NCBI GenBank assembly: GCA_017534965.1
Contig: JAFXVA010000038.1
Span: forward strand, 1 to 64,000
DNA: 64,000 nt
Origin: Elusimicrobiaceae bacterium
GTDB lineage: Bacteria; Elusimicrobiota; Elusimicrobia; Elusimicrobiales; Elusimicrobiaceae
Reading direction: 5' to 3'
Of the stretch, positions 1 through 64,000 are shown piece after piece (position 1 is the stretch's first letter; every line of letters begins with the position of its first letter). The notes under the pieces are model-generated. The model saw only the letters and a list, made by a program, of their open reading frames with translations. It did no database searches and was not told where the DNA came from. A program made the translations under genes and the position numbers.

Positions 1-5
1 CTCCG

Positions 6-43
6 ATAAATTTTAAATCCCGCTTTTGCGGGGTTTAAATTTA
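6..43. terminator. Bidirectional terminator-like hairpin at left edge
   Basis: A near-perfect palindrome (about 17-bp arms, TTTT loop, CCCGC/GCGGG core with A/T-rich flanks). The same design lies just downstream of tRNA-Ser at 16322-16356. The first five bases, CTCCG, match the 3' end of that tRNA region, so a tRNA gene on the plus strand probably ends just left of the window (inference). Confidence 0.6.
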
Positions 44-95
44 TAGAGAATGGAGCGATACCAACTGCTTGGTATCGTATCGGGATTTGAAAAGT
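44..95 (+). repeat. Truncated tRNA-like repeat element (copy C)
   Basis: After the hairpin come GGAG, an 8-bp stem CGATACCA/TGGTATCG around the loop ACTGCT, then CGGGATTTGAA. This repeats the order seen on the minus strand in copies A and B next to tRNA-Ser at 15981-16318: GGAG, variable stem with ACTGCT loop, CGGGATTCGAA. The copy appears to break off after this point, where the downstream gene's 3' end begins. Confidence 0.55.
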
Positions 96-527
96 TTATT
101 TGTGTACTAAACTTAAAATTGTATTTATTTTATCTTCTGATAAAAAAGCTATCTCTAAAATAGTTTTAGATTTTTCTTGATATTCACTAGATTCTGGTAA
201 AGTTTTAACGACTAAAACATGACTAAATAAAATTTGTTTTTGTTCAAATATAAATTTATTATAAGGCAAACACAAGCCTTGCCCTATAGCACTTATAATT
301 ATCATTTTTTCATAAACCTCTATTTTTAATGGCCTCATTCGGAATGATAGCAGTCCAAATTTAAAATTTCCTGATAACCAACTATAATTATGTAAAGGAT
401 AAGGATATTTCTGTTTTAATTCAGAATATTTATCTGGTAAAAAAGTAGCGGAAAATGTTTTAGCCATTATAAAACATAAAAATACAAAACCTATAATAAC
501 TAGCGGAAGAATATATATGGCATCCAT
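96..527 (-). CDS. Hypothetical membrane-anchored protein
   Basis: A 143-residue protein with one strongly hydrophobic N-terminal helix (about residues 5-24), then a soluble mixed alpha/beta part. No family is recognised. The architecture (membrane helix, then a short domain with alternating hydrophobic strands such as IEVYEKMIIISA) resembles the small PH-like membrane proteins at 14176-15904, but no motif is shared clearly enough to claim homology. Start is ATG with an AGGAGA-like site just upstream. It stands alone between a tRNA-like repeat and the repeat-rich intergenic region. Confidence 0.55.
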   Translation of the reverse strand: MDAIYILPLVIIGFVFLCFIMAKTFSATFLPDKYSELKQKYPYPLHNYSWLSGNFKFGLLSFRMRPLKIEVYEKMIIISAIGQGLCLPYNKFIFEQKQILFSHVLVVKTLPESSEYQEKSKTILEIAFLSEDKINTILSLVHK

Positions 528-589
528 TTTCTTTTCTCCTTTTCATTTTATTATAACATTTAATAGTTTTTTTACAAAAATATTAAGCT

Positions 590-827
590 AAACAGAGCAA
601 ATTTTTTTAGCGAGTATTTTGCGTTTAGAAATTTGCAAAATAGAGCATATAATTTTTAGCAAGGATTTTAGAACAAAAACATCAGATCAAACAGAGCGCA
701 ATTTTTTGCAAAGATTTTGTGTTTAGATAAGGCGCAAGGAGCGAAGCATATCCCGAGCGGGCGGTAGCCCCGTATATGTGAGCGACGAGCAACGCAATAT
801 AAACACAAAAGCTGCTGTAAAAAAAGA
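590..827. repeat. Composite dispersed repeat, copy 1 (three direct repeats plus palindrome)
   Basis: Three units of roughly 35-40 nt (near 590, 641 and 689) share the pattern AGAGCA, a T-run, GC[AG]A[AG], GATTTTG and GTTTAG. They are followed by an inverted repeat whose outer arms TTTTGTGTTTA and TAAACACAAAA (about 716-810) enclose a GC-rich tip containing GAGCGGGCGG and GCCCCGTAT. The element ends with CAAAAGCTGCTGTAAAAA, against the stop codon of the minus-strand gene at 828. A second full copy lies at 51050-51305. The 300-base stretch 528-827 holds nothing else that I see. Confidence 0.6.
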
Positions 828-1553
828 TTAGAACCTTACTCCCAAAGAGGCCTCGGCGCCAAGCCCATAGTGATTATAATTTGCCGCCAAACTTAAATCA
901 AGATAAGAAGGTAATTTAAAATTAAAACCGACGACACCTTTGGGGGTGGTAACAAATTCCCTGCGACCGATTAAAGAAGCATCATCGGCACTTTCAACGG
1001 TAAGTTTAGCATAATCAACACCGGCACCGATATAAGGCACAACATAAGGCGTTTTAAAAGATAAAGCCAAACTTGCGCTATATTGAGTAATAGAAAAATC
1101 TCTATGCACGCCGTTTTGGGCCATAATAACAAGCATAGGTTGGAAAGTATATAAAATCTCTGTAGGCTTTGTTATACCCCATTTTAAACCGCCACCGGCA
1201 ATAGTCAGGCCATCCCAAGAAGTTGCGCGGACAAAGCCATCTATACGGAAAGGAAGGCCAATTTCCCCTTGAATTAAAGGCATAAACTTGCCTGCATCAT
1301 CACGGCCAAAAGCGGTATTATATTTGTTTGGGCGTGGCATATAAACGCCATGGGCTGCGAGCTGAAAACCGCCCCATCCCAAAATGCGCCCCGTAGTATA
1401 ACTGGAAGAACCCAAAAGACCACTTATATCTTTAGCAAAATGGCGCACATTTTGCGGTGTTGCATAAGTGGAAAAAGCATCAAAATCAAGTTCTTTTGCG
1501 TTAAGAATAAAAGCACAAGAAATAAAACAAATAAATAAAATTAATTTTTTCAT
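828..1553 (-). CDS. Secreted outer-membrane beta-barrel-like protein
   Basis: A 241-residue protein with a clear Sec signal peptide (MKK, hydrophobic core, cleavage near NA-KE at residue 19-20). The mature part is rich in alternating polar/aromatic/glycine segments such as VVPYIGAGVDYAKL and SLAANYNHYGLGAEASLGVRF, and it ends in a terminal phenylalanine. That is the typical signature of a small outer-membrane beta-barrel inserted by BamA. No specific family is recognised. It is the last gene of the minus-strand run that starts with ileS, 8 nt after the DUF192 gene; the composite repeat follows directly. Confidence 0.65.
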   Translation of the reverse strand: MKKLILFICFISCAFILNAKELDFDAFSTYATPQNVRHFAKDISGLLGSSSYTTGRILGWGGFQLAAHGVYMPRPNKYNTAFGRDDAGKFMPLIQGEIGLPFRIDGFVRATSWDGLTIAGGGLKWGITKPTEILYTFQPMLVIMAQNGVHRDFSITQYSASLALSFKTPYVVPYIGAGVDYAKLTVESADDASLIGRREFVTTPKGVVGFNFKLPSYLDLSLAANYNHYGLGAEASLGVRF

Positions 1554-1560
1554 AAAATCC

Positions 1561-1899
1561 TCAGTCGGTAAATTTAATAAAATCCCCTTCGTTTAAATCT
1601 TTTATTGCCCCAGCGGCAACTTCAAGCGTATATAAAGATTTTAGCACTATTGGACTAAAATGCCAAGCCCCCATATTTTTTATAATTTTTAAAACTTTTA
1701 AATCTTTGGATATAAAGACAACATCAATAGCAAAACGCATAAAACAAGTGTGTATTTGCGAGCAAGGTTTTAAGACGATACCTTGCCCTTTTTTTAGCCC
1801 TTTCTTGCCAAGAAGCCCGATAAGACGGCCAAGATAACTATCCTTCATTTCCAAATTATCAGCAATAATTTTGCCTGTTTTGGCATTTATACACTTCAT
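1561..1899 (-). CDS. DUF192 family protein
   Basis: A 112-residue protein matching the DUF192 (COG1430) pattern: LGRLIGLLGKKGL near residues 23-35, CSQIHTCFMRFAIDVVFIS (small-residue and phenylalanine core with the conserved Asp before VVF) near 47-65, and LEVAAGAIKDLNEGD at the C-terminus. Function of the family is unknown; members are often secreted or associated with envelope genes. This copy has no signal peptide. It overlaps the upstream hypothetical gene by 4 nt, so the two are translationally coupled. Confidence 0.8.
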   Translation of the reverse strand: MKCINAKTGKIIADNLEMKDSYLGRLIGLLGKKGLKKGQGIVLKPCSQIHTCFMRFAIDVVFISKDLKVLKIIKNMGAWHFSPIVLKSLYTLEVAAGAIKDLNEGDFIKFTD

Positions 1900-2426
1900 A
1901 TTTTATTATCTATAAGTTCTTTTGTGTTCTTTAAGATAAAAGTGCGAACTTCGGCTTTATAATTTTTATCTAAAAATTTTAAATCTTGCGGAAAAGAAAC
2001 CCTGTAAATATCTTTTTTGCCCTTTTTATACTTTGAAGCAAAAACAATAATATCTAAACTATTATCAAAACTTACTTGGCAAAGAACACTAGAAGATTCT
2101 TTTATTTTACGAGCAGAAACTATTTTTAAAATTGGCTTTTGACAAATAGTTTTTGTATTTACTTTTGCTATCCCTTCAATAGTATTTTTGATTTTTGAGT
2201 CAAGTTCCTTAGAAGTTATGGCAAGATTTTTATAACCGCTGACTTCGCGCGGCATTTGTAAAACAGAACCAAAAGATTTTTTAACTAGAGCAATATTTTC
2301 TATTTTAAATAACTTACAAAAAATTATTTTATAATCGCCATCTTGCTGTTTTTGAACACCGCTTATTTCTAAAGAAAAAGCAAGCGACGGCAAAAACAGC
2401 AAGACAAAGATTAAAAGTTTAGTCAT
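1896..2426 (-). CDS. Hypothetical secreted protein
   Basis: A protein of about 176 residues starting at MTKLLIF, preferred over an ATG 15 nt upstream because it gives a compact signal peptide (hydrophobic LLIFVLLFLPSLAFS, cleavage after AFS near residue 17). The mature domain is Lys-rich with repeated beta-type segments and two cysteines. No family is recognised. It overlaps the 3' end of efp by 8 nt and the 5' end of the DUF192 gene by 4 nt, so it is co-translated with both. It is probably periplasmic, by the signal peptide only. Confidence 0.6.
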   Translation of the reverse strand: MTKLLIFVLLFLPSLAFSLEISGVQKQQDGDYKIIFCKLFKIENIALVKKSFGSVLQMPREVSGYKNLAITSKELDSKIKNTIEGIAKVNTKTICQKPILKIVSARKIKESSSVLCQVSFDNSLDIIVFASKYKKGKKDIYRVSFPQDLKFLDKNYKAEVRTFILKNTKELIDNKI

Positions 2427-2985
2427 TAACCCTTTCCACATAAGAATCGGTGCGGGTATCTATGCGGATTTTATCGCCTTCGTTAATAAATAAAGGCACT
2501 TTAATTTCAAGACCGGATTCAAGGGTAGCGGGTTTTGTCATATTGGCAACGGTATCGCCTTTAACACCCGGGACGGTGGAAACGACTTTTAAATCAACTT
2601 TTATCGGAAGTTCAATATTGAAAAGTTGCCCTTCAATAAAAAGGCCCATAACTTCCATATTGTCAATTAAATATTTGAGTTGTTGTTTAAGTTTTTCCGC
2701 CGGAACTGCAATTTGTTCATAGGTGGCAGAGTCCATAAAATAGACCATATCGCCTTCTTTATAAAGATAGCTGTGAGGGCGTTTTTCAATTTCAATTTCT
2801 TTAAATTTATCTTCGGGGCGGTAGCTGGTTTCAATAATAGAACCTGTGTTTAAATTGCGAAGTTTAACACGGACAACCGCTCTTGCTTGGCTTTTGCGGT
2901 GGTGTTGATATTCAATAATTTCTACCATTTCGCCGTTTTCGTTTTCAAAGATTAAACCTTCTCTAAAGTCTGGTGTTCCAATCAT
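2419..2985 (-). CDS. efp: Elongation factor P
   Basis: A 188-residue protein of standard EF-P length with the three beta-barrel domains. It contains the KLRNLNTG segment, RPEDKF, and the C-terminal signature GLEIKVPLFINEGDKIRIDTR. EF-P binds next to the peptidyl-tRNA and relieves ribosome stalling at polyproline. The domain-I loop reads H-R-K-S-Q33-A-R-A. Aligned without gaps to the E. coli loop PGKGQAFA, the modified Lys34 position falls on Gln33, with Lys31 two residues earlier. If right, the usual EpmA lysylation or rhamnosylation could not act at the tip. It follows the M24B peptidase gene by 12 nt, a frequent pepP-efp type linkage. Confidence 0.93.
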   Translation of the reverse strand: MIGTPDFREGLIFENENGEMVEIIEYQHHRKSQARAVVRVKLRNLNTGSIIETSYRPEDKFKEIEIEKRPHSYLYKEGDMVYFMDSATYEQIAVPAEKLKQQLKYLIDNMEVMGLFIEGQLFNIELPIKVDLKVVSTVPGVKGDTVANMTKPATLESGLEIKVPLFINEGDKIRIDTRTDSYVERVND

Positions 2986-2997
2986 AATTTCTCCTTT

Positions 2998-4032
2998 TTA
3001 TTTTGTTAAGATTTTTGCGCCTTTTGGGGTTAAAACAAAAGTATCTTCATACCTAATACCAAATTTTCCGTCGTAATATACACCCGGTTCTATGGTAAAG
3101 ACGCTGTTATTTTTAAGCAAATCTTGGCTTTTAGGGCTTAAATAGGGTTTTTGGTGTATTTTTAGCCCGAGGCCATGACCTAAACTATGGATAAAGGCCT
3201 TGCTGTAAGAACCGGCTTTATCCATAAAATCGCGAGCGGCATTATCAAGAGTTGTTGCTTTTACCTTATCTTTAGCAAGCGTTGCACAATAATCGTGAGT
3301 ATCTTTCATTAAATCAAAAAGTTTCTGCCACTCTTTACTGACTTTACTTCCATACCACCAACTTCTTGTAATATCAGAGCAATAACCTTTATAACGACAA
3401 CCGAAATCAACTAAAACAGGTTCGTTTTGTTTTAATTTTCTATCGCTATTATGGTGGTGTGGGTTTGCGGTATTTTCGCCAAAAGCTAAAATTGTATCAA
3501 AAGCAAGGCCTTGCCCGCCGAGTTTTTGCATAATACTTTCAAGAAGGGCAGCCCCTTGTTTTTCCGTCATACCGGCTTTTAATTGTTTTTGAAATATTTT
3601 AAAAGCGCTTGCGGAAATATGACAAGCTTTGGTAATTAATTTTAACTCACTTTGTGTTTTAACATCTTGGGCTTGCTCCAAAAAATTAGGCAAGGTTTTA
3701 AAACCTGACTCGGCAAGTGTCGTGCCTTGAATATAAGGCGCTAAAGTGGAATCAAAGGCCTTATTTTTAAATTTGCTTGCTTTCTTACAAACATCTTCAA
3801 TATCAAGACTATCAACTAAAGTTAAATAAGGGGCTTTGCGCTTTAAATCGCCTGCATACATTTTTTTGGTAAAGCAATAAGCTTTTGTTTGGGTAATTAA
3901 CAAATAGGCATCACCGGAACTATAAAAAAAGAAATCGGTAAGATATCTTATTGAGTCATTATCCAAGACGCAAAAAGCCTGTATATTTTCCTTTTTAAGT
4001 AATTTTTGGAATTGTTTTAATTTCTCGTTCAT
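2998..4032 (-). CDS. M24B aminopeptidase P family (Xaa-Pro peptidase), copy 1
   Basis: A 344-residue metallopeptidase of the pita-bread fold with an N-terminal creatinase-like domain (about 1-120) and a C-terminal catalytic domain. All five metal ligands are visible: Asp in LVDFG, Asp in CSDITR, His in LGHGLG (about 286), Glu in IEPG (about 315) and Glu in RYED (about 329). The family removes N-terminal residues preceding proline, in the cytoplasm. It overlaps a paralogue (4029-5075) by 4 nt; the tandem pair sits upstream of efp, whose product also deals with proline-rich peptides. Confidence 0.9.
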   Translation of the reverse strand: MNEKLKQFQKLLKKENIQAFCVLDNDSIRYLTDFFFYSSGDAYLLITQTKAYCFTKKMYAGDLKRKAPYLTLVDSLDIEDVCKKASKFKNKAFDSTLAPYIQGTTLAESGFKTLPNFLEQAQDVKTQSELKLITKACHISASAFKIFQKQLKAGMTEKQGAALLESIMQKLGGQGLAFDTILAFGENTANPHHHNSDRKLKQNEPVLVDFGCRYKGYCSDITRSWWYGSKVSKEWQKLFDLMKDTHDYCATLAKDKVKATTLDNAARDFMDKAGSYSKAFIHSLGHGLGLKIHQKPYLSPKSQDLLKNNSVFTIEPGVYYDGKFGIRYEDTFVLTPKGAKILTK

Positions 4033-5075
4033 TTTATTTGTTTAATACCTCTTTTTGTCATATAAAAACAATCTTCCCAGCGGACGCCGTATTTACCTTC
4101 AAGATAAATGCCCGGTTCTACACTGAAACAATAATTTTCTAAAATCTTATCCTCATTGATTTGACTGATATCGGAAAGCTCGTGATCTTGCATACCGATA
4201 CCATGGCCTGTTCTATGGGTAAAATATTTGCCGTATCCGGCTTTTTCTATAATACTTCTTGAAATATTATCAATTTGAGCGCCACTCATTTTGATTTTTG
4301 CTTTTTTTACTACTTCATCGTGGGCATATTTTACTATAGATAAAATTGTTTTATATTCTTTAGGGGCTTTAGGACCAAACCAAAAACAACGCGTCATATC
4401 GGCGCAATATTCTTGATATTTTGCGCCCCAATCAAATAAAACTGCGGTATTGTTAGTTAATTTTGTATTGTCACAAAGGTGATGGGGATTGGCCGTATTT
4501 GCGCCAAAAGAAACCATCAATTCAAAAGAATAACCTTGCCCGCCAAGTCTATTCATTTCATCTTCAAGTTTGCGTTTTAACTCAATTTCCGTAATGCCTA
4601 CCTTTACATATTTTTGAATATTTTTATAGGCCTGCATTGAAATTTGGGTAGCTTTACGCATAAGTTTAAGTTCTTCTTCTGTTTTTGTTGTTCTTAGAAG
4701 GGAAATTAAGGAAGAAGATTCTTTAAAACCGGCTTTTAAATAGAGTTTTCCTGCAGAATATAATTCTTTATTTTCATCAAAGGCAAGTTTTTTAAGATTT
4801 AATTTTTTTGCTTCTTTTACAAGAGCTGCGGGGCGGTTTTTATCTTCGCTGATAAAAAGGGCCTCTTTATATTTGCTTTTAAAAGAATTTTCGTATAAAC
4901 TGCGGGAAAAAACAATTATTTGTTTTAAGGTGATAAGTAAAACAGATTCATCCTCGTGAAAAAAATCCCCAAGGAAATATTTTGTATCCGTAAAATCAGT
5001 TATTATAAGACCTTCAAGTTTATTTTTTTTAAGTAAATTTCTTAAATTTTTTAGTTTAGTGGTATTTATTCTCAT
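4029..5075 (-). CDS. M24B aminopeptidase P family, copy 2
   Basis: About 348 residues starting at MRINTTKLKNL; a longer reading frame to 5117 exists but the extra N-terminus overlaps the ABC-F gene and has no family counterpart. Ligands are intact: Asp in LFDWG, Asp in CADMTR, His in TGHGIG, Glu in VEPG and Glu in RWED. It is a paralogue of the next gene, with the same two-domain layout and the shared segment GANTANPHH. The start lies 7 nt after the ABC-F stop. A TTTGC-TATAAT box at 5082-5092 lies so close to the ATG that a near-leaderless transcript is possible, but cotranscription with the ABC-F gene is equally likely. Confidence 0.88.
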   Translation of the reverse strand: MRINTTKLKNLRNLLKKNKLEGLIITDFTDTKYFLGDFFHEDESVLLITLKQIIVFSRSLYENSFKSKYKEALFISEDKNRPAALVKEAKKLNLKKLAFDENKELYSAGKLYLKAGFKESSSLISLLRTTKTEEELKLMRKATQISMQAYKNIQKYVKVGITEIELKRKLEDEMNRLGGQGYSFELMVSFGANTANPHHLCDNTKLTNNTAVLFDWGAKYQEYCADMTRCFWFGPKAPKEYKTILSIVKYAHDEVVKKAKIKMSGAQIDNISRSIIEKAGYGKYFTHRTGHGIGMQDHELSDISQINEDKILENYCFSVEPGIYLEGKYGVRWEDCFYMTKRGIKQIK

Positions 5076-5082
5076 AAATATA

Positions 5083-6924
5083 TTATAGCAAAGGTTCGAG
5101 CATGCTTGATAAATCAAGCCATTTGTTTTCCGTTTCGCTAATCTCCTTATTTAAAAAGGCAAGTTCTATACTAAGTTGACTATCGTAATTTTGAATTAAA
5201 CTTTTCTCAAGCATTTCTTTTTGCTTAGTTAAGTTTTCAAGCTTCTTTTCAAGAATTTTCATTTCTTTTTTAATAGGGGCTGCCTGCGCGCGAAGTTGGG
5301 CTGCTGCGCGGCGTTTTTGTGCTTGCGCGCCCCCTTGCGCCTTTTCCTTTGAAGAGGCCTTGCCCCAATTTCTAAGAATATAATTTTTATAATCTTCCAT
5401 ATCGCCGTCATAAGAAGATATTTGATGATTTTCCACGAGTAAAAGTCTATCGCAGACGGCTTCAATAATATGAAAATCGTGCGTTACCAAAATAACTGCG
5501 CCGTTATAATTATTTAAAGCTTCTATCAAAGCCCTGCGCGAAACAATATCAAGGTGGTTTGTGGGCTCGTCAAGAATTAAAATATGAGGATTATCAATAG
5601 TTATTAAAGAAAGTAAAAGGCGGCTCTTTTCCCCCCCGGAAAGTTTTTCTATAAGCGTATCTGCTTTAGACTTTTCAAGACCAAAAGAAGCAAGATGCGT
5701 GTAAACTTGCGCTTCTTTTGCTTCAAGCATTTTTTCGCGGGCAAGTTCATAGGGCGTTTTTTCAATATCTAAAAGTTCGGTTTGATGCTGGGCAAAATAA
5801 GCAATTTTTAATTTACGGGCATAAGTCATTTTGCCACTTTGAGAAGCAATTTGACCGCTTAAAAGTTTTGCAAAAGTTGATTTTCCGTTGCCGTTGGCAC
5901 CAAGAAGTGCAATTTTATCATCTTGGGAAATACTTAAATTGATATCTTTTAAAACGATTTTATCGCCATATCCGCAGGAAACATTTTCAAGAGTAAATAA
6001 ATAAGAATCTAAAATCTGTGCCTCAGGGAAGGTAAAGCGAACACTGCGCTCTATCGGTATTTTTGGAGCGTCGCCAAGGCGTTCAAGCATTTTTAAACGG
6101 CTTTGCGCCTGTTTTGCTTTGGTAGCTTTTGCTCTAAATCTATCAACAAAGGACTGCAAATGACGGCGGGTTTCTTCGTATTTTTTGGCATCTTTTATAA
6201 TTTGCTCGGTTTGCTCGTGGCGTTGGCGTTCATAAGAATCATAATTGCCGTTAAAAACTTTTAGTTTACATTCATCAACTAAAATAATTTTGTCGCAAAT
6301 TTTATTTAAAATATTTCTATCGTGGCTGATAATAATTAAAGTTTTATCAAGTTTTTCTAGGGCGTCTTCAAGCCAGATAGAAGTTTCCAAATCCAAGTGG
6401 TTTGTGGGTTCGTCAAGAAGTAAACAATCTGAAGGCATAAATAAAGCAGCCGCCAGTGCTGCACGCATACGCCAACCGCCTGAAAATTCTTTTAAAGGGC
6501 GGTTTAAATCTTGCTCACTAAAGCCAAGCCCGCCAAGGATGGCACTTGCTCTTGCTGGTGCGCTGTGCGCGCCAAGCGTGTCAAGTTTATCATAAATTTC
6601 AGCCAAACGAACGCCTGTTGGGTTCTTTTCAAGTTCGTCGTAAAGCGCCTTCATTTGCTTATCGGAATTTAAAACATGGTTTAAAATTGTTTGGTTAATA
6701 TCCTTTATATCCTGTTCTACGGAAGCAATACGAATATCTTTTGAAATATTTATTTGCCCGCCATCAGGATATAATTGCCCCAAAATAAGTTTAAATAAAG
6801 TTGTTTTGCCACACCCGTTTAAGCCAACAAGGCCGACTTTGTGCCCTTTATCAATGAAACAAGAAGCATCTTCAAAGATGCTTCTTTTACCGATATGATA
6901 ACTGAGTGCGGAAATGTCTATCAT
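5083..6924 (-). CDS. ABC-F family ATPase (Uup/YheS-like)
   Basis: A 613-residue protein with two ABC domains and no membrane segment. Domain 1 has Walker A GLNGCGKT (34-41), signature FSGGWRMR and Walker B LLLDEPTNHLD. The linker is Lys/Arg-rich and coiled-coil (P-site tRNA interaction motif region). Domain 2 has Walker A GANGNGKS, signature LSGGEKSR and Walker B LILDEPTNHLD. A charged coiled-coil tail starts near residue 530. ABC-F proteins act on the ribosome E site or on tRNA-ribosome complexes; the C-terminal coiled coil favours the Uup/YheS branch. It shares its first base with the last base of the upstream gene. Confidence 0.88.
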   Translation of the reverse strand: MIDISALSYHIGKRSIFEDASCFIDKGHKVGLVGLNGCGKTTLFKLILGQLYPDGGQINISKDIRIASVEQDIKDINQTILNHVLNSDKQMKALYDELEKNPTGVRLAEIYDKLDTLGAHSAPARASAILGGLGFSEQDLNRPLKEFSGGWRMRAALAAALFMPSDCLLLDEPTNHLDLETSIWLEDALEKLDKTLIIISHDRNILNKICDKIILVDECKLKVFNGNYDSYERQRHEQTEQIIKDAKKYEETRRHLQSFVDRFRAKATKAKQAQSRLKMLERLGDAPKIPIERSVRFTFPEAQILDSYLFTLENVSCGYGDKIVLKDINLSISQDDKIALLGANGNGKSTFAKLLSGQIASQSGKMTYARKLKIAYFAQHQTELLDIEKTPYELAREKMLEAKEAQVYTHLASFGLEKSKADTLIEKLSGGEKSRLLLSLITIDNPHILILDEPTNHLDIVSRRALIEALNNYNGAVILVTHDFHIIEAVCDRLLLVENHQISSYDGDMEDYKNYILRNWGKASSKEKAQGGAQAQKRRAAAQLRAQAAPIKKEMKILEKKLENLTKQKEMLEKSLIQNYDSQLSIELAFLNKEISETENKWLDLSSMLEPLL

Positions 6925-7499
6925 TATAATACTTGTTGTAAAACTACAGGCAAACTGCTTTTTGCGGTTTTTTGCGCAGAAATTTTATCAACTCTGTCCT
7001 TAGCTCCTATAATGTTAAAAGTATAGGAAACAATAATTTCTTGGCCGTTATTTTCAATATTTTTTATTTGAAAAAATCCGTCGTTTAGATTGCCATCACT
7101 TTGAACTAAAACTAACATTTCTTTTGAAAAATCTATCTTTTCATTTTCTAAAGAAATAGTATTTTTTATTTTCTGATAATCTTTGGCATTATTGATAATC
7201 TGATATTTTGCAGGGGCTTTTATCATAGTAATCTTTTCTTTTGCAATAGTGGGATCTTCTTGATAATTAATTTGAGAATTATCATAAGAAGGTTGCTCGG
7301 GTATATCAGTTCTATACAAAAGTTCCCCCTGGATATTGGCAAGTTCTGCATCCATAGCAGCTCTATCTGCCTCTAAAAGATCACTCATAGTCTGCGGATC
7401 TTGAACCTTCTTTGTATATTTAGGGTAAAGATAATATTGCCAAAGCAAACCGGCACAGATTACCCCTGCAACAAAAATAATTAAATTATTTGTTTTCAT
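6924..7499 (-). CDS. Membrane-anchored protein with possible PrcB-like C-terminal domain
   Basis: About 191 residues from MKTNNLIIF (an earlier ATG at 7514 lies inside queF). One N-terminal transmembrane helix (about 6-24) is followed by an acidic linker and a C-terminal domain (about 110-191). The DFSKEMLVLVQSD segment and the two-strand layout after it resemble the protease-complex PrcB C-terminal domain (PF14343); this is a weak visual resemblance only. It overlaps queF by 14 nt. Role unknown; likely periplasm-facing. Confidence 0.5.
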   Translation of the reverse strand: MKTNNLIIFVAGVICAGLLWQYYLYPKYTKKVQDPQTMSDLLEADRAAMDAELANIQGELLYRTDIPEQPSYDNSQINYQEDPTIAKEKITMIKAPAKYQIINNAKDYQKIKNTISLENEKIDFSKEMLVLVQSDGNLNDGFFQIKNIENNGQEIIVSYTFNIIGAKDRVDKISAQKTAKSSLPVVLQQVL

Positions 7500-7899
7500 T
7501 TTTCCAAGTTCCAAATTCTGCCGTTATAATAGATTTTAAACCGCCTCTAGGGGTAAATTCACCTATAACTCTTGCACATTTAGGTTGGCAGGCTTTAACA
7601 ACATCATCCAAAATCTTATTTGCGATATTTTCCATAAAAATACCCATATCTCTATATTCCAAAAGATAATATTTTAAAGATTTTAGTTCCAAACAGAGTT
7701 TGTTTGGAATATATTCAATTGTTATAATACCAAAATCAGGCAAACCTGTTTTAGGGCACACGGAAGTAAACTCCGGCAGAACAATTTTTACTAAATAATC
7801 TCTGTTATATTGATTTTCCCAACATTGAATAGCCGGCAAAACCGTATTTGCACCTTTACGGGCATGATCTTTGGTGTAACCAAAATCTATATCATTCAT
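7486..7899 (-). CDS. queF: NADPH-dependent 7-cyano-7-deazaguanine reductase
   Basis: A 137-residue, single-domain (type I) QueF. It reduces the nitrile of preQ0 to the amine of preQ1 on the way to queuosine. The catalytic Cys is in SVCPKTG, followed by the conserved Asp in LPDFG. The ELKSLK and YRDMGIFMEN segments give the substrate pocket, with the Glu of FMEN in the usual position. The preceding residue, often His or Tyr in the family, is Met here. No queC, queD or queE neighbours, so the rest of the pathway is elsewhere. It overlaps the P-type ATPase gene by 8 nt. Confidence 0.92.
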   Translation of the reverse strand: MNDIDFGYTKDHARKGANTVLPAIQCWENQYNRDYLVKIVLPEFTSVCPKTGLPDFGIITIEYIPNKLCLELKSLKYYLLEYRDMGIFMENIANKILDDVVKACQPKCARVIGEFTPRGGLKSIITAEFGTWKNENK

Positions 7900-9802
7900 A
7901 TTTTAACCTCACAGAATTTATAAAAATTATAAATAAAGCAATTAGAACACAAATAACAAATTGATACCAAGATATTATTTGACCGGAAGCAGTTAAAAAG
8001 AAAAATAAACCTACTCCTATCAAAATAGCAAGCAAGATATTTTGTTTTATAATACGTCGCATTTTGTTATACATTTCAAAAATCTTTTTTACTGCGCCAA
8101 AATCGCGGGTTTCAAGGGCAATATCAACCCAACTGATAAAAGGGCTGTCTTCCCTTGAAAAGGCAATTGCACCGGATGCTTCCAAAAGGGCTAAAATATC
8201 GTTAAAACTATCCCCTATCATTGTGGTTTTTTTGCCTAAATTATTAGTAGCGGCAATACGGGCTGCTTTATCGCGCGGATACATATCCCCGATATAATTT
8301 TTTATTCCCGCTCTGTTTGCAACAATTTGTAAAGCAGGGGTATTATCGCCGGAAAGCAAACATAATTCTTTGCCATTTTCCTGTAAATAGGAAACAACAC
8401 TTTTTACATTTGCTCTTAATTTATCGGTAAAACAAACACAGCCCATAAATTTATTGTTTTTAGAAAGATAAAAAATAGTTTTTCTAAGTTCCTGGGTATT
8501 ACTAGCAAGCACAACTTTTATACCTTTACCTTCAAGCCAGGCCTTTCTTCCTGCGAAAATAACATCTTTTTCTGTCCTTACGACAGTGCCGTAACTAGGG
8601 TGAAGTTCCGTTGAAACAATTTGCTCCGGAACAATATTATGCGTGCGACAATATTCTTTTAGCGCTTTAGCAAAAATTGTAGTGCTGCCTTGCTGTGATG
8701 TTGCTGCCGCTAAGGCAACTTCTTCTTCCGTATATCCTTTAGCAGGCAAAATTTGGTCCACTTCCAAATTACCGGTTGTAAGGGTGCCTGTTTTATCTAT
8801 ATAAATAATATTACTATCCGTAATCATCTGTAAAGAATTAGGATTATTAATAACTATTTTATTTTTTAAAGCCCCTTTTCTCATATATCTTAAAGGCAAA
8901 AGCAAACAAGCCATATAAATAACCGGCCCGCTTAAAGCAAGCGTAAGCAAAAAGATATTAAAGGCCTCAAGAAAATTTTTATCTTTAAAGACATACAAAC
9001 TTAAAAAAGCATTAATAAAAGCAAAAATAATAAAAAATATCGTGATAAAAGAACTATATAAATCCAAAAAACTTTTTGAAGTTATCTTTTTTTGTTCACT
9101 TATTTTAAGAGCATTTAAAACCCTGGCAAGTTTAGAATTTCTTATAGAACTTTTTACTTCGGCAATAACAGGACTGCCTTTATTAATACTGCCGGCAAGA
9201 AGTAAATCTCCGGGTTCTTTTGCGGCAAGGGTAATATTACCGGTTAATAAATGTTCATCGGCAAGGGTTGTGCCTTCTAAAACGATACAATCTAAAGGAA
9301 CTCTTTGGGCTACATTTATTAAAATCTTTTGACCGGCTTTAATTTCCGAAGTAAAAACTTTTGTTTGTTTTTCCCCTTCAACTAAAATAGCTGATTTGGA
9401 AATAAAATTATCTAAACTTTTTATAAAGTTAAAAGAACAAGTTATACTGCCAACCTCTCTTGCTTTTAAGAAGTTAGCTAAACAAAAAGTTAACGGAATA
9501 AGCAAAAATAAACCGGAAATTTTATAGCCGTTATTTTCCAAAATATTATTGATAATTGCAAAAATAAGTAAAGCAAAAGTATTTAAGGAAATAAAAAAAT
9601 TAAAGCCAAAATGCGAAGTGGCAAACTCTCTATAAGCATTTCTCAAAAACAAATCACCGCCGATAAAGAAAAAAACAAAACTCAAAATCAGCAAGGTTGC
9701 CCCTGAAAAATCAAACAAATAACCAATTAAAATAATAATTAGGCCTAATATACAAAGCCAACCTCTAAGATTATAAGAAGAACTAGCAAAAACTTTGGGC
9801 AT
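7892..9802 (-). CDS. Divergent P-type ATPase (heavy-metal-like, motif-degenerate)
   Basis: A 636-residue multi-pass membrane protein with the phosphorylation motif DKTGTLT (Asp about 338), a P-domain hinge GDSFND (about 530) and P1B-like topology with extra helices at the N-terminus. It departs from the family at several key places. The actuator loop reads LTGN (about 187) instead of TGE, losing the glutamate that drives dephosphorylation. The membrane CPx motif is replaced by SGPVIYMAC. The P1B HP nucleotide motif is not seen. It may have altered or lost pumping activity, or carry another substrate. No metal-binding N-terminal domain or regulator is adjacent. Confidence 0.75.
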   Translation of the reverse strand: MPKVFASSSYNLRGWLCILGLIIILIGYLFDFSGATLLILSFVFFFIGGDLFLRNAYREFATSHFGFNFFISLNTFALLIFAIINNILENNGYKISGLFLLIPLTFCLANFLKAREVGSITCSFNFIKSLDNFISKSAILVEGEKQTKVFTSEIKAGQKILINVAQRVPLDCIVLEGTTLADEHLLTGNITLAAKEPGDLLLAGSINKGSPVIAEVKSSIRNSKLARVLNALKISEQKKITSKSFLDLYSSFITIFFIIFAFINAFLSLYVFKDKNFLEAFNIFLLTLALSGPVIYMACLLLPLRYMRKGALKNKIVINNPNSLQMITDSNIIYIDKTGTLTTGNLEVDQILPAKGYTEEEVALAAATSQQGSTTIFAKALKEYCRTHNIVPEQIVSTELHPSYGTVVRTEKDVIFAGRKAWLEGKGIKVVLASNTQELRKTIFYLSKNNKFMGCVCFTDKLRANVKSVVSYLQENGKELCLLSGDNTPALQIVANRAGIKNYIGDMYPRDKAARIAATNNLGKKTTMIGDSFNDILALLEASGAIAFSREDSPFISWVDIALETRDFGAVKKIFEMYNKMRRIIKQNILLAILIGVGLFFFLTASGQIISWYQFVICVLIALFIIFINSVRLKYE

Positions 9803-9805
9803 AAA

Positions 9806-10765
9806 TTATATCCTTTGAAGCCGTTTATTAATTACGGTCTTACGTCCTCTTTCTGAAGTCATTAACTTAATTTTAGCATCATAACGTTTTGTATTAGCCG
9901 GGTCTAATTTCTTAGCAACAATATAATTAGAAACTGCTTTAATAGGGTCTTCAATAGCATAAATATCCCCGGTAAAATCATAAGCGGGAGCATATTGATT
10001 ATCTATTGTTTTTAAAACATCAAGATCTGCCAAGGCGGCTTCATAATCGCCTTGTTCAAAAAGCAATTTGGCTCTTTCAAAAATTGCTGGCACATAAGCA
10101 TTATTTATAGCTAAAGCCGTATTATAATCATTAAAAGCATTTTGAAAAGTATTTAACATATAAAAGGCAAGGCCTCTTCTATAATAAGTTTTATAATCTT
10201 TGGGGCGGGAATTTAAAACTTCGCTATAACCATCAATAGCTTTTTTAAAATTAGTCATTTTATAATTTACTATGGCTTTGTTTAAGATAATTTCTATATT
10301 GTTTGGTTCAAGGCCTAAAGCGTTTTCTAAATCTTGTAAGGCCTCTTCATTATTACCTAACATTTGATTTGCTTTGGCACGATTTACATAAGCAATAGTA
10401 TATTCAGGTTGTATCTCTATTGCCTTACTTAAATATTCTTTAGCAACTTGAGGGCGTTTTTGATCAAGGTAAAAAACTGCTACATTATTTAAAAGGTCCA
10501 CTTGTTTAGGAGCAAGTTTTAAGGCCTTTTTATAATCATTGGCGGCCATATCTTTTTCGCCGAGTTTTTCATAAACAAGAGCGCGGTTAATTATAGCGGA
10601 AGTATAGTTTGGGTCTTTTCTTAAAATATCGTTATAAAGTTTTAAAGCTTTTTCTAACTTATTTGCTTTTACATATTGGGTTGCCTTATAAAATTTACCG
10701 GCATTATTTGAACAAGCACTAAAAAATAGAGTTGAAATAGTTAAAATCATTAAAAAATATCTCAT
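9806..10765 (-). CDS. TPR-repeat lipoprotein
   Basis: A 319-residue protein with a lipoprotein signal (lipobox FSAC, Cys about residue 18) followed by about seven TPR units. The units show the usual A/G-Y-A spacing, for example AIINRALVYEKLGEKDMA and AYVNRAKANQMLGNNEEA. TPR solenoids scaffold protein complexes. This one is probably anchored in the inner leaflet of the outer membrane. It overlaps lspA, the enzyme that cleaves such signals, by 4 nt. A second TPR lipoprotein lies at 42855-43451. Confidence 0.82.
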   Translation of the reverse strand: MRYFLMILTISTLFFSACSNNAGKFYKATQYVKANKLEKALKLYNDILRKDPNYTSAIINRALVYEKLGEKDMAANDYKKALKLAPKQVDLLNNVAVFYLDQKRPQVAKEYLSKAIEIQPEYTIAYVNRAKANQMLGNNEEALQDLENALGLEPNNIEIILNKAIVNYKMTNFKKAIDGYSEVLNSRPKDYKTYYRRGLAFYMLNTFQNAFNDYNTALAINNAYVPAIFERAKLLFEQGDYEAALADLDVLKTIDNQYAPAYDFTGDIYAIEDPIKAVSNYIVAKKLDPANTKRYDAKIKLMTSERGRKTVINKRLQRI

Positions 10766-11247
10766 TTTTTTACCTCTCTTTTTTGTTTAAATTTTTTATA
10801 CTCATCTTTTAAAATACAACCTGCAAGCATTATCGCGCCAATTGTAATAAAACTATCTGCAACATTAAAAACAGGCCATACAATAAAATTAAAATAATCT
10901 ATAACATAACCGATAAAAATTCTGTCATATAAATTACCTAAAGCTCCGCCGATAATAAACACCCAACCATAACTTGCCAGTTTACCTAGTTCAAAAATAT
11001 CTTTGCGGTATTTTATCAACGCTATAAGCACAAGAATACTGACAAAAATTAGTCCCGTATTTCCGTTTTGAAAAGAACCAAAAGCCGCCCCTGTGTTTTG
11101 AACAAAAGTTAATTTAAAGAAAGGTAAAACATCAATATTAGCGACTTCTTTTAATTTAGCTAAAGCCCATATCTTGCTTATTCTGTCGAAGGCAAAAATA
11201 AGCAAGATATATAAAAGGGGCTTTTTATAGTTCTTAAACTGGGACAC
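10762..11247 (-). CDS. lspA: Lipoprotein signal peptidase
   Basis: A 161-residue, four-helix aspartyl protease (A8 family) that cleaves prolipoproteins before the lipid-modified Cys. Conserved segments are VQNTGAAFGSF, GGALGNLYDR and the two catalytic Asp boxes VIDYFNF and FNVADSF. The highly basic C-terminal tail (KDEYKKFKQKREVKK) is cytoplasmic. It overlaps the end of ileS by 14 nt; ileS-lspA linkage is widespread in bacteria. Confidence 0.95.
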   Translation of the reverse strand: MSQFKNYKKPLLYILLIFAFDRISKIWALAKLKEVANIDVLPFFKLTFVQNTGAAFGSFQNGNTGLIFVSILVLIALIKYRKDIFELGKLASYGWVFIIGGALGNLYDRIFIGYVIDYFNFIVWPVFNVADSFITIGAIMLAGCILKDEYKKFKQKREVKK

Positions 11248-14074
11248 TTATTTTTTCTTCCTCTAAAACTTTGGCGCATCTGGAACATAAATCAGAGTGT
11301 TTAGCATCAGTGCCGATATCTTCCCGCCATTGCCAGCAGCGCGGGCATTTTGAACCTTTTGCGTGTTCTATAGCAATTTCAAGCGTGTCAGCAAGACCAT
11401 CGGCCAAAGCCACTTGGGAAACTATTGCCGCTTCCGGCCATAAATTAAGAGTATTTGTTAAAAATTCTTTCATTTTTGGCTCTAAAGTTTTAAAAATAAC
11501 TTTTGCTTCTAATGAAGAGCCGATTAAACCTTTTTGGCGGGCTTCTTCAAGAGCTTTTAAAACTTGGCTGCGGATTTCGCGCATTTTTGTCCATTTTTCA
11601 ACAATTTCAGTGCTTACTTTGTAGCCCGTATTTTCCGGCATATCGCTGAGGAAAATACTTTCTTCTAAAGTTTTGCCAAGAGGCAATTTTTTAATTTCCT
11701 GCCAGGCCTCTTCGGCCGTGAAGGAAAGAATTGGCGCAAGCAATTTTAAAATTGTAATAACAATTTGGCAAAGAGCGGTTTGCGCGCTTCTTCTTGAGGC
11801 AGAGTTTTCGCCCAAAGTATAAAGTCTGTCTTTAGAAGCATCAAGCATTAAAGAGGAAAGGTCAAGGATGCAAAAATCAGTTATTGCTCTGATAGCTTTT
11901 CTTAACTCAAAAGTTTTATAATCTTGGCGGACTTCTTTGATTAAATCATCTAATCTGCCGAGCATATATTTATCAAGATCGTTTAAGTTTTCATAGGCAA
12001 CTTGGTGTTTGCTTGGTTCATAATCTGATAAATTGCCAAGAGCATAGCGGATAGTATTTCTGATTTTTCTATAACTATCAATAGGGCCTTCTAAAATCTT
12101 TTCAGAAAGGCGGACATCATCGGAATAATCAGTAAAACTTACCCATAATCTTAAAATATCTGCGCCGTTTTTATTAATAATTTGGTCCGGTGATATAGCA
12201 TTGCCGGCGCTTTTATGCATGGCGCGACCTTCTTGATCCAAAATCATACCATGGGTAATAACCTTTTTGAAAGGGGCTTTATCTTCTAATACGGTAGAGG
12301 CAATTAAGGAAGTTTGGAACCAACCGCGGTGCTGGTCGGAACCTTCAAGATAAACATCAGCCGGGTGGCCGAGTTCTCTATATTTTAAAGTTTCCTTCCA
12401 AGATACACCGGAGTCAAACCAGACATCCAAAATATCTTTTTCTTTAGTAAATTCTTTACTGCCGCAAGAGCAGGTATAATCTTTTGGTAAAATTTGCTCG
12501 CAAGTATCGGTAAACCAAAAATCGCTACCTTCTTTTTTGGCTCTATCGGCAACATGTTTGAATAGGTTTGCGTCAATTTGCACTTTGCCGCATTTCTTGC
12601 AGTAAAATACCATCAATGGCACACCCCAGAAGCGTTGGCGGCTTAAGCACCAATCAGGGCGGAGTTCAACCATAGAGGTAATTCTTTTTTGACCGCCGGC
12701 CGGATACCACTGCACTTTTTCAATTTCACTTACAAGTTTTTTGCGTAAATTATCTTTATCAACGGACATAAACCATTGTTCTGTGGCGCGGAAAATGATT
12801 GGCTTTTTACAGCGCCAGCAATGCGGGTAGCTGTGCGTAATATCTTGCTGTTTGATAAGTGAGCCAAGTTCCTTAAGACGTTCAATAATGATAGGATTTG
12901 CTTTAAAAATGTGTAAGCCCTCAAACTCGCCTGCCTCTTTGGTAAAAACACCTTTTTCGTTGACAGGGCAGAAGATATCAAGATTCCATTTAAGGCCGGC
13001 ATAAAAGTCGTCTTCGCCGTGGCCGGGAGCTATGTGAACGATACCCACACCGCTATCCATTGTAACAAAATCAGTATTGATAACGGGGTTTAATTTTTTG
13101 TTTAAAGGATGTTCGTATTTAATACCGACAAGGTCTTTACCTGCAACTTTTGTAGAAGAAACAACTTTTAAATCGCAATCTTTAATAAAAGCATCGGCAA
13201 GTTTATCAGCAGCGATAATATAAGAACCTTCTTCTTGGAGCATTACTCTGTAATCTTCATCTGCATTGACGGCTGCTGCCATATTGGCAGGAATAGTCCA
13301 AGGAGTTGTGGTCCAAATAGTTAAATAAATATCTTTAGAGGTATCAATATCTTTAAAAATTTCCTTTTTATATTCTTTGATTTTAAAGCGTAAGTAAATT
13401 GAGGTGGAAACTTTATCGTGATATTCGGTTTCGGCATCGGCTAGCGCGGTTTCGCAAGTGGGGCACCAATAAATTGCCTTTTTGCCTTTATAGACATAAC
13501 CTTTTAAAAGGGCATCAAAGAAAGCTTCAGCTGTAAGACCTTCGTATATAGGCGACATAGTAAGATAAGGATTATCCCAGTCGCCAAGCACACCAAGGCG
13601 TTTAAAACCTTCCCTTTGAATATTGACGAAATTTTGGGCAAAAGCACGGGCTTTTTTTCTAAAAGCGGGAATATCGGTAATTTCCTTTTTGTCTATTTTC
13701 ATTTCTTTAATGAGGGCTTGTTCTATCGGAAGGCCGTGGCAATCCCAACCGGGAACATAGGGCGTATAATAACCCATTAAGGCATGAGATTTAATAATAA
13801 TATCTTTTAGCACTTTGTTTAAAGCATGGCCCATGTGAATACGGCCGTTAGCATAAGGGGGACCATCGGCAAGAATAAATTTTTCTTTTTTGCTGGCTTT
13901 TGCAAGCATTTTTTTATAGAGTTCTAAATCTTGCCAAAACTTAAGCAAAGTGGGTTCTTTTGCGGCAAGGCCTGCACGCATCGGAAAATTTGTTTTAGGA
14001 AGTAAAACAGTGGATGAATATTTGTTTTTATTTTGATTGTTTTTTTGTTGATTTTGTTGCTTATTTTCTGTCAT
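11234..14074 (-). CDS. ileS: Isoleucyl-tRNA synthetase
   Basis: A 946-residue class I synthetase. HIGH motif variant GRIHMGH is near residue 80; the editing domain (CP1) contains WTTTPWTIPANMA. The second ATP motif is MHKSAGN (about 620), a departure from KMSKS in which the catalytic second lysine is kept. The C-terminal zinc finger CPRCW...CSRC is near 912-935. Additional Cys pairs occur at YWCPTC and CKKC. The N-terminus carries a low-complexity Gln/Asn/Lys run (residues 2-18). It begins the long minus-strand run that ends near 828. Confidence 0.97.
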   Translation of the reverse strand: MTENKQQNQQKNNQNKNKYSSTVLLPKTNFPMRAGLAAKEPTLLKFWQDLELYKKMLAKASKKEKFILADGPPYANGRIHMGHALNKVLKDIIIKSHALMGYYTPYVPGWDCHGLPIEQALIKEMKIDKKEITDIPAFRKKARAFAQNFVNIQREGFKRLGVLGDWDNPYLTMSPIYEGLTAEAFFDALLKGYVYKGKKAIYWCPTCETALADAETEYHDKVSTSIYLRFKIKEYKKEIFKDIDTSKDIYLTIWTTTPWTIPANMAAAVNADEDYRVMLQEEGSYIIAADKLADAFIKDCDLKVVSSTKVAGKDLVGIKYEHPLNKKLNPVINTDFVTMDSGVGIVHIAPGHGEDDFYAGLKWNLDIFCPVNEKGVFTKEAGEFEGLHIFKANPIIIERLKELGSLIKQQDITHSYPHCWRCKKPIIFRATEQWFMSVDKDNLRKKLVSEIEKVQWYPAGGQKRITSMVELRPDWCLSRQRFWGVPLMVFYCKKCGKVQIDANLFKHVADRAKKEGSDFWFTDTCEQILPKDYTCSCGSKEFTKEKDILDVWFDSGVSWKETLKYRELGHPADVYLEGSDQHRGWFQTSLIASTVLEDKAPFKKVITHGMILDQEGRAMHKSAGNAISPDQIINKNGADILRLWVSFTDYSDDVRLSEKILEGPIDSYRKIRNTIRYALGNLSDYEPSKHQVAYENLNDLDKYMLGRLDDLIKEVRQDYKTFELRKAIRAITDFCILDLSSLMLDASKDRLYTLGENSASRRSAQTALCQIVITILKLLAPILSFTAEEAWQEIKKLPLGKTLEESIFLSDMPENTGYKVSTEIVEKWTKMREIRSQVLKALEEARQKGLIGSSLEAKVIFKTLEPKMKEFLTNTLNLWPEAAIVSQVALADGLADTLEIAIEHAKGSKCPRCWQWREDIGTDAKHSDLCSRCAKVLEEEKISVPV

Positions 14075-14175
14075 TTTTATTTCAATTTCTCACTAAAAGA
14101 TACTTTTGCCTCATTTAGATATATATATTAATTATATAATATTAAGAGGCGCGTGAGAAGTGGAAATATTTTGGG
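14075..14175. promoter_or_regulatory. AT-rich promoter region of ileS run
   Basis: About 100 nt between ileS and the truncated PH-like gene. It contains a run of alternating A/T (about 14120-14145) that can supply a -10 box for ileS, and an inverted pair TTCTCAC (about 14090) / GTGAGAA (about 14153). No T-box antiterminator core is present. Assignment as promoter is by position and composition only. Confidence 0.35.
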
Positions 14176-14526
14176 TTAGGAAATCTTATTGCCGTGTTTC
14201 TTACATTCTTCAGTTAATAACTTTTTAAATTGGTTGTAGTCTGATCGACCGATATGCTGCACTGTTAATTCTTTTCCTTTGTTATTTCTGATACTAACAG
14301 AAATCATATATGGGCTTTTGCTTCCTATAATTAGGTCATACATAACAGGGGTAAATTCATTTGGTAGGTCATTACTATCTACGATTCTAATTTCTTCTAA
14401 GTTTATATATCCCATATCTAATGGAGCATTCAAATAAGGATTTTTTATTATAACTCTCTTATTTGTTAATAACAATTCTGTCTTGACATACGTACATATA
14501 ATATAAATCCATCCGACTAACAACAT
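14176..14526 (-). CDS. N-terminally truncated bacterial PH-like membrane protein
   Basis: 116 residues: one hydrophobic segment (MLLVGWIYIICTYV) then ELLLTNKRVIIKN, the hallmark strand pair of bacterial PH-like (bPH2/YdbS-type) domains. The paralogue at 15335-15904 has about 70 more residues before this point, including a GEKLIYR segment and a first membrane helix. Here an in-frame TAG lies nine codons upstream of the start, and only 27 nt separate it from the preceding gene. I read it as a 5'-deleted paralogue that may still be translated. Function unknown. Confidence 0.55.
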   Translation of the reverse strand: MLLVGWIYIICTYVKTELLLTNKRVIIKNPYLNAPLDMGYINLEEIRIVDSNDLPNEFTPVMYDLIIGSKSPYMISVSIRNNKGKELTVQHIGRSDYNQFKKLLTEECKKHGNKIS

Positions 14527-14553
14527 TACAAAAAACAGCTGTTTGCTTATCTA

Positions 14554-15192
14554 CTAAATTTCTGTATTAGACAAAGATTCTTCTTTCTGTTTTACATTAC
14601 TTAAATCTTTTTCTCCAAAGTGATATTCATATTTACTATGATATTCATATTTTGTAGTATGGCCGTCAAATTCCTTTGTTACTGTTATATTGCCATTAGC
14701 AAGGAAGTCGCAAATATTTTCATTACCTTCGCATTTAACCTCATTGGTTTGGATATTGCGAGTAAAAGTATATTTAAACTTGGAATTGTCTTTTCTAGTC
14801 GCTTTAATATAAGGCAAAGCAATTTCATAAACAAAATTTTCAGTATCTGCTTTATTACCTGAAATTTGCGAATTAGGTATATCAACACTTAATTGATAAA
14901 AATCTGTAGCATAGTTATTATTTTGCGCATAATACTTAGCTTCGGACTCGGCTATACTTTGGACATTAGAAACGGCATCCATTAAATTTATTGATTCAGA
15001 AAAACCAAAAAATATTTTACGAGCGAATAAAACACCTGCCAAAATAAGCAATAAAATTACAATAAAGCTAACCCCTAAGGCAATAAGACATCCTTTGCCC
15101 CAGCTATTTTTATTTTCCTTTAGTTTATAGCCACAATTTACACATAAAACTTGCTCGGGATTTATTTCTTCGCCACATTTTGGACAATTCAT
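14554..15192 (-). CDS. Zinc-ribbon membrane protein with pilin-like periplasmic domain
   Basis: A 212-residue protein. Residues 1-22 form a zinc ribbon (CPKCGEE...CVNCGY, two CxxC knuckles). A transmembrane helix spans about 34-58. The rest looks like the globular part of this organism's type IV pilins: helix NVQSIAESEAKYYAQNNNYATDFYQL, then beta segments and a CEGN...CDF cysteine pair. The processing leader and pilin helix are absent, so it should stay in the inner membrane with the ribbon in the cytoplasm. It may act as an assembly or sensing partner; this is inference from architecture. Confidence 0.6.
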   Translation of the reverse strand: MNCPKCGEEINPEQVLCVNCGYKLKENKNSWGKGCLIALGVSFIVILLLILAGVLFARKIFFGFSESINLMDAVSNVQSIAESEAKYYAQNNNYATDFYQLSVDIPNSQISGNKADTENFVYEIALPYIKATRKDNSKFKYTFTRNIQTNEVKCEGNENICDFLANGNITVTKEFDGHTTKYEYHSKYEYHFGEKDLSNVKQKEESLSNTEI

Positions 15193-15334
15193 TTATTATC
15201 TCCTTAAATTATAAATTATGTTGCAAAATATTTGTAATACCTAATTGGTCCTTAAATAAAATAATTATCAGTATTATTGCTATTAATGAATTATAACTTT
15301 ATTATAACAAAAAAATATTTAATGAAAATATACT

Positions 15335-15904
15335 TTAATTAAGATTTTCGCGTTTTTCGCATTCGGCCAAATATAGTTTATAAAGCTGTTTATAATTATA
15401 TAGCCCGATATAATCTATCGTGGAATAAATTACGCCGTTTTTATCTATAATAATAACTTTAACGATATCTAAATAAAACGCAAAAGCTAGGAGAAGATAA
15501 TCTCTTTTCTGTTTATAGGGATCCATTGTATATGCCCTATCTACATTATCTTGCATACGGGTAATTGCATCTTTACACTTTAAGATACCTATATTTTGAA
15601 GTTCTATATAGTCAATTCCAAAAGATTTTTTTATTATAAGTCTTTGATTTGTTAATATTATTTCAGTGCCATTATATATCCAAAGAGTATATAAAAAGAA
15701 AATAAAAAATAATGCAAAAATTATCCAGGCAGAAGAAACACTTTCGCTATCAGGATAACTGATAATAAAAGCATAGCAACCCATTATCACCATTAAAGGA
15801 ACAATCCATACCCCTTTATGCACTTTACAGCGGTAAATAAGTTTCTCGCCAAAAGCAAGATTTTTTGATACAAAGGATTGTTTTTCTGCTTGATCTTGAT
15901 TCAT
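15335..15904 (-). CDS. Bacterial PH-domain membrane protein
   Basis: A 189-residue protein: a GEKLIYR-type entry segment, two transmembrane helices (about 33-50 and 59-77), then EIILTNQRLIIKKSFGIDYIELQNI, the strand pair and loop typical of bPH2/YdbS-like domains. The C-terminal part is DKNGVIYSTIDYIGLYNYKQLYKLYLAECEK, paralleled in the truncated paralogue by IGRSDYNQFKKLLTEECKK. Family members are membrane proteins of unclear function. The 140 nt downstream of it (15193-15334) are AT-rich, with no feature beyond the start region of the next gene. Confidence 0.7.
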   Translation of the reverse strand: MNQDQAEKQSFVSKNLAFGEKLIYRCKVHKGVWIVPLMVIMGCYAFIISYPDSESVSSAWIIFALFFIFFLYTLWIYNGTEIILTNQRLIIKKSFGIDYIELQNIGILKCKDAITRMQDNVDRAYTMDPYKQKRDYLLLAFAFYLDIVKVIIIDKNGVIYSTIDYIGLYNYKQLYKLYLAECEKRENLN

Positions 15905-15942
15905 TTTTACATTGTATATTTTTTTATTTTTTGTAGCAAAAG

Positions 15943-15980
15943 AAAATTAAAAAGCACCCTTTTGGGTGCTTTTTAATTTT
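15943..15980. terminator. Perfect-palindrome terminator
   Basis: A 38-nt perfect inverted repeat with 17-bp arms around TTTT, core AGCACCC/GGGTGCT, flanked by A/T runs giving U-tracts in both directions. It ends the tRNA-Ser/tRNA-like transcription unit (minus strand). Confidence 0.75.
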
Positions 15981-16140
15981 CGGAGAGGGAGGGATTCGCC
16001 ATCCCAGTAAAAATCCTGACGGATTTTTCTTTCAGGCCGGCCCTCGTGATGCTCGCCTTTCGCTTCGCTCAAACTCGCATAACACTGCGGGCTTCGAATC
16101 CCGGCACAACGGCAAGCAGTTGCCGTTGTTCCACTCTCCA
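15981..16140 (-). repeat. tRNA-Ser-like repeat element, copy A
   Basis: On the minus strand it opens TGGAGAGTGG and closes CCTCCCTCTCCG, both nearly identical to the ends of the adjacent tRNA-Ser, so an acceptor-like stem can form. Inside lie a 9-bp hairpin ACAACGGCA/TGCCGTTGT with loop ACTGCT, a T-arm-like CGGGATTCGAAGCCCG, a GAGTTTGAGCGAAGCG segment, and a second hairpin AAAAATCC/GGATTTTT. No anticodon arm of tRNA type is seen, so I do not call it a functional tRNA. Confidence 0.6.
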
Positions 16141-16168
16141 TAAATTTAAAAACCACGCAATTTTTTAA

Positions 16169-16318
16169 GGGAGAGATTCGGTCACAAGTCGCCTTACTGA
16201 CGTTCGGCGCTCGCGACCCCGCCTCGCCATCCTCGCCTTTCACTTCGTTCAAACTCGGATAAGGCTCCGGCTTTCGAATCCCGACGTGAAGCAAAGCAGT
16301 TTGCTTCACTCCCTCCGT
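16169..16318 (-). repeat. tRNA-Ser-like repeat element, copy B
   Basis: Same order as copy A on the minus strand: GGAGGGA, a 9-bp hairpin GTGAAGCAA/TTGCTTCAC around ACTGCT, CGGGATTCGAAAGCC, GAGTTTGAACGAAGTG, and a terminal GAATCTCTCCC resembling a tRNA 3' end. The hairpin arms differ from copies A and C but pair perfectly, while the loop is invariant: compensatory change that supports RNA-level structure. Confidence 0.6.
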
Positions 16319-16321
16319 ATA

Positions 16322-16356
16322 AATTAAAAACCCCGCTAGTGCGGGGTTTAAATTTA
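16322..16356. terminator. Terminator hairpin after tRNA-Ser
   Basis: Inverted repeat with core AAACCCCGC/GCGGGGTTT, loop of four bases and A/T flanks. It lies 3 nt beyond the 3' end of tRNA-Ser on the minus strand and matches the hairpin at 6-43. Confidence 0.7.
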
Positions 16357-16358
16357 TA

Positions 16359-16449
16359 CGGAGAGGGAGGGATTCGAACCCTCGGTACGGGAAATCCCCC
16401 GTATGACGGTTTAGCAAACCGTTGCCTTCAGCCACTCGGCCACCTCTCC
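16359..16449 (-). tRNA. tRNA-Ser (anticodon GCU)
   Basis: A 91-nt type II tRNA. The acceptor stem is GGAGAGG/CCTCTCC with discriminator G. The D-arm starts GGCCGAGTGGCTGAAGGC. The anticodon loop TTGCTAA lies on stem ACGGT/ACCGT, so anticodon GCT reads AGC/AGU. A long variable arm is formed by TACGGG/CCCGTA, and the T-arm is GAGGG-TTCGAAT-CCCTC. CCA is not encoded and must be added by the Cca enzyme (54148-55638). The likely promoter is the TTTTGC-TATAAT box at 16495-16505. Confidence 0.95.
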
Positions 16450-16494
16450 AATTACTCAAATTTTTAAAGGTAAAAGTTTTTACCTTACTTACTA

Positions 16495-16505
16495 ATTATA
16501 GCAAA
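16495..16505 (-). promoter_or_regulatory. Extended -10 box of tRNA-Ser
   Basis: Minus-strand TTTTGC directly followed by TATAAT, about 46 nt before the tRNA 5' end. The same TTTGC-TATAnT arrangement precedes several other genes in the window. No clear -35 box. Confidence 0.55.
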
Positions 16506-16526
16506 ATTACACGAAAAAATAAAAAG

Positions 16527-17480
16527 TTATTTAAAACTTTCTTCTAAAGCTTGCTCAAGCGGGGTAAATTTTTGATGAGTCAAAGTATTCCACTTTTTAG
16601 AGGTAAAAACCCAATCGCCTTTAATAGCGGCTTCGCGCACTTTATCATAATTTAGGGCAGGCGTAAATTTAAAAATCTTTGCTAAATTTTCATAGCACCA
16701 GGCAACAATCTTAAGAGCCCATAAAGGTAAAGTAAACATAAAAGGTTTAGAAACACCCATTTTTTCGGCCATAGTGGTAATAAAATAAGTCCAACTATAA
16801 CTTTTATCTTCACCTACAAAAAACACTTGCCCGTTTGCCATGCTTAAAGTGCTGGCTTGAAAAAGAGCATTAACCAAATCTTCTACATAGATAAAATTGA
16901 AGTAAGTTTCTCCGCTAGAAGTATTAACCATTAATCCGCGTTTAACCCAAGAGGCAATTTTGGAAACTCCGGAATCATTTTTGCCAAACACAACAGGAGC
17001 GCGTAAAATAACTCTATGTATATCCTGCAGGGCTAAAACATATTCTTCCGCGCCAAGTTTTGTTCTGCCATAATCTGAAACAGGATCTGGCTTGCAAGTT
17101 TCATCTATTGGGTGATTTTTATCTTTTGCAGGCCCTGCCGCTGCCTGACTTGATAAATAAACAAAACTTTCAAGCCCCAAAACACCTTGCGCAGCAGCAC
17201 ATAAATTTTTGCTAACACCGACATTTGCTTTGTAAAAATCTTGATAATTATAACCAAAAAGGCAGGCCGCTAAATGAAAAACAACATTAACCCCTTCCAA
17301 ATTTGCACGCAAAGCAGCAATATTAGAATAGTCAACTTTAACAACTTCTACATTTTTGCGTTTAGGGCCTTTGTAAGTTCCTCTTGAAAAAATTCTGACT
17401 TTATAACCTTCTTTCAAAAGTTTTTCGCAGAGTCTTTGTCCAACAAAGCCAAGCCCGCCTGTTATAACGGCTGTTTTCAT
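16527..17480 (-). CDS. NAD-dependent epimerase/dehydratase family protein
   Basis: A 317-residue extended short-chain dehydrogenase. The N-terminal Rossmann motif is GGLGFVGQ (8-15), the catalytic Tyr-Lys pair lies in YGRTK (about 143), and the Ser of YLSSQAA is upstream. The family acts on nucleotide sugars or on sterol/flavonoid-like substrates. The C-terminal region lacks features that would fix the substrate, and the neighbours do not help. It overlaps the upstream membrane-protein gene by 4 nt. Confidence 0.82.
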   Translation of the reverse strand: MKTAVITGGLGFVGQRLCEKLLKEGYKVRIFSRGTYKGPKRKNVEVVKVDYSNIAALRANLEGVNVVFHLAACLFGYNYQDFYKANVGVSKNLCAAAQGVLGLESFVYLSSQAAAGPAKDKNHPIDETCKPDPVSDYGRTKLGAEEYVLALQDIHRVILRAPVVFGKNDSGVSKIASWVKRGLMVNTSSGETYFNFIYVEDLVNALFQASTLSMANGQVFFVGEDKSYSWTYFITTMAEKMGVSKPFMFTLPLWALKIVAWCYENLAKIFKFTPALNYDKVREAAIKGDWVFTSKKWNTLTHQKFTPLEQALEESFK

Positions 17481-17920
17481 TGCTTATGCTCTTTTACGAC
17501 AACATTTTCTGCTTTTTTAACACCTTGTTTTATAGTGCCAACATTGTCTTTAAAATCATCTTTCCATTCTTGGGGTGAGCCAATACCAAGTCTAGATAAA
17601 CCTCTGTAAACTTGAGCTTTTGTAGGATAACGGCCCTGTTTAACTTTTGTCCAAGGATGAACACCATCATATTGTGGCATAAACATCATAATAATAATAG
17701 CCGCAATAATCATAAAAACAATATCCATAAAAGCATTTATTATTTTGCTTTTTGCAAAAGGTAAAACGCTTAATATAGCGCTAACAAAAACTATACCAAG
17801 TAAGATAGCAATATAAAGACCAAAAATCATCGGCCCTGCGGAAAACGGAAAATCCGGGAAACAAACCGGCACCGCAACACAAACTAAAGCTAAAAGTATT
17901 GCTCTTCTTAAAATAATCAT
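17477..17920 (-). CDS. Hypothetical three-helix membrane protein
   Basis: 147 residues with three hydrophobic helices (about 5-20, 31-54, 64-81) and a basic cytoplasm-type C-terminal tail ending in VVVKEHKQ. No family is recognised. It is the first gene of a two-gene unit with the epimerase. A TTTGC-TATAAT box lies at 17951-17961, and an AGGAGG-type ribosome site precedes the ATG. Confidence 0.6.
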   Translation of the reverse strand: MIILRRAILLALVCVAVPVCFPDFPFSAGPMIFGLYIAILLGIVFVSAILSVLPFAKSKIINAFMDIVFMIIAAIIIMMFMPQYDGVHPWTKVKQGRYPTKAQVYRGLSRLGIGSPQEWKDDFKDNVGTIKQGVKKAENVVVKEHKQ

Positions 17921-17950
17921 ACAATCCTCCTTTGTATTAATCCTAATTTT

Positions 17951-17961
17951 ATTATAGCAAA
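17951..17961 (-). promoter_or_regulatory. Extended -10 promoter box
   Basis: Minus-strand TTTGC-TATAAT in the 45-nt gap between the TonB-like gene and the 17477-17920 gene. A GGAGG site and ATG follow about 30 nt on. Confidence 0.55.
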
Positions 17962-17965
17962 TGTT

Positions 17966-18745
17966 TTATTCTTCGTTTTTAAATTCAACAGTAACTGTTA
18001 AAATTTCTTTGCCGTAATCTTGTGGCAAAGGCGGATACGGAGCAGAATTTAAAACTGCTACTTTTCCTTTATAATCAAAATCATCATTTTTAGAAGATTT
18101 ATCAATTTGCACGCCGTAAATTGCGCCGTTTTTATCAATATTAAAAGAGACAAGCACACTTAACCCAATTGTTTTTTTAGGCATAAGTTTTTGCCAGGAA
18201 GTCCATAAATTATTTCTGACTTGTGTTATATACCAGGGATAAGGAAAATTTGTAAAACTTGCCTGAACGGCCCTTTCCCCAGGAACACTGGATTCTCCAA
18301 CAAGATTATGCTCTCCGACAACATCAATATTGCCGGTTTGAACTTCTTTTAAAATACTTGGTTTAGCAAGAACAACTTTTTCTTCCGTTGCGGGGGACGC
18401 TTCCGGTGTTTTAGCAGAATCTTTTTGTTTTTCTTTTGTTATTTGTGCTTCGGAATTATAAGCCGGTTTTTTTGTTTCTTTAGGTTTAGCTGTTTTTATT
18501 TGAGTTTCTTCTTTAACTTCCGCTTTAGGTTGTTCTGCCGGGGTTGCTTGCACTGCTTGCTGAGCAGATGCCCCGGCTTGCTCTTGCGGCGTGCCATAAC
18601 GCATGGGCGTAGCCGAAGAACCTATAAAATCAATAGTATAAGTTGCTGGTTTTTTATTATCTTGACTTTGTCCCTGCATACAAAAGAATAATAGAGAAAA
18701 AACTAAAATATGCAAAAGACTGGAATATATTAAAGATAAAGGCAT
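17966..18745 (-). CDS. TonB/TolA-like energy-transducing protein
   Basis: A 259-residue protein: one N-terminal membrane helix (about 4-24), a long Lys/Pro/Glu/Ala-rich spacer (about 50-125) and a C-terminal TonB-type domain with VSFNIDKNGAIYGVQIDKSSKND and the terminal APYPPLP segment. Such proteins span the periplasm and carry proton-motive energy from the TolQ/ExbB-TolR/ExbD motor to the outer membrane. It lies directly after the motor genes in one unit. TolA or TonB cannot be decided from sequence alone; no tolB or pal neighbours are present. Confidence 0.85.
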   Translation of the reverse strand: MPLSLIYSSLLHILVFSLLFFCMQGQSQDNKKPATYTIDFIGSSATPMRYGTPQEQAGASAQQAVQATPAEQPKAEVKEETQIKTAKPKETKKPAYNSEAQITKEKQKDSAKTPEASPATEEKVVLAKPSILKEVQTGNIDVVGEHNLVGESSVPGERAVQASFTNFPYPWYITQVRNNLWTSWQKLMPKKTIGLSVLVSFNIDKNGAIYGVQIDKSSKNDDFDYKGKVAVLNSAPYPPLPQDYGKEILTVTVEFKNEE

Positions 18746-18750
18746 AAATT

Positions 18751-19158
18751 TTATCTCTTTTCCAAAACCCCTATACCAAGTTTAGCAGCGCCAAGTTTTT
18801 TTGCTGTATCAAAAACTGCTACCACTTTTTCTATGGAAACGGCCTTATCGGCTTGAACAAGTATTGTCTTCTCGCGGGAGCGGCCAAGACGTAAAGTTAA
18901 TTCTTCCGTTAAGCCCTGCAGAGGCACTTGTCTATCTTCAACAAAAATTCTGCCGTCTTTATTTATTTCTATACGTATAACATTATCTTCGCTTATTTTA
19001 TTAACAGAAGTTGCAGAAGGCAAATCAACATTTAGCTGACTTTGAACGATAAAAGGTGTCATAACCATAAAAATTATAAGCAAAATTAAAGTGATGTCTA
19101 TAAAAGGCACCATATTAATTTCACCCATTATACCTTTTGTTTCAAGGCGATTTTTCAT
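18751..19158 (-). CDS. TolR/ExbD family protein
   Basis: A 135-residue protein with an N-terminal membrane helix (about 19-40) carrying the conserved proton-path Asp in VPFIDITLILLIIFMV (about residue 21). A periplasmic domain follows, with VDLPSA and the VQADKAVSIEKVVAVFD segment. It forms the stator/motor dimer with the TolQ/ExbB homologue. It overlaps that gene by 4 nt and is followed after 5 nt by the TonB-like gene. Confidence 0.9.
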   Translation of the reverse strand: MKNRLETKGIMGEINMVPFIDITLILLIIFMVMTPFIVQSQLNVDLPSATSVNKISEDNVIRIEINKDGRIFVEDRQVPLQGLTEELTLRLGRSREKTILVQADKAVSIEKVVAVFDTAKKLGAAKLGIGVLEKR

Positions 19159-19847
19159 TTTGCTTTTCCCTTTACTAAATCAGTAATATCATCTTTTGAA
19201 GGTTCTTCCTGCGGAACATATAATTTAGCAGAAATAACTTCTTGTGCCATATATTGCATATTTTTTGCAAAGAAATTTACTTTACTTAAAAAATAGTTAT
19301 AAGCAATCAAAGCAGGAACAGCCACAAATAAACCTGCTGCTGTATTAACAAGAGCTTCCGCAATACCTTTTGCCACAACAGAAGGCCCTGCCCCGCTAAT
19401 GCTGGCAAGATCACTAAAAGCACGCATAACGCCAAGCACCGTTCCAAATAAACCGATAAACGGGGTTGTGCTGGCAAGGGTTGCCAAAACAGATAATTTG
19501 CGGGATAAAACTGCTGTTTCCCAATCAATAATAGAATCAGCCAAATCATTAAGTTGGGCTATATCATTTTTATCAGATTTAATAAGATTTGTAATTAATT
19601 TTGCTGCAGGCGTATTATTATAACCTTTTTTACGGCAGGCTTCTAAAATTTTGCCAAAACTGCGAGTCGGTAATTGATAACGAACATATTCCATTAATCT
19701 GCGGGAACGATTAATATTTTTTCTGTATCTAATGAATCTATCTATCATAACAGAAATAGAATAAATAGATAAACAAAGTAATAAAATTAAGACCGGTCCC
19801 CCCGCTTTTAGCAAAGCTTTTAAACTACCCATTTGTGTAAAATCCAT
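19155..19847 (-). CDS. TolQ/ExbB family protein (MotA/TolQ/ExbB channel)
   Basis: A 230-residue inner-membrane protein with three helices (about 14-36, 115-140, 160-185). The family core is visible in TTPFIGLFGTVLGVM and GIAEALVNTAAGLFVAVPA, including the Thr and Glu of the proton channel. With TolR/ExbD it energises the TonB-like protein. First gene of the three-gene set; pgpA ends 14 nt upstream. Confidence 0.9.
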   Translation of the reverse strand: MDFTQMGSLKALLKAGGPVLILLLCLSIYSISVMIDRFIRYRKNINRSRRLMEYVRYQLPTRSFGKILEACRKKGYNNTPAAKLITNLIKSDKNDIAQLNDLADSIIDWETAVLSRKLSVLATLASTTPFIGLFGTVLGVMRAFSDLASISGAGPSVVAKGIAEALVNTAAGLFVAVPALIAYNYFLSKVNFFAKNMQYMAQEVISAKLYVPQEEPSKDDITDLVKGKAK

Positions 19848-19860
19848 AAAATCCTCCCTC

Positions 19861-20382
19861 CTAAATAATTTTTAATAATAAAAAAATCCACAAAATTATA
19901 TTTGTAATAACTCCGGCTAAAATATCATCAAGCACAATAGCCGTTCCATCTATATAATACTTTTCTTTTAAGGCCAAAGGCAAATTTTGGCCGATACTTT
20001 CGGCCCTTTTAATAAAGGCCGGTTTTATAGTATCAAAAACCCTAAAAATTATAAAAGAGAGCAAAATTATAAAACCTGTTCTGGGTAAAAAAGCCATTGC
20101 CGTAAAAAAACCGGCAATTTCATCTATAATAATTTTGGGATTATCTTTTACCCCTTCCCCAAAATCAACATGTTGCGAAACATAAATACTAAACCAAACA
20201 AAAATTGCCCAACAAATAAAAAAATAAAATTTATTTACCGGCATAAATAATAAAAATAAAAATAAACCTTCAAAAGTGCCAAGCAAACCGGCCCCGGTAT
20301 TTTTTTTACCTTTTAAAATTGCCGTCGGTAAATAACTGATATAGGCCCCGGTAGCAAAAAATTTTAAAAATTTATTATTCAT
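19861..20382 (-). CDS. pgpA: Phosphatidylglycerophosphatase A
   Basis: A 173-residue membrane enzyme that dephosphorylates phosphatidylglycerol phosphate to phosphatidylglycerol. Recognised by PKIIIDEIAGF, FRVFDTIKPAFIKRAE and VLDDILAGVITNI, which carry the acidic metal-binding residues. Four hydrophobic segments. It overlaps pgsA, the preceding step in the pathway, by 8 nt. Confidence 0.92.
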   Translation of the reverse strand: MNNKFLKFFATGAYISYLPTAILKGKKNTGAGLLGTFEGLFLFLLFMPVNKFYFFICWAIFVWFSIYVSQHVDFGEGVKDNPKIIIDEIAGFFTAMAFLPRTGFIILLSFIIFRVFDTIKPAFIKRAESIGQNLPLALKEKYYIDGTAIVLDDILAGVITNIILWIFLLLKII

Positions 20383-21004
20383 CTATGGGTAAACTCCAAG
20401 ATTCTTTTAACATATCCCAATTATTTTTAAGATAAGTTATAGCACTTAAACAAGTTATAGCTGCCGTAATAACAGTTACAGGATAAGGTAAAATTTTTAA
20501 AACATAATAAATATTTTCAAGACAATGTTTAAAATTACCGCTGGTTAGTTGTATTAAAGCATGGATATCAACTATGAAAAATATTACCCCAAGAGCAATA
20601 AGTTGAAACGCCGTTTTAAATTTACCCCAGCGTTCAGCCGCTAAAACTTTATTGTTTAAAGCAGCTAAAACACGCAAAGTGGAAACCATCAACTCCCTTA
20701 AAATTATAAAAAATACCGCCCAAACAGGAACATCTAAATAGGAAATTTCGGTAAAAGCAAAAAAGGCCGCACCGACAAGTATTTTATCTACAAAAGGATC
20801 AACTATTGCCCCAAAAGGAGTATAAGAATTGGTGCTTCTTGCTATTTTACCATCAACCCAATCGGTAGAAGAAGCAAAAGCAAATATTAAAGAAGCACAG
20901 ATTAAAGCAACCGGCGTTTGCCATATCATAAGCAAAAACATTATAATTGCAAGGGCCGCTCTTGTGAGGGTTATTTTATTGGGTAAAGTCATTTTTCTTT
21001 TCAT
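20375..21004 (-). CDS. pgsA: CDP-diacylglycerol-glycerol-3-phosphate 3-phosphatidyltransferase
   Basis: A 209-residue integral membrane enzyme with the CDP-alcohol phosphatidyltransferase motif D-G-x2-A-R-x8-G-x3-D-x3-D, visible from DGKIAR to GAIVDPFVD (about residues 50-72). It makes phosphatidylglycerol phosphate, the substrate of the adjacent pgpA product. The start MKRKMTLPNKITLTR overlaps the end of the LolA-like gene by 4 nt. Confidence 0.93.
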   Translation of the reverse strand: MKRKMTLPNKITLTRAALAIIMFLLMIWQTPVALICASLIFAFASSTDWVDGKIARSTNSYTPFGAIVDPFVDKILVGAAFFAFTEISYLDVPVWAVFFIILRELMVSTLRVLAALNNKVLAAERWGKFKTAFQLIALGVIFFIVDIHALIQLTSGNFKHCLENIYYVLKILPYPVTVITAAITCLSAITYLKNNWDMLKESWSLPIDE

Positions 21005-21606
21005 TTTTTACTCTCTTTTACTTTAGGTTGGTTTATTTTAATTTCACTTAAATTTGTTGTTGTTTTAACCCCTTGGCTTTGCAAAGTTATTTGAATAGGA
21101 AAACTTTTTTCGTCAAGTAAAAAGGTTAATTCATAAGTATCATTTTCATTTTGGCCTTCTAAAACTAACTGATAATTTTTTTCCTCTTGTGTAAAATTTT
21201 TTATTTTATGGTCTTTTAAAACTTGAGCATAATTACCAAAATCAAAAAGAGCTTTATTTGTTTGGGCTTGTTGCCAAGTTTGCCAATCACTTGTGGTAAT
21301 TAAATTGCCTTCCGGGTCAAAGATTTTAATTATTTTCTTATCGGTAAAAGCACGCTGAATAAGTTTGCCGTTTTCATAAGTATCCAAAATTAAATTTTGT
21401 CCTTCTTTTGTAAGAGTGCCTGTGCTGGAAGAAATCAAAATATCTTCAAAAGAAGTATTTTGGTCAAAAGCAATAAATAAATTATTTGTTTTCTTATCCC
21501 AAGCACTAAAATCTTTTAACACTTCTTCTTGCGTTTTAGCTAAAGCAGTTAAAGTAAAAAAGCATAAAAAAGAAGTCAGTAAAAGTTTATTTATAGACAC
21601 TTTCAT
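21001..21606 (-). CDS. LolA-like outer-membrane lipoprotein carrier
   Basis: About 201 residues from MKVSINKLLL; the longer frame to 21663 lies inside ftsK, while this start has a GGAGGAAG site. The signal peptide is cleaved near ALA-KT (about 23). The mature domain shows the LolA-type half-barrel pattern: a weak TGTLTKEGQNLIL segment, then KIIKIFDPEGNLITTSDW, and a late LTFLLDEKSFPIQITLQSQ segment. LolA shuttles lipoproteins across the periplasm. Overall identity looks low, so LolA-like rather than lolA. Confidence 0.7.
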   Translation of the reverse strand: MKVSINKLLLTSFLCFFTLTALAKTQEEVLKDFSAWDKKTNNLFIAFDQNTSFEDILISSSTGTLTKEGQNLILDTYENGKLIQRAFTDKKIIKIFDPEGNLITTSDWQTWQQAQTNKALFDFGNYAQVLKDHKIKNFTQEEKNYQLVLEGQNENDTYELTFLLDEKSFPIQITLQSQGVKTTTNLSEIKINQPKVKESKK

Positions 21607-23872
21607 ATTCTTCCTCCGCCGGAGAATTTTGAAGAGCTTGAATTTGCTGTTCAATAAGATCATAATGAATTTCCCATCTGTTAGAGCCTTCCGGTTTAGA
21701 TATAAAACCCTTCATTTCAAGCACGCTTAAAATATTTGAAGCACGCGCGCTTGAACCGAAATTAGCTTTCAAAATATCTTGGGAAACTCTGCGTCTTTGT
21801 AAAATCAAATTAAGGGCTTGGAGCATTTCCTCGCGGGAAGTGCCAATACCTTGCACGGGGCGCATACCATCTTGTGTTTGTTCCGGTGGCACTTGGACAG
21901 GATAATCAGGCGCACCCTGAGCACGCAAGAAATCTGCAACTTTTGTTATTTCTTCTTCTGAAATATAAGCCCCTTGTATGCGTTTTGGCTTAGGATCACT
22001 AATACCTAAATAAAGCATATCACCTTTACCAAGCAAAGTATCTGCGCCGTTTGCATCAAGCACCACTCTTGAATCAATTTTAGAGGTAACTTGTAAGGCA
22101 ATTCTTGAAGGTAAGTTTGCTTTAATAACACCCGTAATAACATTGGTGGAAGGCCTTTGCGTGCATAAAATTAAATGAATACCTAAAGCGCGCCCCATTT
22201 GCGCAAGACGCTGAATAGAATCTTCTATTGCGGCTTTGGTTTGAAGCATTAAGTCGGCCATTTCATCAATAATTACGATAATATAGAAGGCCTTTTCTTC
22301 ATTATTTTGCTCGGCCCAAGCATTGTAGGATTCTATATTTTTGACTTTTGCAATTTCAAAAATCTTCATGCGCTTTTCCATAACCTTTACTAAGGCCTGC
22401 AAACTCTTTACTGCGCCTTGAGCATCTTTAACTACGTTAACATCTTCGCAAGGCACTTTAGGGTCGTAAAGATGAGGTATGCCTTCATATAAAGTTAATT
22501 CAACTCTTTTAGGGTCAATAAGTAAAAATTTAATTTCGTCTGGTTTGGCGCGATATAACAAAGAAACTATCATTGAGTGAACACAAATACTCTTACCGCT
22601 GTTTGTAGCACCGGCAATAAGCACATGGGGCATTTTTTCAATTACGGAAACAGCCGTATCCCCTTGTGCATAACGACCAAGCGCAACCGTTGTTTTATAT
22701 TTTGAATTTATAAAAGCAGGGTCTTGTAAAATTTCGCGCATTGTTACCATAACAGGTTTATCATTAGGTATTTCAAAACCGACGGCATCTTTACCCGGAA
22801 TAGGAGCTTCCACACGAATACCGCGCGCTTTCATCGCTAGGGCAATATCATTTGAAATAGAAACAATAGAACTTATTTTTACACCGGGGCCGGGTTTAAT
22901 TTCATAACGGGTAACAACAGGGCCGGGAGCAACGCCTGTAACGGAAGCATCAATATCAAAACTTTTTAAAGTTTCTTCTAATTTTTTGGTGGAGGCGGCA
23001 ATCTCACTATCACTGGGGCCGATTATATTATTTTGGGCCGGCTCTCTAAGTAAATCAAGAGGCGGTAAAACAAATTCTTTGGCTTCTTTTTTCTCTTCGG
23101 ATTTTTCTTTAATATCTTCTTTGGGTTGTTCTTGCTTACGAGGAAGCGTAATCATCTGCGCAACAGGGCGGCTGATTTTTGGCATAGGTTTAGATTCTTC
23201 TTCAACCTCTTCTTGTTCTTCTTCTGCGACAACCCTTCTTGGAGCATTTTTTGCGGCTTTTTCTTCTTTCTCTTTTTCTTCTTCTTTGGCTTCTTCTACT
23301 TGAGTTTTAAACTGGGCTCTTGCTTCCATCCAAGAAGTAAAGTCATTTCTCAATAATTCAATAATTTTATTAATAGTTGCACGCCAAGGAATAGCAAATA
23401 AAATATGAATACCAAGTATCATACCGGCAAAACAGAAAATTGCCCCTCCTGCTTTACCAAAAAAGCGGGCAATAAAATCAAAAAACATCTGACCAATAAC
23501 GCCAGAACTTAAATGACTTTCAACAAAAATAGTTTTTATAAAAGCAATTTCCCCGCCAAGGGAGCCAAGGGTTAAAAAAACACCAAGCAGCAAAGTAAAT
23601 ATAGCAAGTGTTCTATTTTTTATACTGCGGTAAAGCCAATAAAATAAAAATAAGGGAATAAAATAAGCCGTAGAACCAAAATATTTTAAAAGGAAATTAT
23701 AGGTTTCTTTACCTGCTGTACCGGACATAGCTTTTAAGCCGTAAAGCGTGCAGCTAATCCATACAATTAAAGCAAAAGAAATTACCCACACAAAAGCAAG
23801 TTTCGGAACTCCCCCGCTTGTGTTTTTTTGTTTTTTACCAGATTTTTTATATAGATTGCTATGACGACGCAC
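21587..23872 (-). CDS. ftsK: DNA translocase FtsK
   Basis: A 761-residue protein: four N-terminal membrane helices (about 25-170), an acidic/basic linker rich in Glu and Lys (about 185-270), then the RecA-type motor. Walker A is GATNSGKS (about 420) and the Walker B-like segment is VIIDEMADLM. The C-terminal gamma winged helix (about 690-750, RVSQDILKANF and ASNILSVLEMKGFI) reads polar KOPS sequences. It pumps DNA at the division septum and activates XerCD. The linker is short compared with E. coli. Its 3' end overlaps the LolA-like gene by 20 nt. Confidence 0.96.
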   Translation of the reverse strand: MRRHSNLYKKSGKKQKNTSGGVPKLAFVWVISFALIVWISCTLYGLKAMSGTAGKETYNFLLKYFGSTAYFIPLFLFYWLYRSIKNRTLAIFTLLLGVFLTLGSLGGEIAFIKTIFVESHLSSGVIGQMFFDFIARFFGKAGGAIFCFAGMILGIHILFAIPWRATINKIIELLRNDFTSWMEARAQFKTQVEEAKEEEKEKEEKAAKNAPRRVVAEEEQEEVEEESKPMPKISRPVAQMITLPRKQEQPKEDIKEKSEEKKEAKEFVLPPLDLLREPAQNNIIGPSDSEIAASTKKLEETLKSFDIDASVTGVAPGPVVTRYEIKPGPGVKISSIVSISNDIALAMKARGIRVEAPIPGKDAVGFEIPNDKPVMVTMREILQDPAFINSKYKTTVALGRYAQGDTAVSVIEKMPHVLIAGATNSGKSICVHSMIVSLLYRAKPDEIKFLLIDPKRVELTLYEGIPHLYDPKVPCEDVNVVKDAQGAVKSLQALVKVMEKRMKIFEIAKVKNIESYNAWAEQNNEEKAFYIIVIIDEMADLMLQTKAAIEDSIQRLAQMGRALGIHLILCTQRPSTNVITGVIKANLPSRIALQVTSKIDSRVVLDANGADTLLGKGDMLYLGISDPKPKRIQGAYISEEEITKVADFLRAQGAPDYPVQVPPEQTQDGMRPVQGIGTSREEMLQALNLILQRRRVSQDILKANFGSSARASNILSVLEMKGFISKPEGSNRWEIHYDLIEQQIQALQNSPAEEEYESVYK

Positions 23873-23883
23873 AACGCCCCCTC

Positions 23884-24096
23884 TTATTGAACGGAAGCGA
23901 TTTTAATTTGATAATTTATTCCGTCTGCTTCAAGAGTAATTTTGCCTTGCTCTAAAAGTTGGCCTAAGGCCATATACATAACGGAAGCAGATAAATGCAA
24001 ATTAATTTTGATTTGCCAAGAAGAAACTTCCTGCTTTTCTTTAACAAATTCAAAAATTCTATCTGCTGCTGTATTAATATTTTCTTTAAAAGACAT
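23884..24096 (-). CDS. Small winged-helix protein (DUF2582-like)
   Basis: A 70-residue protein that is a single winged helix-turn-helix: SSWQIKINLHLSASVMYMALGQLLEQGKITLEADG. The ALG-x-L-x2-x-GKI segment fits the DUF2582/PF10771 pattern. It may bind DNA or RNA; no target can be inferred. It sits between accB (11 nt) and ftsK (11 nt) in one unit. Confidence 0.65.
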   Translation of the reverse strand: MSFKENINTAADRIFEFVKEKQEVSSWQIKINLHLSASVMYMALGQLLEQGKITLEADGINYQIKIASVQ

Positions 24097-24107
24097 AAAA
24101 TTTCTCC

Positions 24108-24593
24108 TTATATTTTTTCAATGGCAAAAAGAGCATCACCGGGTTTAACGGGTTGCCCATTATCAACAAGCACTTTTTTAATAATGCAATTTTGGGTTGC
24201 TTTGACTTCGTTAAAGACTTTCATTGCTTCTATTAGACAAATTGGGTCGCCTGCTTTAACCTTTTCGCCTTCTCTTACAAAAGGCGGTGCACTGGGGGAA
24301 GCACCCCTAAAAAAGATACCCATTAAAGGTGATTTAATTGTGTTAGGGTATTGAACCGGCACACTTTTTTGACCGGGGGTATTATTTATTGCTACAGAAT
24401 TATCAACTACCGGCACTGCTATTTGGGCCGGAGCACTGCGCACAAGACGAACATGGGTGCCCTTATCTTCAAAGTCAATAGTGCCAAGATCATTATCTTG
24501 CATAAATTTATAAATTTCTTTTATTTGAGATAAAGCGGGGTTACTAGTTTTGGTTGTTGTTTTTTTGGAAACAACTTTTTTAGTTTTGTTCAT
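24108..24593 (-). CDS. accB: Biotin carboxyl carrier protein of acetyl-CoA carboxylase
   Basis: A 161-residue protein with a basic N-terminal leader, a helical segment (LSQIKEIYKFMQDND), a variable linker and a C-terminal biotinyl domain. The domain contains the modified lysine in IEAMKVFNE (about 124) and a terminal VKPGDALFAIEKI. It carries biotin between the biotin carboxylase and carboxyltransferase subunits in fatty-acid synthesis. accC is not adjacent, which is unusual. Confidence 0.93.
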   Translation of the reverse strand: MNKTKKVVSKKTTTKTSNPALSQIKEIYKFMQDNDLGTIDFEDKGTHVRLVRSAPAQIAVPVVDNSVAINNTPGQKSVPVQYPNTIKSPLMGIFFRGASPSAPPFVREGEKVKAGDPICLIEAMKVFNEVKATQNCIIKKVLVDNGQPVKPGDALFAIEKI

Positions 24594-24646
24594 AAATCCT
24601 CTCTAAAACTGCTACATATATTTTACTAAATTTATACAAATAAAAA

Positions 24647-26002
24647 CTATATTTTGCTAGATAAAGTAAATAAATCCTCAATTTCTATAATATCAGGACC
24701 TTTCTTTATGCTTTTATCTTTTATAAGCGGAGTATAGATTTTTTTAAAGCCAAGGCGTCTTGCTTCGGCAATTCTTTTATCTAAATGAGATACAGGAGCA
24801 CTTTGTCCTAAAATACCCATCTCCCCTATAAAAACACTCGCTCCGCTTAAAGGTTTATCCCTAAGGGAACTGATTACGGCTGCGCAAAGTGCCATATCTA
24901 AACCGCTATCACTTATTTTTACCCCTCCGCCAAGACTAACACAAACATCTTTTGTATCTAAACTAAGCCCGACATGGCGCTCTAAAGCGGCAAGTAAAAT
25001 TTGCGTGCGATTTAAGTCTAACCCTGTTGTTATTCTTTTGGGGAAGGGATAATGCGTTGGACTGACAAGGGCTTGGACTTCACTTAAAATCGGTCTTGAA
25101 CCTTCTAGCGCAATAGCTAAAGCACGCCCTGCAATATCTTTATTTCTGGAAGTTGAAGCAAAATATAAACTTGCATCAGGCACCTCTTCAAGGCCTTCTT
25201 GGCCCATTTTAAATAAAGCAATTTCAGCAGTAGAGCCAAAGCGGTTTTTATGTGCGCGCAAAAGACGCAAAACATTATCTTTTTCCGTCTCAAAATATAA
25301 AACACTATCAACCATATGCTCTAAAACTTTAGGCCCGGCAAGCGAGCCTTCTTTTGTAATATGACCCAAAAGAAAAGTTATTATGCCAAGCGGTTTTGTA
25401 AGGCGCAAAATTTCGCCTGCACTTTCACGCACCTGACTAAGAGAACCGCTTGTTGAAGAAAATTCCGGATGATAAATAGTCTGCACCGAATCAACAATTA
25501 AAACTTGCGGTTTAACTTCTTTAACGGCTTCTATAATTTGCTGGACATTGGTTTGAGAAACAAGAAAGATATTATCACTCTCGCATTTTAAGCGTTTTGC
25601 GCGAAGCGCAATTTGCTCTACGGATTCTTCGCCCGAAACATATAAAACTTTTTGCGTTTTGGCTAGTTTTGCAGCCGTTTGCATCATTAAAGTGCTTTTA
25701 CCGATACCCGGTGCCCCGGCAAGTAAAACAAGCTGCCCTTTAACAAGGCCTCCGCCAAGCAAACGGTCAAGTTCTGGTATATCAGTGGCAATTCTTTGAT
25801 AATCTTTTAAAGAGGCCTCTTTTAAAGGTGTTATCGGTGAAGAAAACTCCGTAAAAGATTTTGCACTTTTACTTTTTTTGCCTTCTTCTGCAATAACTTC
25901 TTCTGTAAGAGAGTTCCACGCACCGCAATCCGGGCATTGCCCAAGCCACTTTGGCGAATTAAAACCACATTTTTGACAAGTAAAAATTGTTCTAAACTTC
26001 AC
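24647..26002 (-). CDS. radA: DNA repair protein RadA
   Basis: A 451-residue protein: an N-terminal zinc finger CQKCG...CPDCGAW (9-29), a RecA-like ATPase with Walker A GAPGIGKST (about 99), the RadA-specific KNRFG motif in HKNRFGSTAE, and a C-terminal Lon-like domain (about 290-451). RadA promotes branch migration during recombination. Stop codon is TAG. The gene lies 12 nt after mlaD. Confidence 0.96.
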   Translation of the reverse strand: MKFRTIFTCQKCGFNSPKWLGQCPDCGAWNSLTEEVIAEEGKKSKSAKSFTEFSSPITPLKEASLKDYQRIATDIPELDRLLGGGLVKGQLVLLAGAPGIGKSTLMMQTAAKLAKTQKVLYVSGEESVEQIALRAKRLKCESDNIFLVSQTNVQQIIEAVKEVKPQVLIVDSVQTIYHPEFSSTSGSLSQVRESAGEILRLTKPLGIITFLLGHITKEGSLAGPKVLEHMVDSVLYFETEKDNVLRLLRAHKNRFGSTAEIALFKMGQEGLEEVPDASLYFASTSRNKDIAGRALAIALEGSRPILSEVQALVSPTHYPFPKRITTGLDLNRTQILLAALERHVGLSLDTKDVCVSLGGGVKISDSGLDMALCAAVISSLRDKPLSGASVFIGEMGILGQSAPVSHLDKRIAEARRLGFKKIYTPLIKDKSIKKGPDIIEIEDLFTLSSKI

Positions 26003-26014
26003 ACACGCCTCTAC

Positions 26015-27295
26015 CTATTTTGCTAAACTGGCTAGCCCAAGTAAACCGGCAAGTTCTTTATCTTCAAAAGATAAACTCATTGTCGCTTGGAAGGTGCCTG
26101 TTTCAAGCATATCATCATATCTGACACCAAAGCCAAGATTCTTTGTAGCCCAAGTGCCCGCACCGATAGATACATCCGGTTTATCAAAAAGTCTGCCATT
26201 TATAACTCTATTGCGGCCGAAATCAGTGCCTTCGCCGTAAATATAGAAATTTTTAAGAGCGTAAGCATCAGCCATATAAAAAGGTTTTAAAGATAAAACA
26301 GCACCGCCGGAACCGCGTATCATACCGACATTAAGATCAGCCCATTTATTAAAGAACCCTAAACGAAAATCAAGTTTATTTGGTTTACCGCGGTAATCTT
26401 TGTCATTTTTAGGCATATTATCGCGATTGCCCATATCGGCAATACCGGCACGATAATACATAAAACTATTGCGCGGTAAAAATTTAATACCTAAATCTGA
26501 TTCCACAAGCCCGCCGTTTGGCTGGAGTCTTGCTTCATACATCCAGAATAAACGAAATCTTGCAATTCTACCGATAAATTGTTTGGCGTCTTCGCTAACT
26601 TGGCGGACATTGGCAAGAGTATCTTTAACATCTTGAGCCATTTGTTTATCTTGAGTAAGTGCTTTAAAAAGACCATCCTCGCTATCAAGTTGGCTCATAA
26701 ACTCTTTGGATGTTTGCGTAAGTTCGCTAACATTTTCCATAGAAGAAGCAAGATAAGGCCTTAAAGATAAAACAAGTTCATTTATATTGCCGGAAAGTTG
26801 CCTTAAATTTGCTAAAGTAGCATTTAGATCTTCACCAAAGTGGCCATTATCACTAATAGTTTGTGTAAAATCTTGAAGAGAACCTAAAGTCTGTGTTATC
26901 ATATCGGAAACAGATAACATGCTGATACCTTGTATAGTGTCGCCTTCTTTAATAATACCGCTAGAAGCATGCCCCTGTTTAATTTGAAGATAATTTGTGC
27001 CGATTAGACTTGAAGCCGCAATAACAAACTGGGCGTCTTTATAAATTATAACCCCTTCATTGATACGAACTATTGCTAAAACTTTGCCATCAATTATTTT
27101 AAGTTCTTTAACTTTACCGACTTCAACGCCGTTTAAACGGACATTTGATTTTGCCGGCAAACCGGAAACATCATTAAAATAAACTTTAACATCATAGCCG
27201 CTTGAAATTGTAAAATTACCAAGCATAAAGATGGAAGCCCCTAAAAGAACCACCCCTAAAAATGTAAAAAGACCGACTTTTGTTTCTGCTGTCAT
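26015..27295 (-). CDS. MCE-domain lipid transport protein, MlaD family
   Basis: 426 residues: an N-terminal membrane helix (about 8-28), an MCE domain (YDVKVYFNDVSGLPAKSNVRLNGVEVGKV, about 33-110), a helical stretch with coiled-coil character (about 130-240) and a long C-terminal region (about 240-426). The last region contains NGGLVESDLGIKFLPRNS and beta-rich repeats ending in a barrel-like pattern. Longer than E. coli MlaD (about 180), like MCE proteins of many diderms. It works with the mlaE- and mlaF-type genes immediately upstream to move phospholipids between membranes. Confidence 0.88.
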   Translation of the reverse strand: MTAETKVGLFTFLGVVLLGASIFMLGNFTISSGYDVKVYFNDVSGLPAKSNVRLNGVEVGKVKELKIIDGKVLAIVRINEGVIIYKDAQFVIAASSLIGTNYLQIKQGHASSGIIKEGDTIQGISMLSVSDMITQTLGSLQDFTQTISDNGHFGEDLNATLANLRQLSGNINELVLSLRPYLASSMENVSELTQTSKEFMSQLDSEDGLFKALTQDKQMAQDVKDTLANVRQVSEDAKQFIGRIARFRLFWMYEARLQPNGGLVESDLGIKFLPRNSFMYYRAGIADMGNRDNMPKNDKDYRGKPNKLDFRLGFFNKWADLNVGMIRGSGGAVLSLKPFYMADAYALKNFYIYGEGTDFGRNRVINGRLFDKPDVSIGAGTWATKNLGFGVRYDDMLETGTFQATMSLSFEDKELAGLLGLASLAK

Positions 27296-27306
27296 TTTTT
27301 AACCTC

Positions 27307-27414
27307 TTAATTTCTAATTTGCATTTGTATAGGACCTTTTGAACGTCCTTCAACGAATTGCTTAACATATGGATTTTGGCTTTTCTTAAACTCCGGTGTG
27401 GGTGCGCAAAGTTA
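27307..27414 (-). pseudogene. In-frame 3' remainder of mlaF beyond a TAA codon
   Basis: After the TAA at 27412-27414 the same frame continues for 34 codons to TAA at 27307-27309. It encodes a recognisable ABC C-terminal tail: PEFKKSQNPYVKQF then VEGRSKGPIQ. Homologues normally carry this tail, which binds the partner subunits. There is no frameshift; one base change (for example CAA or AAA to TAA) explains it. Either the gene is nonsense-mutated, the stop is read through, or the base is a sequence error. Confidence 0.7.
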
Positions 27415-28065
27415 CACTTTACCTTCATAAAGCATTGCCATATTATCCGATATTTCAAAGGCGGACTTCATATCGTGCGTAATAACGACAGAAGTTACCC
27501 CTAGTTTATTTTTCAAATCTATAATAAGTTCATTGATGATTTCTGACATAATCGGGTCTAGCCCGCTGGTTGGTTCATCATATAAAATAACTTTTGGTTC
27601 GGTAGCAAGAACGCGCGCAAGACTAACGCGTTTTTTCATACCTCCGGAAAGTTCCGAAGGGCGTAAATGCTCTATACCCTTTAAACCGACTAAAGCAAGT
27701 TTTTCTTTTGCAATTCTGGCATATTCCGATTTTGGTGTATCAGTTAAATATTTTAGGCCGAAAACAACATTTTCCCCAACACTTAAAGAATCAAATAAAG
27801 CCCCTTCCTGAAAAAGATAACCAAAACTCCTTCTAAGTTTTGCTAATTCCATTTGTTTTTTAATATGGGTTATATCTTTATTATTAAATAAAATTTTCCC
27901 GCCGTCAGGTTCAAGCAAACGGATAATGCACTTAATTAAAGTGCTTTTGCCTGTTCCGCTGCCACCGATAACAGCCAAAGTTTTGCCTTCTTCTATTTTA
28001 AGATTTACGCCCCTTAAAATATGTTTTGGCCCGAAATGTTTTTTTAAATCAATAATTTCTATCAT
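27412..28065 (-). CDS. MlaF-family ABC ATPase, ending at an early in-frame stop
   Basis: 217 residues with a complete nucleotide-binding core: Walker A GGSGTGKST (34-42), Q-loop FQEGALF, signature LSGGMKKR, Walker B VILYDEPTSGLD and the H-loop VITHD. It energises lipid transport by the adjacent MlaE permease and MlaD protein. Compared with the family it is about 35 residues short: the reading frame stops at TAA directly after YEGKV, while the usual C-terminal tail follows in the same frame to 27307. Confidence 0.88.
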   Translation of the reverse strand: MIEIIDLKKHFGPKHILRGVNLKIEEGKTLAVIGGSGTGKSTLIKCIIRLLEPDGGKILFNNKDITHIKKQMELAKLRRSFGYLFQEGALFDSLSVGENVVFGLKYLTDTPKSEYARIAKEKLALVGLKGIEHLRPSELSGGMKKRVSLARVLATEPKVILYDEPTSGLDPIMSEIINELIIDLKNKLGVTSVVITHDMKSAFEISDNMAMLYEGKV

Positions 28066-28067
28066 TT

Positions 28068-28844
28068 TTATAACCCGATTGAATTTAAAATTGCCGTTAA
28101 GAAATAATCCATAACCAAAATTAAAACCATACTAGTAACAACCGCTTGGGTTGTGCTTTTACCCACCCCTTCGGCCCCGCCACGCGTCCATAAACCTTTA
28201 TAACAACAAACAACACCTATCATAAAAGCAAAGAAACAAGACTTAATAAAACCATGCATTAAATCATCAACCCCAATATAAGTTGTTATATCGCTTATAT
28301 AAACATTGCTTGCAACCCCAAGAGAATTAACACTAACCAAAAAGCCACCAAACATACCTGAAAAATTAGCACATAAAGTTAAAACCGGTATAGCAATCAT
28401 AAAAGCAATTATACGCGGAATAACAAGATATCTGATAGGATCTGTGCCAAGAGTGTGCAAAGCATCAATTTGTTCTGTTACCTGCATGGTGCCGATTTCT
28501 GCCGTAACAGCAGCACCCGCACGCCCTGCCACTACAAACGCTGTTAAAACAGGGCCAAGTTCTCTAACTAAAGAAAAGCCGACGAGTGTGCCAATATACA
28601 GAGGTTCGCTTAAAATATTACGCATTGTTGTTCCTGCCTGTAAAGCAAGAACCATACCCGTAAATAAACTTGTTAAAGTAGCAACCACCAAAGATTCTAC
28701 ACCGATTTTTGTTGTCTGCTGCATTGTTTGGCTAAATTCCAAGGGTGATTTAAACAGCCAAAACACGCAAGAAGAAACCATACTTGAGGCCTGCCCAAGT
28801 TGTGTAAAAAATTTTATAAGTAATCTACCAAGTGCTTTAAACAT
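28068..28844 (-). CDS. MlaE-family lipid ABC permease
   Basis: A 258-residue inner-membrane permease with about five helices. Family-typical segments are LVRELGPVLTAFVVAGRAGAAVTAEIGTM, EQIDALHTLGTDP and YKGLWTRGGAEGVG. It forms the dimeric membrane core of the Mla-type transporter. It precedes the ATPase gene by 2 nt and overlaps alr by 8 nt, which makes translational coupling likely. Confidence 0.93.
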   Translation of the reverse strand: MFKALGRLLIKFFTQLGQASSMVSSCVFWLFKSPLEFSQTMQQTTKIGVESLVVATLTSLFTGMVLALQAGTTMRNILSEPLYIGTLVGFSLVRELGPVLTAFVVAGRAGAAVTAEIGTMQVTEQIDALHTLGTDPIRYLVIPRIIAFMIAIPVLTLCANFSGMFGGFLVSVNSLGVASNVYISDITTYIGVDDLMHGFIKSCFFAFMIGVVCCYKGLWTRGGAEGVGKSTTQAVVTSMVLILVMDYFLTAILNSIGL

Positions 28845-29979
28845 TTGCTATTCTGGGTATCCTTGTATTAAGTAATGTTAAAATTTCATAATCAATAGTG
28901 CCGGCAATTTTAGCGTGGTCCAAGGCAGAAATTTTTTGTCCTTTTTGCTCGCCAATTAAAACCACCGGACTGCCAACTTTAATATCGCCAAGTTTAGTTA
29001 TATCCACCATTAACATATCCATAGTGATATTGCCTACAACAGGGCATTTTTTACCTTCTATTAAGACCTTTGTTTTGTTGCCAAGGCATCTTAAAAAGCC
29101 ATCCCCATACCCTATAGGTATTGTGGCAATTTTTGAGGGCTTTTTGCAACAATGCTTGCGGGAATAACTGATACAAGCCCCTTTTCTTACATCTTTAATA
29201 AAAACAATTCTTGAGTGTAAGGAAAAAAGAGGTTTATAACCCTTTTCAAGCCCATAAGCAAGGTGGCCAAGGCGCACCATATCAAAAGAGAAATTTGGAT
29301 AATTTACAAAACCGCTTGAAGCACTTATATGGGCAAGCCCTGTGTTAAGCCCTTCGGCTTTTGCTTGGGAAAGAAATTCTTTAAAATATTCAAGCTGTTG
29401 TTTAGTATATTTTCTATCCTCGGCACTTTTGCCGTCTGCACTTGAAAAATGGGAAAAGCAACCTTCCACACAAACATATTTACCGCCTTTATTTAATACA
29501 CGCAAAATTTCAAGGGCAGCCGGACGTCTTGAGCCAATACGCCCCATACCTGTTTCCTGTTTAACATGGCATTTGGCGGTAATTTTTAATTTTGTTGCAA
29601 GATTAACAATAAATTTTGCTGCCCGCACACTTGCCACCGTAACAGATAAATTATTTTTTAAAGCATATTCAAAACACTCAAAAGGATAAATAGAACCAAG
29701 CACCAAAATAGGCATTGTTATACCGATATTTCTAAGGGAAATACCTTCTTCAATAGAAGAAACGGCAAAGGCATCACAAAGATTATTCTTTTGTGCGTAA
29801 GTGCTAATTAAATCTGCCCCATGGCCATAAGCATTGGCTTTAACTAGAAGCATAATTTTGGGGACAATAGTTTTGTGCTCACAAATTGCTTTTGCTTTTA
29901 AAAGATTCTCTTTTAAAGCTGTTAAATTAATTTTGGCATAAGTCGGTCGCAAAAGCGGCAGGGGTTCTTGTTTAAGCAT
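28837..29979 (-). CDS. alr: Alanine racemase
   Basis: A 380-residue fold-type III PLP enzyme that makes D-alanine for peptidoglycan. The PLP lysine is in VKANAYGHG (about 47); the RLGHLAYGLE segment follows; the second catalytic Tyr lies in ISYSRKH; the C-terminal barrel holds IPIGYGDGF and VVGNITMDMLMVD. It ends 8 nt inside the mlaE-type gene and begins 3 nt after dnaB. Confidence 0.95.
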   Translation of the reverse strand: MLKQEPLPLLRPTYAKINLTALKENLLKAKAICEHKTIVPKIMLLVKANAYGHGADLISTYAQKNNLCDAFAVSSIEEGISLRNIGITMPILVLGSIYPFECFEYALKNNLSVTVASVRAAKFIVNLATKLKITAKCHVKQETGMGRIGSRRPAALEILRVLNKGGKYVCVEGCFSHFSSADGKSAEDRKYTKQQLEYFKEFLSQAKAEGLNTGLAHISASSGFVNYPNFSFDMVRLGHLAYGLEKGYKPLFSLHSRIVFIKDVRKGACISYSRKHCCKKPSKIATIPIGYGDGFLRCLGNKTKVLIEGKKCPVVGNITMDMLMVDITKLGDIKVGSPVVLIGEQKGQKISALDHAKIAGTIDYEILTLLNTRIPRIANV

Positions 29980-29982
29980 AGT

Positions 29983-31377
29983 TTAAAGAGGTATAACTTC
30001 CCCCTCCTCTATAGGAATATTCACATTTTCAGGTTGGGGATTGGTAAACAAAGTATATTCGCTTATCCAATTCAAGTCCACATCACCGACAGGGCCGTTG
30101 CGTTGCTTTGCAATAATAAGAGTGGCTTTTCTCTTTAAAGCTTCATCATCACGTTTATAATAACCTTCTCTGTGTATCAAAGCAACGACATCGGCATCTT
30201 GTTCAATAGAGCCGGACTCTCTTAAGTCAGAAAGTTGCGGCCTGTTATCTGTTCTGCCTCTATCTTCTGTTTTTCTGTTAAGTTGGGATAAAGCCATTAC
30301 GGGAACATTTAAGTTTCTGGCAAGTTCTTTTAACATTCTTGAAATTTCGGAAACTTCTTGTTGGCGGCTTTCCACTTTTTTGCTTGCCCCGCGGATAAGT
30401 TGCATATAGTCAATAATTATAAGGCCAAGTTCCTTGCCTTGTTTTGCAAGTTCATTTGCAAGACGGCGCGAACGCACGCGGATATCGGTTATGCTTAAAG
30501 CCGGAGTATCATCAATATATAAAGAGGCCTGGCTCAAACGTTCAATTTCGCTTGCTAAATCTTTCCAGCGTTCCTTTTTAAACATACCGGAATTTACCAA
30601 GTGCAGTTCCGCCATAGCAGCAGAACACACCATTCTTTGATAGATACTATGACGGCCCATTTCAAGAGAGAATATAGCAACCGGCACATGAGCATTAACC
30701 GCTGCGTGATAAGCAATATTTAAAGCCATGGCAGTTTTACCCTGGGAAGGACGGGCCGCTAAAACAATTAAATCTGATTTTCTAAGACCGCCTGTTTTCA
30801 TATCAAATTGAGTAAAACCGGTTGGCACACCTTTAACGGGGTTTTTATCTCTGATTAATTTTTCAATTTGTTCACTGACTTCTTCGGCAAGAACTTTGGA
30901 AGAAACAAAACCTTTTATTTCTCTTTTTTGACTCAAAGCAAAAAGTTTAGATTGGGCATCATCTATAAGAGAATAAGGTTCTTCTTCCTGGTTATAACAT
31001 TTTTCAATAGTATTAGTGGAAATATTTATTAACTCTCTTACTAAAGCTGTTTGGCGCACAATATTTGCATAATGTTCCACATGGGCTGCGGTGGAAACTT
31101 TATCCATAAGTTCGCTTAAATATTTTTCTGCACCGACTTGTGCAAGAAGCCCGGTTCTTTTAAGTTCTTCTATTACGGTAATAAGGTCAACGGCCTGCCC
31201 GCGCGAAGCAAGTGCCGTCATTGCCGAAAAAATTTGTTTATGGGCGGATTTATAAAAATGCTCCGGCTGTAAAATATCCATTGCTTTTTCAAGAGCTTCG
31301 GCCTCAATTAGCATAGAGCCAAGAACGGCCATTTCCGCATCTAGGGCTTGTGGGGGTAATTTTTGGTCTGCGGGCAT
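29983..31377 (-). CDS. dnaB: Replicative DNA helicase DnaB
   Basis: A 464-residue protein: an N-terminal DnaB-N helical domain (about 1-110), a linker helix, then the RecA-type motor with Walker A ARPSQGKTA (about 209), LFSLEMG-type ATPase segment IFSLEMGR, Walker B LIIIDYMQLI and the C-terminal NRKTEDRG and ALIHREGYY elements. A hexameric helicase that unwinds DNA at the fork. Start is ATG at MPADQKLPPQ, preceded by an AGGAGG-like site. No intein. Confidence 0.97.
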   Translation of the reverse strand: MPADQKLPPQALDAEMAVLGSMLIEAEALEKAMDILQPEHFYKSAHKQIFSAMTALASRGQAVDLITVIEELKRTGLLAQVGAEKYLSELMDKVSTAAHVEHYANIVRQTALVRELINISTNTIEKCYNQEEEPYSLIDDAQSKLFALSQKREIKGFVSSKVLAEEVSEQIEKLIRDKNPVKGVPTGFTQFDMKTGGLRKSDLIVLAARPSQGKTAMALNIAYHAAVNAHVPVAIFSLEMGRHSIYQRMVCSAAMAELHLVNSGMFKKERWKDLASEIERLSQASLYIDDTPALSITDIRVRSRRLANELAKQGKELGLIIIDYMQLIRGASKKVESRQQEVSEISRMLKELARNLNVPVMALSQLNRKTEDRGRTDNRPQLSDLRESGSIEQDADVVALIHREGYYKRDDEALKRKATLIIAKQRNGPVGDVDLNWISEYTLFTNPQPENVNIPIEEGEVIPL

Positions 31378-31469
31378 ATAATATCCTCCTATAAATTTAA
31401 TACAAAAAATCTTTTAGCACCCAAAAGGGGCTACTTTCTATTTTACTATTTTAAAGGCCATAATTATAG

Positions 31470-31558
31470 TCTTTTAGGAAAATTCTTTTTATTTATCTGC
31501 GCTCCTCTCACAAAAGGGAAGGAAAAGATATTAAAAGATAGCCCAAAAGCCGTAGTAA
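31470..31558. repeat. Possible decayed third copy of the composite repeat
   Basis: Contains ATAGCCCAAAAGCCG followed by TAGTAAAAA, matching the terminal signature of the composite repeat at 51280-51305 (ATAGCCCAAAAGCCG, AAGCAAAAA). It is preceded by a weak inverted repeat of TCTTTTA type. The direct-repeat units are missing. Like the other copies it lies immediately past the 3' end of a minus-strand gene. Confidence 0.4.
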
Positions 31559-31595
31559 AAAAATACCCCTACTATAAAAGTAGGGGTATTTTGTT
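31559..31595. terminator. Terminator of the T9SS-CTD gene
   Basis: Hairpin with arms AATACCCCTAC/GTAGGGGTATT and flanking A/T runs, 12 nt after the stop of the minus-strand gene at 31607. Confidence 0.75.
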
Positions 31596-31606
31596 TTCTA
31601 AAGGAT

Positions 31607-32797
31607 TTATTTTTTGATAACAATCTTTTTGCTTAAATTAAGATTTTTACCCAAAAGTCTTACGAAATAAATTCCGTTTGAAACAGAAGGAACATAAATA
31701 GTAGTATTATTGGAATTGAGATTTCTTCTCTGAATCATTTTGCCGGAAATATCATAGAGTTCATAAGTAGTTTGGGCGGGATTTATGGAATCTTCAAGTT
31801 CAATATTAATTAAATTATTGTTCCAAGTGATTTTGGCTGCATTATTTAAAGTATAATCATCTACAGCGACATCTAAATAATTATTTTCTACTTTTAATTT
31901 GAACCATTTAAAGAAGATATATTGTCCTTCCCACCAATATTCACTGACATTATAAGTAAGGACTAATAATTGTAAGTAATTACCGCTTTTAAGAGTATAA
32001 AGAGTATTACCGCCGGCGTTTACATTTTCTGTATCTTTATAATAAGTGGTAAACTTATCCATATCATAAAATTTATGCCAAGGAAGGATTGGTTTAACTA
32101 AAGTATCTGTATAGGAAGTGTTAATATAGCCTATTGCAGCAGGAGAATCCGTTACCGTTTGGAAAGATTCAAATTCCACCTCTCTTGCAGGATTAGCACT
32201 AGGATCGCTACTTATATTGATAGCCAATGCTGCTAAAGCACTTTGGTCTTCTTGATAAACAATATCGTTAGGAATAATATTTTCCACATCTGTAAATTCT
32301 AAATCAGGCAAAAGATAAAGACCGGGAACATTTAATTGTTCTGTAACACTTGCAAATGGAGAATTAGAATCCATTCTGTATTTAATCATACCGCAAGTGC
32401 TATTAGCATAGCCCTCTTCCCAAGTTCCATTATTGATTACGCAAGTATTTTCAGCCGGGGGATTTTCTAAATCAGAGCTAAACTCATGCCAGAAATATAC
32501 GCCTTGGGCATCGGCTGCTTTACCTGTTTTGATAATCTGTCCGTTTTTAACAAGAGCATAATTAGAATTTTTTAAAATTTCTTTATTTAGAAGAACAGCT
32601 TTAACAGCTTCTGTAATTTGTTTGTTTATAAAAGCTTGTTTTTGTTGTTCTGTTTGATTAGTATTAAGTGTGCTTAATTCTTGTTTTAGTTGTTTAAACT
32701 GCGTTGGATTTACTTTATAAAGTTCTTCTTTAGTAAGTGTTGCATTTAAACCAACTGCAAAAGAAACAAGTGCCAATACAGCAATAGTTTTTTTCAT
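31607..32797 (-). CDS. Secreted protein with T9SS type A C-terminal sorting domain
   Basis: About 396 residues from MKKTIAVLAL, chosen for its GGAGGAAG site and signal peptide (cleavage near LNA-TL, about 20). The N-terminus (EELYKVNPTQFKQLKQELS) resembles that of the paralogue at 57384. The last 75 residues match the Por-secretion sorting domain: YELYDISGKMIQRR, IYVPSVSNGIYFVRL and a basic KKIVIKK end. Such domains send proteins through the type IX secretion system to the surface. The middle part is unrecognised. It follows the giant pilin gene, with a terminator and its own promoter between. Confidence 0.72.
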   Translation of the reverse strand: MKKTIAVLALVSFAVGLNATLTKEELYKVNPTQFKQLKQELSTLNTNQTEQQKQAFINKQITEAVKAVLLNKEILKNSNYALVKNGQIIKTGKAADAQGVYFWHEFSSDLENPPAENTCVINNGTWEEGYANSTCGMIKYRMDSNSPFASVTEQLNVPGLYLLPDLEFTDVENIIPNDIVYQEDQSALAALAINISSDPSANPAREVEFESFQTVTDSPAAIGYINTSYTDTLVKPILPWHKFYDMDKFTTYYKDTENVNAGGNTLYTLKSGNYLQLLVLTYNVSEYWWEGQYIFFKWFKLKVENNYLDVAVDDYTLNNAAKITWNNNLINIELEDSINPAQTTYELYDISGKMIQRRNLNSNNTTIYVPSVSNGIYFVRLLGKNLNLSKKIVIKK

Positions 32798-32826
32798 ACT
32801 TCCTCCATTAGAAACAATATACAAAT

Positions 32827-32855
32827 ATTCTAACTTTACTAAGCAATTTTTGCAA
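32827..32855 (-). promoter_or_regulatory. Promoter of the T9SS-CTD gene
   Basis: Minus strand TTGCAA (32850-32855), 17-nt spacer, TAGAAT (32827-32832); the ATG follows 30 nt later. A perfect 8-bp inverted repeat CCTATATC/GATATAGG at 32868-32884 lies just upstream of the -35 box and could be an operator. Confidence 0.5.
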
Positions 32856-32867
32856 TAGTATTTTGTG

Positions 32868-32884
32868 CCTATATCAGATATAGG
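32868..32884. promoter_or_regulatory. Possible operator palindrome
   Basis: A 17-nt perfect inverted repeat CCTATATC-A-GATATAGG, 12 nt upstream of the -35 box of the T9SS-CTD gene. Size and position fit a dimeric repressor or activator site. No other copy noticed in the window. Confidence 0.3.
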
Positions 32885-32914
32885 ACTTTAGACCTAGCCT
32901 CTCTCGTAAAAATT

Positions 32915-32946
32915 AAGAACCCCATGTTAATTAACATGGGGTTCTT
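32915..32946. terminator. Terminator after the giant pilin gene
   Basis: A 32-nt perfect palindrome (arms AAGAACCCCATGTTAA) followed on the minus strand by a T-run; 23 nt after the giant gene's stop. Confidence 0.8.
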
Positions 32947-32968
32947 GAGCTTTAATTAAATACTTTAT

Positions 32969-35900
32969 TTAGTTACCTGGGCAATACTGCGGGTCGCTAG
33001 CAGTAACTGTATAACATTGCGTTTCTCCATGGGCAGAGCAGGTAGATCCCGTAGTGTAACTACCACAAAGCCATATATTCTGACTATTCAATACAGGCCT
33101 GCCATCCCCGCCTTCACAATAGAAGTTACAATAACCTATTCTGCTTCCACCTAACCAAACTTCATTGCTTAAAGTAACGGCCGTTTCTTGATTGTTTGAA
33201 TTAATTATTATTGCATTTCCAGAATTTTGGGTAGTAGAGAATGTTGCTTTAACACCATAATTTGTGTCCCCTCCAGCAGTTCCAGCAAACATTGGATGAT
33301 TAGAGAGGGTATCTTTATATTCGCATCTACAAGCATCATTACACCAGAAGGTATTTGTCGGGCAGGTAGGTTTGCAAACACAATCATTTATACCTTTTCC
33401 ACCTGAAGTGGAAGGATCACACCCTTGTAAAGTGCTTAAGCTAAAGGCAACACCTGTGCATTGACATGAGCCATTAACCATAACAAAACCATTTTGACAT
33501 TGGCATCTAGATTTATTTGTTTTATTATCAAATAGCCATACAGATCCCGGAGGGCATTGTTGACAGGAAGCTAATCCCTCTGTAGTTCTTCCATCTACGT
33601 TTTGATAATAAGCTTGCTCAAAATTACTATCTACAAAATGCTGGTTATACGGACATTTACAAGATGAATTCATTATCTGCTCTCCGCCAACTAATTTAAC
33701 TAAATATCTAATAACATCACCTGTATTATCAACTGCACCTACAGGACATTTACAAGATGTATAACCACCGGCATTATCATTCCAAGAAGTCATATCAACT
33801 CGCATAATATCACTACAACCATTACAGTTAGGAACAATTTGTGAGGTCGGTTGAGGGCATTTTACACATTTGCCACCTTCTATACTTGCGTTCCAAGTGG
33901 TGCCGGACGGGCAGCAGGTATTATTATTAAGATCTACTCCGTTAGGGCAGCAAGCAGAAACTGTTGCGCCATCTTGCGCATAAAGTGTCGTGCCAGATTT
34001 ACATACGCATTTATTATCTATGACACTCCATTCTGTCCCGGCTGTAAGACATTTACACACATCTTCTCTCAGACTTAGAGAACCTTGTGTTACTCTTGAC
34101 TCTTGTCCGTCAGCAGACAAAGGATCCCCTAGACCGTTTGGAGCAGTGCCTACAGGGCAGGCACAAGTTGTGTAAGCATAATAATAATCATTCCAAGAAC
34201 CTATTTCTTTAGGGCTAGGGCAGGACTTACATTGACTATCTTCCGTATCATACCATTGAACATCCGGGTTAGGACATTTAGAACATTTGCCAAGAGCTTC
34301 AGACCAATAAGGTGCTGAAGACGGACAGCATGTTTGATCTGCTGTATTATAAGCAATATTAATACCGTTTGTTGTTTTACCGCAACAAGCTTGAGAGTTG
34401 TTTGGAGCAATATCTCCGGCAGGGCAACATCCGTTTACTAGTGAACTTGCAGAACCATAAAACGTTTCTACCATTCCAGGAGCGCATAAACAACATTCCA
34501 CCCCTTGTGTTGTGCAGCAACTGGGATTAAAAATTCTACCTGCTTCGCAAGAACATTTATTTGGATTCCAAAGTGGAGACCACTGAAAATGTTGACGTGA
34601 GTCTGAAGTATGATGTTCACTTTCACATTGATTGCAAGCACACGGATCCTTTTCATAATCATTACTTTCACAAGCACAACCCTGTTGCTGTGACCAAATA
34701 GCACCATTGTCACAAGTACAAATAGTTTGTCCAAGGAGGTTTACGCTTATATTATCACAAACTTCTGATGAAGGGGCTACGATACATTCACCGCCACTAT
34801 AAATTAGGCCTTCCGGACAAACAGAACATCTTGGGCCGGCAGGTGTATTTATGAAGTGAATTTGATTATCTATAATAAAATCTTCATTAACTTCATTGGG
34901 ACAACATTGTCCGGCAACAGAATATTGACCTTCTGGGCAAGCATGGCAAGCACCGCCGTATTCATATTCTGTAGAAAGACAAAGATGACATGTATTTCCC
35001 CAATAATGAGGTTTATTTGTAGGACAGCAATATCCGCTTTCACTATCAATCTTAAATCCATCAGGACATTGGCAAATACCATTTACCCAAACGCTGTTAG
35101 GATCGGTGCACTGACAATGACCTAAAACTGCAGAAATTCGAGTTTCCGGACCTGAAGAAGTGCCTAAACCTAACAATTCAAGGAAGCTCTGCCACCAAGA
35201 AGGCGGTTCAGGATCTTGAACTTCTTGAGACCCTACAGGGCAAGAACAATTAGAATAACCAAAAGAGGGATCATTGTTCCATTTAGGGACTTTCGGGTAT
35301 TCGCAATCTTGGCATTGATCTTCTTGAGTCCAAGTTTGTTGTGGATTAGAACAAGCACCGCAACCGCCAATTTCTGCCTGTAAATTACTAAAATCACTGC
35401 TCAAGGTTGATAAAGAATAATAGTATTTTGTTGAACAGCACTGCGCATTTGGTGATTCCGGGTTAAATGCGACATTACTATTACAACAGAATCTTTCCGC
35501 AGGATTTGCATTAGAAGTCCAGAAATGTTCATCAAACCTGCTACTTGACATCCCGCTAGAAGCTTCAGTTTGACAACAATAACCACTATCACCAATTGTA
35601 GTATTATCTACAAAACCATGATCTGCAAATTCAAAACCGCTACTACAATCACAATAGCCGTTAATATCACTCCAATTTCCAGGCATAGGAAGATATATTT
35701 GGGTATTACTTACATTTCCATTGGCACCATTACCACCATTGCTAGAGCTGGGAATAACGGTATGGTTATTTATATAAGGTGTAAGCCAATCACTGCTGGG
35801 AGCTTGCCAGGTTGAATGGGTTAAAGTGCATTCACAAATATCTGTTGTAGTAGCAAGAGGTGTGCTAGCACCGGTTGATTCTGTTCCTGTAGGGCAGGTA

Positions 35901-38173
35901 CATAAAGCATAACCAAGATCCTCATTATATACAGGAACCATTTTACCTGGGCAAGGTTGGCAATTTCCGTTTACATAAGTATGCGTTTGATTTTGACAAA
36001 CACCGCAAGTGTTACGAGCAAAATTCGTCTTGTGGAAGAAGGGCTTATTAGTAGGACAGCAAGCTAATTCTCCCGTAGAAGCATTATTATCGTTTAAGAC
36101 ATCTGCTCTAAAATCCTTAGGACAACAGAAACCATTATCATAAGAAATTGTTCCACCAATATTTACACTGCCTAAATTAGTTATTGGTTTAGTAACTTCT
36201 TTGCCGGTAGTTTTATTCCCGTCGTTAGAAGTTCTTGCAAAAGGATCCTGTATAGTATTCGATCCTAAATTTTGCGCTCTTTCTCTACTATCAGCAGTAT
36301 CGCTAGTTATTTCCAAACCATAATAGGTATCAAAGAAACCGGTGTTACACTTACAAGCGCCGTTATTTACGTGCCAGGCAGTTCTTGTAGTAGCATCAGC
36401 TATCCAAGCAACAGAAGTATCCCAATGGGTATTTGCTTTTGTGCATTGGCAAGTTTCAGTAGCAATACCACTTTGTATAACAACTGCTTGACCTTCTGTA
36501 CCTGTCGGGCAGGAACATTCTGAAATTTTCTCAGAACTATTCCAAGTAGTAAAGGTTTTACCCGGGCAAGCATGACAACCGATTTCGTCATTATAGGCAT
36601 GGAACCATTCTCTACATTGATGGCATATTTGCGTAGCGTAAATTCCTGCAGGTCTATTTGAATACTGAGTCTTTAGATCATTTACAACTTGATTTGTATC
36701 AGCATCATTATAGAACATCTCATCAGAAGGACAGCATTGTTGTTGAGAGATATTAAATGCCACATGGATTCTTGATTCGGAATTATCTTGTTTATAATTA
36801 TTTTCAGTAGGATAAGGACAACAGGCATCATAATCAAAACCATTTAATTCTTCTTTTTTCCAAACATCCTCATTTAAACAACAGGCCGCTTCCCAATATC
36901 TGTTTTCTTCAATCAAAGTGGTAGCATCAGCAATATGAACCTCGTGTTCGCCCCCTCTTTTATCTGTAACTGTTCCAAAGAAAACAGGTTGTCTGCTGTC
37001 GCCACAGCGACAATGGGTATAATCGGCAGTTAAAGGTCTATCGCCTTGATCTTCACCGAATTGAGATCTTGCAGCACATTCACAACCGGGGTCGGTATCT
37101 TGGGAAATAAAGACCGCCTCCTGTGCGGAACATTTACAAGAACCATTTTCAAATATTTGTGAAGCATGGCAGAAACAAGTTGAACCCGGTCTGCAAGTGC
37201 AACCGCAAACATTATTGCTCCAAATTTGATCACCTAAGCAAATTTCATTACTGCCTGTATTATTGCAAAACCAATTACAATCATTTTGATTCCACTCTTT
37301 ATAATAAGCACTATGACAATTTTTGTAAATAGGTGTATTGCAAGTTTCCCCCTCGTAAATATCTTCGGCACAACCTTCTATTACAGGATCGCCTAAAGTA
37401 AGATCAATATTCGTACATGGGAATATTGTATCACTTACTGTAGGAAAAGATGTAACAGTATGACTTGCTGTATCTATCGTCTTGCTAACGCGTTTATTTG
37501 CAGGACAATCTTCTCCTGTGCAGTATCTGCAAGACTGACAGCCCGTAACATTAGGATTAAATTCATAATTACTATTTATAAAGTTCAAAGGCGGATTATC
37601 CACACATCTGCAGGAATCTATATCAAGATATTGGCATTCGCCACATTGTAATGTGCACGGATTAGGATCGGGGGCTTCTCCGGCGCAAACTTCATCTATA
37701 TCACCGACAACAGCAGTTCCTAAACTATTACACACAGACCAGGTTTCATCGGGGCCATCTTGGCAAGCAAGACCATTTTTGGTATAAGCAATAGCAAGAG
37801 CAAATCTTTCATTCCCGCCATTAGGTTTATATCTACCGATAACACAATTACCCGCGTCTCCGGTTCTTAATTCAAGTTCATAATCAGTATTTACGGTTTT
37901 AAATCTTCCATTGTTTTGTTCATAGTCTTGAGGTCCAAGGGCTATTTTTGATACGGCACTATCTGTAAAAGCAGTTGCATATTCATGAGTTTGGGCAAAT
38001 CTTCTGGCTTGTCTGGTGCGAACCATAACGAGCAAATTATTAACTTCTGCCGTGTGAGATCTTAATATAGATCTTTGATACATCGGAATAGCAATCATCG
38101 TTATGATTGCCAATATTAAAACTACAGCAAGAAGTTCAACTAAAGAGAAACCTTTTTTATTACTTATTTTCAT
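32969..38173 (-). CDS. Giant cysteine-rich type IV pilin-like protein
   Basis: A 1734-residue protein. The N-terminus is a textbook class III signal: basic MKISNKKG, cleavage before F, then FSLVELLAVVLILAI with Glu at +5. The pilin helix ends SHTAEVNNLLVMVRTRQARRFAQTHEYATAF. A pilin-sized domain runs to about residue 160. The remaining 1500-odd residues hold about 150 cysteines (hand count), as CxC, CxxC and CCP motifs. At least five long modules have the order CxxCP, W-N, C-x-CP-[TV]-G and CxC (starting near residues 530, 750, 960, 1330 and 1470). The last 100 residues are cysteine-poor. Likely a disulphide-armoured surface fibre or minor pilin; function unknown. Confidence 0.85.
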   Translation of the reverse strand: MKISNKKGFSLVELLAVVLILAIITMIAIPMYQRSILRSHTAEVNNLLVMVRTRQARRFAQTHEYATAFTDSAVSKIALGPQDYEQNNGRFKTVNTDYELELRTGDAGNCVIGRYKPNGGNERFALAIAYTKNGLACQDGPDETWSVCNSLGTAVVGDIDEVCAGEAPDPNPCTLQCGECQYLDIDSCRCVDNPPLNFINSNYEFNPNVTGCQSCRYCTGEDCPANKRVSKTIDTASHTVTSFPTVSDTIFPCTNIDLTLGDPVIEGCAEDIYEGETCNTPIYKNCHSAYYKEWNQNDCNWFCNNTGSNEICLGDQIWSNNVCGCTCRPGSTCFCHASQIFENGSCKCSAQEAVFISQDTDPGCECAARSQFGEDQGDRPLTADYTHCRCGDSRQPVFFGTVTDKRGGEHEVHIADATTLIEENRYWEAACCLNEDVWKKEELNGFDYDACCPYPTENNYKQDNSESRIHVAFNISQQQCCPSDEMFYNDADTNQVVNDLKTQYSNRPAGIYATQICHQCREWFHAYNDEIGCHACPGKTFTTWNSSEKISECSCPTGTEGQAVVIQSGIATETCQCTKANTHWDTSVAWIADATTRTAWHVNNGACKCNTGFFDTYYGLEITSDTADSRERAQNLGSNTIQDPFARTSNDGNKTTGKEVTKPITNLGSVNIGGTISYDNGFCCPKDFRADVLNDNNASTGELACCPTNKPFFHKTNFARNTCGVCQNQTHTYVNGNCQPCPGKMVPVYNEDLGYALCTCPTGTESTGASTPLATTTDICECTLTHSTWQAPSSDWLTPYINNHTVIPSSSNGGNGANGNVSNTQIYLPMPGNWSDINGYCDCSSGFEFADHGFVDNTTIGDSGYCCQTEASSGMSSSRFDEHFWTSNANPAERFCCNSNVAFNPESPNAQCCSTKYYYSLSTLSSDFSNLQAEIGGCGACSNPQQTWTQEDQCQDCEYPKVPKWNNDPSFGYSNCSCPVGSQEVQDPEPPSWWQSFLELLGLGTSSGPETRISAVLGHCQCTDPNSVWVNGICQCPDGFKIDSESGYCCPTNKPHYWGNTCHLCLSTEYEYGGACHACPEGQYSVAGQCCPNEVNEDFIIDNQIHFINTPAGPRCSVCPEGLIYSGGECIVAPSSEVCDNISVNLLGQTICTCDNGAIWSQQQGCACESNDYEKDPCACNQCESEHHTSDSRQHFQWSPLWNPNKCSCEAGRIFNPSCCTTQGVECCLCAPGMVETFYGSASSLVNGCCPAGDIAPNNSQACCGKTTNGINIAYNTADQTCCPSSAPYWSEALGKCSKCPNPDVQWYDTEDSQCKSCPSPKEIGSWNDYYYAYTTCACPVGTAPNGLGDPLSADGQESRVTQGSLSLREDVCKCLTAGTEWSVIDNKCVCKSGTTLYAQDGATVSACCPNGVDLNNNTCCPSGTTWNASIEGGKCVKCPQPTSQIVPNCNGCSDIMRVDMTSWNDNAGGYTSCKCPVGAVDNTGDVIRYLVKLVGGEQIMNSSCKCPYNQHFVDSNFEQAYYQNVDGRTTEGLASCQQCPPGSVWLFDNKTNKSRCQCQNGFVMVNGSCQCTGVAFSLSTLQGCDPSTSGGKGINDCVCKPTCPTNTFWCNDACRCEYKDTLSNHPMFAGTAGGDTNYGVKATFSTTQNSGNAIIINSNNQETAVTLSNEVWLGGSRIGYCNFYCEGGDGRPVLNSQNIWLCGSYTTGSTCSAHGETQCYTVTASDPQYCPGN

Positions 38174-38237
38174 ACTTTATACCTCTTTTGGTAATATAAA
38201 ACTTAATCTTAAATATTTATAAAAACTATAGTGCCGT

Positions 38238-38265
38238 ATAATATGAATTATACTACATTTGTCAA
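38238..38265 (-). promoter_or_regulatory. Sigma-70-like promoter of the giant pilin gene
   Basis: Minus strand TTGACA (38260-38265), 16-nt spacer, TATTAT (38238-38243). Expected start near 38231 gives a leader of about 58 nt. The rest of the 38174-38542 gap is very AT-rich, apart from the plus-strand promoter and hairpin annotated separately. Confidence 0.6.
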
Positions 38266-38404
38266 TAAATAGGCACAATTATACTTATAAACATATTATT
38301 GCTTATAAAAGTAAATTTGTCAAGTGTATATTTATTATTATAATAAATATTTTAATAGATATATTATTTATTAATACATACCTTAATATACCCCTAAGAA
38401 AAAT

Positions 38405-38434
38405 TTGACTTTTTTTTATATAATTTGCTATACT
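38405..38434 (+). promoter_or_regulatory. Promoter of portal-protease unit
   Basis: TTGACT (38405-38410), 18-nt spacer, TATACT (38429-38434) with an upstream TTTGC extended -10. The promoter of the terminase unit at 41237-41266 has the same boxes, spacing and TTTGC, so the two halves of the packaging set may be co-regulated. Confidence 0.65.
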
Positions 38435-38450
38435 TTTTCCGTCGGGAGAG

Positions 38451-38487
38451 CGCGTTTAGCCAGCAATTTGGCCGGTCGCGTTTTTTT
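38451..38487 (+). terminator. Leader hairpin with T-run (attenuator candidate)
   Basis: About 10 nt after the expected start of the 38429 promoter: outer stem CGCG/CGCG, inner stem GCC/GGC, then seven Ts. A transcript of about 45 nt would end here unless read through into the portal gene 55 nt further on. Confidence 0.45.
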
Positions 38488-38542
38488 ATTTATATTTATC
38501 TTACTTTCTTTATAAAACCTGCCTGCCAAAAATAAAAAAACA

Positions 38543-39745
38543 ATGAACTTAATACAAAAAATCTTCCAAAAAACCGACAAAAAAAACCTAGCTGCCCCAA
38601 CTAACTTAAATATGTTTATGAACTTGCCACGTTTAGGTGATAATATTTTGCCTTCGCCAAGTTCTCATAATTATGCCCCTTACACCGAAACTTACGGCGA
38701 TAAGGCCTGGGTTTATGCCTGTGTAAATGTTATTGCAGAAACAACTTCAACCGCTGATTTCGTGTTAAAAAACGAAGAGGGCCAAGTTATACCAAAACAT
38801 CCTGTTTTAGATTTGCTCTATAGGCCTAATCGTTTTATGAGTGGCAGAAGTTTGCGCCAATGGATAATTGCAAGTTTAGAATTAACAGGTAATGCTTATA
38901 TCTTAAAAGATAAATTAAATTCCCGAGGAGAACCGCGCGAACTTTTCCCCCTGCTTAGCCAACTTGTTGAAGTTATTCCCGGTAAATCTTCGCAGGAACC
39001 TATCGCCGGTTATAAATATAGAGCAGGGGCCAAAACTGCCTATTATAAAGCAAGCGATATTATCCATTTTAAATACTTTAATCCTTTTGATTTTTTCTAC
39101 GGACTTTCCCCCCTTGCTGCAGCAAGAAAAAGTATTGAAAATTTGGATAAAGCCGAAACTTATAACCGCGCTTTTTTTGATAATTGTGGCACTTTAAGTG
39201 GTATTTTATATACGGAAGGCAAACTTGACGAACAAAGCCGCACCCGTATAATAAATGCCTGGAACAGCAAATACCGCTCTGCTGCAAAAGCCCATCAGGT
39301 TGCACTTTTAGAAGGCGGTTTAAAATGGCAAAATACCGCTCTTAGTCAAAAAGATATGGATTTTATTTCTTCTATGCAACTAAGCAGAGAAACTATCCTT
39401 GCCGTCTTTCACGTGCCACCGGCTCTTGTCGGCGTATTTGAGCACTCGCCGCAATTTACGACAAAAGAACAACAAAGAATTTTCTGGCAAACTTGTATTC
39501 ATCCTAAACAAACTTTAATGCTTGAAACTTTAACGGAATTTTTGCTACCCCATTTTGATACAACCTGCACTATGTATTTTGATAAAGATATCAGTAATAT
39601 TTCCGCCTTAAAAGAAGATGAATTACAAAGAGCCCAAGCAGCAAAAATTTACTTTGAAATGGGTTTTAATAAAAATGAAATTGCCCTTGCCCTTGGCTTG
39701 CCACTTTCGCCGACAAAAAATAAAAAAGGAGAAAAAATAAAATGA
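38543..39745 (+). CDS. HK97-family phage portal protein
   Basis: A 400-residue protein matching the HK97 portal family: YACVNVIAETTSTADF near the N-terminus, RPNRFMSGRSLRQW, DIIHFKYFNPFDFFYGLSPL and VPPALVGVFEHSPQF followed by EQQRIFWQTCIHP. Portals form the dodecameric DNA gate of the capsid and bind the terminase. Length is normal and no frame disruption is seen. It overlaps the protease gene by 4 nt. Base composition resembles host genes, so the set is either long resident or from a phage adapted to this host. Confidence 0.88.
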   Translation: MNLIQKIFQKTDKKNLAAPTNLNMFMNLPRLGDNILPSPSSHNYAPYTETYGDKAWVYACVNVIAETTSTADFVLKNEEGQVIPKHPVLDLLYRPNRFMSGRSLRQWIIASLELTGNAYILKDKLNSRGEPRELFPLLSQLVEVIPGKSSQEPIAGYKYRAGAKTAYYKASDIIHFKYFNPFDFFYGLSPLAAARKSIENLDKAETYNRAFFDNCGTLSGILYTEGKLDEQSRTRIINAWNSKYRSAAKAHQVALLEGGLKWQNTALSQKDMDFISSMQLSRETILAVFHVPPALVGVFEHSPQFTTKEQQRIFWQTCIHPKQTLMLETLTEFLLPHFDTTCTMYFDKDISNISALKEDELQRAQAAKIYFEMGFNKNEIALALGLPLSPTKNKKGEKIK

Positions 39746-40314
39746 ATTATCTTATAAAAGGCAGCCCTAAAAAACCTGCGTTTAAAATACTTGCTTTAAA
39801 AGATGCTCAAATAAAACAACAAGATGAATTTCTTTTTATAGAAGGTTATGCAAATACAAAAAATATCGCCGATAGATATGGTGATATTCCTGCTGTATAT
39901 CCACAAAAAAGAGATTATGTTTATGACTTAACAGAATTCAAACAAAACCCTGTTTTACTAATTGACCATGTAAATAAATTAGACCATCTTGCCGGCTCTG
40001 TTGTGGAAATTTACGAAGACGAAAAAGGCCTTTATTTTAAAGCGCTGTTTTCCGCCTCTAATCACCCGACTATTGCCCATGCAAGACAAATTTATAAAGA
40101 AGGACATGCAAAAGGTATCAGTATTGCAGGACGCTTTCATTATGAAAACCCGCAAAACCCAAACCAGTTAACTTTGGCGCAAATCTATGAAATCAGTTTA
40201 GTTGCAATACCGGCTGACCCAAGAAGTCTCGCTTCACCGACGGAAGAAAAAGTAAATCAAACTGCTTTGAAGGAAGAAATTAATTCTTGGTTAAAAGAAT
40301 TAAACAAAAACTAA
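39742..40314 (+). CDS. HK97-family prohead protease
   Basis: A 190-residue serine protease (PF04586-type). The His of LLIDHVNKLDHLAGSV, the Ser of KGISIAGRF and the terminal EISLVAIPADP segment fit the catalytic core. In HK97-type phages it matures the capsid protein and scaffold. The expected next gene, the major capsid protein, is absent: the following gene is a secreted host-type protein in a separate unit. Confidence 0.85.
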   Translation: MNYLIKGSPKKPAFKILALKDAQIKQQDEFLFIEGYANTKNIADRYGDIPAVYPQKRDYVYDLTEFKQNPVLLIDHVNKLDHLAGSVVEIYEDEKGLYFKALFSASNHPTIAHARQIYKEGHAKGISIAGRFHYENPQNPNQLTLAQIYEISLVAIPADPRSLASPTEEKVNQTALKEEINSWLKELNKN

Positions 40315-40325
40315 ATATAAAAAAA

Positions 40326-40363
40326 TGGGCCAATAGACCTAGATTCATCTAGGCCTATTGACC
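40326..40363 (+). terminator. Strong hairpin after the prohead protease gene
   Basis: Arms GGGCCAATAGACCTAGA and TCTAGGCCTATTGACCC around TTCA, one or two mismatches, starting 12 nt after the protease stop. No clear T-run, so termination is probable but not certain. Confidence 0.55.
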
Positions 40364-40364
40364 C

Positions 40365-40393
40365 TTGTGAATCTTTAAATATACACCTATAAT
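40365..40393 (+). promoter_or_regulatory. Promoter of the secreted cysteine-tail gene
   Basis: TTGTGA (40365-40370), 17-nt spacer, TATAAT (40388-40393); GGAGG at 40408 precedes the ATG. Confidence 0.5.
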
Positions 40394-40420
40394 ATATGTA
40401 TAAGAACGGAGGATTGTAAT

Positions 40421-41176
40421 ATGAAAAAAATACTTATTTTAATTTTTGCACTTTTATCTTTAATGCCGCTTAATGCTTTAAATTTAGAAACCATTTTAGA
40501 AGATAAAACCTTAGCAAAAGAAATACAAAACACCTTACAAACTAGTCTTAACCAAGCACAAAATAACTATACTATTGTTGGTTTACTTTATACAGGTTCA
40601 GCTAAATTAGTAAGAACAAATAATTCAAAGGATCTTTCTTTAATACAGAAAAAGGGCTATATAACTTATAGTTTACGCACAAATAATAGTTTTAATAGAT
40701 ATACTATTGAAATTATAGATGATAAAATTAATTCTACTCAAGACCCCCATAGAACCAATATTTATAATGTAGTATTTAGATTTTATAAAGATAAAGTTCT
40801 CGTAAAAGAACAATCTATGGGTGTTATTGAACTTGATAATGCCGGCTTAGCAGATGAAGGCGATTTCTATACCAATTTAGCCGTTAATGCTTTTTATGCA
40901 ATGAATAAATTCTATGTTTTAGATAAAGAACCAAACACTTGTGGCGCTCAATATGATATTAGCGGGGCTAAAACTGTTGTTCCTCCTTTTGAAACTCAAG
41001 TTATCGTGCACCATACCCCCGATTGTAAAGACCATAATCATTGTTCTTGCCCCAGATCAGTCTCAGCAACCAGAATGCCTTACTTCCCGGCTAAAGTCAG
41101 TTTTGTAATAGAAACGGATGCCTGCAAAACAAATCCTGATTGCAGATGTCCCGAATATATAGTTTACGAAGACTAA
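40421..41176 (+). CDS. Secreted protein with cysteine/histidine-rich tail
   Basis: A 251-residue protein with a Sec signal peptide (cleavage near LNA-LN, about 20), a mixed alpha/beta domain (about 30-170) containing GYITYSLRTNNSFNRYTIEII, and a tail with HHTPDCKDHNHCSCPR and CKTNPDCRCPEY. The tail has the same CxCP flavour as the giant pilin. No family is recognised. It has its own promoter and terminator and sits between the two halves of the phage packaging set, where a capsid gene would be expected; the signal peptide argues against a capsid role. Confidence 0.6.
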   Translation: MKKILILIFALLSLMPLNALNLETILEDKTLAKEIQNTLQTSLNQAQNNYTIVGLLYTGSAKLVRTNNSKDLSLIQKKGYITYSLRTNNSFNRYTIEIIDDKINSTQDPHRTNIYNVVFRFYKDKVLVKEQSMGVIELDNAGLADEGDFYTNLAVNAFYAMNKFYVLDKEPNTCGAQYDISGAKTVVPPFETQVIVHHTPDCKDHNHCSCPRSVSATRMPYFPAKVSFVIETDACKTNPDCRCPEYIVYED

Positions 41177-41199
41177 ACTATTTATTACAACCTCCAAGA

Positions 41200-41221
41200 A
41201 AGCCCGCTGAAAGGCGGGCTT
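41200..41221 (+). terminator. Terminator of the secreted cysteine-tail gene
   Basis: Stem AAGCCCGC/GCGGGCTT, six-base loop, followed by TATTTATTT; 23 nt after the stop codon. Confidence 0.75.
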
Positions 41222-41236
41222 ATTTATTTGTAAAAA

Positions 41237-41301
41237 TTGACTTTATCGTCTGGAATTTGCTATATTTTAAGTAGAGGGCCGTTTAAAAATAAAATTAAAC
41301 G
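41237..41301 (+). promoter_or_regulatory. Promoter and hairpin leader of the terminase unit
   Basis: TTGACT (41237-41242), 18-nt spacer, TTTGC-TATATT (-10 at 41261-41266), as in the portal promoter. The short leader can form CGTTTAA/TTAAACG (41280-41301), extended by AGAG/CTCT, which would abut the start codon at 41306 and could limit translation. Confidence 0.55.
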
Positions 41302-41305
41302 CTCT

Positions 41306-41665
41306 ATGCAAATAGAAAAACTTGCCAAAGAAAACTTTTTAAAAATCTTACAAAAATCTTTAACTTTAACCCAAGCTTTAGAAGAAAGTGCCTTAGATCA
41401 AGGCGACCTTTGCCGTTTTTTAATTGAAGATAAAACTTTCCAAAAAAATTTTGATAAAATTATCAATTTAAAATTAGAACTTGCCTTGCTGGAAAGTGCC
41501 TTAAAATCTAAAGCAGCGGGTATTTTATCTTTTTCCTTAATAAATCGTCTGCCTAAAAAATACAATAAAACAAAAAAAGAAGAAAAACTTTCAAACACAA
41601 ACGCTACACCAACAAAAATAATTTATTTTGAAGAAGGCACTTTTTCCGAGGATAAAAATGTCTAA
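41306..41665 (+). CDS. Small terminase-like protein
   Basis: About 119 residues starting at MQIEKLAKENF; a TTG start at 41237 would fall on the -35 box and is rejected. Helical, with TLTQALEESALDQGDLCRFLIEDKTFQKNF resembling the helix-turn-helix of small terminase subunits, a central LELALLESALKSKA helix and a basic, low-complexity tail. The call rests mainly on position: it overlaps the large terminase gene by 8 nt, the usual TerS-TerL order. Confidence 0.55.
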   Translation: MQIEKLAKENFLKILQKSLTLTQALEESALDQGDLCRFLIEDKTFQKNFDKIINLKLELALLESALKSKAAGILSFSLINRLPKKYNKTKKEEKLSNTNATPTKIIYFEEGTFSEDKNV

Positions 41666-42848
41666 CTTACTCAAAATAAAAGTAAGCAAAGTTTTTAGCC
41701 AAACAATAAAAGCAAAAAGCAAAATTGTATTAAATATCGGCGGGGCAAGAAGCGGTAAAAGTTATGCTATGGCCCAACTTTTGATAATGAAAGCCCTAAA
41801 TTATCCAGGCCTTAATATAGGTATTGCGCGCAAAACTATGCCCGCTTTAAAAATGACGGCCCGTCGTCTTGTTTTAGATTTACTTAAACAATACGGCCTT
41901 TATCAAACTTCTGCTTTTAATAAGACGGAAAATTATTATCAGTTAAACAAAAGTCGTTTGCAATTTTTTTCTCTTGATGACCCGGAAAAAATTAAATCAA
42001 CCGAGTTTAATTATTTATGGCTTGAAGAAGCAACCGATTTTACTTATCAAGATTATTTAGTGCTTTTAACCAGACTTTCCGCACCGACGAAAGAATACCT
42101 TAAAAATCAAATATTTCTAACTCTTAATCCAACAGATATAAATTGCTGGATAGCAAAATATCTTTTAAATCAAAAAGATGTTTGCCTTATAAAAAGTACT
42201 TATAAAGATAATAAATTTTTATCTAAAGATTATATCGAAACTTTACTTTCTTTAAAAGATTATAATAAGCAGGCCTATAAAATCTTTGCTCTTGGAGAGT
42301 GGGGCTCAAGCGAAACTTTAATTTATACAAATTGGCAAATGGCCGAGCAAGCACCCAATTCTTACGACGAAATTTTTTGGGGGCTTGATTTTGGCTTTAA
42401 TAATCCAACGGCTTTAGTTAAAATTTTTGTAAAAGACAAAATTTATTTTATAGAGGAAAAACTTTATAAAACCCATTTAACAAATACTTTACTTATAGAA
42501 GAATTAAAAACTATAATCCCCGAGCAGGAACGAAGCCAAATAATTTATGCCGATAGTGCAGAGCCAGATAGAATTGCCGAAATCTCTTCCGCCGGATTTA
42601 ATATAAAACCTGCTTTAAAAAGCGTTTTAGACGGAATTATGTTTGTTAAAAGTTGCGCTTTAAATATTATAAAAGTATCGCCAAATTTAATAAAAGAAAT
42701 ACAAAGTTATTCTTGGAAAACGACTCTAAACGGGCAGCTTACCGAAGACCCTATAAAATATAATGATCATGCCCTTGATGCTTTGCGCTACGGCTTATAT
42801 ACGCATAAAACACATCAAGGGCATGTTGCTCAAATAAGTTTTATTTAA
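41658..42848 (+). CDS. Phage terminase large subunit
   Basis: A 396-residue packaging motor starting at MSNLLKIKV (GAGG site 6 nt upstream). ATPase domain: Walker A GGARSGKS (about 28-35), Walker B YLWLEEATDF and coupling motif LNPTD. Nuclease domain: GLDFGFNNPTAL, YADSAEPDRI and YNDHALDALRYGLY, each with the acidic metal ligand. It fits the PBSX/Terminase_3-like group. All catalytic residues are present, so selection has kept it intact although no capsid or tail gene is in view. Confidence 0.88.
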   Translation: MSNLLKIKVSKVFSQTIKAKSKIVLNIGGARSGKSYAMAQLLIMKALNYPGLNIGIARKTMPALKMTARRLVLDLLKQYGLYQTSAFNKTENYYQLNKSRLQFFSLDDPEKIKSTEFNYLWLEEATDFTYQDYLVLLTRLSAPTKEYLKNQIFLTLNPTDINCWIAKYLLNQKDVCLIKSTYKDNKFLSKDYIETLLSLKDYNKQAYKIFALGEWGSSETLIYTNWQMAEQAPNSYDEIFWGLDFGFNNPTALVKIFVKDKIYFIEEKLYKTHLTNTLLIEELKTIIPEQERSQIIYADSAEPDRIAEISSAGFNIKPALKSVLDGIMFVKSCALNIIKVSPNLIKEIQSYSWKTTLNGQLTEDPIKYNDHALDALRYGLYTHKTHQGHVAQISFI

Positions 42849-42854
42849 GATTAG

Positions 42855-43451
42855 TTATTTTCCTTCGCCTGCGTCGGTTAAAGCAACTTCTATACCGGCT
42901 GCTTTATAATCTTTCATAGCGAGGTCTTCTCTACCAAGTTCGGCATAAGCACCGGCTCTTTGGCTGTAAACTGCGGCAGAAGGCAAAATCTTTAAAGCTT
43001 TTGTATAAGTATCAACGGCTTTTTGATATTCTTTCTTAGAATAATAAATGCCACCTAAAGTCGTAAGAGCAGCAACATTTGAAGGATTTACTTTAAGAGC
43101 TTCATTAACATAATTTAAAGCTTTATTATAATCACCTTTGGCTGCATAAGAGGCACCCAAAGCAGAAATAATTTCGCTTCTCTTATCTCCGGCTTTATAA
43201 AGTAATTCAAAATATTTTATTGCTTCATCATAATTACCTTGTTCATATAAAACTGCCCCCATAGTGCCATAAGCACTGACGGCATTTGGATCTGCTTTTA
43301 GGGCTTTCTCTGCACTATCCCAAGCAGCTTTTAAATTGCCTTTTCTATAATACATATCACTTTCTGCCAAATAATCATTGGCACTTTTTGCGCCCATAGA
43401 GGCACAACCGGCTAAAAATAAAACTGCAAGTAAAATATATCCTTTTTTCAT
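42855..43451 (-). CDS. TPR-repeat lipoprotein
   Basis: About 198 residues from MKKGYILLAV, chosen for the lipobox LAGC (Cys 16) and a GGAGGA site; the longer frame to 43643 is antisense to the glycosyltransferase. About five TPR units follow (for example AYGTMGAVLYEQGNYDEA and ALTTLGGIYYSKKEYQKA). It is likely an outer-membrane-anchored scaffold. Divergent from the glycosyltransferase gene, with 49 nt between starts. A TTTGC-TATAGT box is at 43471-43481. Confidence 0.82.
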   Translation of the reverse strand: MKKGYILLAVLFLAGCASMGAKSANDYLAESDMYYRKGNLKAAWDSAEKALKADPNAVSAYGTMGAVLYEQGNYDEAIKYFELLYKAGDKRSEIISALGASYAAKGDYNKALNYVNEALKVNPSNVAALTTLGGIYYSKKEYQKAVDTYTKALKILPSAAVYSQRAGAYAELGREDLAMKDYKAAGIEVALTDAGEGK

Positions 43452-43470
43452 TACATCCTCCTTTTTGAAT

Positions 43471-43481
43471 ACTATAGCAAA
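43471..43481 (-). promoter_or_regulatory. Extended -10 box of TPR lipoprotein gene
   Basis: Minus strand TTTGC-TATAGT, 20 nt upstream of the lipoprotein ATG in the divergent 49-nt gap. Confidence 0.45.
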
Positions 43482-43500
43482 TTTTGTTAAAATAAAAAAT

Positions 43501-44265
43501 ATGGAAAATAATTTATCAGTTTTTTTAATAACAAAACAGGAAGGCAAAAATTTAGATAAATGTCTTGCCAGCATAAAAGATATTGCCGGCGAAATTATTA
43601 TCGTTGACAGCGGCTCAAGCGATAATACTTTGGAAATTGCCAAAAAATATGGCGCAAAGATTTTTCATAAAGATTTTGTTTCTTTTACAGAACAAAAAAA
43701 CTTTTCTTTAAGTAAATGCTCTTTACCTTGGGCTTTAAATTTAGATGCCGACGAATATTTAACCCCTGCCTTAGCAACAGAAATTAAAAAAACTTTAAGT
43801 AAAAAAACCGATATTGACGGATACTTTTTAATAAGAAACAATATTTTCCTAGGTCGTCAAATGAAGCATAGCGGTATTGCCGCTGAAGCCCGCCTTCGCC
43901 TTGTTAAAACAGCAAAAGCAAAATATGTGGGCGGACTAGTGCACGAAGAACTTGTTGTTGAAGGCAAAACCGCAACTTTAAAAAATACTTTTATGCATAA
44001 CACTTACACAAGTATAGATCAATACTTTGAAAAGTTTAACCGCTACTCTACCCTCGCCGCTTTAACTATGCAGCAAAAACACAAAAAATTTAGTATTTTT
44101 CAACTTACCCGCGCCCCGTTTGAGTTTATAAAAATTTATTTTTTAAGACTTGGCTTTTTAGATGGTTTTCAGGGCTTTTTATGGGCTTTATTTAATGCCT
44201 GGTATAAAGTTGTAAAATACACTAAACTTTGGGATTTATCTCGTGAAAATAAAAACACCAAATAA
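43501..44265 (+). CDS. Family 2 glycosyltransferase (WaaE/KdtX-like)
   Basis: About 254 residues from MENNLSVFLITKQEG. It has the GT-A nucleotide-sugar fold: VDSGSSDNTLEIA near 37-50 and the metal-binding NLDADEYLTP near 79. The R-x-x-x-Y-x-GG-x-VHEE segment (AKYVGGLVHEEL) and a C-terminal hydrophobic helix are typical of LPS core-type enzymes. It transfers a sugar to a lipid-linked acceptor on the cytoplasmic side. It overlaps the next glycosyltransferase gene by 23 nt. Confidence 0.85.
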   Translation: MENNLSVFLITKQEGKNLDKCLASIKDIAGEIIIVDSGSSDNTLEIAKKYGAKIFHKDFVSFTEQKNFSLSKCSLPWALNLDADEYLTPALATEIKKTLSKKTDIDGYFLIRNNIFLGRQMKHSGIAAEARLRLVKTAKAKYVGGLVHEELVVEGKTATLKNTFMHNTYTSIDQYFEKFNRYSTLAALTMQQKHKKFSIFQLTRAPFEFIKIYFLRLGFLDGFQGFLWALFNAWYKVVKYTKLWDLSRENKNTK

Positions 44266-45256
44266 AATTCTGCTGGTAATCATTAAAGATATGGGCGATG
44301 TTATTTTAACTACGCCTATGGCTGAAGTTTTAAAATATAACTATCCAAACGCTCAAGTAGATATTTTAGTTCTCAACTCTTTAATTGATGTGGTAAAACA
44401 TTCCCCTTATATAGACAACATTATTACTTATGACAAAAAACAATCTTTTAAAGAAATTTTGAAAATCCGTTCTTTAAAATACGATTGGGTCATAGATTTT
44501 TTAAATAATCCAAGAAGCGCAATGATATGTGCTTTAAGCGGGGCAAAACTTAAAGCCGGCCTTACAACAAATATCCACAAATTTTATGCTTATAATTTTT
44601 ATCTTAAAAGGCCTGAGGCAAACACTTATTCCTGTGATTTTAAACTTGAAATGTTAAAACAATTAGGCGTAAAATGGAAAGGCGAACACGCGCCGCTGCC
44701 CGTATATAAATTGAGTAAAGAACAAGAAGAAAAATCTTTACAAATTTACAAAGAATTAAATATTTTGCCTACAGAAAAAGTCATAGGTTTCTATGCCACC
44801 ACGAAAGTTTATAGCCGGGAATGGTCTATACAAAATTTCCAAAAGACAGCAGAACTTTTACACCAAAAATATAACTGCCAAATAATGATAATTTGCGCCC
44901 CTTGGGAAAAAGATTATGCCTTAAAAATTAAACAAAATACCCCTTGGATACACATAGCTTCTTCTACTGAAAAAATAGAAGATATCTATCCTATCTTAAA
45001 ACGCCTAAATCTTTTAATCAGTTGTTGCGGCGGAACAAAACATCTTGCTTTAAGTGTCGCTGTTCCTACAATTACTTTGCACTTTATTACAAGAGTAAAA
45101 GATTGGACGCCTGTATTTAATAAAAAACATATTGGTATTCAAGCACACACCCCTTGCTCCCCTTGCAGAAAAGATACCTGTGATAAAAATTATATCTGCA
45201 AAAACGCTATTACCCCGCAGGAAGTCTTTGAAGCAGCACAAAAAATTTTGGGTTAA
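44243..45256 (+). CDS. Family 9 glycosyltransferase (heptosyltransferase-like)
   Basis: A 337-residue protein with a GTG start. The GT-B fold is shown by the N-terminal KILLVIIKDMGDVILTTPM, GT9-type YDWVIDFLNNPRSAMICALSGAK and the C-terminal donor site CCGGTKHLALSVAVPTI, in place of the usual GPxSGxxHLA. It probably adds heptose or a related sugar to the LPS inner core. A Cys-rich PCSPCRKDTCDKNYICKN segment near the end, common in this family, may hold metal or disulphides. Confidence 0.88.
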   Translation: MKIKTPNKILLVIIKDMGDVILTTPMAEVLKYNYPNAQVDILVLNSLIDVVKHSPYIDNIITYDKKQSFKEILKIRSLKYDWVIDFLNNPRSAMICALSGAKLKAGLTTNIHKFYAYNFYLKRPEANTYSCDFKLEMLKQLGVKWKGEHAPLPVYKLSKEQEEKSLQIYKELNILPTEKVIGFYATTKVYSREWSIQNFQKTAELLHQKYNCQIMIICAPWEKDYALKIKQNTPWIHIASSTEKIEDIYPILKRLNLLISCCGGTKHLALSVAVPTITLHFITRVKDWTPVFNKKHIGIQAHTPCSPCRKDTCDKNYICKNAITPQEVFEAAQKILG

Positions 45257-45393
45257 TTTTAACAAAAAGCCCTAAACGCAAAAACTTACTATTTTATTGC
45301 ATTTTTTCTTTTCTTTCGTCTGAAGATTTTCCCGGCTCTTTTACCTTTTTAAAAACCCCTACACAAAATAAAACTAATTGGTAAAATATAATT

Positions 45394-46662
45394 ATGAAAA
45401 AATTTACCTTATTTATCATTTTAACCTTAATAGCTTTACCTATTAAGGCAGGTGAAATACCAACAGGGGCCAAACTTTCTTTAGAAGACTGCATAAATTT
45501 AACTTTAAAACATAACCCAACTTTACAGGCGGCCTCTTTAAACACGCAAGTCCAGCAAAACAGACTAGCGCAAACTCGTGCTAACTATTTACCGCAAGTT
45601 AACGGCAATGCTTCTTATTCTCGTTCTAATCAGGAAGGCGCTAGCGGTTGGAGTGATGCAAAAGACGGCTATTCTTCTTCTATTTCGGCCTCGCAACTGA
45701 TTTATGATTTCGGTAAAACGGGTTTATCAAATAAAATACAAAAAAATAATGTTTATTCTTCCCAGCAGGATGAACAAAGCACAATTAATGACGTTATTTA
45801 TAAATTAAAACAGGCCTATTATGGTGTTTTAAATGCCGAAGAAAGCCGTAATGTTTACGCCGGGTCGGTAGAACAATACCAAGAACAATTAAAAAGAGCC
45901 AAGGCATTTTATGATGTCGGTACACGCCCAAAAATTGACGTAACAACAGCGGAAGTTAACTTAAACAATGCAAAACTTAATTTAATCAAAGGCGAAAATG
46001 CTTTAAAAACCGCTTATTACAACTTAACAAATGTTATGGGCGTTTACGATCAAAACCCTTCTTTTACTTTAGTAAAGAAAAACACTATTCCCGAATATAA
46101 TATAACCATTGATGAAGCTTTAAAAGAAGCGCAAAAAAACAGACCGGATTTACTTTCGCTTCAATATAAACTTGAAAATGCCAAAAAGAATGTTGACTTG
46201 GCAAAAACAGGTTTTGCGCCATCACTTACGGCAAACGGCTCTTATGGTTGGAGTGGGCAGGATTTCCCCCTTTATGACCGCTGGAGCGTAGGGGCCGGGA
46301 TAAATGTGCCGATATTTAGCGGACTTAGCACAGTTAACCAAGTTAAAGAAGCAAAAAATAATATGCAAGTTGCCTATGCTAATTTAACGGCAAAAGAACA
46401 GGCCATTTTACTTGATATAAAAACTTGCTATTTTAACCTTGAAGAAGCAAAAACAAGGATACCCCTTACAGAACTTTCGCGCAAACAAGCACAGGAAAAC
46501 TATGACCTTGCCGTCGGTCGTTATAAAGTAGGCGTGGGAAATTATATTGAAGTTAAAGATGCGGAAATAACTTTAAGTAATGCAAAACTTTCTTACATCA
46601 GTGCAGTATTTGATTATAATTTAGCCATAGCTAATCTTGAGCGTGCTATGGGCAAAAGATAA
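45394..46662 (+). CDS. TolC-family outer-membrane efflux protein
   Basis: A 422-residue protein with a signal peptide (cleavage near IKA-GE, about 19) and two OEP repeats (about 30-215 and 230-420). These have long helices such as LEDCINLTLKHNPTLQAASLNTQVQQNRL, RAKAFYDVGTRPKIDVTTAEVNL and YKVGVGNYIEVKDAEITL. Trimers form the outer-membrane channel and periplasmic tunnel. First gene of a TolC-MacA-MacB-type operon, 11 nt before the adaptor gene. Confidence 0.9.
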   Translation: MKKFTLFIILTLIALPIKAGEIPTGAKLSLEDCINLTLKHNPTLQAASLNTQVQQNRLAQTRANYLPQVNGNASYSRSNQEGASGWSDAKDGYSSSISASQLIYDFGKTGLSNKIQKNNVYSSQQDEQSTINDVIYKLKQAYYGVLNAEESRNVYAGSVEQYQEQLKRAKAFYDVGTRPKIDVTTAEVNLNNAKLNLIKGENALKTAYYNLTNVMGVYDQNPSFTLVKKNTIPEYNITIDEALKEAQKNRPDLLSLQYKLENAKKNVDLAKTGFAPSLTANGSYGWSGQDFPLYDRWSVGAGINVPIFSGLSTVNQVKEAKNNMQVAYANLTAKEQAILLDIKTCYFNLEEAKTRIPLTELSRKQAQENYDLAVGRYKVGVGNYIEVKDAEITLSNAKLSYISAVFDYNLAIANLERAMGKR

Positions 46663-46673
46663 AAGGAAAAATT

Positions 46674-47801
46674 ATGAAAAATAAAAAAATAATAATTATA
46701 AGTTGTATTTGTTTAGTCCTTGCAATTTTTGTTTTAAAAGGTTGCAAAAGTTCAAAAGGGGTGCAGTATAAAACCGAAACGCCCCAAAAAGCAACTATTG
46801 TGGAACAGGTTGAGGCCTCAGGCACAATTAACCCTGTTACCCAAACTAGTGTCGGCACGCAAGTTTCCGGCCGAGTAGAAAAACTTTTAGTTGATTATAA
46901 CTCTTAAGTAAAAAAGGGTGATTTGCTTGCCGTTATTGACCCTTCCACTTATGAATCAAATGTAAAACGGCAAGAAGCCAATCTTCAAAAAGTTAAAAGT
47001 GTGGCAGATAACTCAAAACGCAATTTAGAAAGATATAAAACCCTTTATAAACAAGACCTTGTTGCCAAAAGCGAACTTGATGACGCCCAAACAAATTATC
47101 TTTCCGCTTATGCTCAAGTGGTGCAAGCACAAGCCGCTCTTGATAAAGCAAAAATTGACCTTGATTACACAAAAATTATTTCTCCCGTTGACGGAATAGT
47201 AATTTCAAAAGAAGTAGAGCAGGGCCAAACGGTTGCAGCAAGTTTCCAAACGCCAACTTTGTTTTTAGTTGCCGAAAACCTTAAAAAAATGCAAATTGAA
47301 GTTAATATTTCAGAAGCAGATATCAGCAAAATAAAAGAAGGCCAAGAAGTGGAATTTTCCGTTGACGCCTACCCTACAACTACTTTTAAAGCCATTGTAA
47401 AACAGGTAAGAAACAGCGCAACCACCATTTCCAATGTTGTTACTTACACCGTAGTCGTTGCTTTTGATAATGACGATTTAAAACTTAAACCCGGTATGAC
47501 GGCAAATGTTTCTATCATCAGCGCAAAATGCGAAGATTGCTTGACCGTTCCAAACCAAGCTTTAAGATTTGTTCCGCCGACAAATGCAAAAATTGATGGC
47601 GAAAATCAAAAATTCTATAAAAACCAAGGCCTTTGGACTCAAACCAAAGGTGGCCTTAAACGCATTGATGTAAAAACCGGTATTACAGACGGCAACAGAA
47701 CGCAAATTATCAGCAAAGAAATTACGCCCCAAACAGAAATTATTGTTTCTTCTAACGAAGTTAAACAAAAAAATCAAAGAAGACCGGGTATGCGCCTTTA
47801 G
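46674..47801 (+). pseudogene. MacA-like periplasmic adaptor interrupted by an in-frame TAA
   Basis: 375 sense codons in one frame with an internal TAA at 46905-46907. Before it: an N-terminal membrane helix (about 5-22), a barrel strand and VGTQVSGRVEKLLVDYNS. After it, with no shift: VKKGDLLAVIDPSTYES, the coiled-coil hairpin (SVADNSKRNLERYKTLYKQD, about 100-160), the lipoyl half GIVISKEVEQGQTV and beta-barrel domains. The stop replaces one residue within the conserved biotinyl-lipoyl turn. A restart at TTG 46923 would lose the membrane anchor. One substitution restores the gene; read-through or sequence error are alternatives. Confidence 0.85.
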
Positions 47802-47822
47802 TTAAAAAATAAGGAATAAAAA

Positions 47823-48527
47823 ATGGCACTTATTAAAGTTGAGCATATTTGGAAAATTTATAAACTTGGCGATATTGACCTTGAAGTTTTAAAAGATGTC
47901 AGTCTTGAAATCAATGCCGGCGAATTTGTTGCTATTATGGGCCCAAGCGGTAGTGGTAAAAGCACATTTATGAATATGCTTGGTTGCCTTGATAAACCGA
48001 CAAAAGGCAAATATATTTTAGATGGGCAAGATATAACAAACTCCACCCTTAGCAAGCTTGCCGATATCCGCTGCCGTAAAATTGGTTTTGTTTTCCAGGG
48101 TTTTAATTTGCTTTCAAGAACAACTGCTATGGAAAATGTTGAACTGCCTATGATTTACGCTCATACCCCAACAGGTGAACGCTACCAAAAAGCAAAAGCT
48201 GCGCTTGAAAGCGTTGGCCTTGGGCAAAGACTTTACCACATGCCCAATCAACTTTCCGGCGGGCAACAACAACGCGTGGCTATTGCGCGTGCAATAGTAA
48301 ACGATGCCCCCATAATTTTTGCCGATGAGCCAACCGGCAACCTTGATACAAAAACAAGTATTGAAGTTATGGAAACTTTTTACCGCTTAAACAGAGATAA
48401 TAATAAAACTATTATCCTTGTCACGCACGAACCCGATATTGCAGAGTATGCTAAAAGAATAGTGCGTTTTAAAGACGGCAAAATAGTTCTTGACGAAATA
48501 AATAAAAATAGGGTGGTCGTCAAATGA
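47823..48527 (+). CDS. MacB-type ABC transporter ATPase
   Basis: A 234-residue ATPase: Walker [10 protein letters not shown] (about 40-48), Q-loop FQGFNLL, signature LSGGQQQR, Walker [13 protein letters not shown] and H-loop VTHEPD. LolD/MacB-type subfamily, which drives transenvelope export without moving the substrate through the membrane core. Its 3' end overlaps the permease gene by 4 nt. In E. coli MacB the ATPase and permease are fused; here they are separate. Confidence 0.92.
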
Positions 48528-49759
48528 AAGATATTTTAACTATTTTCAAAATTGCAATTAAAGCCATTTGGATAAATAAAATGCGCTCTGCCCTAACAAG
48601 TTTGGGTATAATTATCGGCGTAGCGGCGGTTATTGTTATGCTTGCCGTTGGCGAAGGTTCTAAAGCAAAAATTGAAAAGCAAATGGCTTCTATGGGTAGT
48701 AATCTTTTGATGATACGCTCCGGCTCAACCACTTCAAGCGGGGCGCGGGCCGGCATGGGCGCACAACCAACGCTTACCTTAAAAGATGCTTACGCTATTG
48801 AAGAAAGTGTGCCTTTAGTAACCCAAGTTGCGCCAAGTGTTAATGGTATGGGTCAAATTGTTTATGGCAATCAAAACTGGTCCACACAAATTACAGGCAC
48901 AACTACGGCTTTATTTCATATTCGCTCTTGGGAAGTGGAAAACGGCTCTTTATTTACTTCTGAAGAAATACGCCAGGGTTCAAATGTAGCAATACTCGGT
49001 CAAACCGTTGTTGAAAATCTTTTTGGCACAGTTGACCCGGTCGGGCAAACAGTGCGTATCAAAAATATTCCCTTTAAAGTTGTGGGCGTTTTAAAAAGTA
49101 TGGGCCAATCGGCCATGGGCTCTGACCAAGATGATACAATTATTGTGCCTGTTACAACCGCAATGAAAAAACTTATCGGCTCGCAATTTCCCGGCACAGT
49201 TAATAATATTATGGTGCAGACTGCTTCAACGGAAGATTTGGAAAAAGCAGAAGAAGATATTTCTATACTTTTGCGCCAACGCCACAACATAACCGGCAGA
49301 AAAACTGACGATTTTATGATTAGAAATCTAACCCAAATGATGGAAAGTGCTATGGAAATGAGTCAAACTTTATCCCTTTTGCTTGCGGCTATTGCCTCAA
49401 TTTCCTTACTTGTTGGCGGTATCGGTATTATGAATATTATGCTTGTTTCTGTTACGGAAAGGACAAGGGAAATCGGTATAAGAATGGCAATCGGTGCAAA
49501 AAGTTGGGATATCCGCTTACAATTTTTAATTGAGGCCTTAGTTCTTTCTTTAAGTGGCGGTATTTTTGGAATTATTCTTGGTATTGGGGCAGCTTTGATT
49601 ATCAAAAATTTCTTTCCTGATACTTTGCCAATAGCAATAACTTTTACGCCAATGCTGCTTGCTTTTGGTTTTTCAGGTTTAGTCGGTATCTTCTTTGGTT
49701 TTTACCTGGCCTATAAGGCCTCTATGCTTAATCCGATTGATGCCTTAAGATTTGAGTAA
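48524..49759 (+). CDS. MacB-type ABC transporter permease
   Basis: A 411-residue inner-membrane protein with an N-terminal helix (about 20-42, ALTSLGIIIGVAAVIVMLAVGEGSKAKIE), a large periplasmic MacB_PCD domain (about 45-270) and three C-terminal helices forming the FtsX fold. The fold contains LLLAAIASISLLVGGIGIMNIMLVSVTERTREIGIRMAIGAK and a terminal NPIDALRFE. It works with the ATPase, the interrupted adaptor and the TolC homologue. Confidence 0.93.
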   Translation: MKDILTIFKIAIKAIWINKMRSALTSLGIIIGVAAVIVMLAVGEGSKAKIEKQMASMGSNLLMIRSGSTTSSGARAGMGAQPTLTLKDAYAIEESVPLVTQVAPSVNGMGQIVYGNQNWSTQITGTTTALFHIRSWEVENGSLFTSEEIRQGSNVAILGQTVVENLFGTVDPVGQTVRIKNIPFKVVGVLKSMGQSAMGSDQDDTIIVPVTTAMKKLIGSQFPGTVNNIMVQTASTEDLEKAEEDISILLRQRHNITGRKTDDFMIRNLTQMMESAMEMSQTLSLLLAAIASISLLVGGIGIMNIMLVSVTERTREIGIRMAIGAKSWDIRLQFLIEALVLSLSGGIFGIILGIGAALIIKNFFPDTLPIAITFTPMLLAFGFSGLVGIFFGFYLAYKASMLNPIDALRFE

Positions 49760-49768
49760 ATATTCCCC

Positions 49769-49792
49769 CACCCCTTTTTGCCTTAAGGGGTG
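49769..49792 (+). terminator. Terminator of the efflux operon
   Basis: Stem CACCCCTT/AAGGGGTG with an 8-base loop followed by TTTGTT; 10 nt after the permease stop. Confidence 0.7.
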
Positions 49793-49894
49793 TTTGTTCC
49801 GTTTTATCTTATATTCTAATATTATCTTATTTGCTTTGTTTGGGCTTTATTGTTTGTCAGTTTTTTTGTTTGCTTGGTTTTGGCTCAAACTCGT

Positions 49895-50019
49895 GCAAAA
49901 TTATATTTTTCTATCTAAGCCACTAACTCGTAAGAAAGCAATTTTGTAAAGGTAAAAACTATTGCTTTCTTACTCGGACATAGACGGCTTGTTAGAACAG
50001 AAAAATATTTCAATTTTGC
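49895..50019. repeat. Long imperfect inverted repeat
   Basis: Outer arms GCAAAATTATATTTTTCT (49895-49912) and AGAAAAATATTTCAATTTTGC on the far side (ending 50019). Inner arms GTAAGAAAGCAA (49930-49941) and TTGCTTTCTTAC (49962-49973). The whole 125-nt piece can fold into one hairpin. It has no coding potential or transposase. Together with the efflux terminator and the ncRNA it accounts for most of the 705-nt gap 49760-50464. Confidence 0.55.
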
Positions 50020-50082
50020 AAACACTCCATATCGCCAAATACCAAGCAAACGGATAGAGAAAAAGCAATATTAAAAAAGGGC

Positions 50083-50111
50083 TTGACAATTTTACAAATT
50101 TACAATATACT
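50083..50111 (+). promoter_or_regulatory. Near-consensus sigma-70 promoter of the structured leader RNA
   Basis: TTGACA (50083-50088), 17-nt spacer, TATACT (50106-50111). Expected start near 50118. It is among the best promoters in the window by match to consensus. Confidence 0.8.
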
Positions 50112-50117
50112 ATAAGT

Positions 50118-50427
50118 GTAATAAAAATATTGCAAAGGTTTTAGAACTTTTGCGGTAATTCTCTAAGGAGAATAAGGTTTGTTATGACGGGTAGAAATGC
50201 CCGTAAAAAAATTTGAATCTGATTTTGGAACCTTGCGAAGAGCAAGGAGAGCTTTTGAAATTCAAAGGCATCTTTTCCCTCCAAAAACAGTCCGTTATGA
50301 AGGCGCGAAGTGGACGGCTTAATTACCCGTTTGCTTTGCGCCAAATGTCTGCCAGCTAACTGCTGGCGGACTACGGCTGTTATGTTTGGGTCAGGGAAAA
50401 GAGCTCAAACATAGCAGCCGTTTTTTT
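50118..50427 (+). ncRNA. Structured leader RNA / independent ncRNA upstream of pilin gene
   Basis: About 310 nt between a strong promoter and a strong terminator. Successive hairpins: GCAAAGGTT/AACTTTTGC (50132-50153), ATTCTC/GAGAAT, ACGGG/CCCGT, CCTTGC/GCAAGG (50231-50246) inside TTTGAAT/ATTCAAA, and GCCAGC/GCTGGC (about 50351-50366). Bases 50272-50294 can pair with 50374-50401 (CTTTTCCCT with AGGGAAAAG, plus CCAAA, CAG and CCG matches). This competes with the terminator stem formed by 50374-50388 and 50406-50420. I do not recognise it as tmRNA, RNase P, SRP or 6S RNA, nor as a standard riboswitch. Confidence 0.6.
50374..50427 (+). terminator. Intrinsic terminator of the structured RNA
   Basis: A 15-bp stem (50374-50388 with 50406-50420, one G-U), 17-nt loop and seven Ts. 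The 5' arm is also the partner of the upstream segment 50281-50294, so terminator and alternative pairing exclude each other. Confidence 0.8.
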
Positions 50428-50464
50428 ATTGCAAAAAAGCTAATTAAAATAATGGAGAATTAAA

Positions 50465-50893
50465 ATGAAAAACAATAAAGGTTTCACCTTAATTGAATTA
50501 TTAGTTGTCGTGTTAATTATCGGTATTTTGGCTGCTATCGCATTGCCTCAATACTTTAAAGCTGTTGCAAGATCCAGAGCTACTGAAGCTATGATGATCA
50601 CCAAAAATGTCAGAGATGCTGCTCAAAGATTCATGTTGTCGCACAATAATGCTTTTCCAGCAACCTTTGATGAGCTTGATATCACCATTGAACCAACTAC
50701 AACTACCTATGTATACACACTTGAAGATGGTTCTGTCCATGCAGAAGCTGTAGATAGAACCCATGGTGTTGACTTCGATTACAGCTTTAATGAAGGATGC
50801 ACTACACCTGTTTGCTCTGGCCCAGGACAAGCAGCAGACCAAACGTGCACTGGTTTAAATATTCCTACTGTAGCACCGGCAGAATGCCAGTAG
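50465..50893 (+). CDS. Type IV pilin (PilE-like)
   Basis: A 142-residue prepilin: short basic leader MKNNKG, processing before F, then FTLIELLVVVLIIGILAAIALP with Glu at +5. The amphipathic helix continues as YFKAVARSRATEAMMITKNVRDAAQRF. A small globular domain follows, with two cysteines near the end (CTTPVC, and further C residues in the tail, ending AECQ). It is assembled in the inner membrane by the type IV pilus or type II-like machinery. GGAG lies 9 nt before the ATG. It is downstream of the structured RNA, so its expression may depend on read-through of that terminator. Confidence 0.9.
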   Translation: MKNNKGFTLIELLVVVLIIGILAAIALPQYFKAVARSRATEAMMITKNVRDAAQRFMLSHNNAFPATFDELDITIEPTTTTYVYTLEDGSVHAEAVDRTHGVDFDYSFNEGCTTPVCSGPGQAADQTCTGLNIPTVAPAECQ

Positions 50894-50904
50894 AAAAAGA
50901 TATT

Positions 50905-50948
50905 GCAAATATCATATTTTCCCGGATAGTATTATGATATTTGCATAA
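50905..50948 (+). repeat. Short inverted repeat after the pilin gene
   Basis: TGCAAATATCAT and ATGATATTTGCA, a perfect 12-bp pair around about 18 nt. It may stabilise the pilin mRNA 3' end. Confidence 0.5.
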
Positions 50949-50987
50949 ATGAAAGCGAAAGAATTATTTTCTCCATGCTTTCAACAG

Positions 50988-51022
50988 AAAATAACCCTCT
51001 TTTTTAAAGAGGGTTATTTTTT
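50988..51022 (+). terminator. Terminator of the pilin gene
   Basis: Stem AAAATAACCCTCTT/AAGAGGGTTATTTT with a T-run on the plus strand. Confidence 0.8.
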
Positions 51023-51049
51023 ATCTGTAATTTTAAACTTCTAAAATCA

Positions 51050-51305
51050 AGCAGAGTGCTTTTTTGCAAGGATTTTGCGTTTAAATGCTAAACAGAGCAA
51101 ATGTTTTTGCGGAAAGTTTTGTGTCAAATTTGCTAAAATAGAGCACATTGTTTTTGCGAGGATTTTGGAGCTATTTTTAATTAGTTTTTCTTTATATAAA
51201 TAAAGAAAAACGATTTTAGAAATGAGGTATACCTAGAGCGGCTGGCAAGCCCGCGTATCCGAAATTTCTAAAAAATTAAAAATAGCCCAAAAGCCGAAGC
51301 AAAAA
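51050..51305. repeat. Composite dispersed repeat, copy 2
   Basis: Three direct units (near 51052, 51091 and 51137) with CAGAG or TAGAG, a T-run and G[CG][AG]A-GATTTTG-like cores. A palindrome follows with arms GCTATTTTTAATT (51171-51183) and AATTAAAAATAGC (about 51274-51286), carrying an inner TTTTTCTTTAT/ATAAAGAAAAA hairpin and a GC-rich tip GAGCGGCTGGCAAGCCCGCG. It ends CCCAAAAGCCGAAGCAAAAA next to the stop of minus-strand trxB. The order and the tip match copy 1 at 590-827, while the palindrome arms differ. It accounts for most of the 412-nt gap 50894-51305. Confidence 0.6.
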
Positions 51306-52226
51306 CTATTTTAGAAGATTAGCGTGGGCGGCAGCTTCTATGCCGGCATTTGCGCCTGTGCCTGCAGCCACTATTGCTTGGCGGTAAAGGGTGTTAGTGC
51401 AATCGCCGGAAGCAAAAACGCCTTCAATATTAGTCTGGGCTCTTTCGTTTACAAGAACTTGGCCGGCCTCATTAAGCAAAACACCACTATCCTTTAAGAA
51501 AGCAGTTTGCGGAACAGAACCTATTGCCACAAAAACACCTTGCACTTTTATTGTTTGTTTTTCACCTGTTTGTGGATTTTTTAAGATAACGGCTTCAAGC
51601 CCGTTTTCACTTCCTTCAAGAGTGTCAACGACGGCAGGAATAATCATTTGAATTTTAGGGTTTGCTTTGGCAGCGGCAATATTTTTGGCATCTGCTCTAA
51701 AGCCGTCGCGTCTATGGACTAAATAAACTTTTGGGCAGAAATTGGTAAGAAATAAAGCATCTTCAAAAGCGGTATTTCCCCCGCCTACAACGCAAACTTC
51801 TTTGCCTTTAAAAAAGAAACCATCGCAAGTAGCACACGCACTAACGCCTTTACCTTTAAATTTATCTTCGCCTGCAATATTTAGCCATCTGGCACTTGCC
51901 CCTGTTGCAATAATTAAAGAAAGATATTCATATTCAGAGCCGTTTTGGCAAAGAACTTTTTTATTTTTGGTATCTACTTTTGCGGCTGTTTCGGTAATAA
52001 TTTCAGCACCGAGCCGTTTGGCCTGTTTTTGCATATTATCCATAAGTTCAAAACCGCTGATAGGATTAACAAAACCGGCATAGTTTTCTATATCATTTGT
52101 CTGCAAAAGTTGACCGCCCGGCGCAGAACCTGACAAAATTGTTGTTTTTAAACCAGCTCTAAGAGTATATAAAGCCGCGCTCAAAGCACTTGGCCCGCAA
52201 CCGATTATTAAAATATCTGTCTTCAT
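51306..52226 (-). CDS. trxB: Thioredoxin reductase
   Basis: A 306-residue flavoprotein with FAD motif GCGPSALSAALY (9-20), redox pair CATC (CATCDG, about 133-138), NADP-binding VVGGGNTAFEDALFL and a terminal FAD motif GVFASGDC. It transfers electrons from NADPH to thioredoxin. In this organism it may also support disulphide exchange for the many cysteine-rich secreted proteins (inference). It overlaps maf by 4 nt. Confidence 0.93.
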   Translation of the reverse strand: MKTDILIIGCGPSALSAALYTLRAGLKTTILSGSAPGGQLLQTNDIENYAGFVNPISGFELMDNMQKQAKRLGAEIITETAAKVDTKNKKVLCQNGSEYEYLSLIIATGASARWLNIAGEDKFKGKGVSACATCDGFFFKGKEVCVVGGGNTAFEDALFLTNFCPKVYLVHRRDGFRADAKNIAAAKANPKIQMIIPAVVDTLEGSENGLEAVILKNPQTGEKQTIKVQGVFVAIGSVPQTAFLKDSGVLLNEAGQVLVNERAQTNIEGVFASGDCTNTLYRQAIVAAGTGANAGIEAAAHANLLK

Positions 52227-52771
52227 AATTTCTTAATCATCTCCTTAAAAAGTTCACTTGGAAAGCCAACAACATTATCTTTAGAGCCAAGCACTTTTTC
52301 TATAAACATATCATTTTTATCCTGCATGGCATAAGCACCGGCTTTATCAAGATGTTTATAAGATAAAATTTTTAAAACTTCCGCGCTTAATTTGCGCGCT
52401 TTGCACCAACTTACATCATAACCGCAAAGTATTTGCCTTTTGTTTTTGCAAACTAAAGCAAGCCCGCTGTAAACACGCTGCCAAGAGCCGTTTTCTTTAT
52501 TTAACAAGCGCAAGGCATCCTTTTGATTTTTTGGCTTTCCTAAAATTTCGCCTTTACAATAAACAAGAGTATCACCGGCAATAACCAAAGCATCAGGATA
52601 TAAAGCCGCCACGCTAAAGGCCTTTTTTAAAGCAAGATCTTTAACCACGGCAAAAGGGCGCTTTTTTGTTGTTGTTTCCTTTATTGAAGAAGCAATAACA
52701 TCAAACTTATAGCCCAATCTTTTTAAAATATCCTGCCTTCTTGGCGAGCCAGAAGCAAGTATTATACGCAT
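52223..52771 (-). CDS. maf: Maf-like nucleotide pyrophosphatase
   Basis: A 182-residue protein with the Maf opening ILASGSPRRQDILKRLG, the acidic VIAGDTLVY segment and GKPKNQKDALRLLN. The family hydrolyses non-canonical or modified nucleoside triphosphates (dTTP/UTP or m7GTP classes) as a house-cleaning activity. Its first base is the last base of the upstream small membrane-protein gene. Confidence 0.88.
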   Translation of the reverse strand: MRIILASGSPRRQDILKRLGYKFDVIASSIKETTTKKRPFAVVKDLALKKAFSVAALYPDALVIAGDTLVYCKGEILGKPKNQKDALRLLNKENGSWQRVYSGLALVCKNKRQILCGYDVSWCKARKLSAEVLKILSYKHLDKAGAYAMQDKNDMFIEKVLGSKDNVVGFPSELFKEMIKKL

Positions 52772-53001
52772 TATAACTTAATTGTATAAGTGCAAAGGCC
52801 GTAGGAACAAATCATCCCTAGTAAGCCACAAACGCTTAAGCTTAATTTCAAAGATCTAACACCAAAGGTGTGAAGTTCTGTTAAAGTGGCATATAAATCG
52901 CTAGGCATAAATTGGGCAAAGAGCCATTGCCAAGCAAGGCCGATTAAAGCGGCAAGAATAAAAAATACGATAACTCCTACTAAAATTTTAAATGCTTTCA
53001 T
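52771..53001 (-). CDS. Small two-helix membrane protein
   Basis: 76 residues with two hydrophobic helices (about 5-29 and 52-73). No family recognised. It starts the maf-trxB unit; a TTTTGC-TATACT box lies at 53030-53040. Confidence 0.55.
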   Translation of the reverse strand: MKAFKILVGVIVFFILAALIGLAWQWLFAQFMPSDLYATLTELHTFGVRSLKLSLSVCGLLGMICSYGLCTYTIKL

Positions 53002-53029
53002 ATAAAACCTCCAATAAAGTTATACTTAT

Positions 53030-53040
53030 AGTATAGCAAA
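53030..53040 (-). promoter_or_regulatory. Extended -10 box of the 52771-maf-trxB unit
   Basis: Minus strand TTTTGC-TATACT, about 29 nt before the first ATG. It partly overlaps the terminator of the upstream gene. Confidence 0.5.
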
Positions 53041-53078
53041 AAAGCCGCCTCTCAAGAAAACTCAAGAAGCGGCTTTTT
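53039..53078. terminator. Terminator after the DUF167 gene
   Basis: Stem AAAAAGCCGC/GCGGCTTTTT, 20-nt loop, U-tracts in both directions; 22 nt after the stop at 53100. Confidence 0.75.
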
Positions 53079-53099
53079 ATCTTAATAAACAAACTAAGT

Positions 53100-53363
53100 T
53101 TACGGAATAGCATCCATTATTTTACGCAAGGCCTGTTCATCCGGTCCGCGTATTTCAATAGTTTTTTCCTTACCTTTATTGCCTTTTACAATATTAACCA
53201 AGTTGGAGTCAACTTCAAAAAATTCCGCTAAAAAATCTTTTAAAATATCATTTGCTTCTGTATCGATTTTTTCCGTGCGGACTTTTACTCTTAACACGCT
53301 GCCAATTCTGCTGACGACTTCATTATCCCCTTTGGTTGATATAGCGCGAACTTTAATTATCAT
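53100..53363 (-). CDS. DUF167 (YggU) family protein
   Basis: 87 residues matching the YggU-type pattern: IKVRAISTKGDNEVV, VRTEKIDTEANDILKDFLAEFFEVDSNLVNIVKG and KEKTIEIRG. Function unknown in bacteria. It lies 15 nt after the YggS-like gene; yggS-yggU linkage is common. Confidence 0.82.
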   Translation of the reverse strand: MIIKVRAISTKGDNEVVSRIGSVLRVKVRTEKIDTEANDILKDFLAEFFEVDSNLVNIVKGNKGKEKTIEIRGPDEQALRKIMDAIP

Positions 53364-53378
53364 TACATCCTCCTAAAA

Positions 53379-54062
53379 CTAATCAAAAACAGCACTGCCT
53401 ATTCTTATCAAATTGCTGCCTTCTTCCAAAGCAATTTCAAAATCACTGCTCATACCGAGTGAAAGGTAATCTTCTTTTGTAAAATAGCAATCAAAAATAT
53501 TTTTTGCTTTTTTAAAAGCAGATCTTATTTCTTCATTACTACCTTGCGGGGCTATTGCCATAAGCCCTTTAAGTTTAATACCGGGGTAAAGTGTTTTAAC
53601 TTGTTTAATAAAAGCGGGCACTTCTTCAATATTTAAACCACCTTGCGTTTGCCTGTTTGTTAATTTAAGCTGCAACAGGCAAAGTGCCGTTTTATTTTGC
53701 TTTTGGGCTTGTTTATTTAAAACCTCTGCCAAATGTAAACTATCAAGAGAACAAATTAAATCAAAATTTTCTAAAACTTTGGCTGCCTTATTTGTTTGCA
53801 GGTGGCCTATAAAAAATTTTTTAACTTTAAAATCTTTTAACTCAGGACTTGAAAATTTCTCTAAAGTATCTTTAAGTTGGCTTTGCCCGATTGCAAAGAC
53901 TTCTCTTTTACTTAAAAGCTGCCAAATTTGTTCTTTAGTTGCATATTTTGTTACTACTAAAATATTAACTTTAGAAAAATCTCTCTTATTTTTAAGGCAG
54001 ATTTCTTTAACTTTAGCTAAAACTTTATCATAAGCCAGGGCGATTTTAGTTTCCTCTTGCAT
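53379..54062 (-). CDS. YggS-family PLP homeostasis protein
   Basis: A 227-residue alanine-racemase-fold barrel. The PLP lysine is in LVVTKYAT (about 38), KKFFIGHLQTNKAAKV is the family-typical IGHLQxNK segment, and the C-terminal LGMSSDFEIALEEGSNLIRIGSAVF binds the cofactor phosphate. It binds PLP and balances B6 and amino-acid pools; no catalytic activity is established for the family. Confidence 0.92.
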   Translation of the reverse strand: MQEETKIALAYDKVLAKVKEICLKNKRDFSKVNILVVTKYATKEQIWQLLSKREVFAIGQSQLKDTLEKFSSPELKDFKVKKFFIGHLQTNKAAKVLENFDLICSLDSLHLAEVLNKQAQKQNKTALCLLQLKLTNRQTQGGLNIEEVPAFIKQVKTLYPGIKLKGLMAIAPQGSNEEIRSAFKKAKNIFDCYFTKEDYLSLGMSSDFEIALEEGSNLIRIGSAVFD

Positions 54063-54147
54063 AGACCCTTACCTTATATATATTTTACCAAAATTTGAGA
54101 AATGGGGCAAATTATATATCTTTTTTAAAACAGATACAAGCCCTTAT

Positions 54148-55638
54148 TTATTTTAAGGTTGGCTTTATGTGGGTTAAAAGCCAATTTTTAGCAGTTTTTT
54201 CGTCAGTTATTTTACCTTCCACTTGAGCAAGGGTAAGTTTTTCCAAAATATCACCGACAAGCGGACTTGGCTGAATATTTAAAATTTCCATAACCTGTTT
54301 GCCGTCAAGAAGTTTAGGAGGCAAAACAATTTTTTGTTTTTCCGTAAAGTATTTGGAAATTAAAAAATTGAGCATTTGCATATGACGCAAAGTTTTGCCT
54401 ACATTTTCCTTTTTGCGGGCTTCTTCAATAGTCATAACAGGGGCGTGGGCTTTTTTGATAAGGGCTTTTGTCTGGGAGACACTAACATAACTTGTATAAT
54501 CAGACCAGCACAAAAGAAGCATTGGCAAACCTGCCGGCCCTAACTCTTTAAAAAATTTATAAATACCTTTATCGGTTACAATTTCATTACTTGCAAGATT
54601 GCTGGGGCGCAAATGAAACTCTATCATTTTACAAATCATTTTAATTTCGTCATTAGAATATTTTAGTTTTTTAAGGAACTCTTTTGCCATAGCTGCGCCT
54701 TTTTCTTCGTGATAAAAAAATCTAAGGCGGCCTTTCATCATTTTAGCAGTAGCCGGCTTTGCAATATCATGCAAGAAGGCGGCCATTTTATAAAGGGCTT
54801 TATCCTGGGCGATATTTGCCATTTTCTTGCCATAAGGTTTAAAAATTTCGCTTACTTTATCAAGCAAAAACTCCATACGCTCAACAACAAGCAGAGTATG
54901 AGTCCACACTCCGCCCTCACCGTAATAACATTTAGCGCAAGCTTTTTGCTTTTCAAGTTCGGGCAGTAAAATTTTAAACAAACCGGCAGACTGCATTTCT
55001 TTAAGATAAAAAGCGGTATTTTTTTCTTTAAAAATCTTCTTAAATTCTTCTTGAATACGCTCGCCGGCCGGATTAGCGGCAAGTTTTGAATATTTCTTTA
55101 TTAAAGTTAAAGTGGCAGGAGAAATCTTAAAATTAAGTTGAGCCGCTGTTCTAAAAGCTCTAAATAAACGCAAAGGATCTTCTTTAAAGACAAGAGTATT
55201 ATTTGCGCGGATAACTTTTGCTTTTAAATCTTGCTGGCCTTTGTTCAAATCTAAAATATCTTTAGGATTTAAAACCAAAAGATAAGATTTATCTTTAACT
55301 TTTATCTTTTTGACTTTTGAAACCGGGCAGGCAAAAGCATTTATTGTAAAATCCCGCCTTTTTAAATCTTGCTTAATATCTTTGCCTATAATTGCGCAAA
55401 CATCAATTTGTAAGCCATTTTTGGAAGAAATACGCCATACTCCAAACTCGGCGTCCATTTCAAAAGCAGTGGCTTTTAATTTACTGGCCAAAGATTTTGA
55501 AACTTTTAGCAAATCTTGTTTAGGCAAAGCAATATCAATATCTGTGCTATATTTTTTAAGCAAACTATTGCGAACTGCCCCGCCGACATAATAAGCCATG
55601 GGCGCTAAGTCCTGTATAATTTTGGCAAGATTTTCCAT
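54148..55638 (-). CDS. CCA tRNA nucleotidyltransferase / poly(A) polymerase family
   Basis: A 496-residue protein: class II head YYVGGAVRNSLL (17-28) and DIDIALP with the metal Asp pair, RRDFTINAFAC, the RNA-binding domain EDPLRLFRAFRTAAQL, then an HD domain FLHDIAKPATA (about 290) with HEEKGA. The HD-bearing form is typical of bacterial CCA-adding enzymes with phosphohydrolase activity. The tRNA-Ser in this window lacks encoded CCA, so such an enzyme is needed. CCA- and A-adding activities cannot be told apart by eye. Confidence 0.88.
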   Translation of the reverse strand: MENLAKIIQDLAPMAYYVGGAVRNSLLKKYSTDIDIALPKQDLLKVSKSLASKLKATAFEMDAEFGVWRISSKNGLQIDVCAIIGKDIKQDLKRRDFTINAFACPVSKVKKIKVKDKSYLLVLNPKDILDLNKGQQDLKAKVIRANNTLVFKEDPLRLFRAFRTAAQLNFKISPATLTLIKKYSKLAANPAGERIQEEFKKIFKEKNTAFYLKEMQSAGLFKILLPELEKQKACAKCYYGEGGVWTHTLLVVERMEFLLDKVSEIFKPYGKKMANIAQDKALYKMAAFLHDIAKPATAKMMKGRLRFFYHEEKGAAMAKEFLKKLKYSNDEIKMICKMIEFHLRPSNLASNEIVTDKGIYKFFKELGPAGLPMLLLCWSDYTSYVSVSQTKALIKKAHAPVMTIEEARKKENVGKTLRHMQMLNFLISKYFTEKQKIVLPPKLLDGKQVMEILNIQPSPLVGDILEKLTLAQVEGKITDEKTAKNWLLTHIKPTLK

Positions 55639-55651
55639 TTTTATATAACTC

Positions 55652-57268
55652 TTAATTTTCAGCTGTCATCGTGGCAAGGCGTTCTTTCATCTTTTCAACG
55701 GCCTCTTTACGAAGATCTTTTTTAAGAATTTTTCTAAGAGAATTTTTAGGTAAGGAATCTCTAAATTCCACTTCTCTAGGGCGTTTATAGTTATCTAAAT
55801 TATTTTTTAGATATTTTCTAAAATCGGCTTCGTCAAAATCATAACCTTTTCTTTTGACTGCATAAAGTTTAATGATTTCGCCACCATGGCCATCAGGCAC
55901 GCCGATAACAGCGCATTCTTCAATACCGGGGTAATCGTTTATCACGTGTTCCACCTGAGCAGAGAAGACTTTTAACCCCTTAATAATAATCATGTCTTTC
56001 TTTCTATCGCGGATAAAGATAAAGCCCTCATCATCAACAACGCCGATATCTCCTGTTTTAAACCAACCTTCAGAATCAAAAACCTCTGCAGTAGCGGCAG
56101 GATTATTGTAATACCCTTTAAAAACATTGTCGCCTTTTACGCAGATTTCCCCTTCTTCGTTGCGACCAAGTTCTTTGCCGTTATCATCAATGATTTTAAC
56201 ATTAACATAAGGCAAATTGATACCTACTGAGCCGGCTTTTTTGTTTTCTTCCGTATTGACGCTTACAACAGGGCTTGTTTCGGTTAAGCCATAACCTTCC
56301 AAAATAGGAAGCCCCAGTTGTTTTTCAAAGTGGTCTTTTGTTTCCTGACTTAAAGGAGCTGCGCCGGAAATACAAAAACGGACCTTTCTAAAAGCCCAAT
56401 ATTGCAAATAAAGTCTTTTAAGACCTTTTGCTTCTTTTGACAAAACACTATATAGTTGCGGAACAGCAGTCATAATGGTAATTTTTTCTTTACCCATTAA
56501 GTGAAGCCAAGCAGAAGCAGGCGTAATATTTGCCATAACAACTATTTTTAAACCTAGATAAAGAGGGGTTATGACATTTGCCGTCCACGCAAGAGTATGG
56601 AACATCGGCAAAATACAAAGCATTGAGTCATCATCATTAATTTTAAAAGAGATTACCAAAGAATACACATCTGATAGAAAATTATTATGAGTAAGCATTA
56701 CCCCTTTTGGCATACCTGTTGTGCCCGAAGTATATAAAATCATAGCAATATCTTCGGCGGCGGGCTTTACGGAAAGAGTTTGAGGGTTAAACTTACTTTC
56801 TTCTATAGCCGGCCAGAAAAGTTTAATATCGGGGTCGTTTAATTCTTTTACACTTGAAGATATTTCATCCGTTGAAAAAATATAATTCAAATCGGGTAAT
56901 TCTTTTTTAACTTTAGCATAGTGGCGCAAAAACTCCGCCTGAGTAACAACGGCTTTTGCCTTACAATCTTTTAAAATAAACTTTATTTCTTCTGCTTTAG
57001 AAATCATAAAGTTTATAGGAACGCCTACAGCACCTATCTTATAAAGAGCAAAATTAGTTATAATGACTTCCACCCCATTTCTAAGGGCTAAAGCTACTTT
57101 ATCATTGGCGCGAACGCCGTGTTGCCAAAGCATATCGCTTGCTCTGTCAACACTCATTAAAAGTTGATGATAGCTCCAGGTTTTACCTTCGCTAATAACT
57201 GCGGGAGCTTCTGGCTTTCTATAAGCGCTATCTGCTAGAACGCTATAAAGATTCGTATGTTTTATCAT
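55652..57268 (-). CDS. AMP-dependent acyl-CoA synthetase/ligase
   Basis: About 538 residues from MIKHTNLYSVLADSA; the frame extends to 57310 but the extra 14 residues have no family counterpart. The ATP loop is MILYTSGTTGMPKGV; also present are GYGLTETSPV, WFKTGDIGVVDDEGF and the C-terminal catalytic lysine region PKNSLRKILKKDLR. It activates fatty acids (medium or long chain) to the CoA thioester through an acyl-AMP. It lies 13 nt before the CCA enzyme gene. Confidence 0.88.
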   Translation of the reverse strand: MIKHTNLYSVLADSAYRKPEAPAVISEGKTWSYHQLLMSVDRASDMLWQHGVRANDKVALALRNGVEVIITNFALYKIGAVGVPINFMISKAEEIKFILKDCKAKAVVTQAEFLRHYAKVKKELPDLNYIFSTDEISSSVKELNDPDIKLFWPAIEESKFNPQTLSVKPAAEDIAMILYTSGTTGMPKGVMLTHNNFLSDVYSLVISFKINDDDSMLCILPMFHTLAWTANVITPLYLGLKIVVMANITPASAWLHLMGKEKITIMTAVPQLYSVLSKEAKGLKRLYLQYWAFRKVRFCISGAAPLSQETKDHFEKQLGLPILEGYGLTETSPVVSVNTEENKKAGSVGINLPYVNVKIIDDNGKELGRNEEGEICVKGDNVFKGYYNNPAATAEVFDSEGWFKTGDIGVVDDEGFIFIRDRKKDMIIIKGLKVFSAQVEHVINDYPGIEECAVIGVPDGHGGEIIKLYAVKRKGYDFDEADFRKYLKNNLDNYKRPREVEFRDSLPKNSLRKILKKDLRKEAVEKMKERLATMTAEN

Positions 57269-57330
57269 ATATTTATATTTTACTATTTTAAGAGCAAACT
57301 GCCAATACAAAAAAGGGGAAATGGCATAAA

Positions 57331-57364
57331 AAACCCCCGCTTAATAATTAATAAACGGGGGTTT
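57331..57364. terminator. Terminator of the 57384 T9SS-CTD gene
   Basis: Stem AAACCCCCG/CGGGGGTTT followed on the minus strand by a T-run; 20 nt after the stop. Confidence 0.78.
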
Positions 57365-57383
57365 AAAAACAACTTTATAAAGT

Positions 57384-58244
57384 TTATTTAACTAAAACTT
57401 TCTTAGTAAAGTTAAAGTTTTTACCTTTAATATTAACAAGATAAACACCTGTTGCTTTATTGGAAACATTAATATAAGTTTTACCTACAACAAGTTTACC
57501 TTTGTTAAGAAGTTTACCTTCCAAACTATATAAGTTAAAATCAGCATTATCAATTTGGTTATCAACTTCAATTCTGTCATTTACATAGTTAACTTTAACT
57601 TTGTCATTAAGGTAATTGTTAACTCCAACGGTGTTAGAAACACTAAACATTTTTGAATCATAGATAACTTCAGAGCCATTATAATCTTGAAAAACACCGA
57701 TATAATAATCACCGCTGTTAATTGCTAACAATTCTCTGCCGTCAACGGAAACACCGGTATTAGTATAATAAAGTTCTTGCGGGAGATTAAAAGTTAAGCT
57801 ATATGATTCTGATTGGAATTCATAGTAAATACCGAGGTTTCTTTCGCTATCCATCACCCAAGGTAACGGGGGGGCAATCATTAACATACCTGATTCGTAT
57901 TGAGGGGTATTAATTTTGGCAATCCTGGTATTGCACTGATAATCAATACACAAATAAACATTAATAGGCATTTGAGCGGTAATATCCGCTATATAATAAT
58001 TACTTGGAATAACAGGCCAAGCATTTAAAATGCTATCATCAACATTCCAGTTATCTTCTGTATTCCAATCAACAGAAACAGAACCTTTTTCTTTATTCTG
58101 TTTATGTATTTCTGTTAAATTTACTCTTAGAGCTTTTAACATTTCAGGATTAGAGTTTAATATTTCTTGTTTTAAATTAAAACAATTTCCTGATAAAGTA
58201 AGACCTGTTAACAATACAACTACTGCAAGTATGTTTCTTTTCAT
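57384..58244 (-). CDS. Secreted protein with T9SS type A C-terminal sorting domain
   Basis: A 286-residue protein with a signal peptide (cleavage near LSG or NCF, about 20-22). The N-terminal LKQEILNSNPEMLKALRVNL resembles that of the protein at 31607. The C-terminal domain (about 215-286) reads FNLYSLEGKLLNKGKL, YINVSNKATGVYLVNIKGK and a basic KKVLVK end, as in type IX sorting domains. The centre (about 50-200) is unrecognised. It follows the cysteine-rich secreted gene by 16 nt in the same unit. Confidence 0.7.
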   Translation of the reverse strand: MKRNILAVVVLLTGLTLSGNCFNLKQEILNSNPEMLKALRVNLTEIHKQNKEKGSVSVDWNTEDNWNVDDSILNAWPVIPSNYYIADITAQMPINVYLCIDYQCNTRIAKINTPQYESGMLMIAPPLPWVMDSERNLGIYYEFQSESYSLTFNLPQELYYTNTGVSVDGRELLAINSGDYYIGVFQDYNGSEVIYDSKMFSVSNTVGVNNYLNDKVKVNYVNDRIEVDNQIDNADFNLYSLEGKLLNKGKLVVGKTYINVSNKATGVYLVNIKGKNFNFTKKVLVK

Positions 58245-58260
58245 TTTATTTTATTTCCTC

Positions 58261-59904
58261 CTAGTCAACCCATTGGCAGGTTAATAAAGTGCTAGCCGCC
58301 GGTTGTTCAAGATATATAGTAAGATCTGAGGCAGGTGGTTGGTTATATCCTTTCCAAATATTAGAAGCCGGGTTGCATTCTACCGCTTGTGTTACATTTG
58401 AAGCAAATGGCTCATCTATTAGTTGAACAGAACTATCCTCATAATTTATATTATTATTATTTTTTCCACATCTTCCTGGGTTACATTTAATTCTATTATC
58501 TTTACATCTTCTATAATTACTTTGCATATATTTATTGCAAGTTTTGGCTCTTATCGCTTTATACTTATCGCGGTCCGGACCAATTTTGATACAAGTAAAA
58601 TTGTTTACATTTATACCGGCAGGGGTTTTATCTTTTATACCTTGGCAAATTTGCTCATTTGATAAAGCATTTAACCCGCTAGTTTCATAACCGGCACCAT
58701 ATAAATCTTCACAATAGGGGGTGGTAATATTTGTTCCTTCGCAAGTTGCATGTTTCATACTTTTAATTTGTGTTTCCGCTTCTGCCGGGTCATTTGCCCA
58801 GAAACCGCAGAATAATTTACGCCAACCGATTTTCATTCTCGCTACTGCTACGCTATAACTTCCCCCACTATTAGAACTTGAACATTGAGATTGAATTGTT
58901 CCTAAAGACCCTTTTACCTTTAATTCGCTAGCAGGAATACTTTGATTATATACAGGCTTTGCCAAAGGTTTACCATCTACTCCATTACATTTTGCAGTAT
59001 CACTCCAATCTGCTTCATAACCGACTAAAGTTTGAGTCATTTTATCTTCTCTATATTTGCACGGATAATCAAGACCTTTGCCGGCCACTGTCGTGGTAGC
59101 AAGATGCCAACCATAAACGACACTTCCTGTGCATTTTCTTAACGTTTGAGCAGAGCAAGTAAAAGAACTTTTTGTTGCACCTGCATTATAAAAACATTTA
59201 TTAGGAACGGAGTTACTTTCCCCTGCTTCTTGAACGGCGCCATCCCAACCGGCTGTGCAGGTGCCAAGCAAGGTAGCATTTTCAGTTGTTATATGCCATT
59301 CGCCGCCATCCGGATTGTTTGGATCCGAGTCAACAGTTCCACAATAAGCAAACCAATAATCATGCGCTGTGGGATTGCTTTGATCGGGGTAGTCATTATT
59401 TTCCGTATAGGCAGGCAATTTAACCCATCTTATATTACATTTCGGGTTCTTCATTTCGACCCCGTTAAATTTTAATATACCATTGTTTGTTAATAAGCCA
59501 CCAACATTACTAAAGTTTGTATCACCGCCGTAAATTCTATTAACTTTGGAATTGGTAACTGTAGTATTATTTGTTGTATAAAGATTACCGCCCATACCCA
59601 AAGCTGTTGTGCCGGTAACAGCCGGTGTTCTTAACATATAAACATCTCTACTAGCACCTAAAGTGGTATTAGCAGCAAAAGGCAAATTTGAACCGGTATC
59701 TAAATTTAATTTAAAACCCAAACCACGAATTTCATCAGTTACATTTAAGTTACCTGCAAAAGAAGTAACACTTTTTGTCGCAACTGTTTGGTAATTTCCT
59801 GTTTTAGCAGGAGTATAAGAAACTGATTCTATAACTTGTGCCTGAGCATTAACAAAAGCAAATAAAGAAGCACAAACAAAAGATATTTTTATTATTTTGT
59901 TCAT
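58261..59904 (-). CDS. Secreted cysteine-rich protein
   Basis: About 547 residues from MNKIIKISFV, chosen for its signal peptide (cleavage at AQA-Q, about 22) and GAGAG site; the extra upstream frame to 59979 lies over the promoter. Residues 25-150 are Thr/Asn/Gly-rich beta-type sequence. From about 170 on, over 25 cysteines occur, including CNPGRCGKNNNN and CTAGW. The segment VARMKIGWRKLFCGFW and the pair with a CTD gene downstream suggest a surface complex. No family recognised. Confidence 0.68.
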   Translation of the reverse strand: MNKIIKISFVCASLFAFVNAQAQVIESVSYTPAKTGNYQTVATKSVTSFAGNLNVTDEIRGLGFKLNLDTGSNLPFAANTTLGASRDVYMLRTPAVTGTTALGMGGNLYTTNNTTVTNSKVNRIYGGDTNFSNVGGLLTNNGILKFNGVEMKNPKCNIRWVKLPAYTENNDYPDQSNPTAHDYWFAYCGTVDSDPNNPDGGEWHITTENATLLGTCTAGWDGAVQEAGESNSVPNKCFYNAGATKSSFTCSAQTLRKCTGSVVYGWHLATTTVAGKGLDYPCKYREDKMTQTLVGYEADWSDTAKCNGVDGKPLAKPVYNQSIPASELKVKGSLGTIQSQCSSSNSGGSYSVAVARMKIGWRKLFCGFWANDPAEAETQIKSMKHATCEGTNITTPYCEDLYGAGYETSGLNALSNEQICQGIKDKTPAGINVNNFTCIKIGPDRDKYKAIRAKTCNKYMQSNYRRCKDNRIKCNPGRCGKNNNNINYEDSSVQLIDEPFASNVTQAVECNPASNIWKGYNQPPASDLTIYLEQPAASTLLTCQWVD

Positions 59905-59950
59905 TGTATTTCTCTCCATTAATGATATATAAAATGTTCTCCTAAAGTCT

Positions 59951-59979
59951 AGTATATGGCATTTTTTGTATTTTGTCAA
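59951..59979 (-). promoter_or_regulatory. Near-consensus promoter of the cysteine-rich gene
   Basis: Minus strand TTGACA (59974-59979), 17-nt spacer, TATACT (59951-59956); start expected about 40 nt before the ATG. Confidence 0.75.
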
Positions 59980-59984
59980 TACTT

Positions 59985-60677
59985 TTATAACTTTAAATTT
60001 AAAGAATAGTCTTTTTTAGACTTTAAATGGCCTTCTTCAAAAAGCCACTCTTCCAACAATTCGCCCGTCTGAGAATATTTTTTTGTTGTGCCATGTTCGC
60101 GCCCATTTTTATAAGGGGAAATCATGGCAATAGTTCCGTTTTTATGATAGGTTATTTTATCCCCTATAATTAAATCTTTGCTGTAATTACATTCTGTTTT
60201 TAAGTTGCCATCTTCATCATAAGTTTTGCTGATACCTTCCAAAAGACCATCATGATAAGAGGAAACTTCCAAAATTTTGCCATTTGGATAATATTTTAAA
60301 CGGCGGCCGTTTTCTAAATCATTTTTATAAAAAAATTCTTCTCTAAGACGGCCATTGGGATAAAAAACAAAAACCCGTCCGTCTAAAAGGCCGTTTTTAT
60401 ATTCTTTTTCAACATTAATTTTACCTGTTTCGTAAAAAATTCTGCTTTTGCCATGTCTTTTGCCTTTTTTAAAAGGACACTCAAAATAGGTAAGCCCGTT
60501 TGCAAAAAATTCGCGCACAATTCCGTCTGGCAAATTACCTTCACTTGAAATTATTTCCAAATTCTCATCCAGAGTTTCTTTAAAAACTTCTTTACCTTCA
60601 AACAAATAAGAACGCAAAAACTTGCCTTTATCTTTTCCTGTTAAAGATTTTGTTTTTCTGATAATTAAATTTTCCAT
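59985..60677 (-). CDS. MORN-repeat protein
   Basis: A 230-residue, wholly repetitive protein of about eight MORN_2-type units of 22-24 residues (pattern Y-x-N-G-x-L-x-G-x-x-x-x-Y-x-x-x-G), for example KNGLLDGRVFVFYPNGRL and KNDLENGRRLKYYPNGKI. Such repeats form an elongated beta sheet. Relatives are often annotated YwqK-like antitoxins, but no toxin gene is adjacent and that name should not be taken as function here. No signal peptide. Confidence 0.8.
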   Translation of the reverse strand: MENLIIRKTKSLTGKDKGKFLRSYLFEGKEVFKETLDENLEIISSEGNLPDGIVREFFANGLTYFECPFKKGKRHGKSRIFYETGKINVEKEYKNGLLDGRVFVFYPNGRLREEFFYKNDLENGRRLKYYPNGKILEVSSYHDGLLEGISKTYDEDGNLKTECNYSKDLIIGDKITYHKNGTIAMISPYKNGREHGTTKKYSQTGELLEEWLFEEGHLKSKKDYSLNLKL

Positions 60678-60685
60678 AAAAACTC

Positions 60686-61918
60686 CTATTTTTTACCAAG
60701 TAAAGTTTTTGCCGCGCAAATTGCGCTTGTCCAGGCAAAATGCAAATTAAAGCCGCCACAACGGCCGTCAATATCAAGCAGTTCGCCCGTAATATAGAGA
60801 TTGGGATTTTTTAAAGAACGAAAAGTTCCTTTTTCAATTTCCTTTGTATCCACACCGCCTTTTGCCGCACATGCCTGTTCAAAGGGGCGCAAACCTTCCA
60901 CTCTAAAGGACCATGCTTGTAATACTTCCTTTATTCTAGCAAAATTTTGGCTATTAAAATCACAAATTAATAAATTCTTTTTAAAACCAAGAAAATCTAT
61001 CATCAAATTGGCAATACTATCAGCTAAAATACCGGCAAAAAAATCTTTTAATTTACGACGCGGATATTTTTGTGCGCGCGTATCTATAAAATCGCTAAAT
61101 TCCTGTTTTGTAAAATTACTAAATAAATTTAACTCCAAAACTTGCCCTTTTTTGGCGTTTCGGCTTAAACTGAAAATATTATTGCCGGAAACGCCCTGTG
61201 CGTTAAATAGAACTTCCCCTTCTTCACTTGCAATTAGTTTGCTGTTTTCTTTTAAAGAAGCAAGAGCATAAACTTTGACTCCGGCAATTCTTGTAAGGGC
61301 TGTTTTTTCCTGCAAATTAATTGAGCATAAAGCAGGGCTTAAAGGTTTTATTGTATGGCCAAAACTTTGCGCAAGGGCGTAACCTGCCTTACTGCCCCCC
61401 ACCTGCGGATAAGCGAGCGAACCACAGGCAAGCACAATATTTTTTGCAAAATAATTTTGTCCTTGTTTAGAAGAAACCTTAAAAATTTTTGTTTTATTAT
61501 CTTGGATAATTTTAGATACTTCCGTTCTTAAAGTTATTTCTGCTCCCGCTTCTTTTAAGGCACAAGTTAAGCAAGCAGCTAAACTTGAGGCCTTGGAAGT
61601 ATAAGTAAAAAAGCGGTTGTTTTCTTCTTTGTAAAGTAAACCTAAATCAGCAAAATAATTAAGAGCATCTTGATAAGAAAATTTATCTAAAGCAGTTTTA
61701 ACAAAATCCTGATCGCCGTAATATTTATTTGGTGCTACTAAACGATTGGTGAAATTGCACTCTCCGTTACCGCTTACCAAAATTTTACGACCGCAAGTTA
61801 TTTCTTTTTCCAAAAGTAAAACTTTTTTACCACCGCGTACAAGTTCTAAAGCACAAACAAGCCCGCTGGCCCCACCGCCAACAACAATAACATCATGAAT
61901 ATTTGTTTGTGCCTGCAT
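60686..61918 (-). CDS. HI0933/BaiN-family FAD-dependent oxidoreductase
   Basis: A 410-residue flavoprotein with FAD motif VVGGGASGLVCALEL (12-26), LLEKEITCGRKILVSGNGECNFTN, the family's VLACGSLAYPQVGGSKAGY and a terminal CAAKGGVDTKEI and GELLDIDGRCGGFNLHFAWTSA. The family is NAD(P)H:flavin-dependent with mostly unknown substrates (bile-acid or tRNA-related roles proposed for members). It lies 3 nt after dut. Confidence 0.88.
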   Translation of the reverse strand: MQAQTNIHDVIVVGGGASGLVCALELVRGGKKVLLLEKEITCGRKILVSGNGECNFTNRLVAPNKYYGDQDFVKTALDKFSYQDALNYFADLGLLYKEENNRFFTYTSKASSLAACLTCALKEAGAEITLRTEVSKIIQDNKTKIFKVSSKQGQNYFAKNIVLACGSLAYPQVGGSKAGYALAQSFGHTIKPLSPALCSINLQEKTALTRIAGVKVYALASLKENSKLIASEEGEVLFNAQGVSGNNIFSLSRNAKKGQVLELNLFSNFTKQEFSDFIDTRAQKYPRRKLKDFFAGILADSIANLMIDFLGFKKNLLICDFNSQNFARIKEVLQAWSFRVEGLRPFEQACAAKGGVDTKEIEKGTFRSLKNPNLYITGELLDIDGRCGGFNLHFAWTSAICAAKTLLGKK

Positions 61919-61921
61919 AAA

Positions 61922-62341
61922 TTATTTTGAGCCTGTGCTACCAAAACCGCCTGCTGCGCGTTCTGTTTGGGAAAGTTCGCCCTCTTCAAAAGTAGGATAT
62001 AAAGTAGGTAAAACAACAAGTTGGGCTATTTTTTGGCCTTTTTCAAAAGTAAAAGGAGTATCATTTAAGTTATAAAAACAGACGATAACTTCCCCTCTGT
62101 AAGGAGCATCAATTAAACCGGCCATAACTTTTATGCCTTTGCTTTCAACAGAACTTTTGCCCCACACGCAACCGCTGGTATTTTCCGGCAATTCAAGGGC
62201 AATACCGGTGCGCACTTTGCTGATTTGGCGAGCAGGTAAAGTTGTTTCTTCAAGGGCAAATAAATCAGCCCCCGAATCCGTCGCATGAGCGCGAACGGGA
62301 AGTTTTGCATCTTTTTCAAGTTTTTTAACTTTTATTTGCAT
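61922..62341 (-). CDS. dut: dUTP diphosphatase
   Basis: About 139 residues from MQIKVKKLEK. Five trimeric-dUTPase motifs: ATDSGADL, WGKSSVESKGI (motif 2), GLIDAPYRGEV with the catalytic Asp, KGQKIAQLV and the C-terminal RAAGGFGSTG that closes over the active site. It removes dUTP and supplies dUMP for thymidylate. Motif 2 differs from the common GRSGLA form. The start overlaps the upstream gene by 10 nt. Confidence 0.93.
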   Translation of the reverse strand: MQIKVKKLEKDAKLPVRAHATDSGADLFALEETTLPARQISKVRTGIALELPENTSGCVWGKSSVESKGIKVMAGLIDAPYRGEVIVCFYNLNDTPFTFEKGQKIAQLVVLPTLYPTFEEGELSQTERAAGGFGSTGSK

Positions 62342-63174
62342 AAAAAGACCTTCCAAATTAAAAATAAAACTAAAAGAACCCCTATTGTAAGTTTAATTAC
62401 TTTACCTGGGTTATCGCGTGCATCTTGCCCTTCTTTTTTAGAAGAAAAAGAACTTTCTTTTTTAATAAATTCGCAAGCATTTAAAACGCCAAGCATTGTG
62501 TTTTTTTCATCAACCACAGGTATTTGATAATGCCCCTTTTCAAACAAATCTAAAGCTTTTTCTATTTTATCCTTAGGGGCAAGTTTATATTCTATATTTT
62601 GCATAAGAGAACCGGCGACGCTTTCCCTATCAAAAAAAGCTAAATTTTGCGTTCTTATAAGACCGGCGATTTTGCCGTTTTTATCTTTTATAAAAACTTG
62701 CGGGGCAAATTTTTCTTTGGGTAAATTTTTAAGGCGCAAAATAATTTCGCGCACTTTACTATCTGTTTTAAAAGAAAGATAATCTTGGTCAATAAAAGCA
62801 CCCACGCTATCTTTAGAATAAGCCAAAATTGTTGTTAAAGTGGCATATAAATTTTTATCTAAAACTTGTTTTAAACGCGCCTTAAAAGGAACAGGCAAAG
62901 CCGCAAAAATATGTGCTGCCTGTAAGGTTTTTAAATGGCCTAAAATATAACAGGCCTGTTTGATAGGCAACCTTCTTAAAAATGGGGCAGCTTTAGCCGG
63001 GGCCATATTTTCAAAACACAAAATAATACTTTTTGCCGGCAAGGTGCAAAGCAAATCAAGGGCTTGACCAAGCGGCATTTTGTGCAACTCTTCCACAGCT
63101 TGCTTTGGCGCACTAAGAACAAAACTTTCAAATATTTTTGCTATATTATTTTGGTCTTGTATTGTTTTCCTCAT
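62332..63174 (-). CDS. MgtE-N/CBS domain membrane protein lacking the channel
   Basis: A 280-residue protein: an N-terminal helical region with the AxxxLxxLPxxxAxxxLxxL pattern of MgtE-N domains (about 15-125), a CBS pair (about 130-245: DQDYLSFKTDSKVREII and GHYQIPVVDEKNTMLGVL), and a single C-terminal transmembrane helix (about 258-276). MgtE magnesium channels add a five-helix pore after the CBS pair; here only one helix follows. It may be a nucleotide or Mg2+ sensor tethered to the membrane (inference). Confidence 0.65.
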   Translation of the reverse strand: MRKTIQDQNNIAKIFESFVLSAPKQAVEELHKMPLGQALDLLCTLPAKSIILCFENMAPAKAAPFLRRLPIKQACYILGHLKTLQAAHIFAALPVPFKARLKQVLDKNLYATLTTILAYSKDSVGAFIDQDYLSFKTDSKVREIILRLKNLPKEKFAPQVFIKDKNGKIAGLIRTQNLAFFDRESVAGSLMQNIEYKLAPKDKIEKALDLFEKGHYQIPVVDEKNTMLGVLNACEFIKKESSFSSKKEGQDARDNPGKVIKLTIGVLLVLFLIWKVFLCK

Positions 63175-63215
63175 AAATAAATTATAGTATATTGTAAAGC
63201 GCGGAGGGCAATTTT

Positions 63216-64000
63216 ATGTTTTTTTCAAAACCGATAAATGAACTGACTTTTGAAGATGTGGTTGCTTTTTTAAAGCAAGGTATCGCCGAAAATACTATGC
63301 TTGACTATAAATTTATGCTACCTAAAAATAATGAAAAATTTGCCAAAACTATTGCCGCTTTTGCAAACACTATGGGTGGCACAATTATTATAGGGGTTAA
63401 AGATGAAAACGATAAACCTATCCCCCCTTTTAACGGACAGCCCTTCCATGCAAAAATAAGACCGCAGATTGAAAGTATTATTCAAAATTATATTGATCCG
63501 GTTGTCTTTGTTGATATCGCAACTTGCAAAAACCCGCACAATAATAATATGTATGTGGTAATAAATATTCCTCAAAGCAATTTAACACCGCACTTGGTGG
63601 GCGATTTAAAAAGGGCTTATGTTAGAACAGGCCAAGCTTCAAGACCGGAAGCCATAGTCCACCCGGATAAACTGCCCTGGCTTCTTGATAACAGAAAAAA
63701 AAGCCAAAGTTTGCGCCATATTCTTTTAGATAAAGCCCAAGCCCATTTTAATAATTTTTTAATTGCGCAAAATTTAAAAACAAATCAGTTAACTGCCGCT
63801 TTTACTTTAATTCCCTTATACCCGCAAACGCCCTCAGTAAATTATAAAGATTTGCCAAAATTACTTGAAAAAATTAAATTACCAAACTTTGCTTTAGATC
63901 ATGAAATAAACACCGTTCAAGATGGAATTATCGTTAAAAAAGGGCAATTTTCCACAATAGAATTAAACTCTTATGGCTTAATTTCTTACAGAACACTTTT
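63216..64000 (+). CDS. Schlafen/AlbA-type ATP-binding protein, partial (runs off the right edge)
   Basis: 261 codons, open at the window end; start ATG with a GGAGGG site 7 nt upstream. The N-terminal DYKFMLPKNNEKFAKTIAAFANTMGGTIIIGVKDEN is the AlbA_2/divergent AAA-4 signature, with LKRAYVRTGQASRP later (about 138). The family includes transcription regulators and proteins beside defence loci; no partner is visible here. The C-terminal domain is outside the window. It is divergent from the MgtE-N/CBS gene, with 41 nt between starts. Confidence 0.8.
   Translation, partial: MFFSKPINELTFEDVVAFLKQGIAENTMLDYKFMLPKNNEKFAKTIAAFANTMGGTIIIGVKDENDKPIPPFNGQPFHAKIRPQIESIIQNYIDPVVFVDIATCKNPHNNNMYVVINIPQSNLTPHLVGDLKRAYVRTGQASRPEAIVHPDKLPWLLDNRKKSQSLRHILLDKAQAHFNNFLIAQNLKTNQLTAAFTLIPLYPQTPSVNYKDLPKLLEKIKLPNFALDHEINTVQDGIIVKKGQFSTIELNSYGLISYRTL

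Follow-up and report, generated by a model that had tools for sequence, protein, structure and literature searches.

A multi-copy leader RNA with copy-specific barcode helices in Elusimicrobiaceae: a probable transcription attenuator ahead of pilin-like genes

A structured leader RNA precedes a type IV pilin-like gene of an Elusimicrobiaceae bacterium and probably, with a likelihood of about 70%, acts in cis as a transcription attenuator of this gene, with an antiterminator that would carry a barcode helix specific to each copy of the RNA. The leader lies in a stretch of 64,000 nt from contig JAFXVA010000038.1 (assembly GCA_017534965.1), which as a whole is called the window in the following. 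The attenuator is favoured because of the promoter upstream, the terminator followed by a same-strand ORF, the nearly balanced alternative folds, the covariation and the complementarity of the barcode arms. The RNA family, its structure, the barcode complementarity, the alternative folds and the position 5' of genes were computed directly. Beyond the first reading of this DNA in an earlier note, the analysis added a multi-copy family, a barcode for each copy, a palindromic loop in the hairpin at 50302-50342 and downstream genes other than pilins.

Architecture of the leader and its alternative folds

The earlier note had read a consensus promoter, several hairpins, a terminator with seven T, an alternative partner for the 5' arm of this terminator and a downstream pilin gene from the letters of the sequence, and all of these were recovered (Table 1), as was the helix CTTTTCCCT/AGGGAAAAG of 10 bp, proposed there to reinforce the alternative pairing. 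Promoter-like sites occur at a chance number in this region, so that the promoter call rests on the 11 matching positions out of 12 and on its location. The hairpins are borne out by the fold of 50118-50427 (MFE -134.7 kcal/mol; z -10.5; 0 of 100 shuffles equally good), and those ahead of the core are not present throughout the family, with minimal copies featuring a -10 box that directly abuts the core. A simple terminator scan accepts loops of 3-8 nt and hence does not report P4, the loop of which comprises 17 nt.

Table 1. Parts of the leader RNA and the adjoining pilin-like gene, in positions of the window
Feature	Position	Strand	Evidence or remark
Sigma-70 type promoter, TTGACA-17-TATACT	50083-50111	+	11/12 matches
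Expected transcript start	near 50118	+	promoter position
Optional 5' hairpins	50128-50157, 50158-50173 (within 50128-50204)	+	fold; not universal in family
P0 hairpin, ahead of core, optional	~50187-50204	+	fold; not universal in family
RNA family core (P1, P1a, P1b, v1, P2, P3, P4)	50208-50427	+	covariance model R1, 206.8 bits
P1 (50219-50229 with 50280-50290)	50219-50290	+	encloses P1a, P1b and barcode arm v1
P1a	50231-50247	+	inside P1
P1b	50251-50269	+	inside P1
Barcode arm v1 (TCTTTTCCCT)	50271-50280	+	hypervariable among copies
Switching strand	50281-50294	+	partner: P1 5' strand, or terminator 5' arm 50374-50389 (antiterminator)
P2 hairpin	50302-50342	+	loop with self-complementary TAATTA at 50320-50325
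P3 hairpin	50347-50371	+	9/10 pairs with double changes
P4 intrinsic terminator	50373-50427	+	arms 50373-50388/50406-50421, 94% complementary; closed by T7 run at 50421-50427
Barcode arm v2 (AGGGAAAAGA), in terminator loop	50393-50402	+	exact complement of v1
Shine-Dalgarno GGAG of pilin gene	50454-50457	+	sequence
Type IV pilin-like gene, 142 aa, presumed regulated gene	50465-50893	+	PF07963 N_methyl, 40.7 bits

Structures were obtained by nearest-neighbour folding with RNAfold, which takes no account of kinetics or tertiary contacts. When the 3' end of the transcript was moved along the leader, P1 prevailed up to 50372, the antiterminator between 50390 and 50414 and the terminator from 50418 on; for the transcript cut at 50402, the antiterminator represents the MFE. 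For the full-length leader, the energies of the alternative forms are nearly balanced (-133.7 vs -129.3), and the MFE structure retains P1 together with the terminator. Likewise, nascent transcripts of homologues ending at the equivalent of 50402 fold as antiterminator in 155 of 159 cases, by pairing of the terminator 5' arm with the P1 3' strand and of v1 with v2, and the terminator is formed by 149 of the 159 full-length RNAs. The median energy gap between the forms amounts to 7.2 kcal/mol across the homologues. The mutual exclusion of both pairings, as claimed in the earlier note, is thereby kept in about 97% of the 159 homologues when folded. Across the family, a G+C-rich hairpin followed by a T-run is maintained upstream of a gene, and the mutually exclusive antiterminator pairing is both predicted and conserved. 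As v1 directly adjoins the P1 3' strand, and v2 the 5' arm of the terminator, the v1:v2 helix extends the antiterminator. After swapping of barcodes the antiterminator was still predicted in 114 of 159 folds; thus, the barcode is on paper not strictly required for its formation.

According to the proposed mechanism, P1 would fold first as transcription proceeds. The emerging 5' arm of the terminator would then capture the P1 3' strand to give the antiterminator, which would be locked by the 8-13 bp v1:v2 helix of the respective copy. Survival of the antiterminator would allow readthrough of RNA polymerase into the gene; with P1 held, or v1/v2 occupied, the terminator would form and a leader RNA of ~310 nt would be released. 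Both the operation of this switch in cells and its direction are inferred. The v1:v2 helix could form a pseudoknot with an intact terminator instead of the antiterminator, although a helix of 10 bp within a loop of 13 nt looks strained. After termination, the leader may feed back on its own transcript.

Further elements were noticed in the surroundings of the leader. Nested inverted repeats lie between macB and the promoter, one at 49868-50051 (14 nt, 93%, 156 nt apart) and a second at 49930-49973 (13 nt, perfect, 18 nt apart); this region is also found in genome G013 and resembles a separate hairpin element. The intergenic stretch 51080-51290, 3' of the pilin gene, features motifs such as GAGGATTTTGGA and GGTATACCTAGAGCGG, which also occur 3' of the pilin at locus L151, and is possibly a dispersed repeat. 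Within the leader, a short ORF (50184-50216, ATG...TGA, MTGRNARKKI) with AGGAG upstream stops just ahead of P1.

Copies of the RNA and the genes behind them

Judged from the comparison of sequences, the leader core is a multi-copy, strongly conserved and uncatalogued RNA family. Searching 40 relatives at the DNA level yielded many matches per genome that align into one core with conserved junction linkers, and the covariance model R1 matches 80 of 90 genomes of the window's family. In a sample of the phylum, 88 of 295 genomes were matched, mostly in the same family and in a second one (f15), which is probably Endomicrobiaceae; three weak matches were located elsewhere. Deep scoring assigned 13 copies to the genome of the window, 52 to G063, 50 to G014 and 73 to G008, the last of these in a draft genome of ~1.5 Mb. 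A strict pattern, fitting mainly the version of family f1, occurs in 70 stretches among 84,980 species genomes, the records being named as Elusimicrobiota lineages and a few as uncultured bacterium only, with many records labelled gut or rumen; the same pattern, with its bias towards f1, gave 0 matches in viral contigs. Many of the genomes are MAGs in a fragmented state, and at copies of the RNA their contigs break or are probably chimeric. Matches of the model on the minus strand (24-35 bits) mostly overlap copies on the plus strand and were discarded as reflections of the self-complementary terminator. In G008, a palindromic repeat of the type CCTGAAAT...TTCAGGGTGACA ends shortly 5' of many copies (L094, L099, L133, L204), a similar one lies 5' of copies in G214 from the other family, and this repeat may explain some of the spread.

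That the RNA resembles no class recognisable by eye, as put in the earlier note, agrees with the search of Rfam 15, which at the gathering threshold returned tRNAs only and no match to the RNA itself, members from f15 included. At a permissive E-value, the best match on the RNA strand was atoC with 18 bits against a threshold of 50 bits. No conserved ligand pocket was recognised in the family, and no description of this RNA was found in open-licence papers.

The genomic context was counted for 100 copies that are followed by 400 nt of sequence or more, considering same-strand ORFs of at least 70 aa within 280 nt. Such an ORF follows the terminator in 96 copies at a median distance of 41.5 nt, encoding a pilin in 46 and another product in 50 cases; four copies had none. 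The other products, named by eye from sequence features and not by family search, comprise lipoproteins, outer-membrane, glycosyltransferase-like, zinc-ribbon, TPR and nuclease-like proteins. Some copies (L093, L070, L072) lie 5' of genes resembling DNA methyltransferases and the N-terminus of restriction enzymes, again by eye, and a link to defence genes is possible. The earlier note had offered control of the pilin or a function as free RNA; the location of the copies just 5' of same-strand genes favours the former and disfavours the latter.

The copy-rich genomes contain 112, 108 and 113 genes with the N-terminal methylation motif of pilins, compared to 30 in the genome of the window; these copy-rich genomes, G008, G014 and G063 (108-113 such genes), are ~1.5 Mb in size. 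The RNA is not obligatory for pilin genes, as G018 contains 76 of them without any copy. Paralogous pilin loci of the window genome, a near genome and G006 (L036, L039, L010) have the promoter and the region of the 5' hairpins in common and are devoid of the core. In G006, macB (97% identical) and trxB are adjacent, without the unit of RNA and pilin gene.

Covariation, barcode helix and P2 loop

Covariation among relatives, which the earlier note had put forward as a check, turned out to be very strong, with compensatory double changes in 41 of the 66 consensus pairs of the first alignment. In a further alignment test, double changes were seen in 50 of 74 pairs compared to 29 in shuffles, and 96% of the cells were paired (95% in the antiterminator version). 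P1 is itself conserved, featuring changes of the U-A/U-G type only, and is thus not tested by covariation. The assumption that its 5' strand would be more variable than the 3' strand was dropped, as the opposite was seen (entropy 0.04 vs 0.33). Conservation also applies to the pairs at the core of the antiterminator (CCAAA/TTTGG, AACAG/CTGTT), which hardly covary; accordingly, their support consists of conservation and the collinear barcode helix, and covariation neither confirms nor refutes them.

The barcode behaves differently from the other helices. It is unbroken over 9-13 bp in 30 of 31 copies, compared to a mean of 5.2 bp when arms were swapped between copies, and in some copies the helix reaches 13 bp by extending into bases of the terminator stem. 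In the alignment, nine of its ten pairs show double changes and none a one-sided change. Its 280 pairs are all Watson-Crick without a single G-U, set against 2-12% G-U in P1a, P1b, P2 and P3 (p 1.5e-10); a strictly Watson-Crick, copy-specific barcode of this kind is unusual for an RNA helix. A barcode is present in 36 of 39 elements of G063 and 29 of 33 of G014, and within both genomes all are distinct (36/36 and 29/29), the longest runs in trans between barcodes being 8 and 6 nt, respectively. In G008 nearly all are distinct; at least one pair of copies shares its barcode and another pair features 9-10 bp of cross-complementarity. Two G008 copies with mismatched arms (C76, C20) look like assembly chimeras, since the complements of these arms are found in elements truncated by the end of a contig (C128, C21).

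Between the loci L070 and L072, located 5' of orthologous genes, 5 of 196 positions of the backbone and 12 of 20 of the barcode are different, and neutral compensatory drift was rejected as the sole cause of barcode variation on these counts. The barcode was replaced there as a block, with the backbone remaining 97% identical. Identical barcodes were found in distinct backbones of other genomes in 13 pairs, compared to 0.4-1.3 expected. One such shared 10-mer, CAGTAACGCT, occurs in three genomes only as its own v1 and v2, and no trans partner with this full barcode was found in the three; for CTTTTCCCTCC, one extra match was detected, in G000.

The apical loop of P2 carries AATT, GATC, AGCT, CATG, TATA, TGCA, TCGA or CGCG, in many copies extended to a palindromic hexamer of the form T....A. 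Palindromes of 4 nt are present in 46 of 53 distinct loop contexts (mean of 22.5 and maximum of 33 in 1000 shuffles) and those of 6 nt in 29 (mean of 6.5, maximum of 18). Hence, the loop varies in sequence among copies and keeps its self-complementarity, and the copies from f15 show the same loop types. The natural reading would be a homotypic kissing contact.

Unique barcodes, missing G-U pairs and palindromes would be jointly explained by a leader that recognises itself, an attractive idea, which we regard as tentative and less likely than not. Terminated RNAs would target, in trans, the nascent chains from the locus that encodes them by homotypic kissing via the P2 loop, the released v1/v2 would capture the nascent partner and block the antiterminator, and the unique barcodes would stop dozens of paralogous loci from cross-silencing each other. 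The confinement of CAGTAACGCT to its own two arms is consistent with this, whereas kinetics favour pairing within the molecule, most 10-mers would be orthogonal by chance alone and the shared and cross-complementary barcodes of G008 do not conform. As self-recognition refines the attenuator and is no alternative to it, the probabilities of both overlap. Its extension to switches across the whole genome, in which the leader of each locus has an exchangeable barcode of its own as well as a palindromic loop for dimer formation and, once released, regulates its own gene only, is doubtful. If this extension held true, it would amount to addressing by RNA only, with dozens of near-identical pilin loci controlled independently.

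Competing explanations and known systems

It is unlikely that the RNA is a stable, pseudoknotted free non-coding RNA or a platform for protein binding, the terminator of which merely ends the RNA without involvement of the downstream gene. The placement of v1:v2 within the terminator loop, the full-length MFE holding P1 and the terminator, and the conserved compact architecture would fit such an RNA. However, the copies keep a tight same-strand spacing 5' of genes, about half of them pilins, v1:v2 is collinear with the antiterminator over up to 13 bp into the terminator stem, and the promoter region is also found at paralogous pilin genes that lack the core.

It is very unlikely that the structure serves DNA instead of RNA, as part of a mobile repeat or of a recombination site resembling an integron attC or a MITE. 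The many dispersed copies, the neighbour locus of G006 lacking the RNA-pilin unit and the blockwise exchange of the barcode at L070 and L072 are in line with mobility, but that empty locus shows no clean insertion junction, orientation and spacing relative to genes are fixed, copies are dispersed singly and viral contigs gave no match to the f1-biased pattern. In addition, G-U pairs occur commonly in helices other than the barcode, a sign of selection at the RNA level. Neither target-site duplications nor excised circles were seen, nor a linked recombinase beside the copies read. Ribosome-mediated attenuation by the peptide MTGRNARKKI-stop ahead of P1 is highly improbable and was rejected as family-wide control since, despite the ATG..TGA frame with upstream AGGAG in the window and AGGAG followed by ATG-stop in several copies of the genus, minimal copies begin transcription at the core without a start codon 5' of P1, other copies lack an ATG, and no short ORF overlapping the switch is conserved in frame or length.

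With the cis-acting attenuator as the preferred reading, the leader represents an uncatalogued structured RNA from a gut phylum that has been little studied. Its copy number is unusually high for a leader element, and the family is tied to a large expansion of pilins (as many as 113 genes with the N-methyl motif in a genome). It further raises the question of whether privacy of RNA sequence allows dozens of near-identical switches to work independently in a single cell.

Several known systems share single traits with this RNA. In plasmid attenuation of the pT181/pIP501 type, pairing with an antisense RNA selects between terminator and antiterminator, and variable loops set the specificity; unlike there, both complementary arms are located here in one RNA and no antisense transcript is implied. 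Large RNAs of the GOLLD/ROOL type and retroviral dimer-initiation loops feature loops that are palindromic or complementary and lend themselves to homotypic kissing. The P2 loop resembles them in being palindromic, with dimerisation suggested here by the palindromes only, and size, architecture and context differ. T-box riboswitches (Rfam RF00230) are multi-copy leaders in which a conserved scaffold combines the terminator/antiterminator pair with a recognition element that varies from locus to locus. The same combination of multi-copy scaffold, terminator/antiterminator and variable locus-specific element is found here, but the variable element pairs within the same RNA and not with a tRNA anticodon, the genes encode pilins and mostly envelope-type proteins instead of amino acid functions, and assignment as a T-box was rejected, as RF00230 gave no match. 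In Bacteroides, several loci for surface structures, the capsule operons, are controlled by UpxY through premature termination in 5' leaders, which acts via a NusG-like protein encoded beside the leader (PMC7819879). Several surface-structure loci with termination in the 5' leader as the (here predicted) step of control are common to both systems, whereas in the present family the RNA itself contains the variable element, and the copies that were read showed no linked regulator gene that recurs. Without membership in either group, the leader RNA has its closest working analogues in T-box leaders and the UpxY-controlled capsule leaders.
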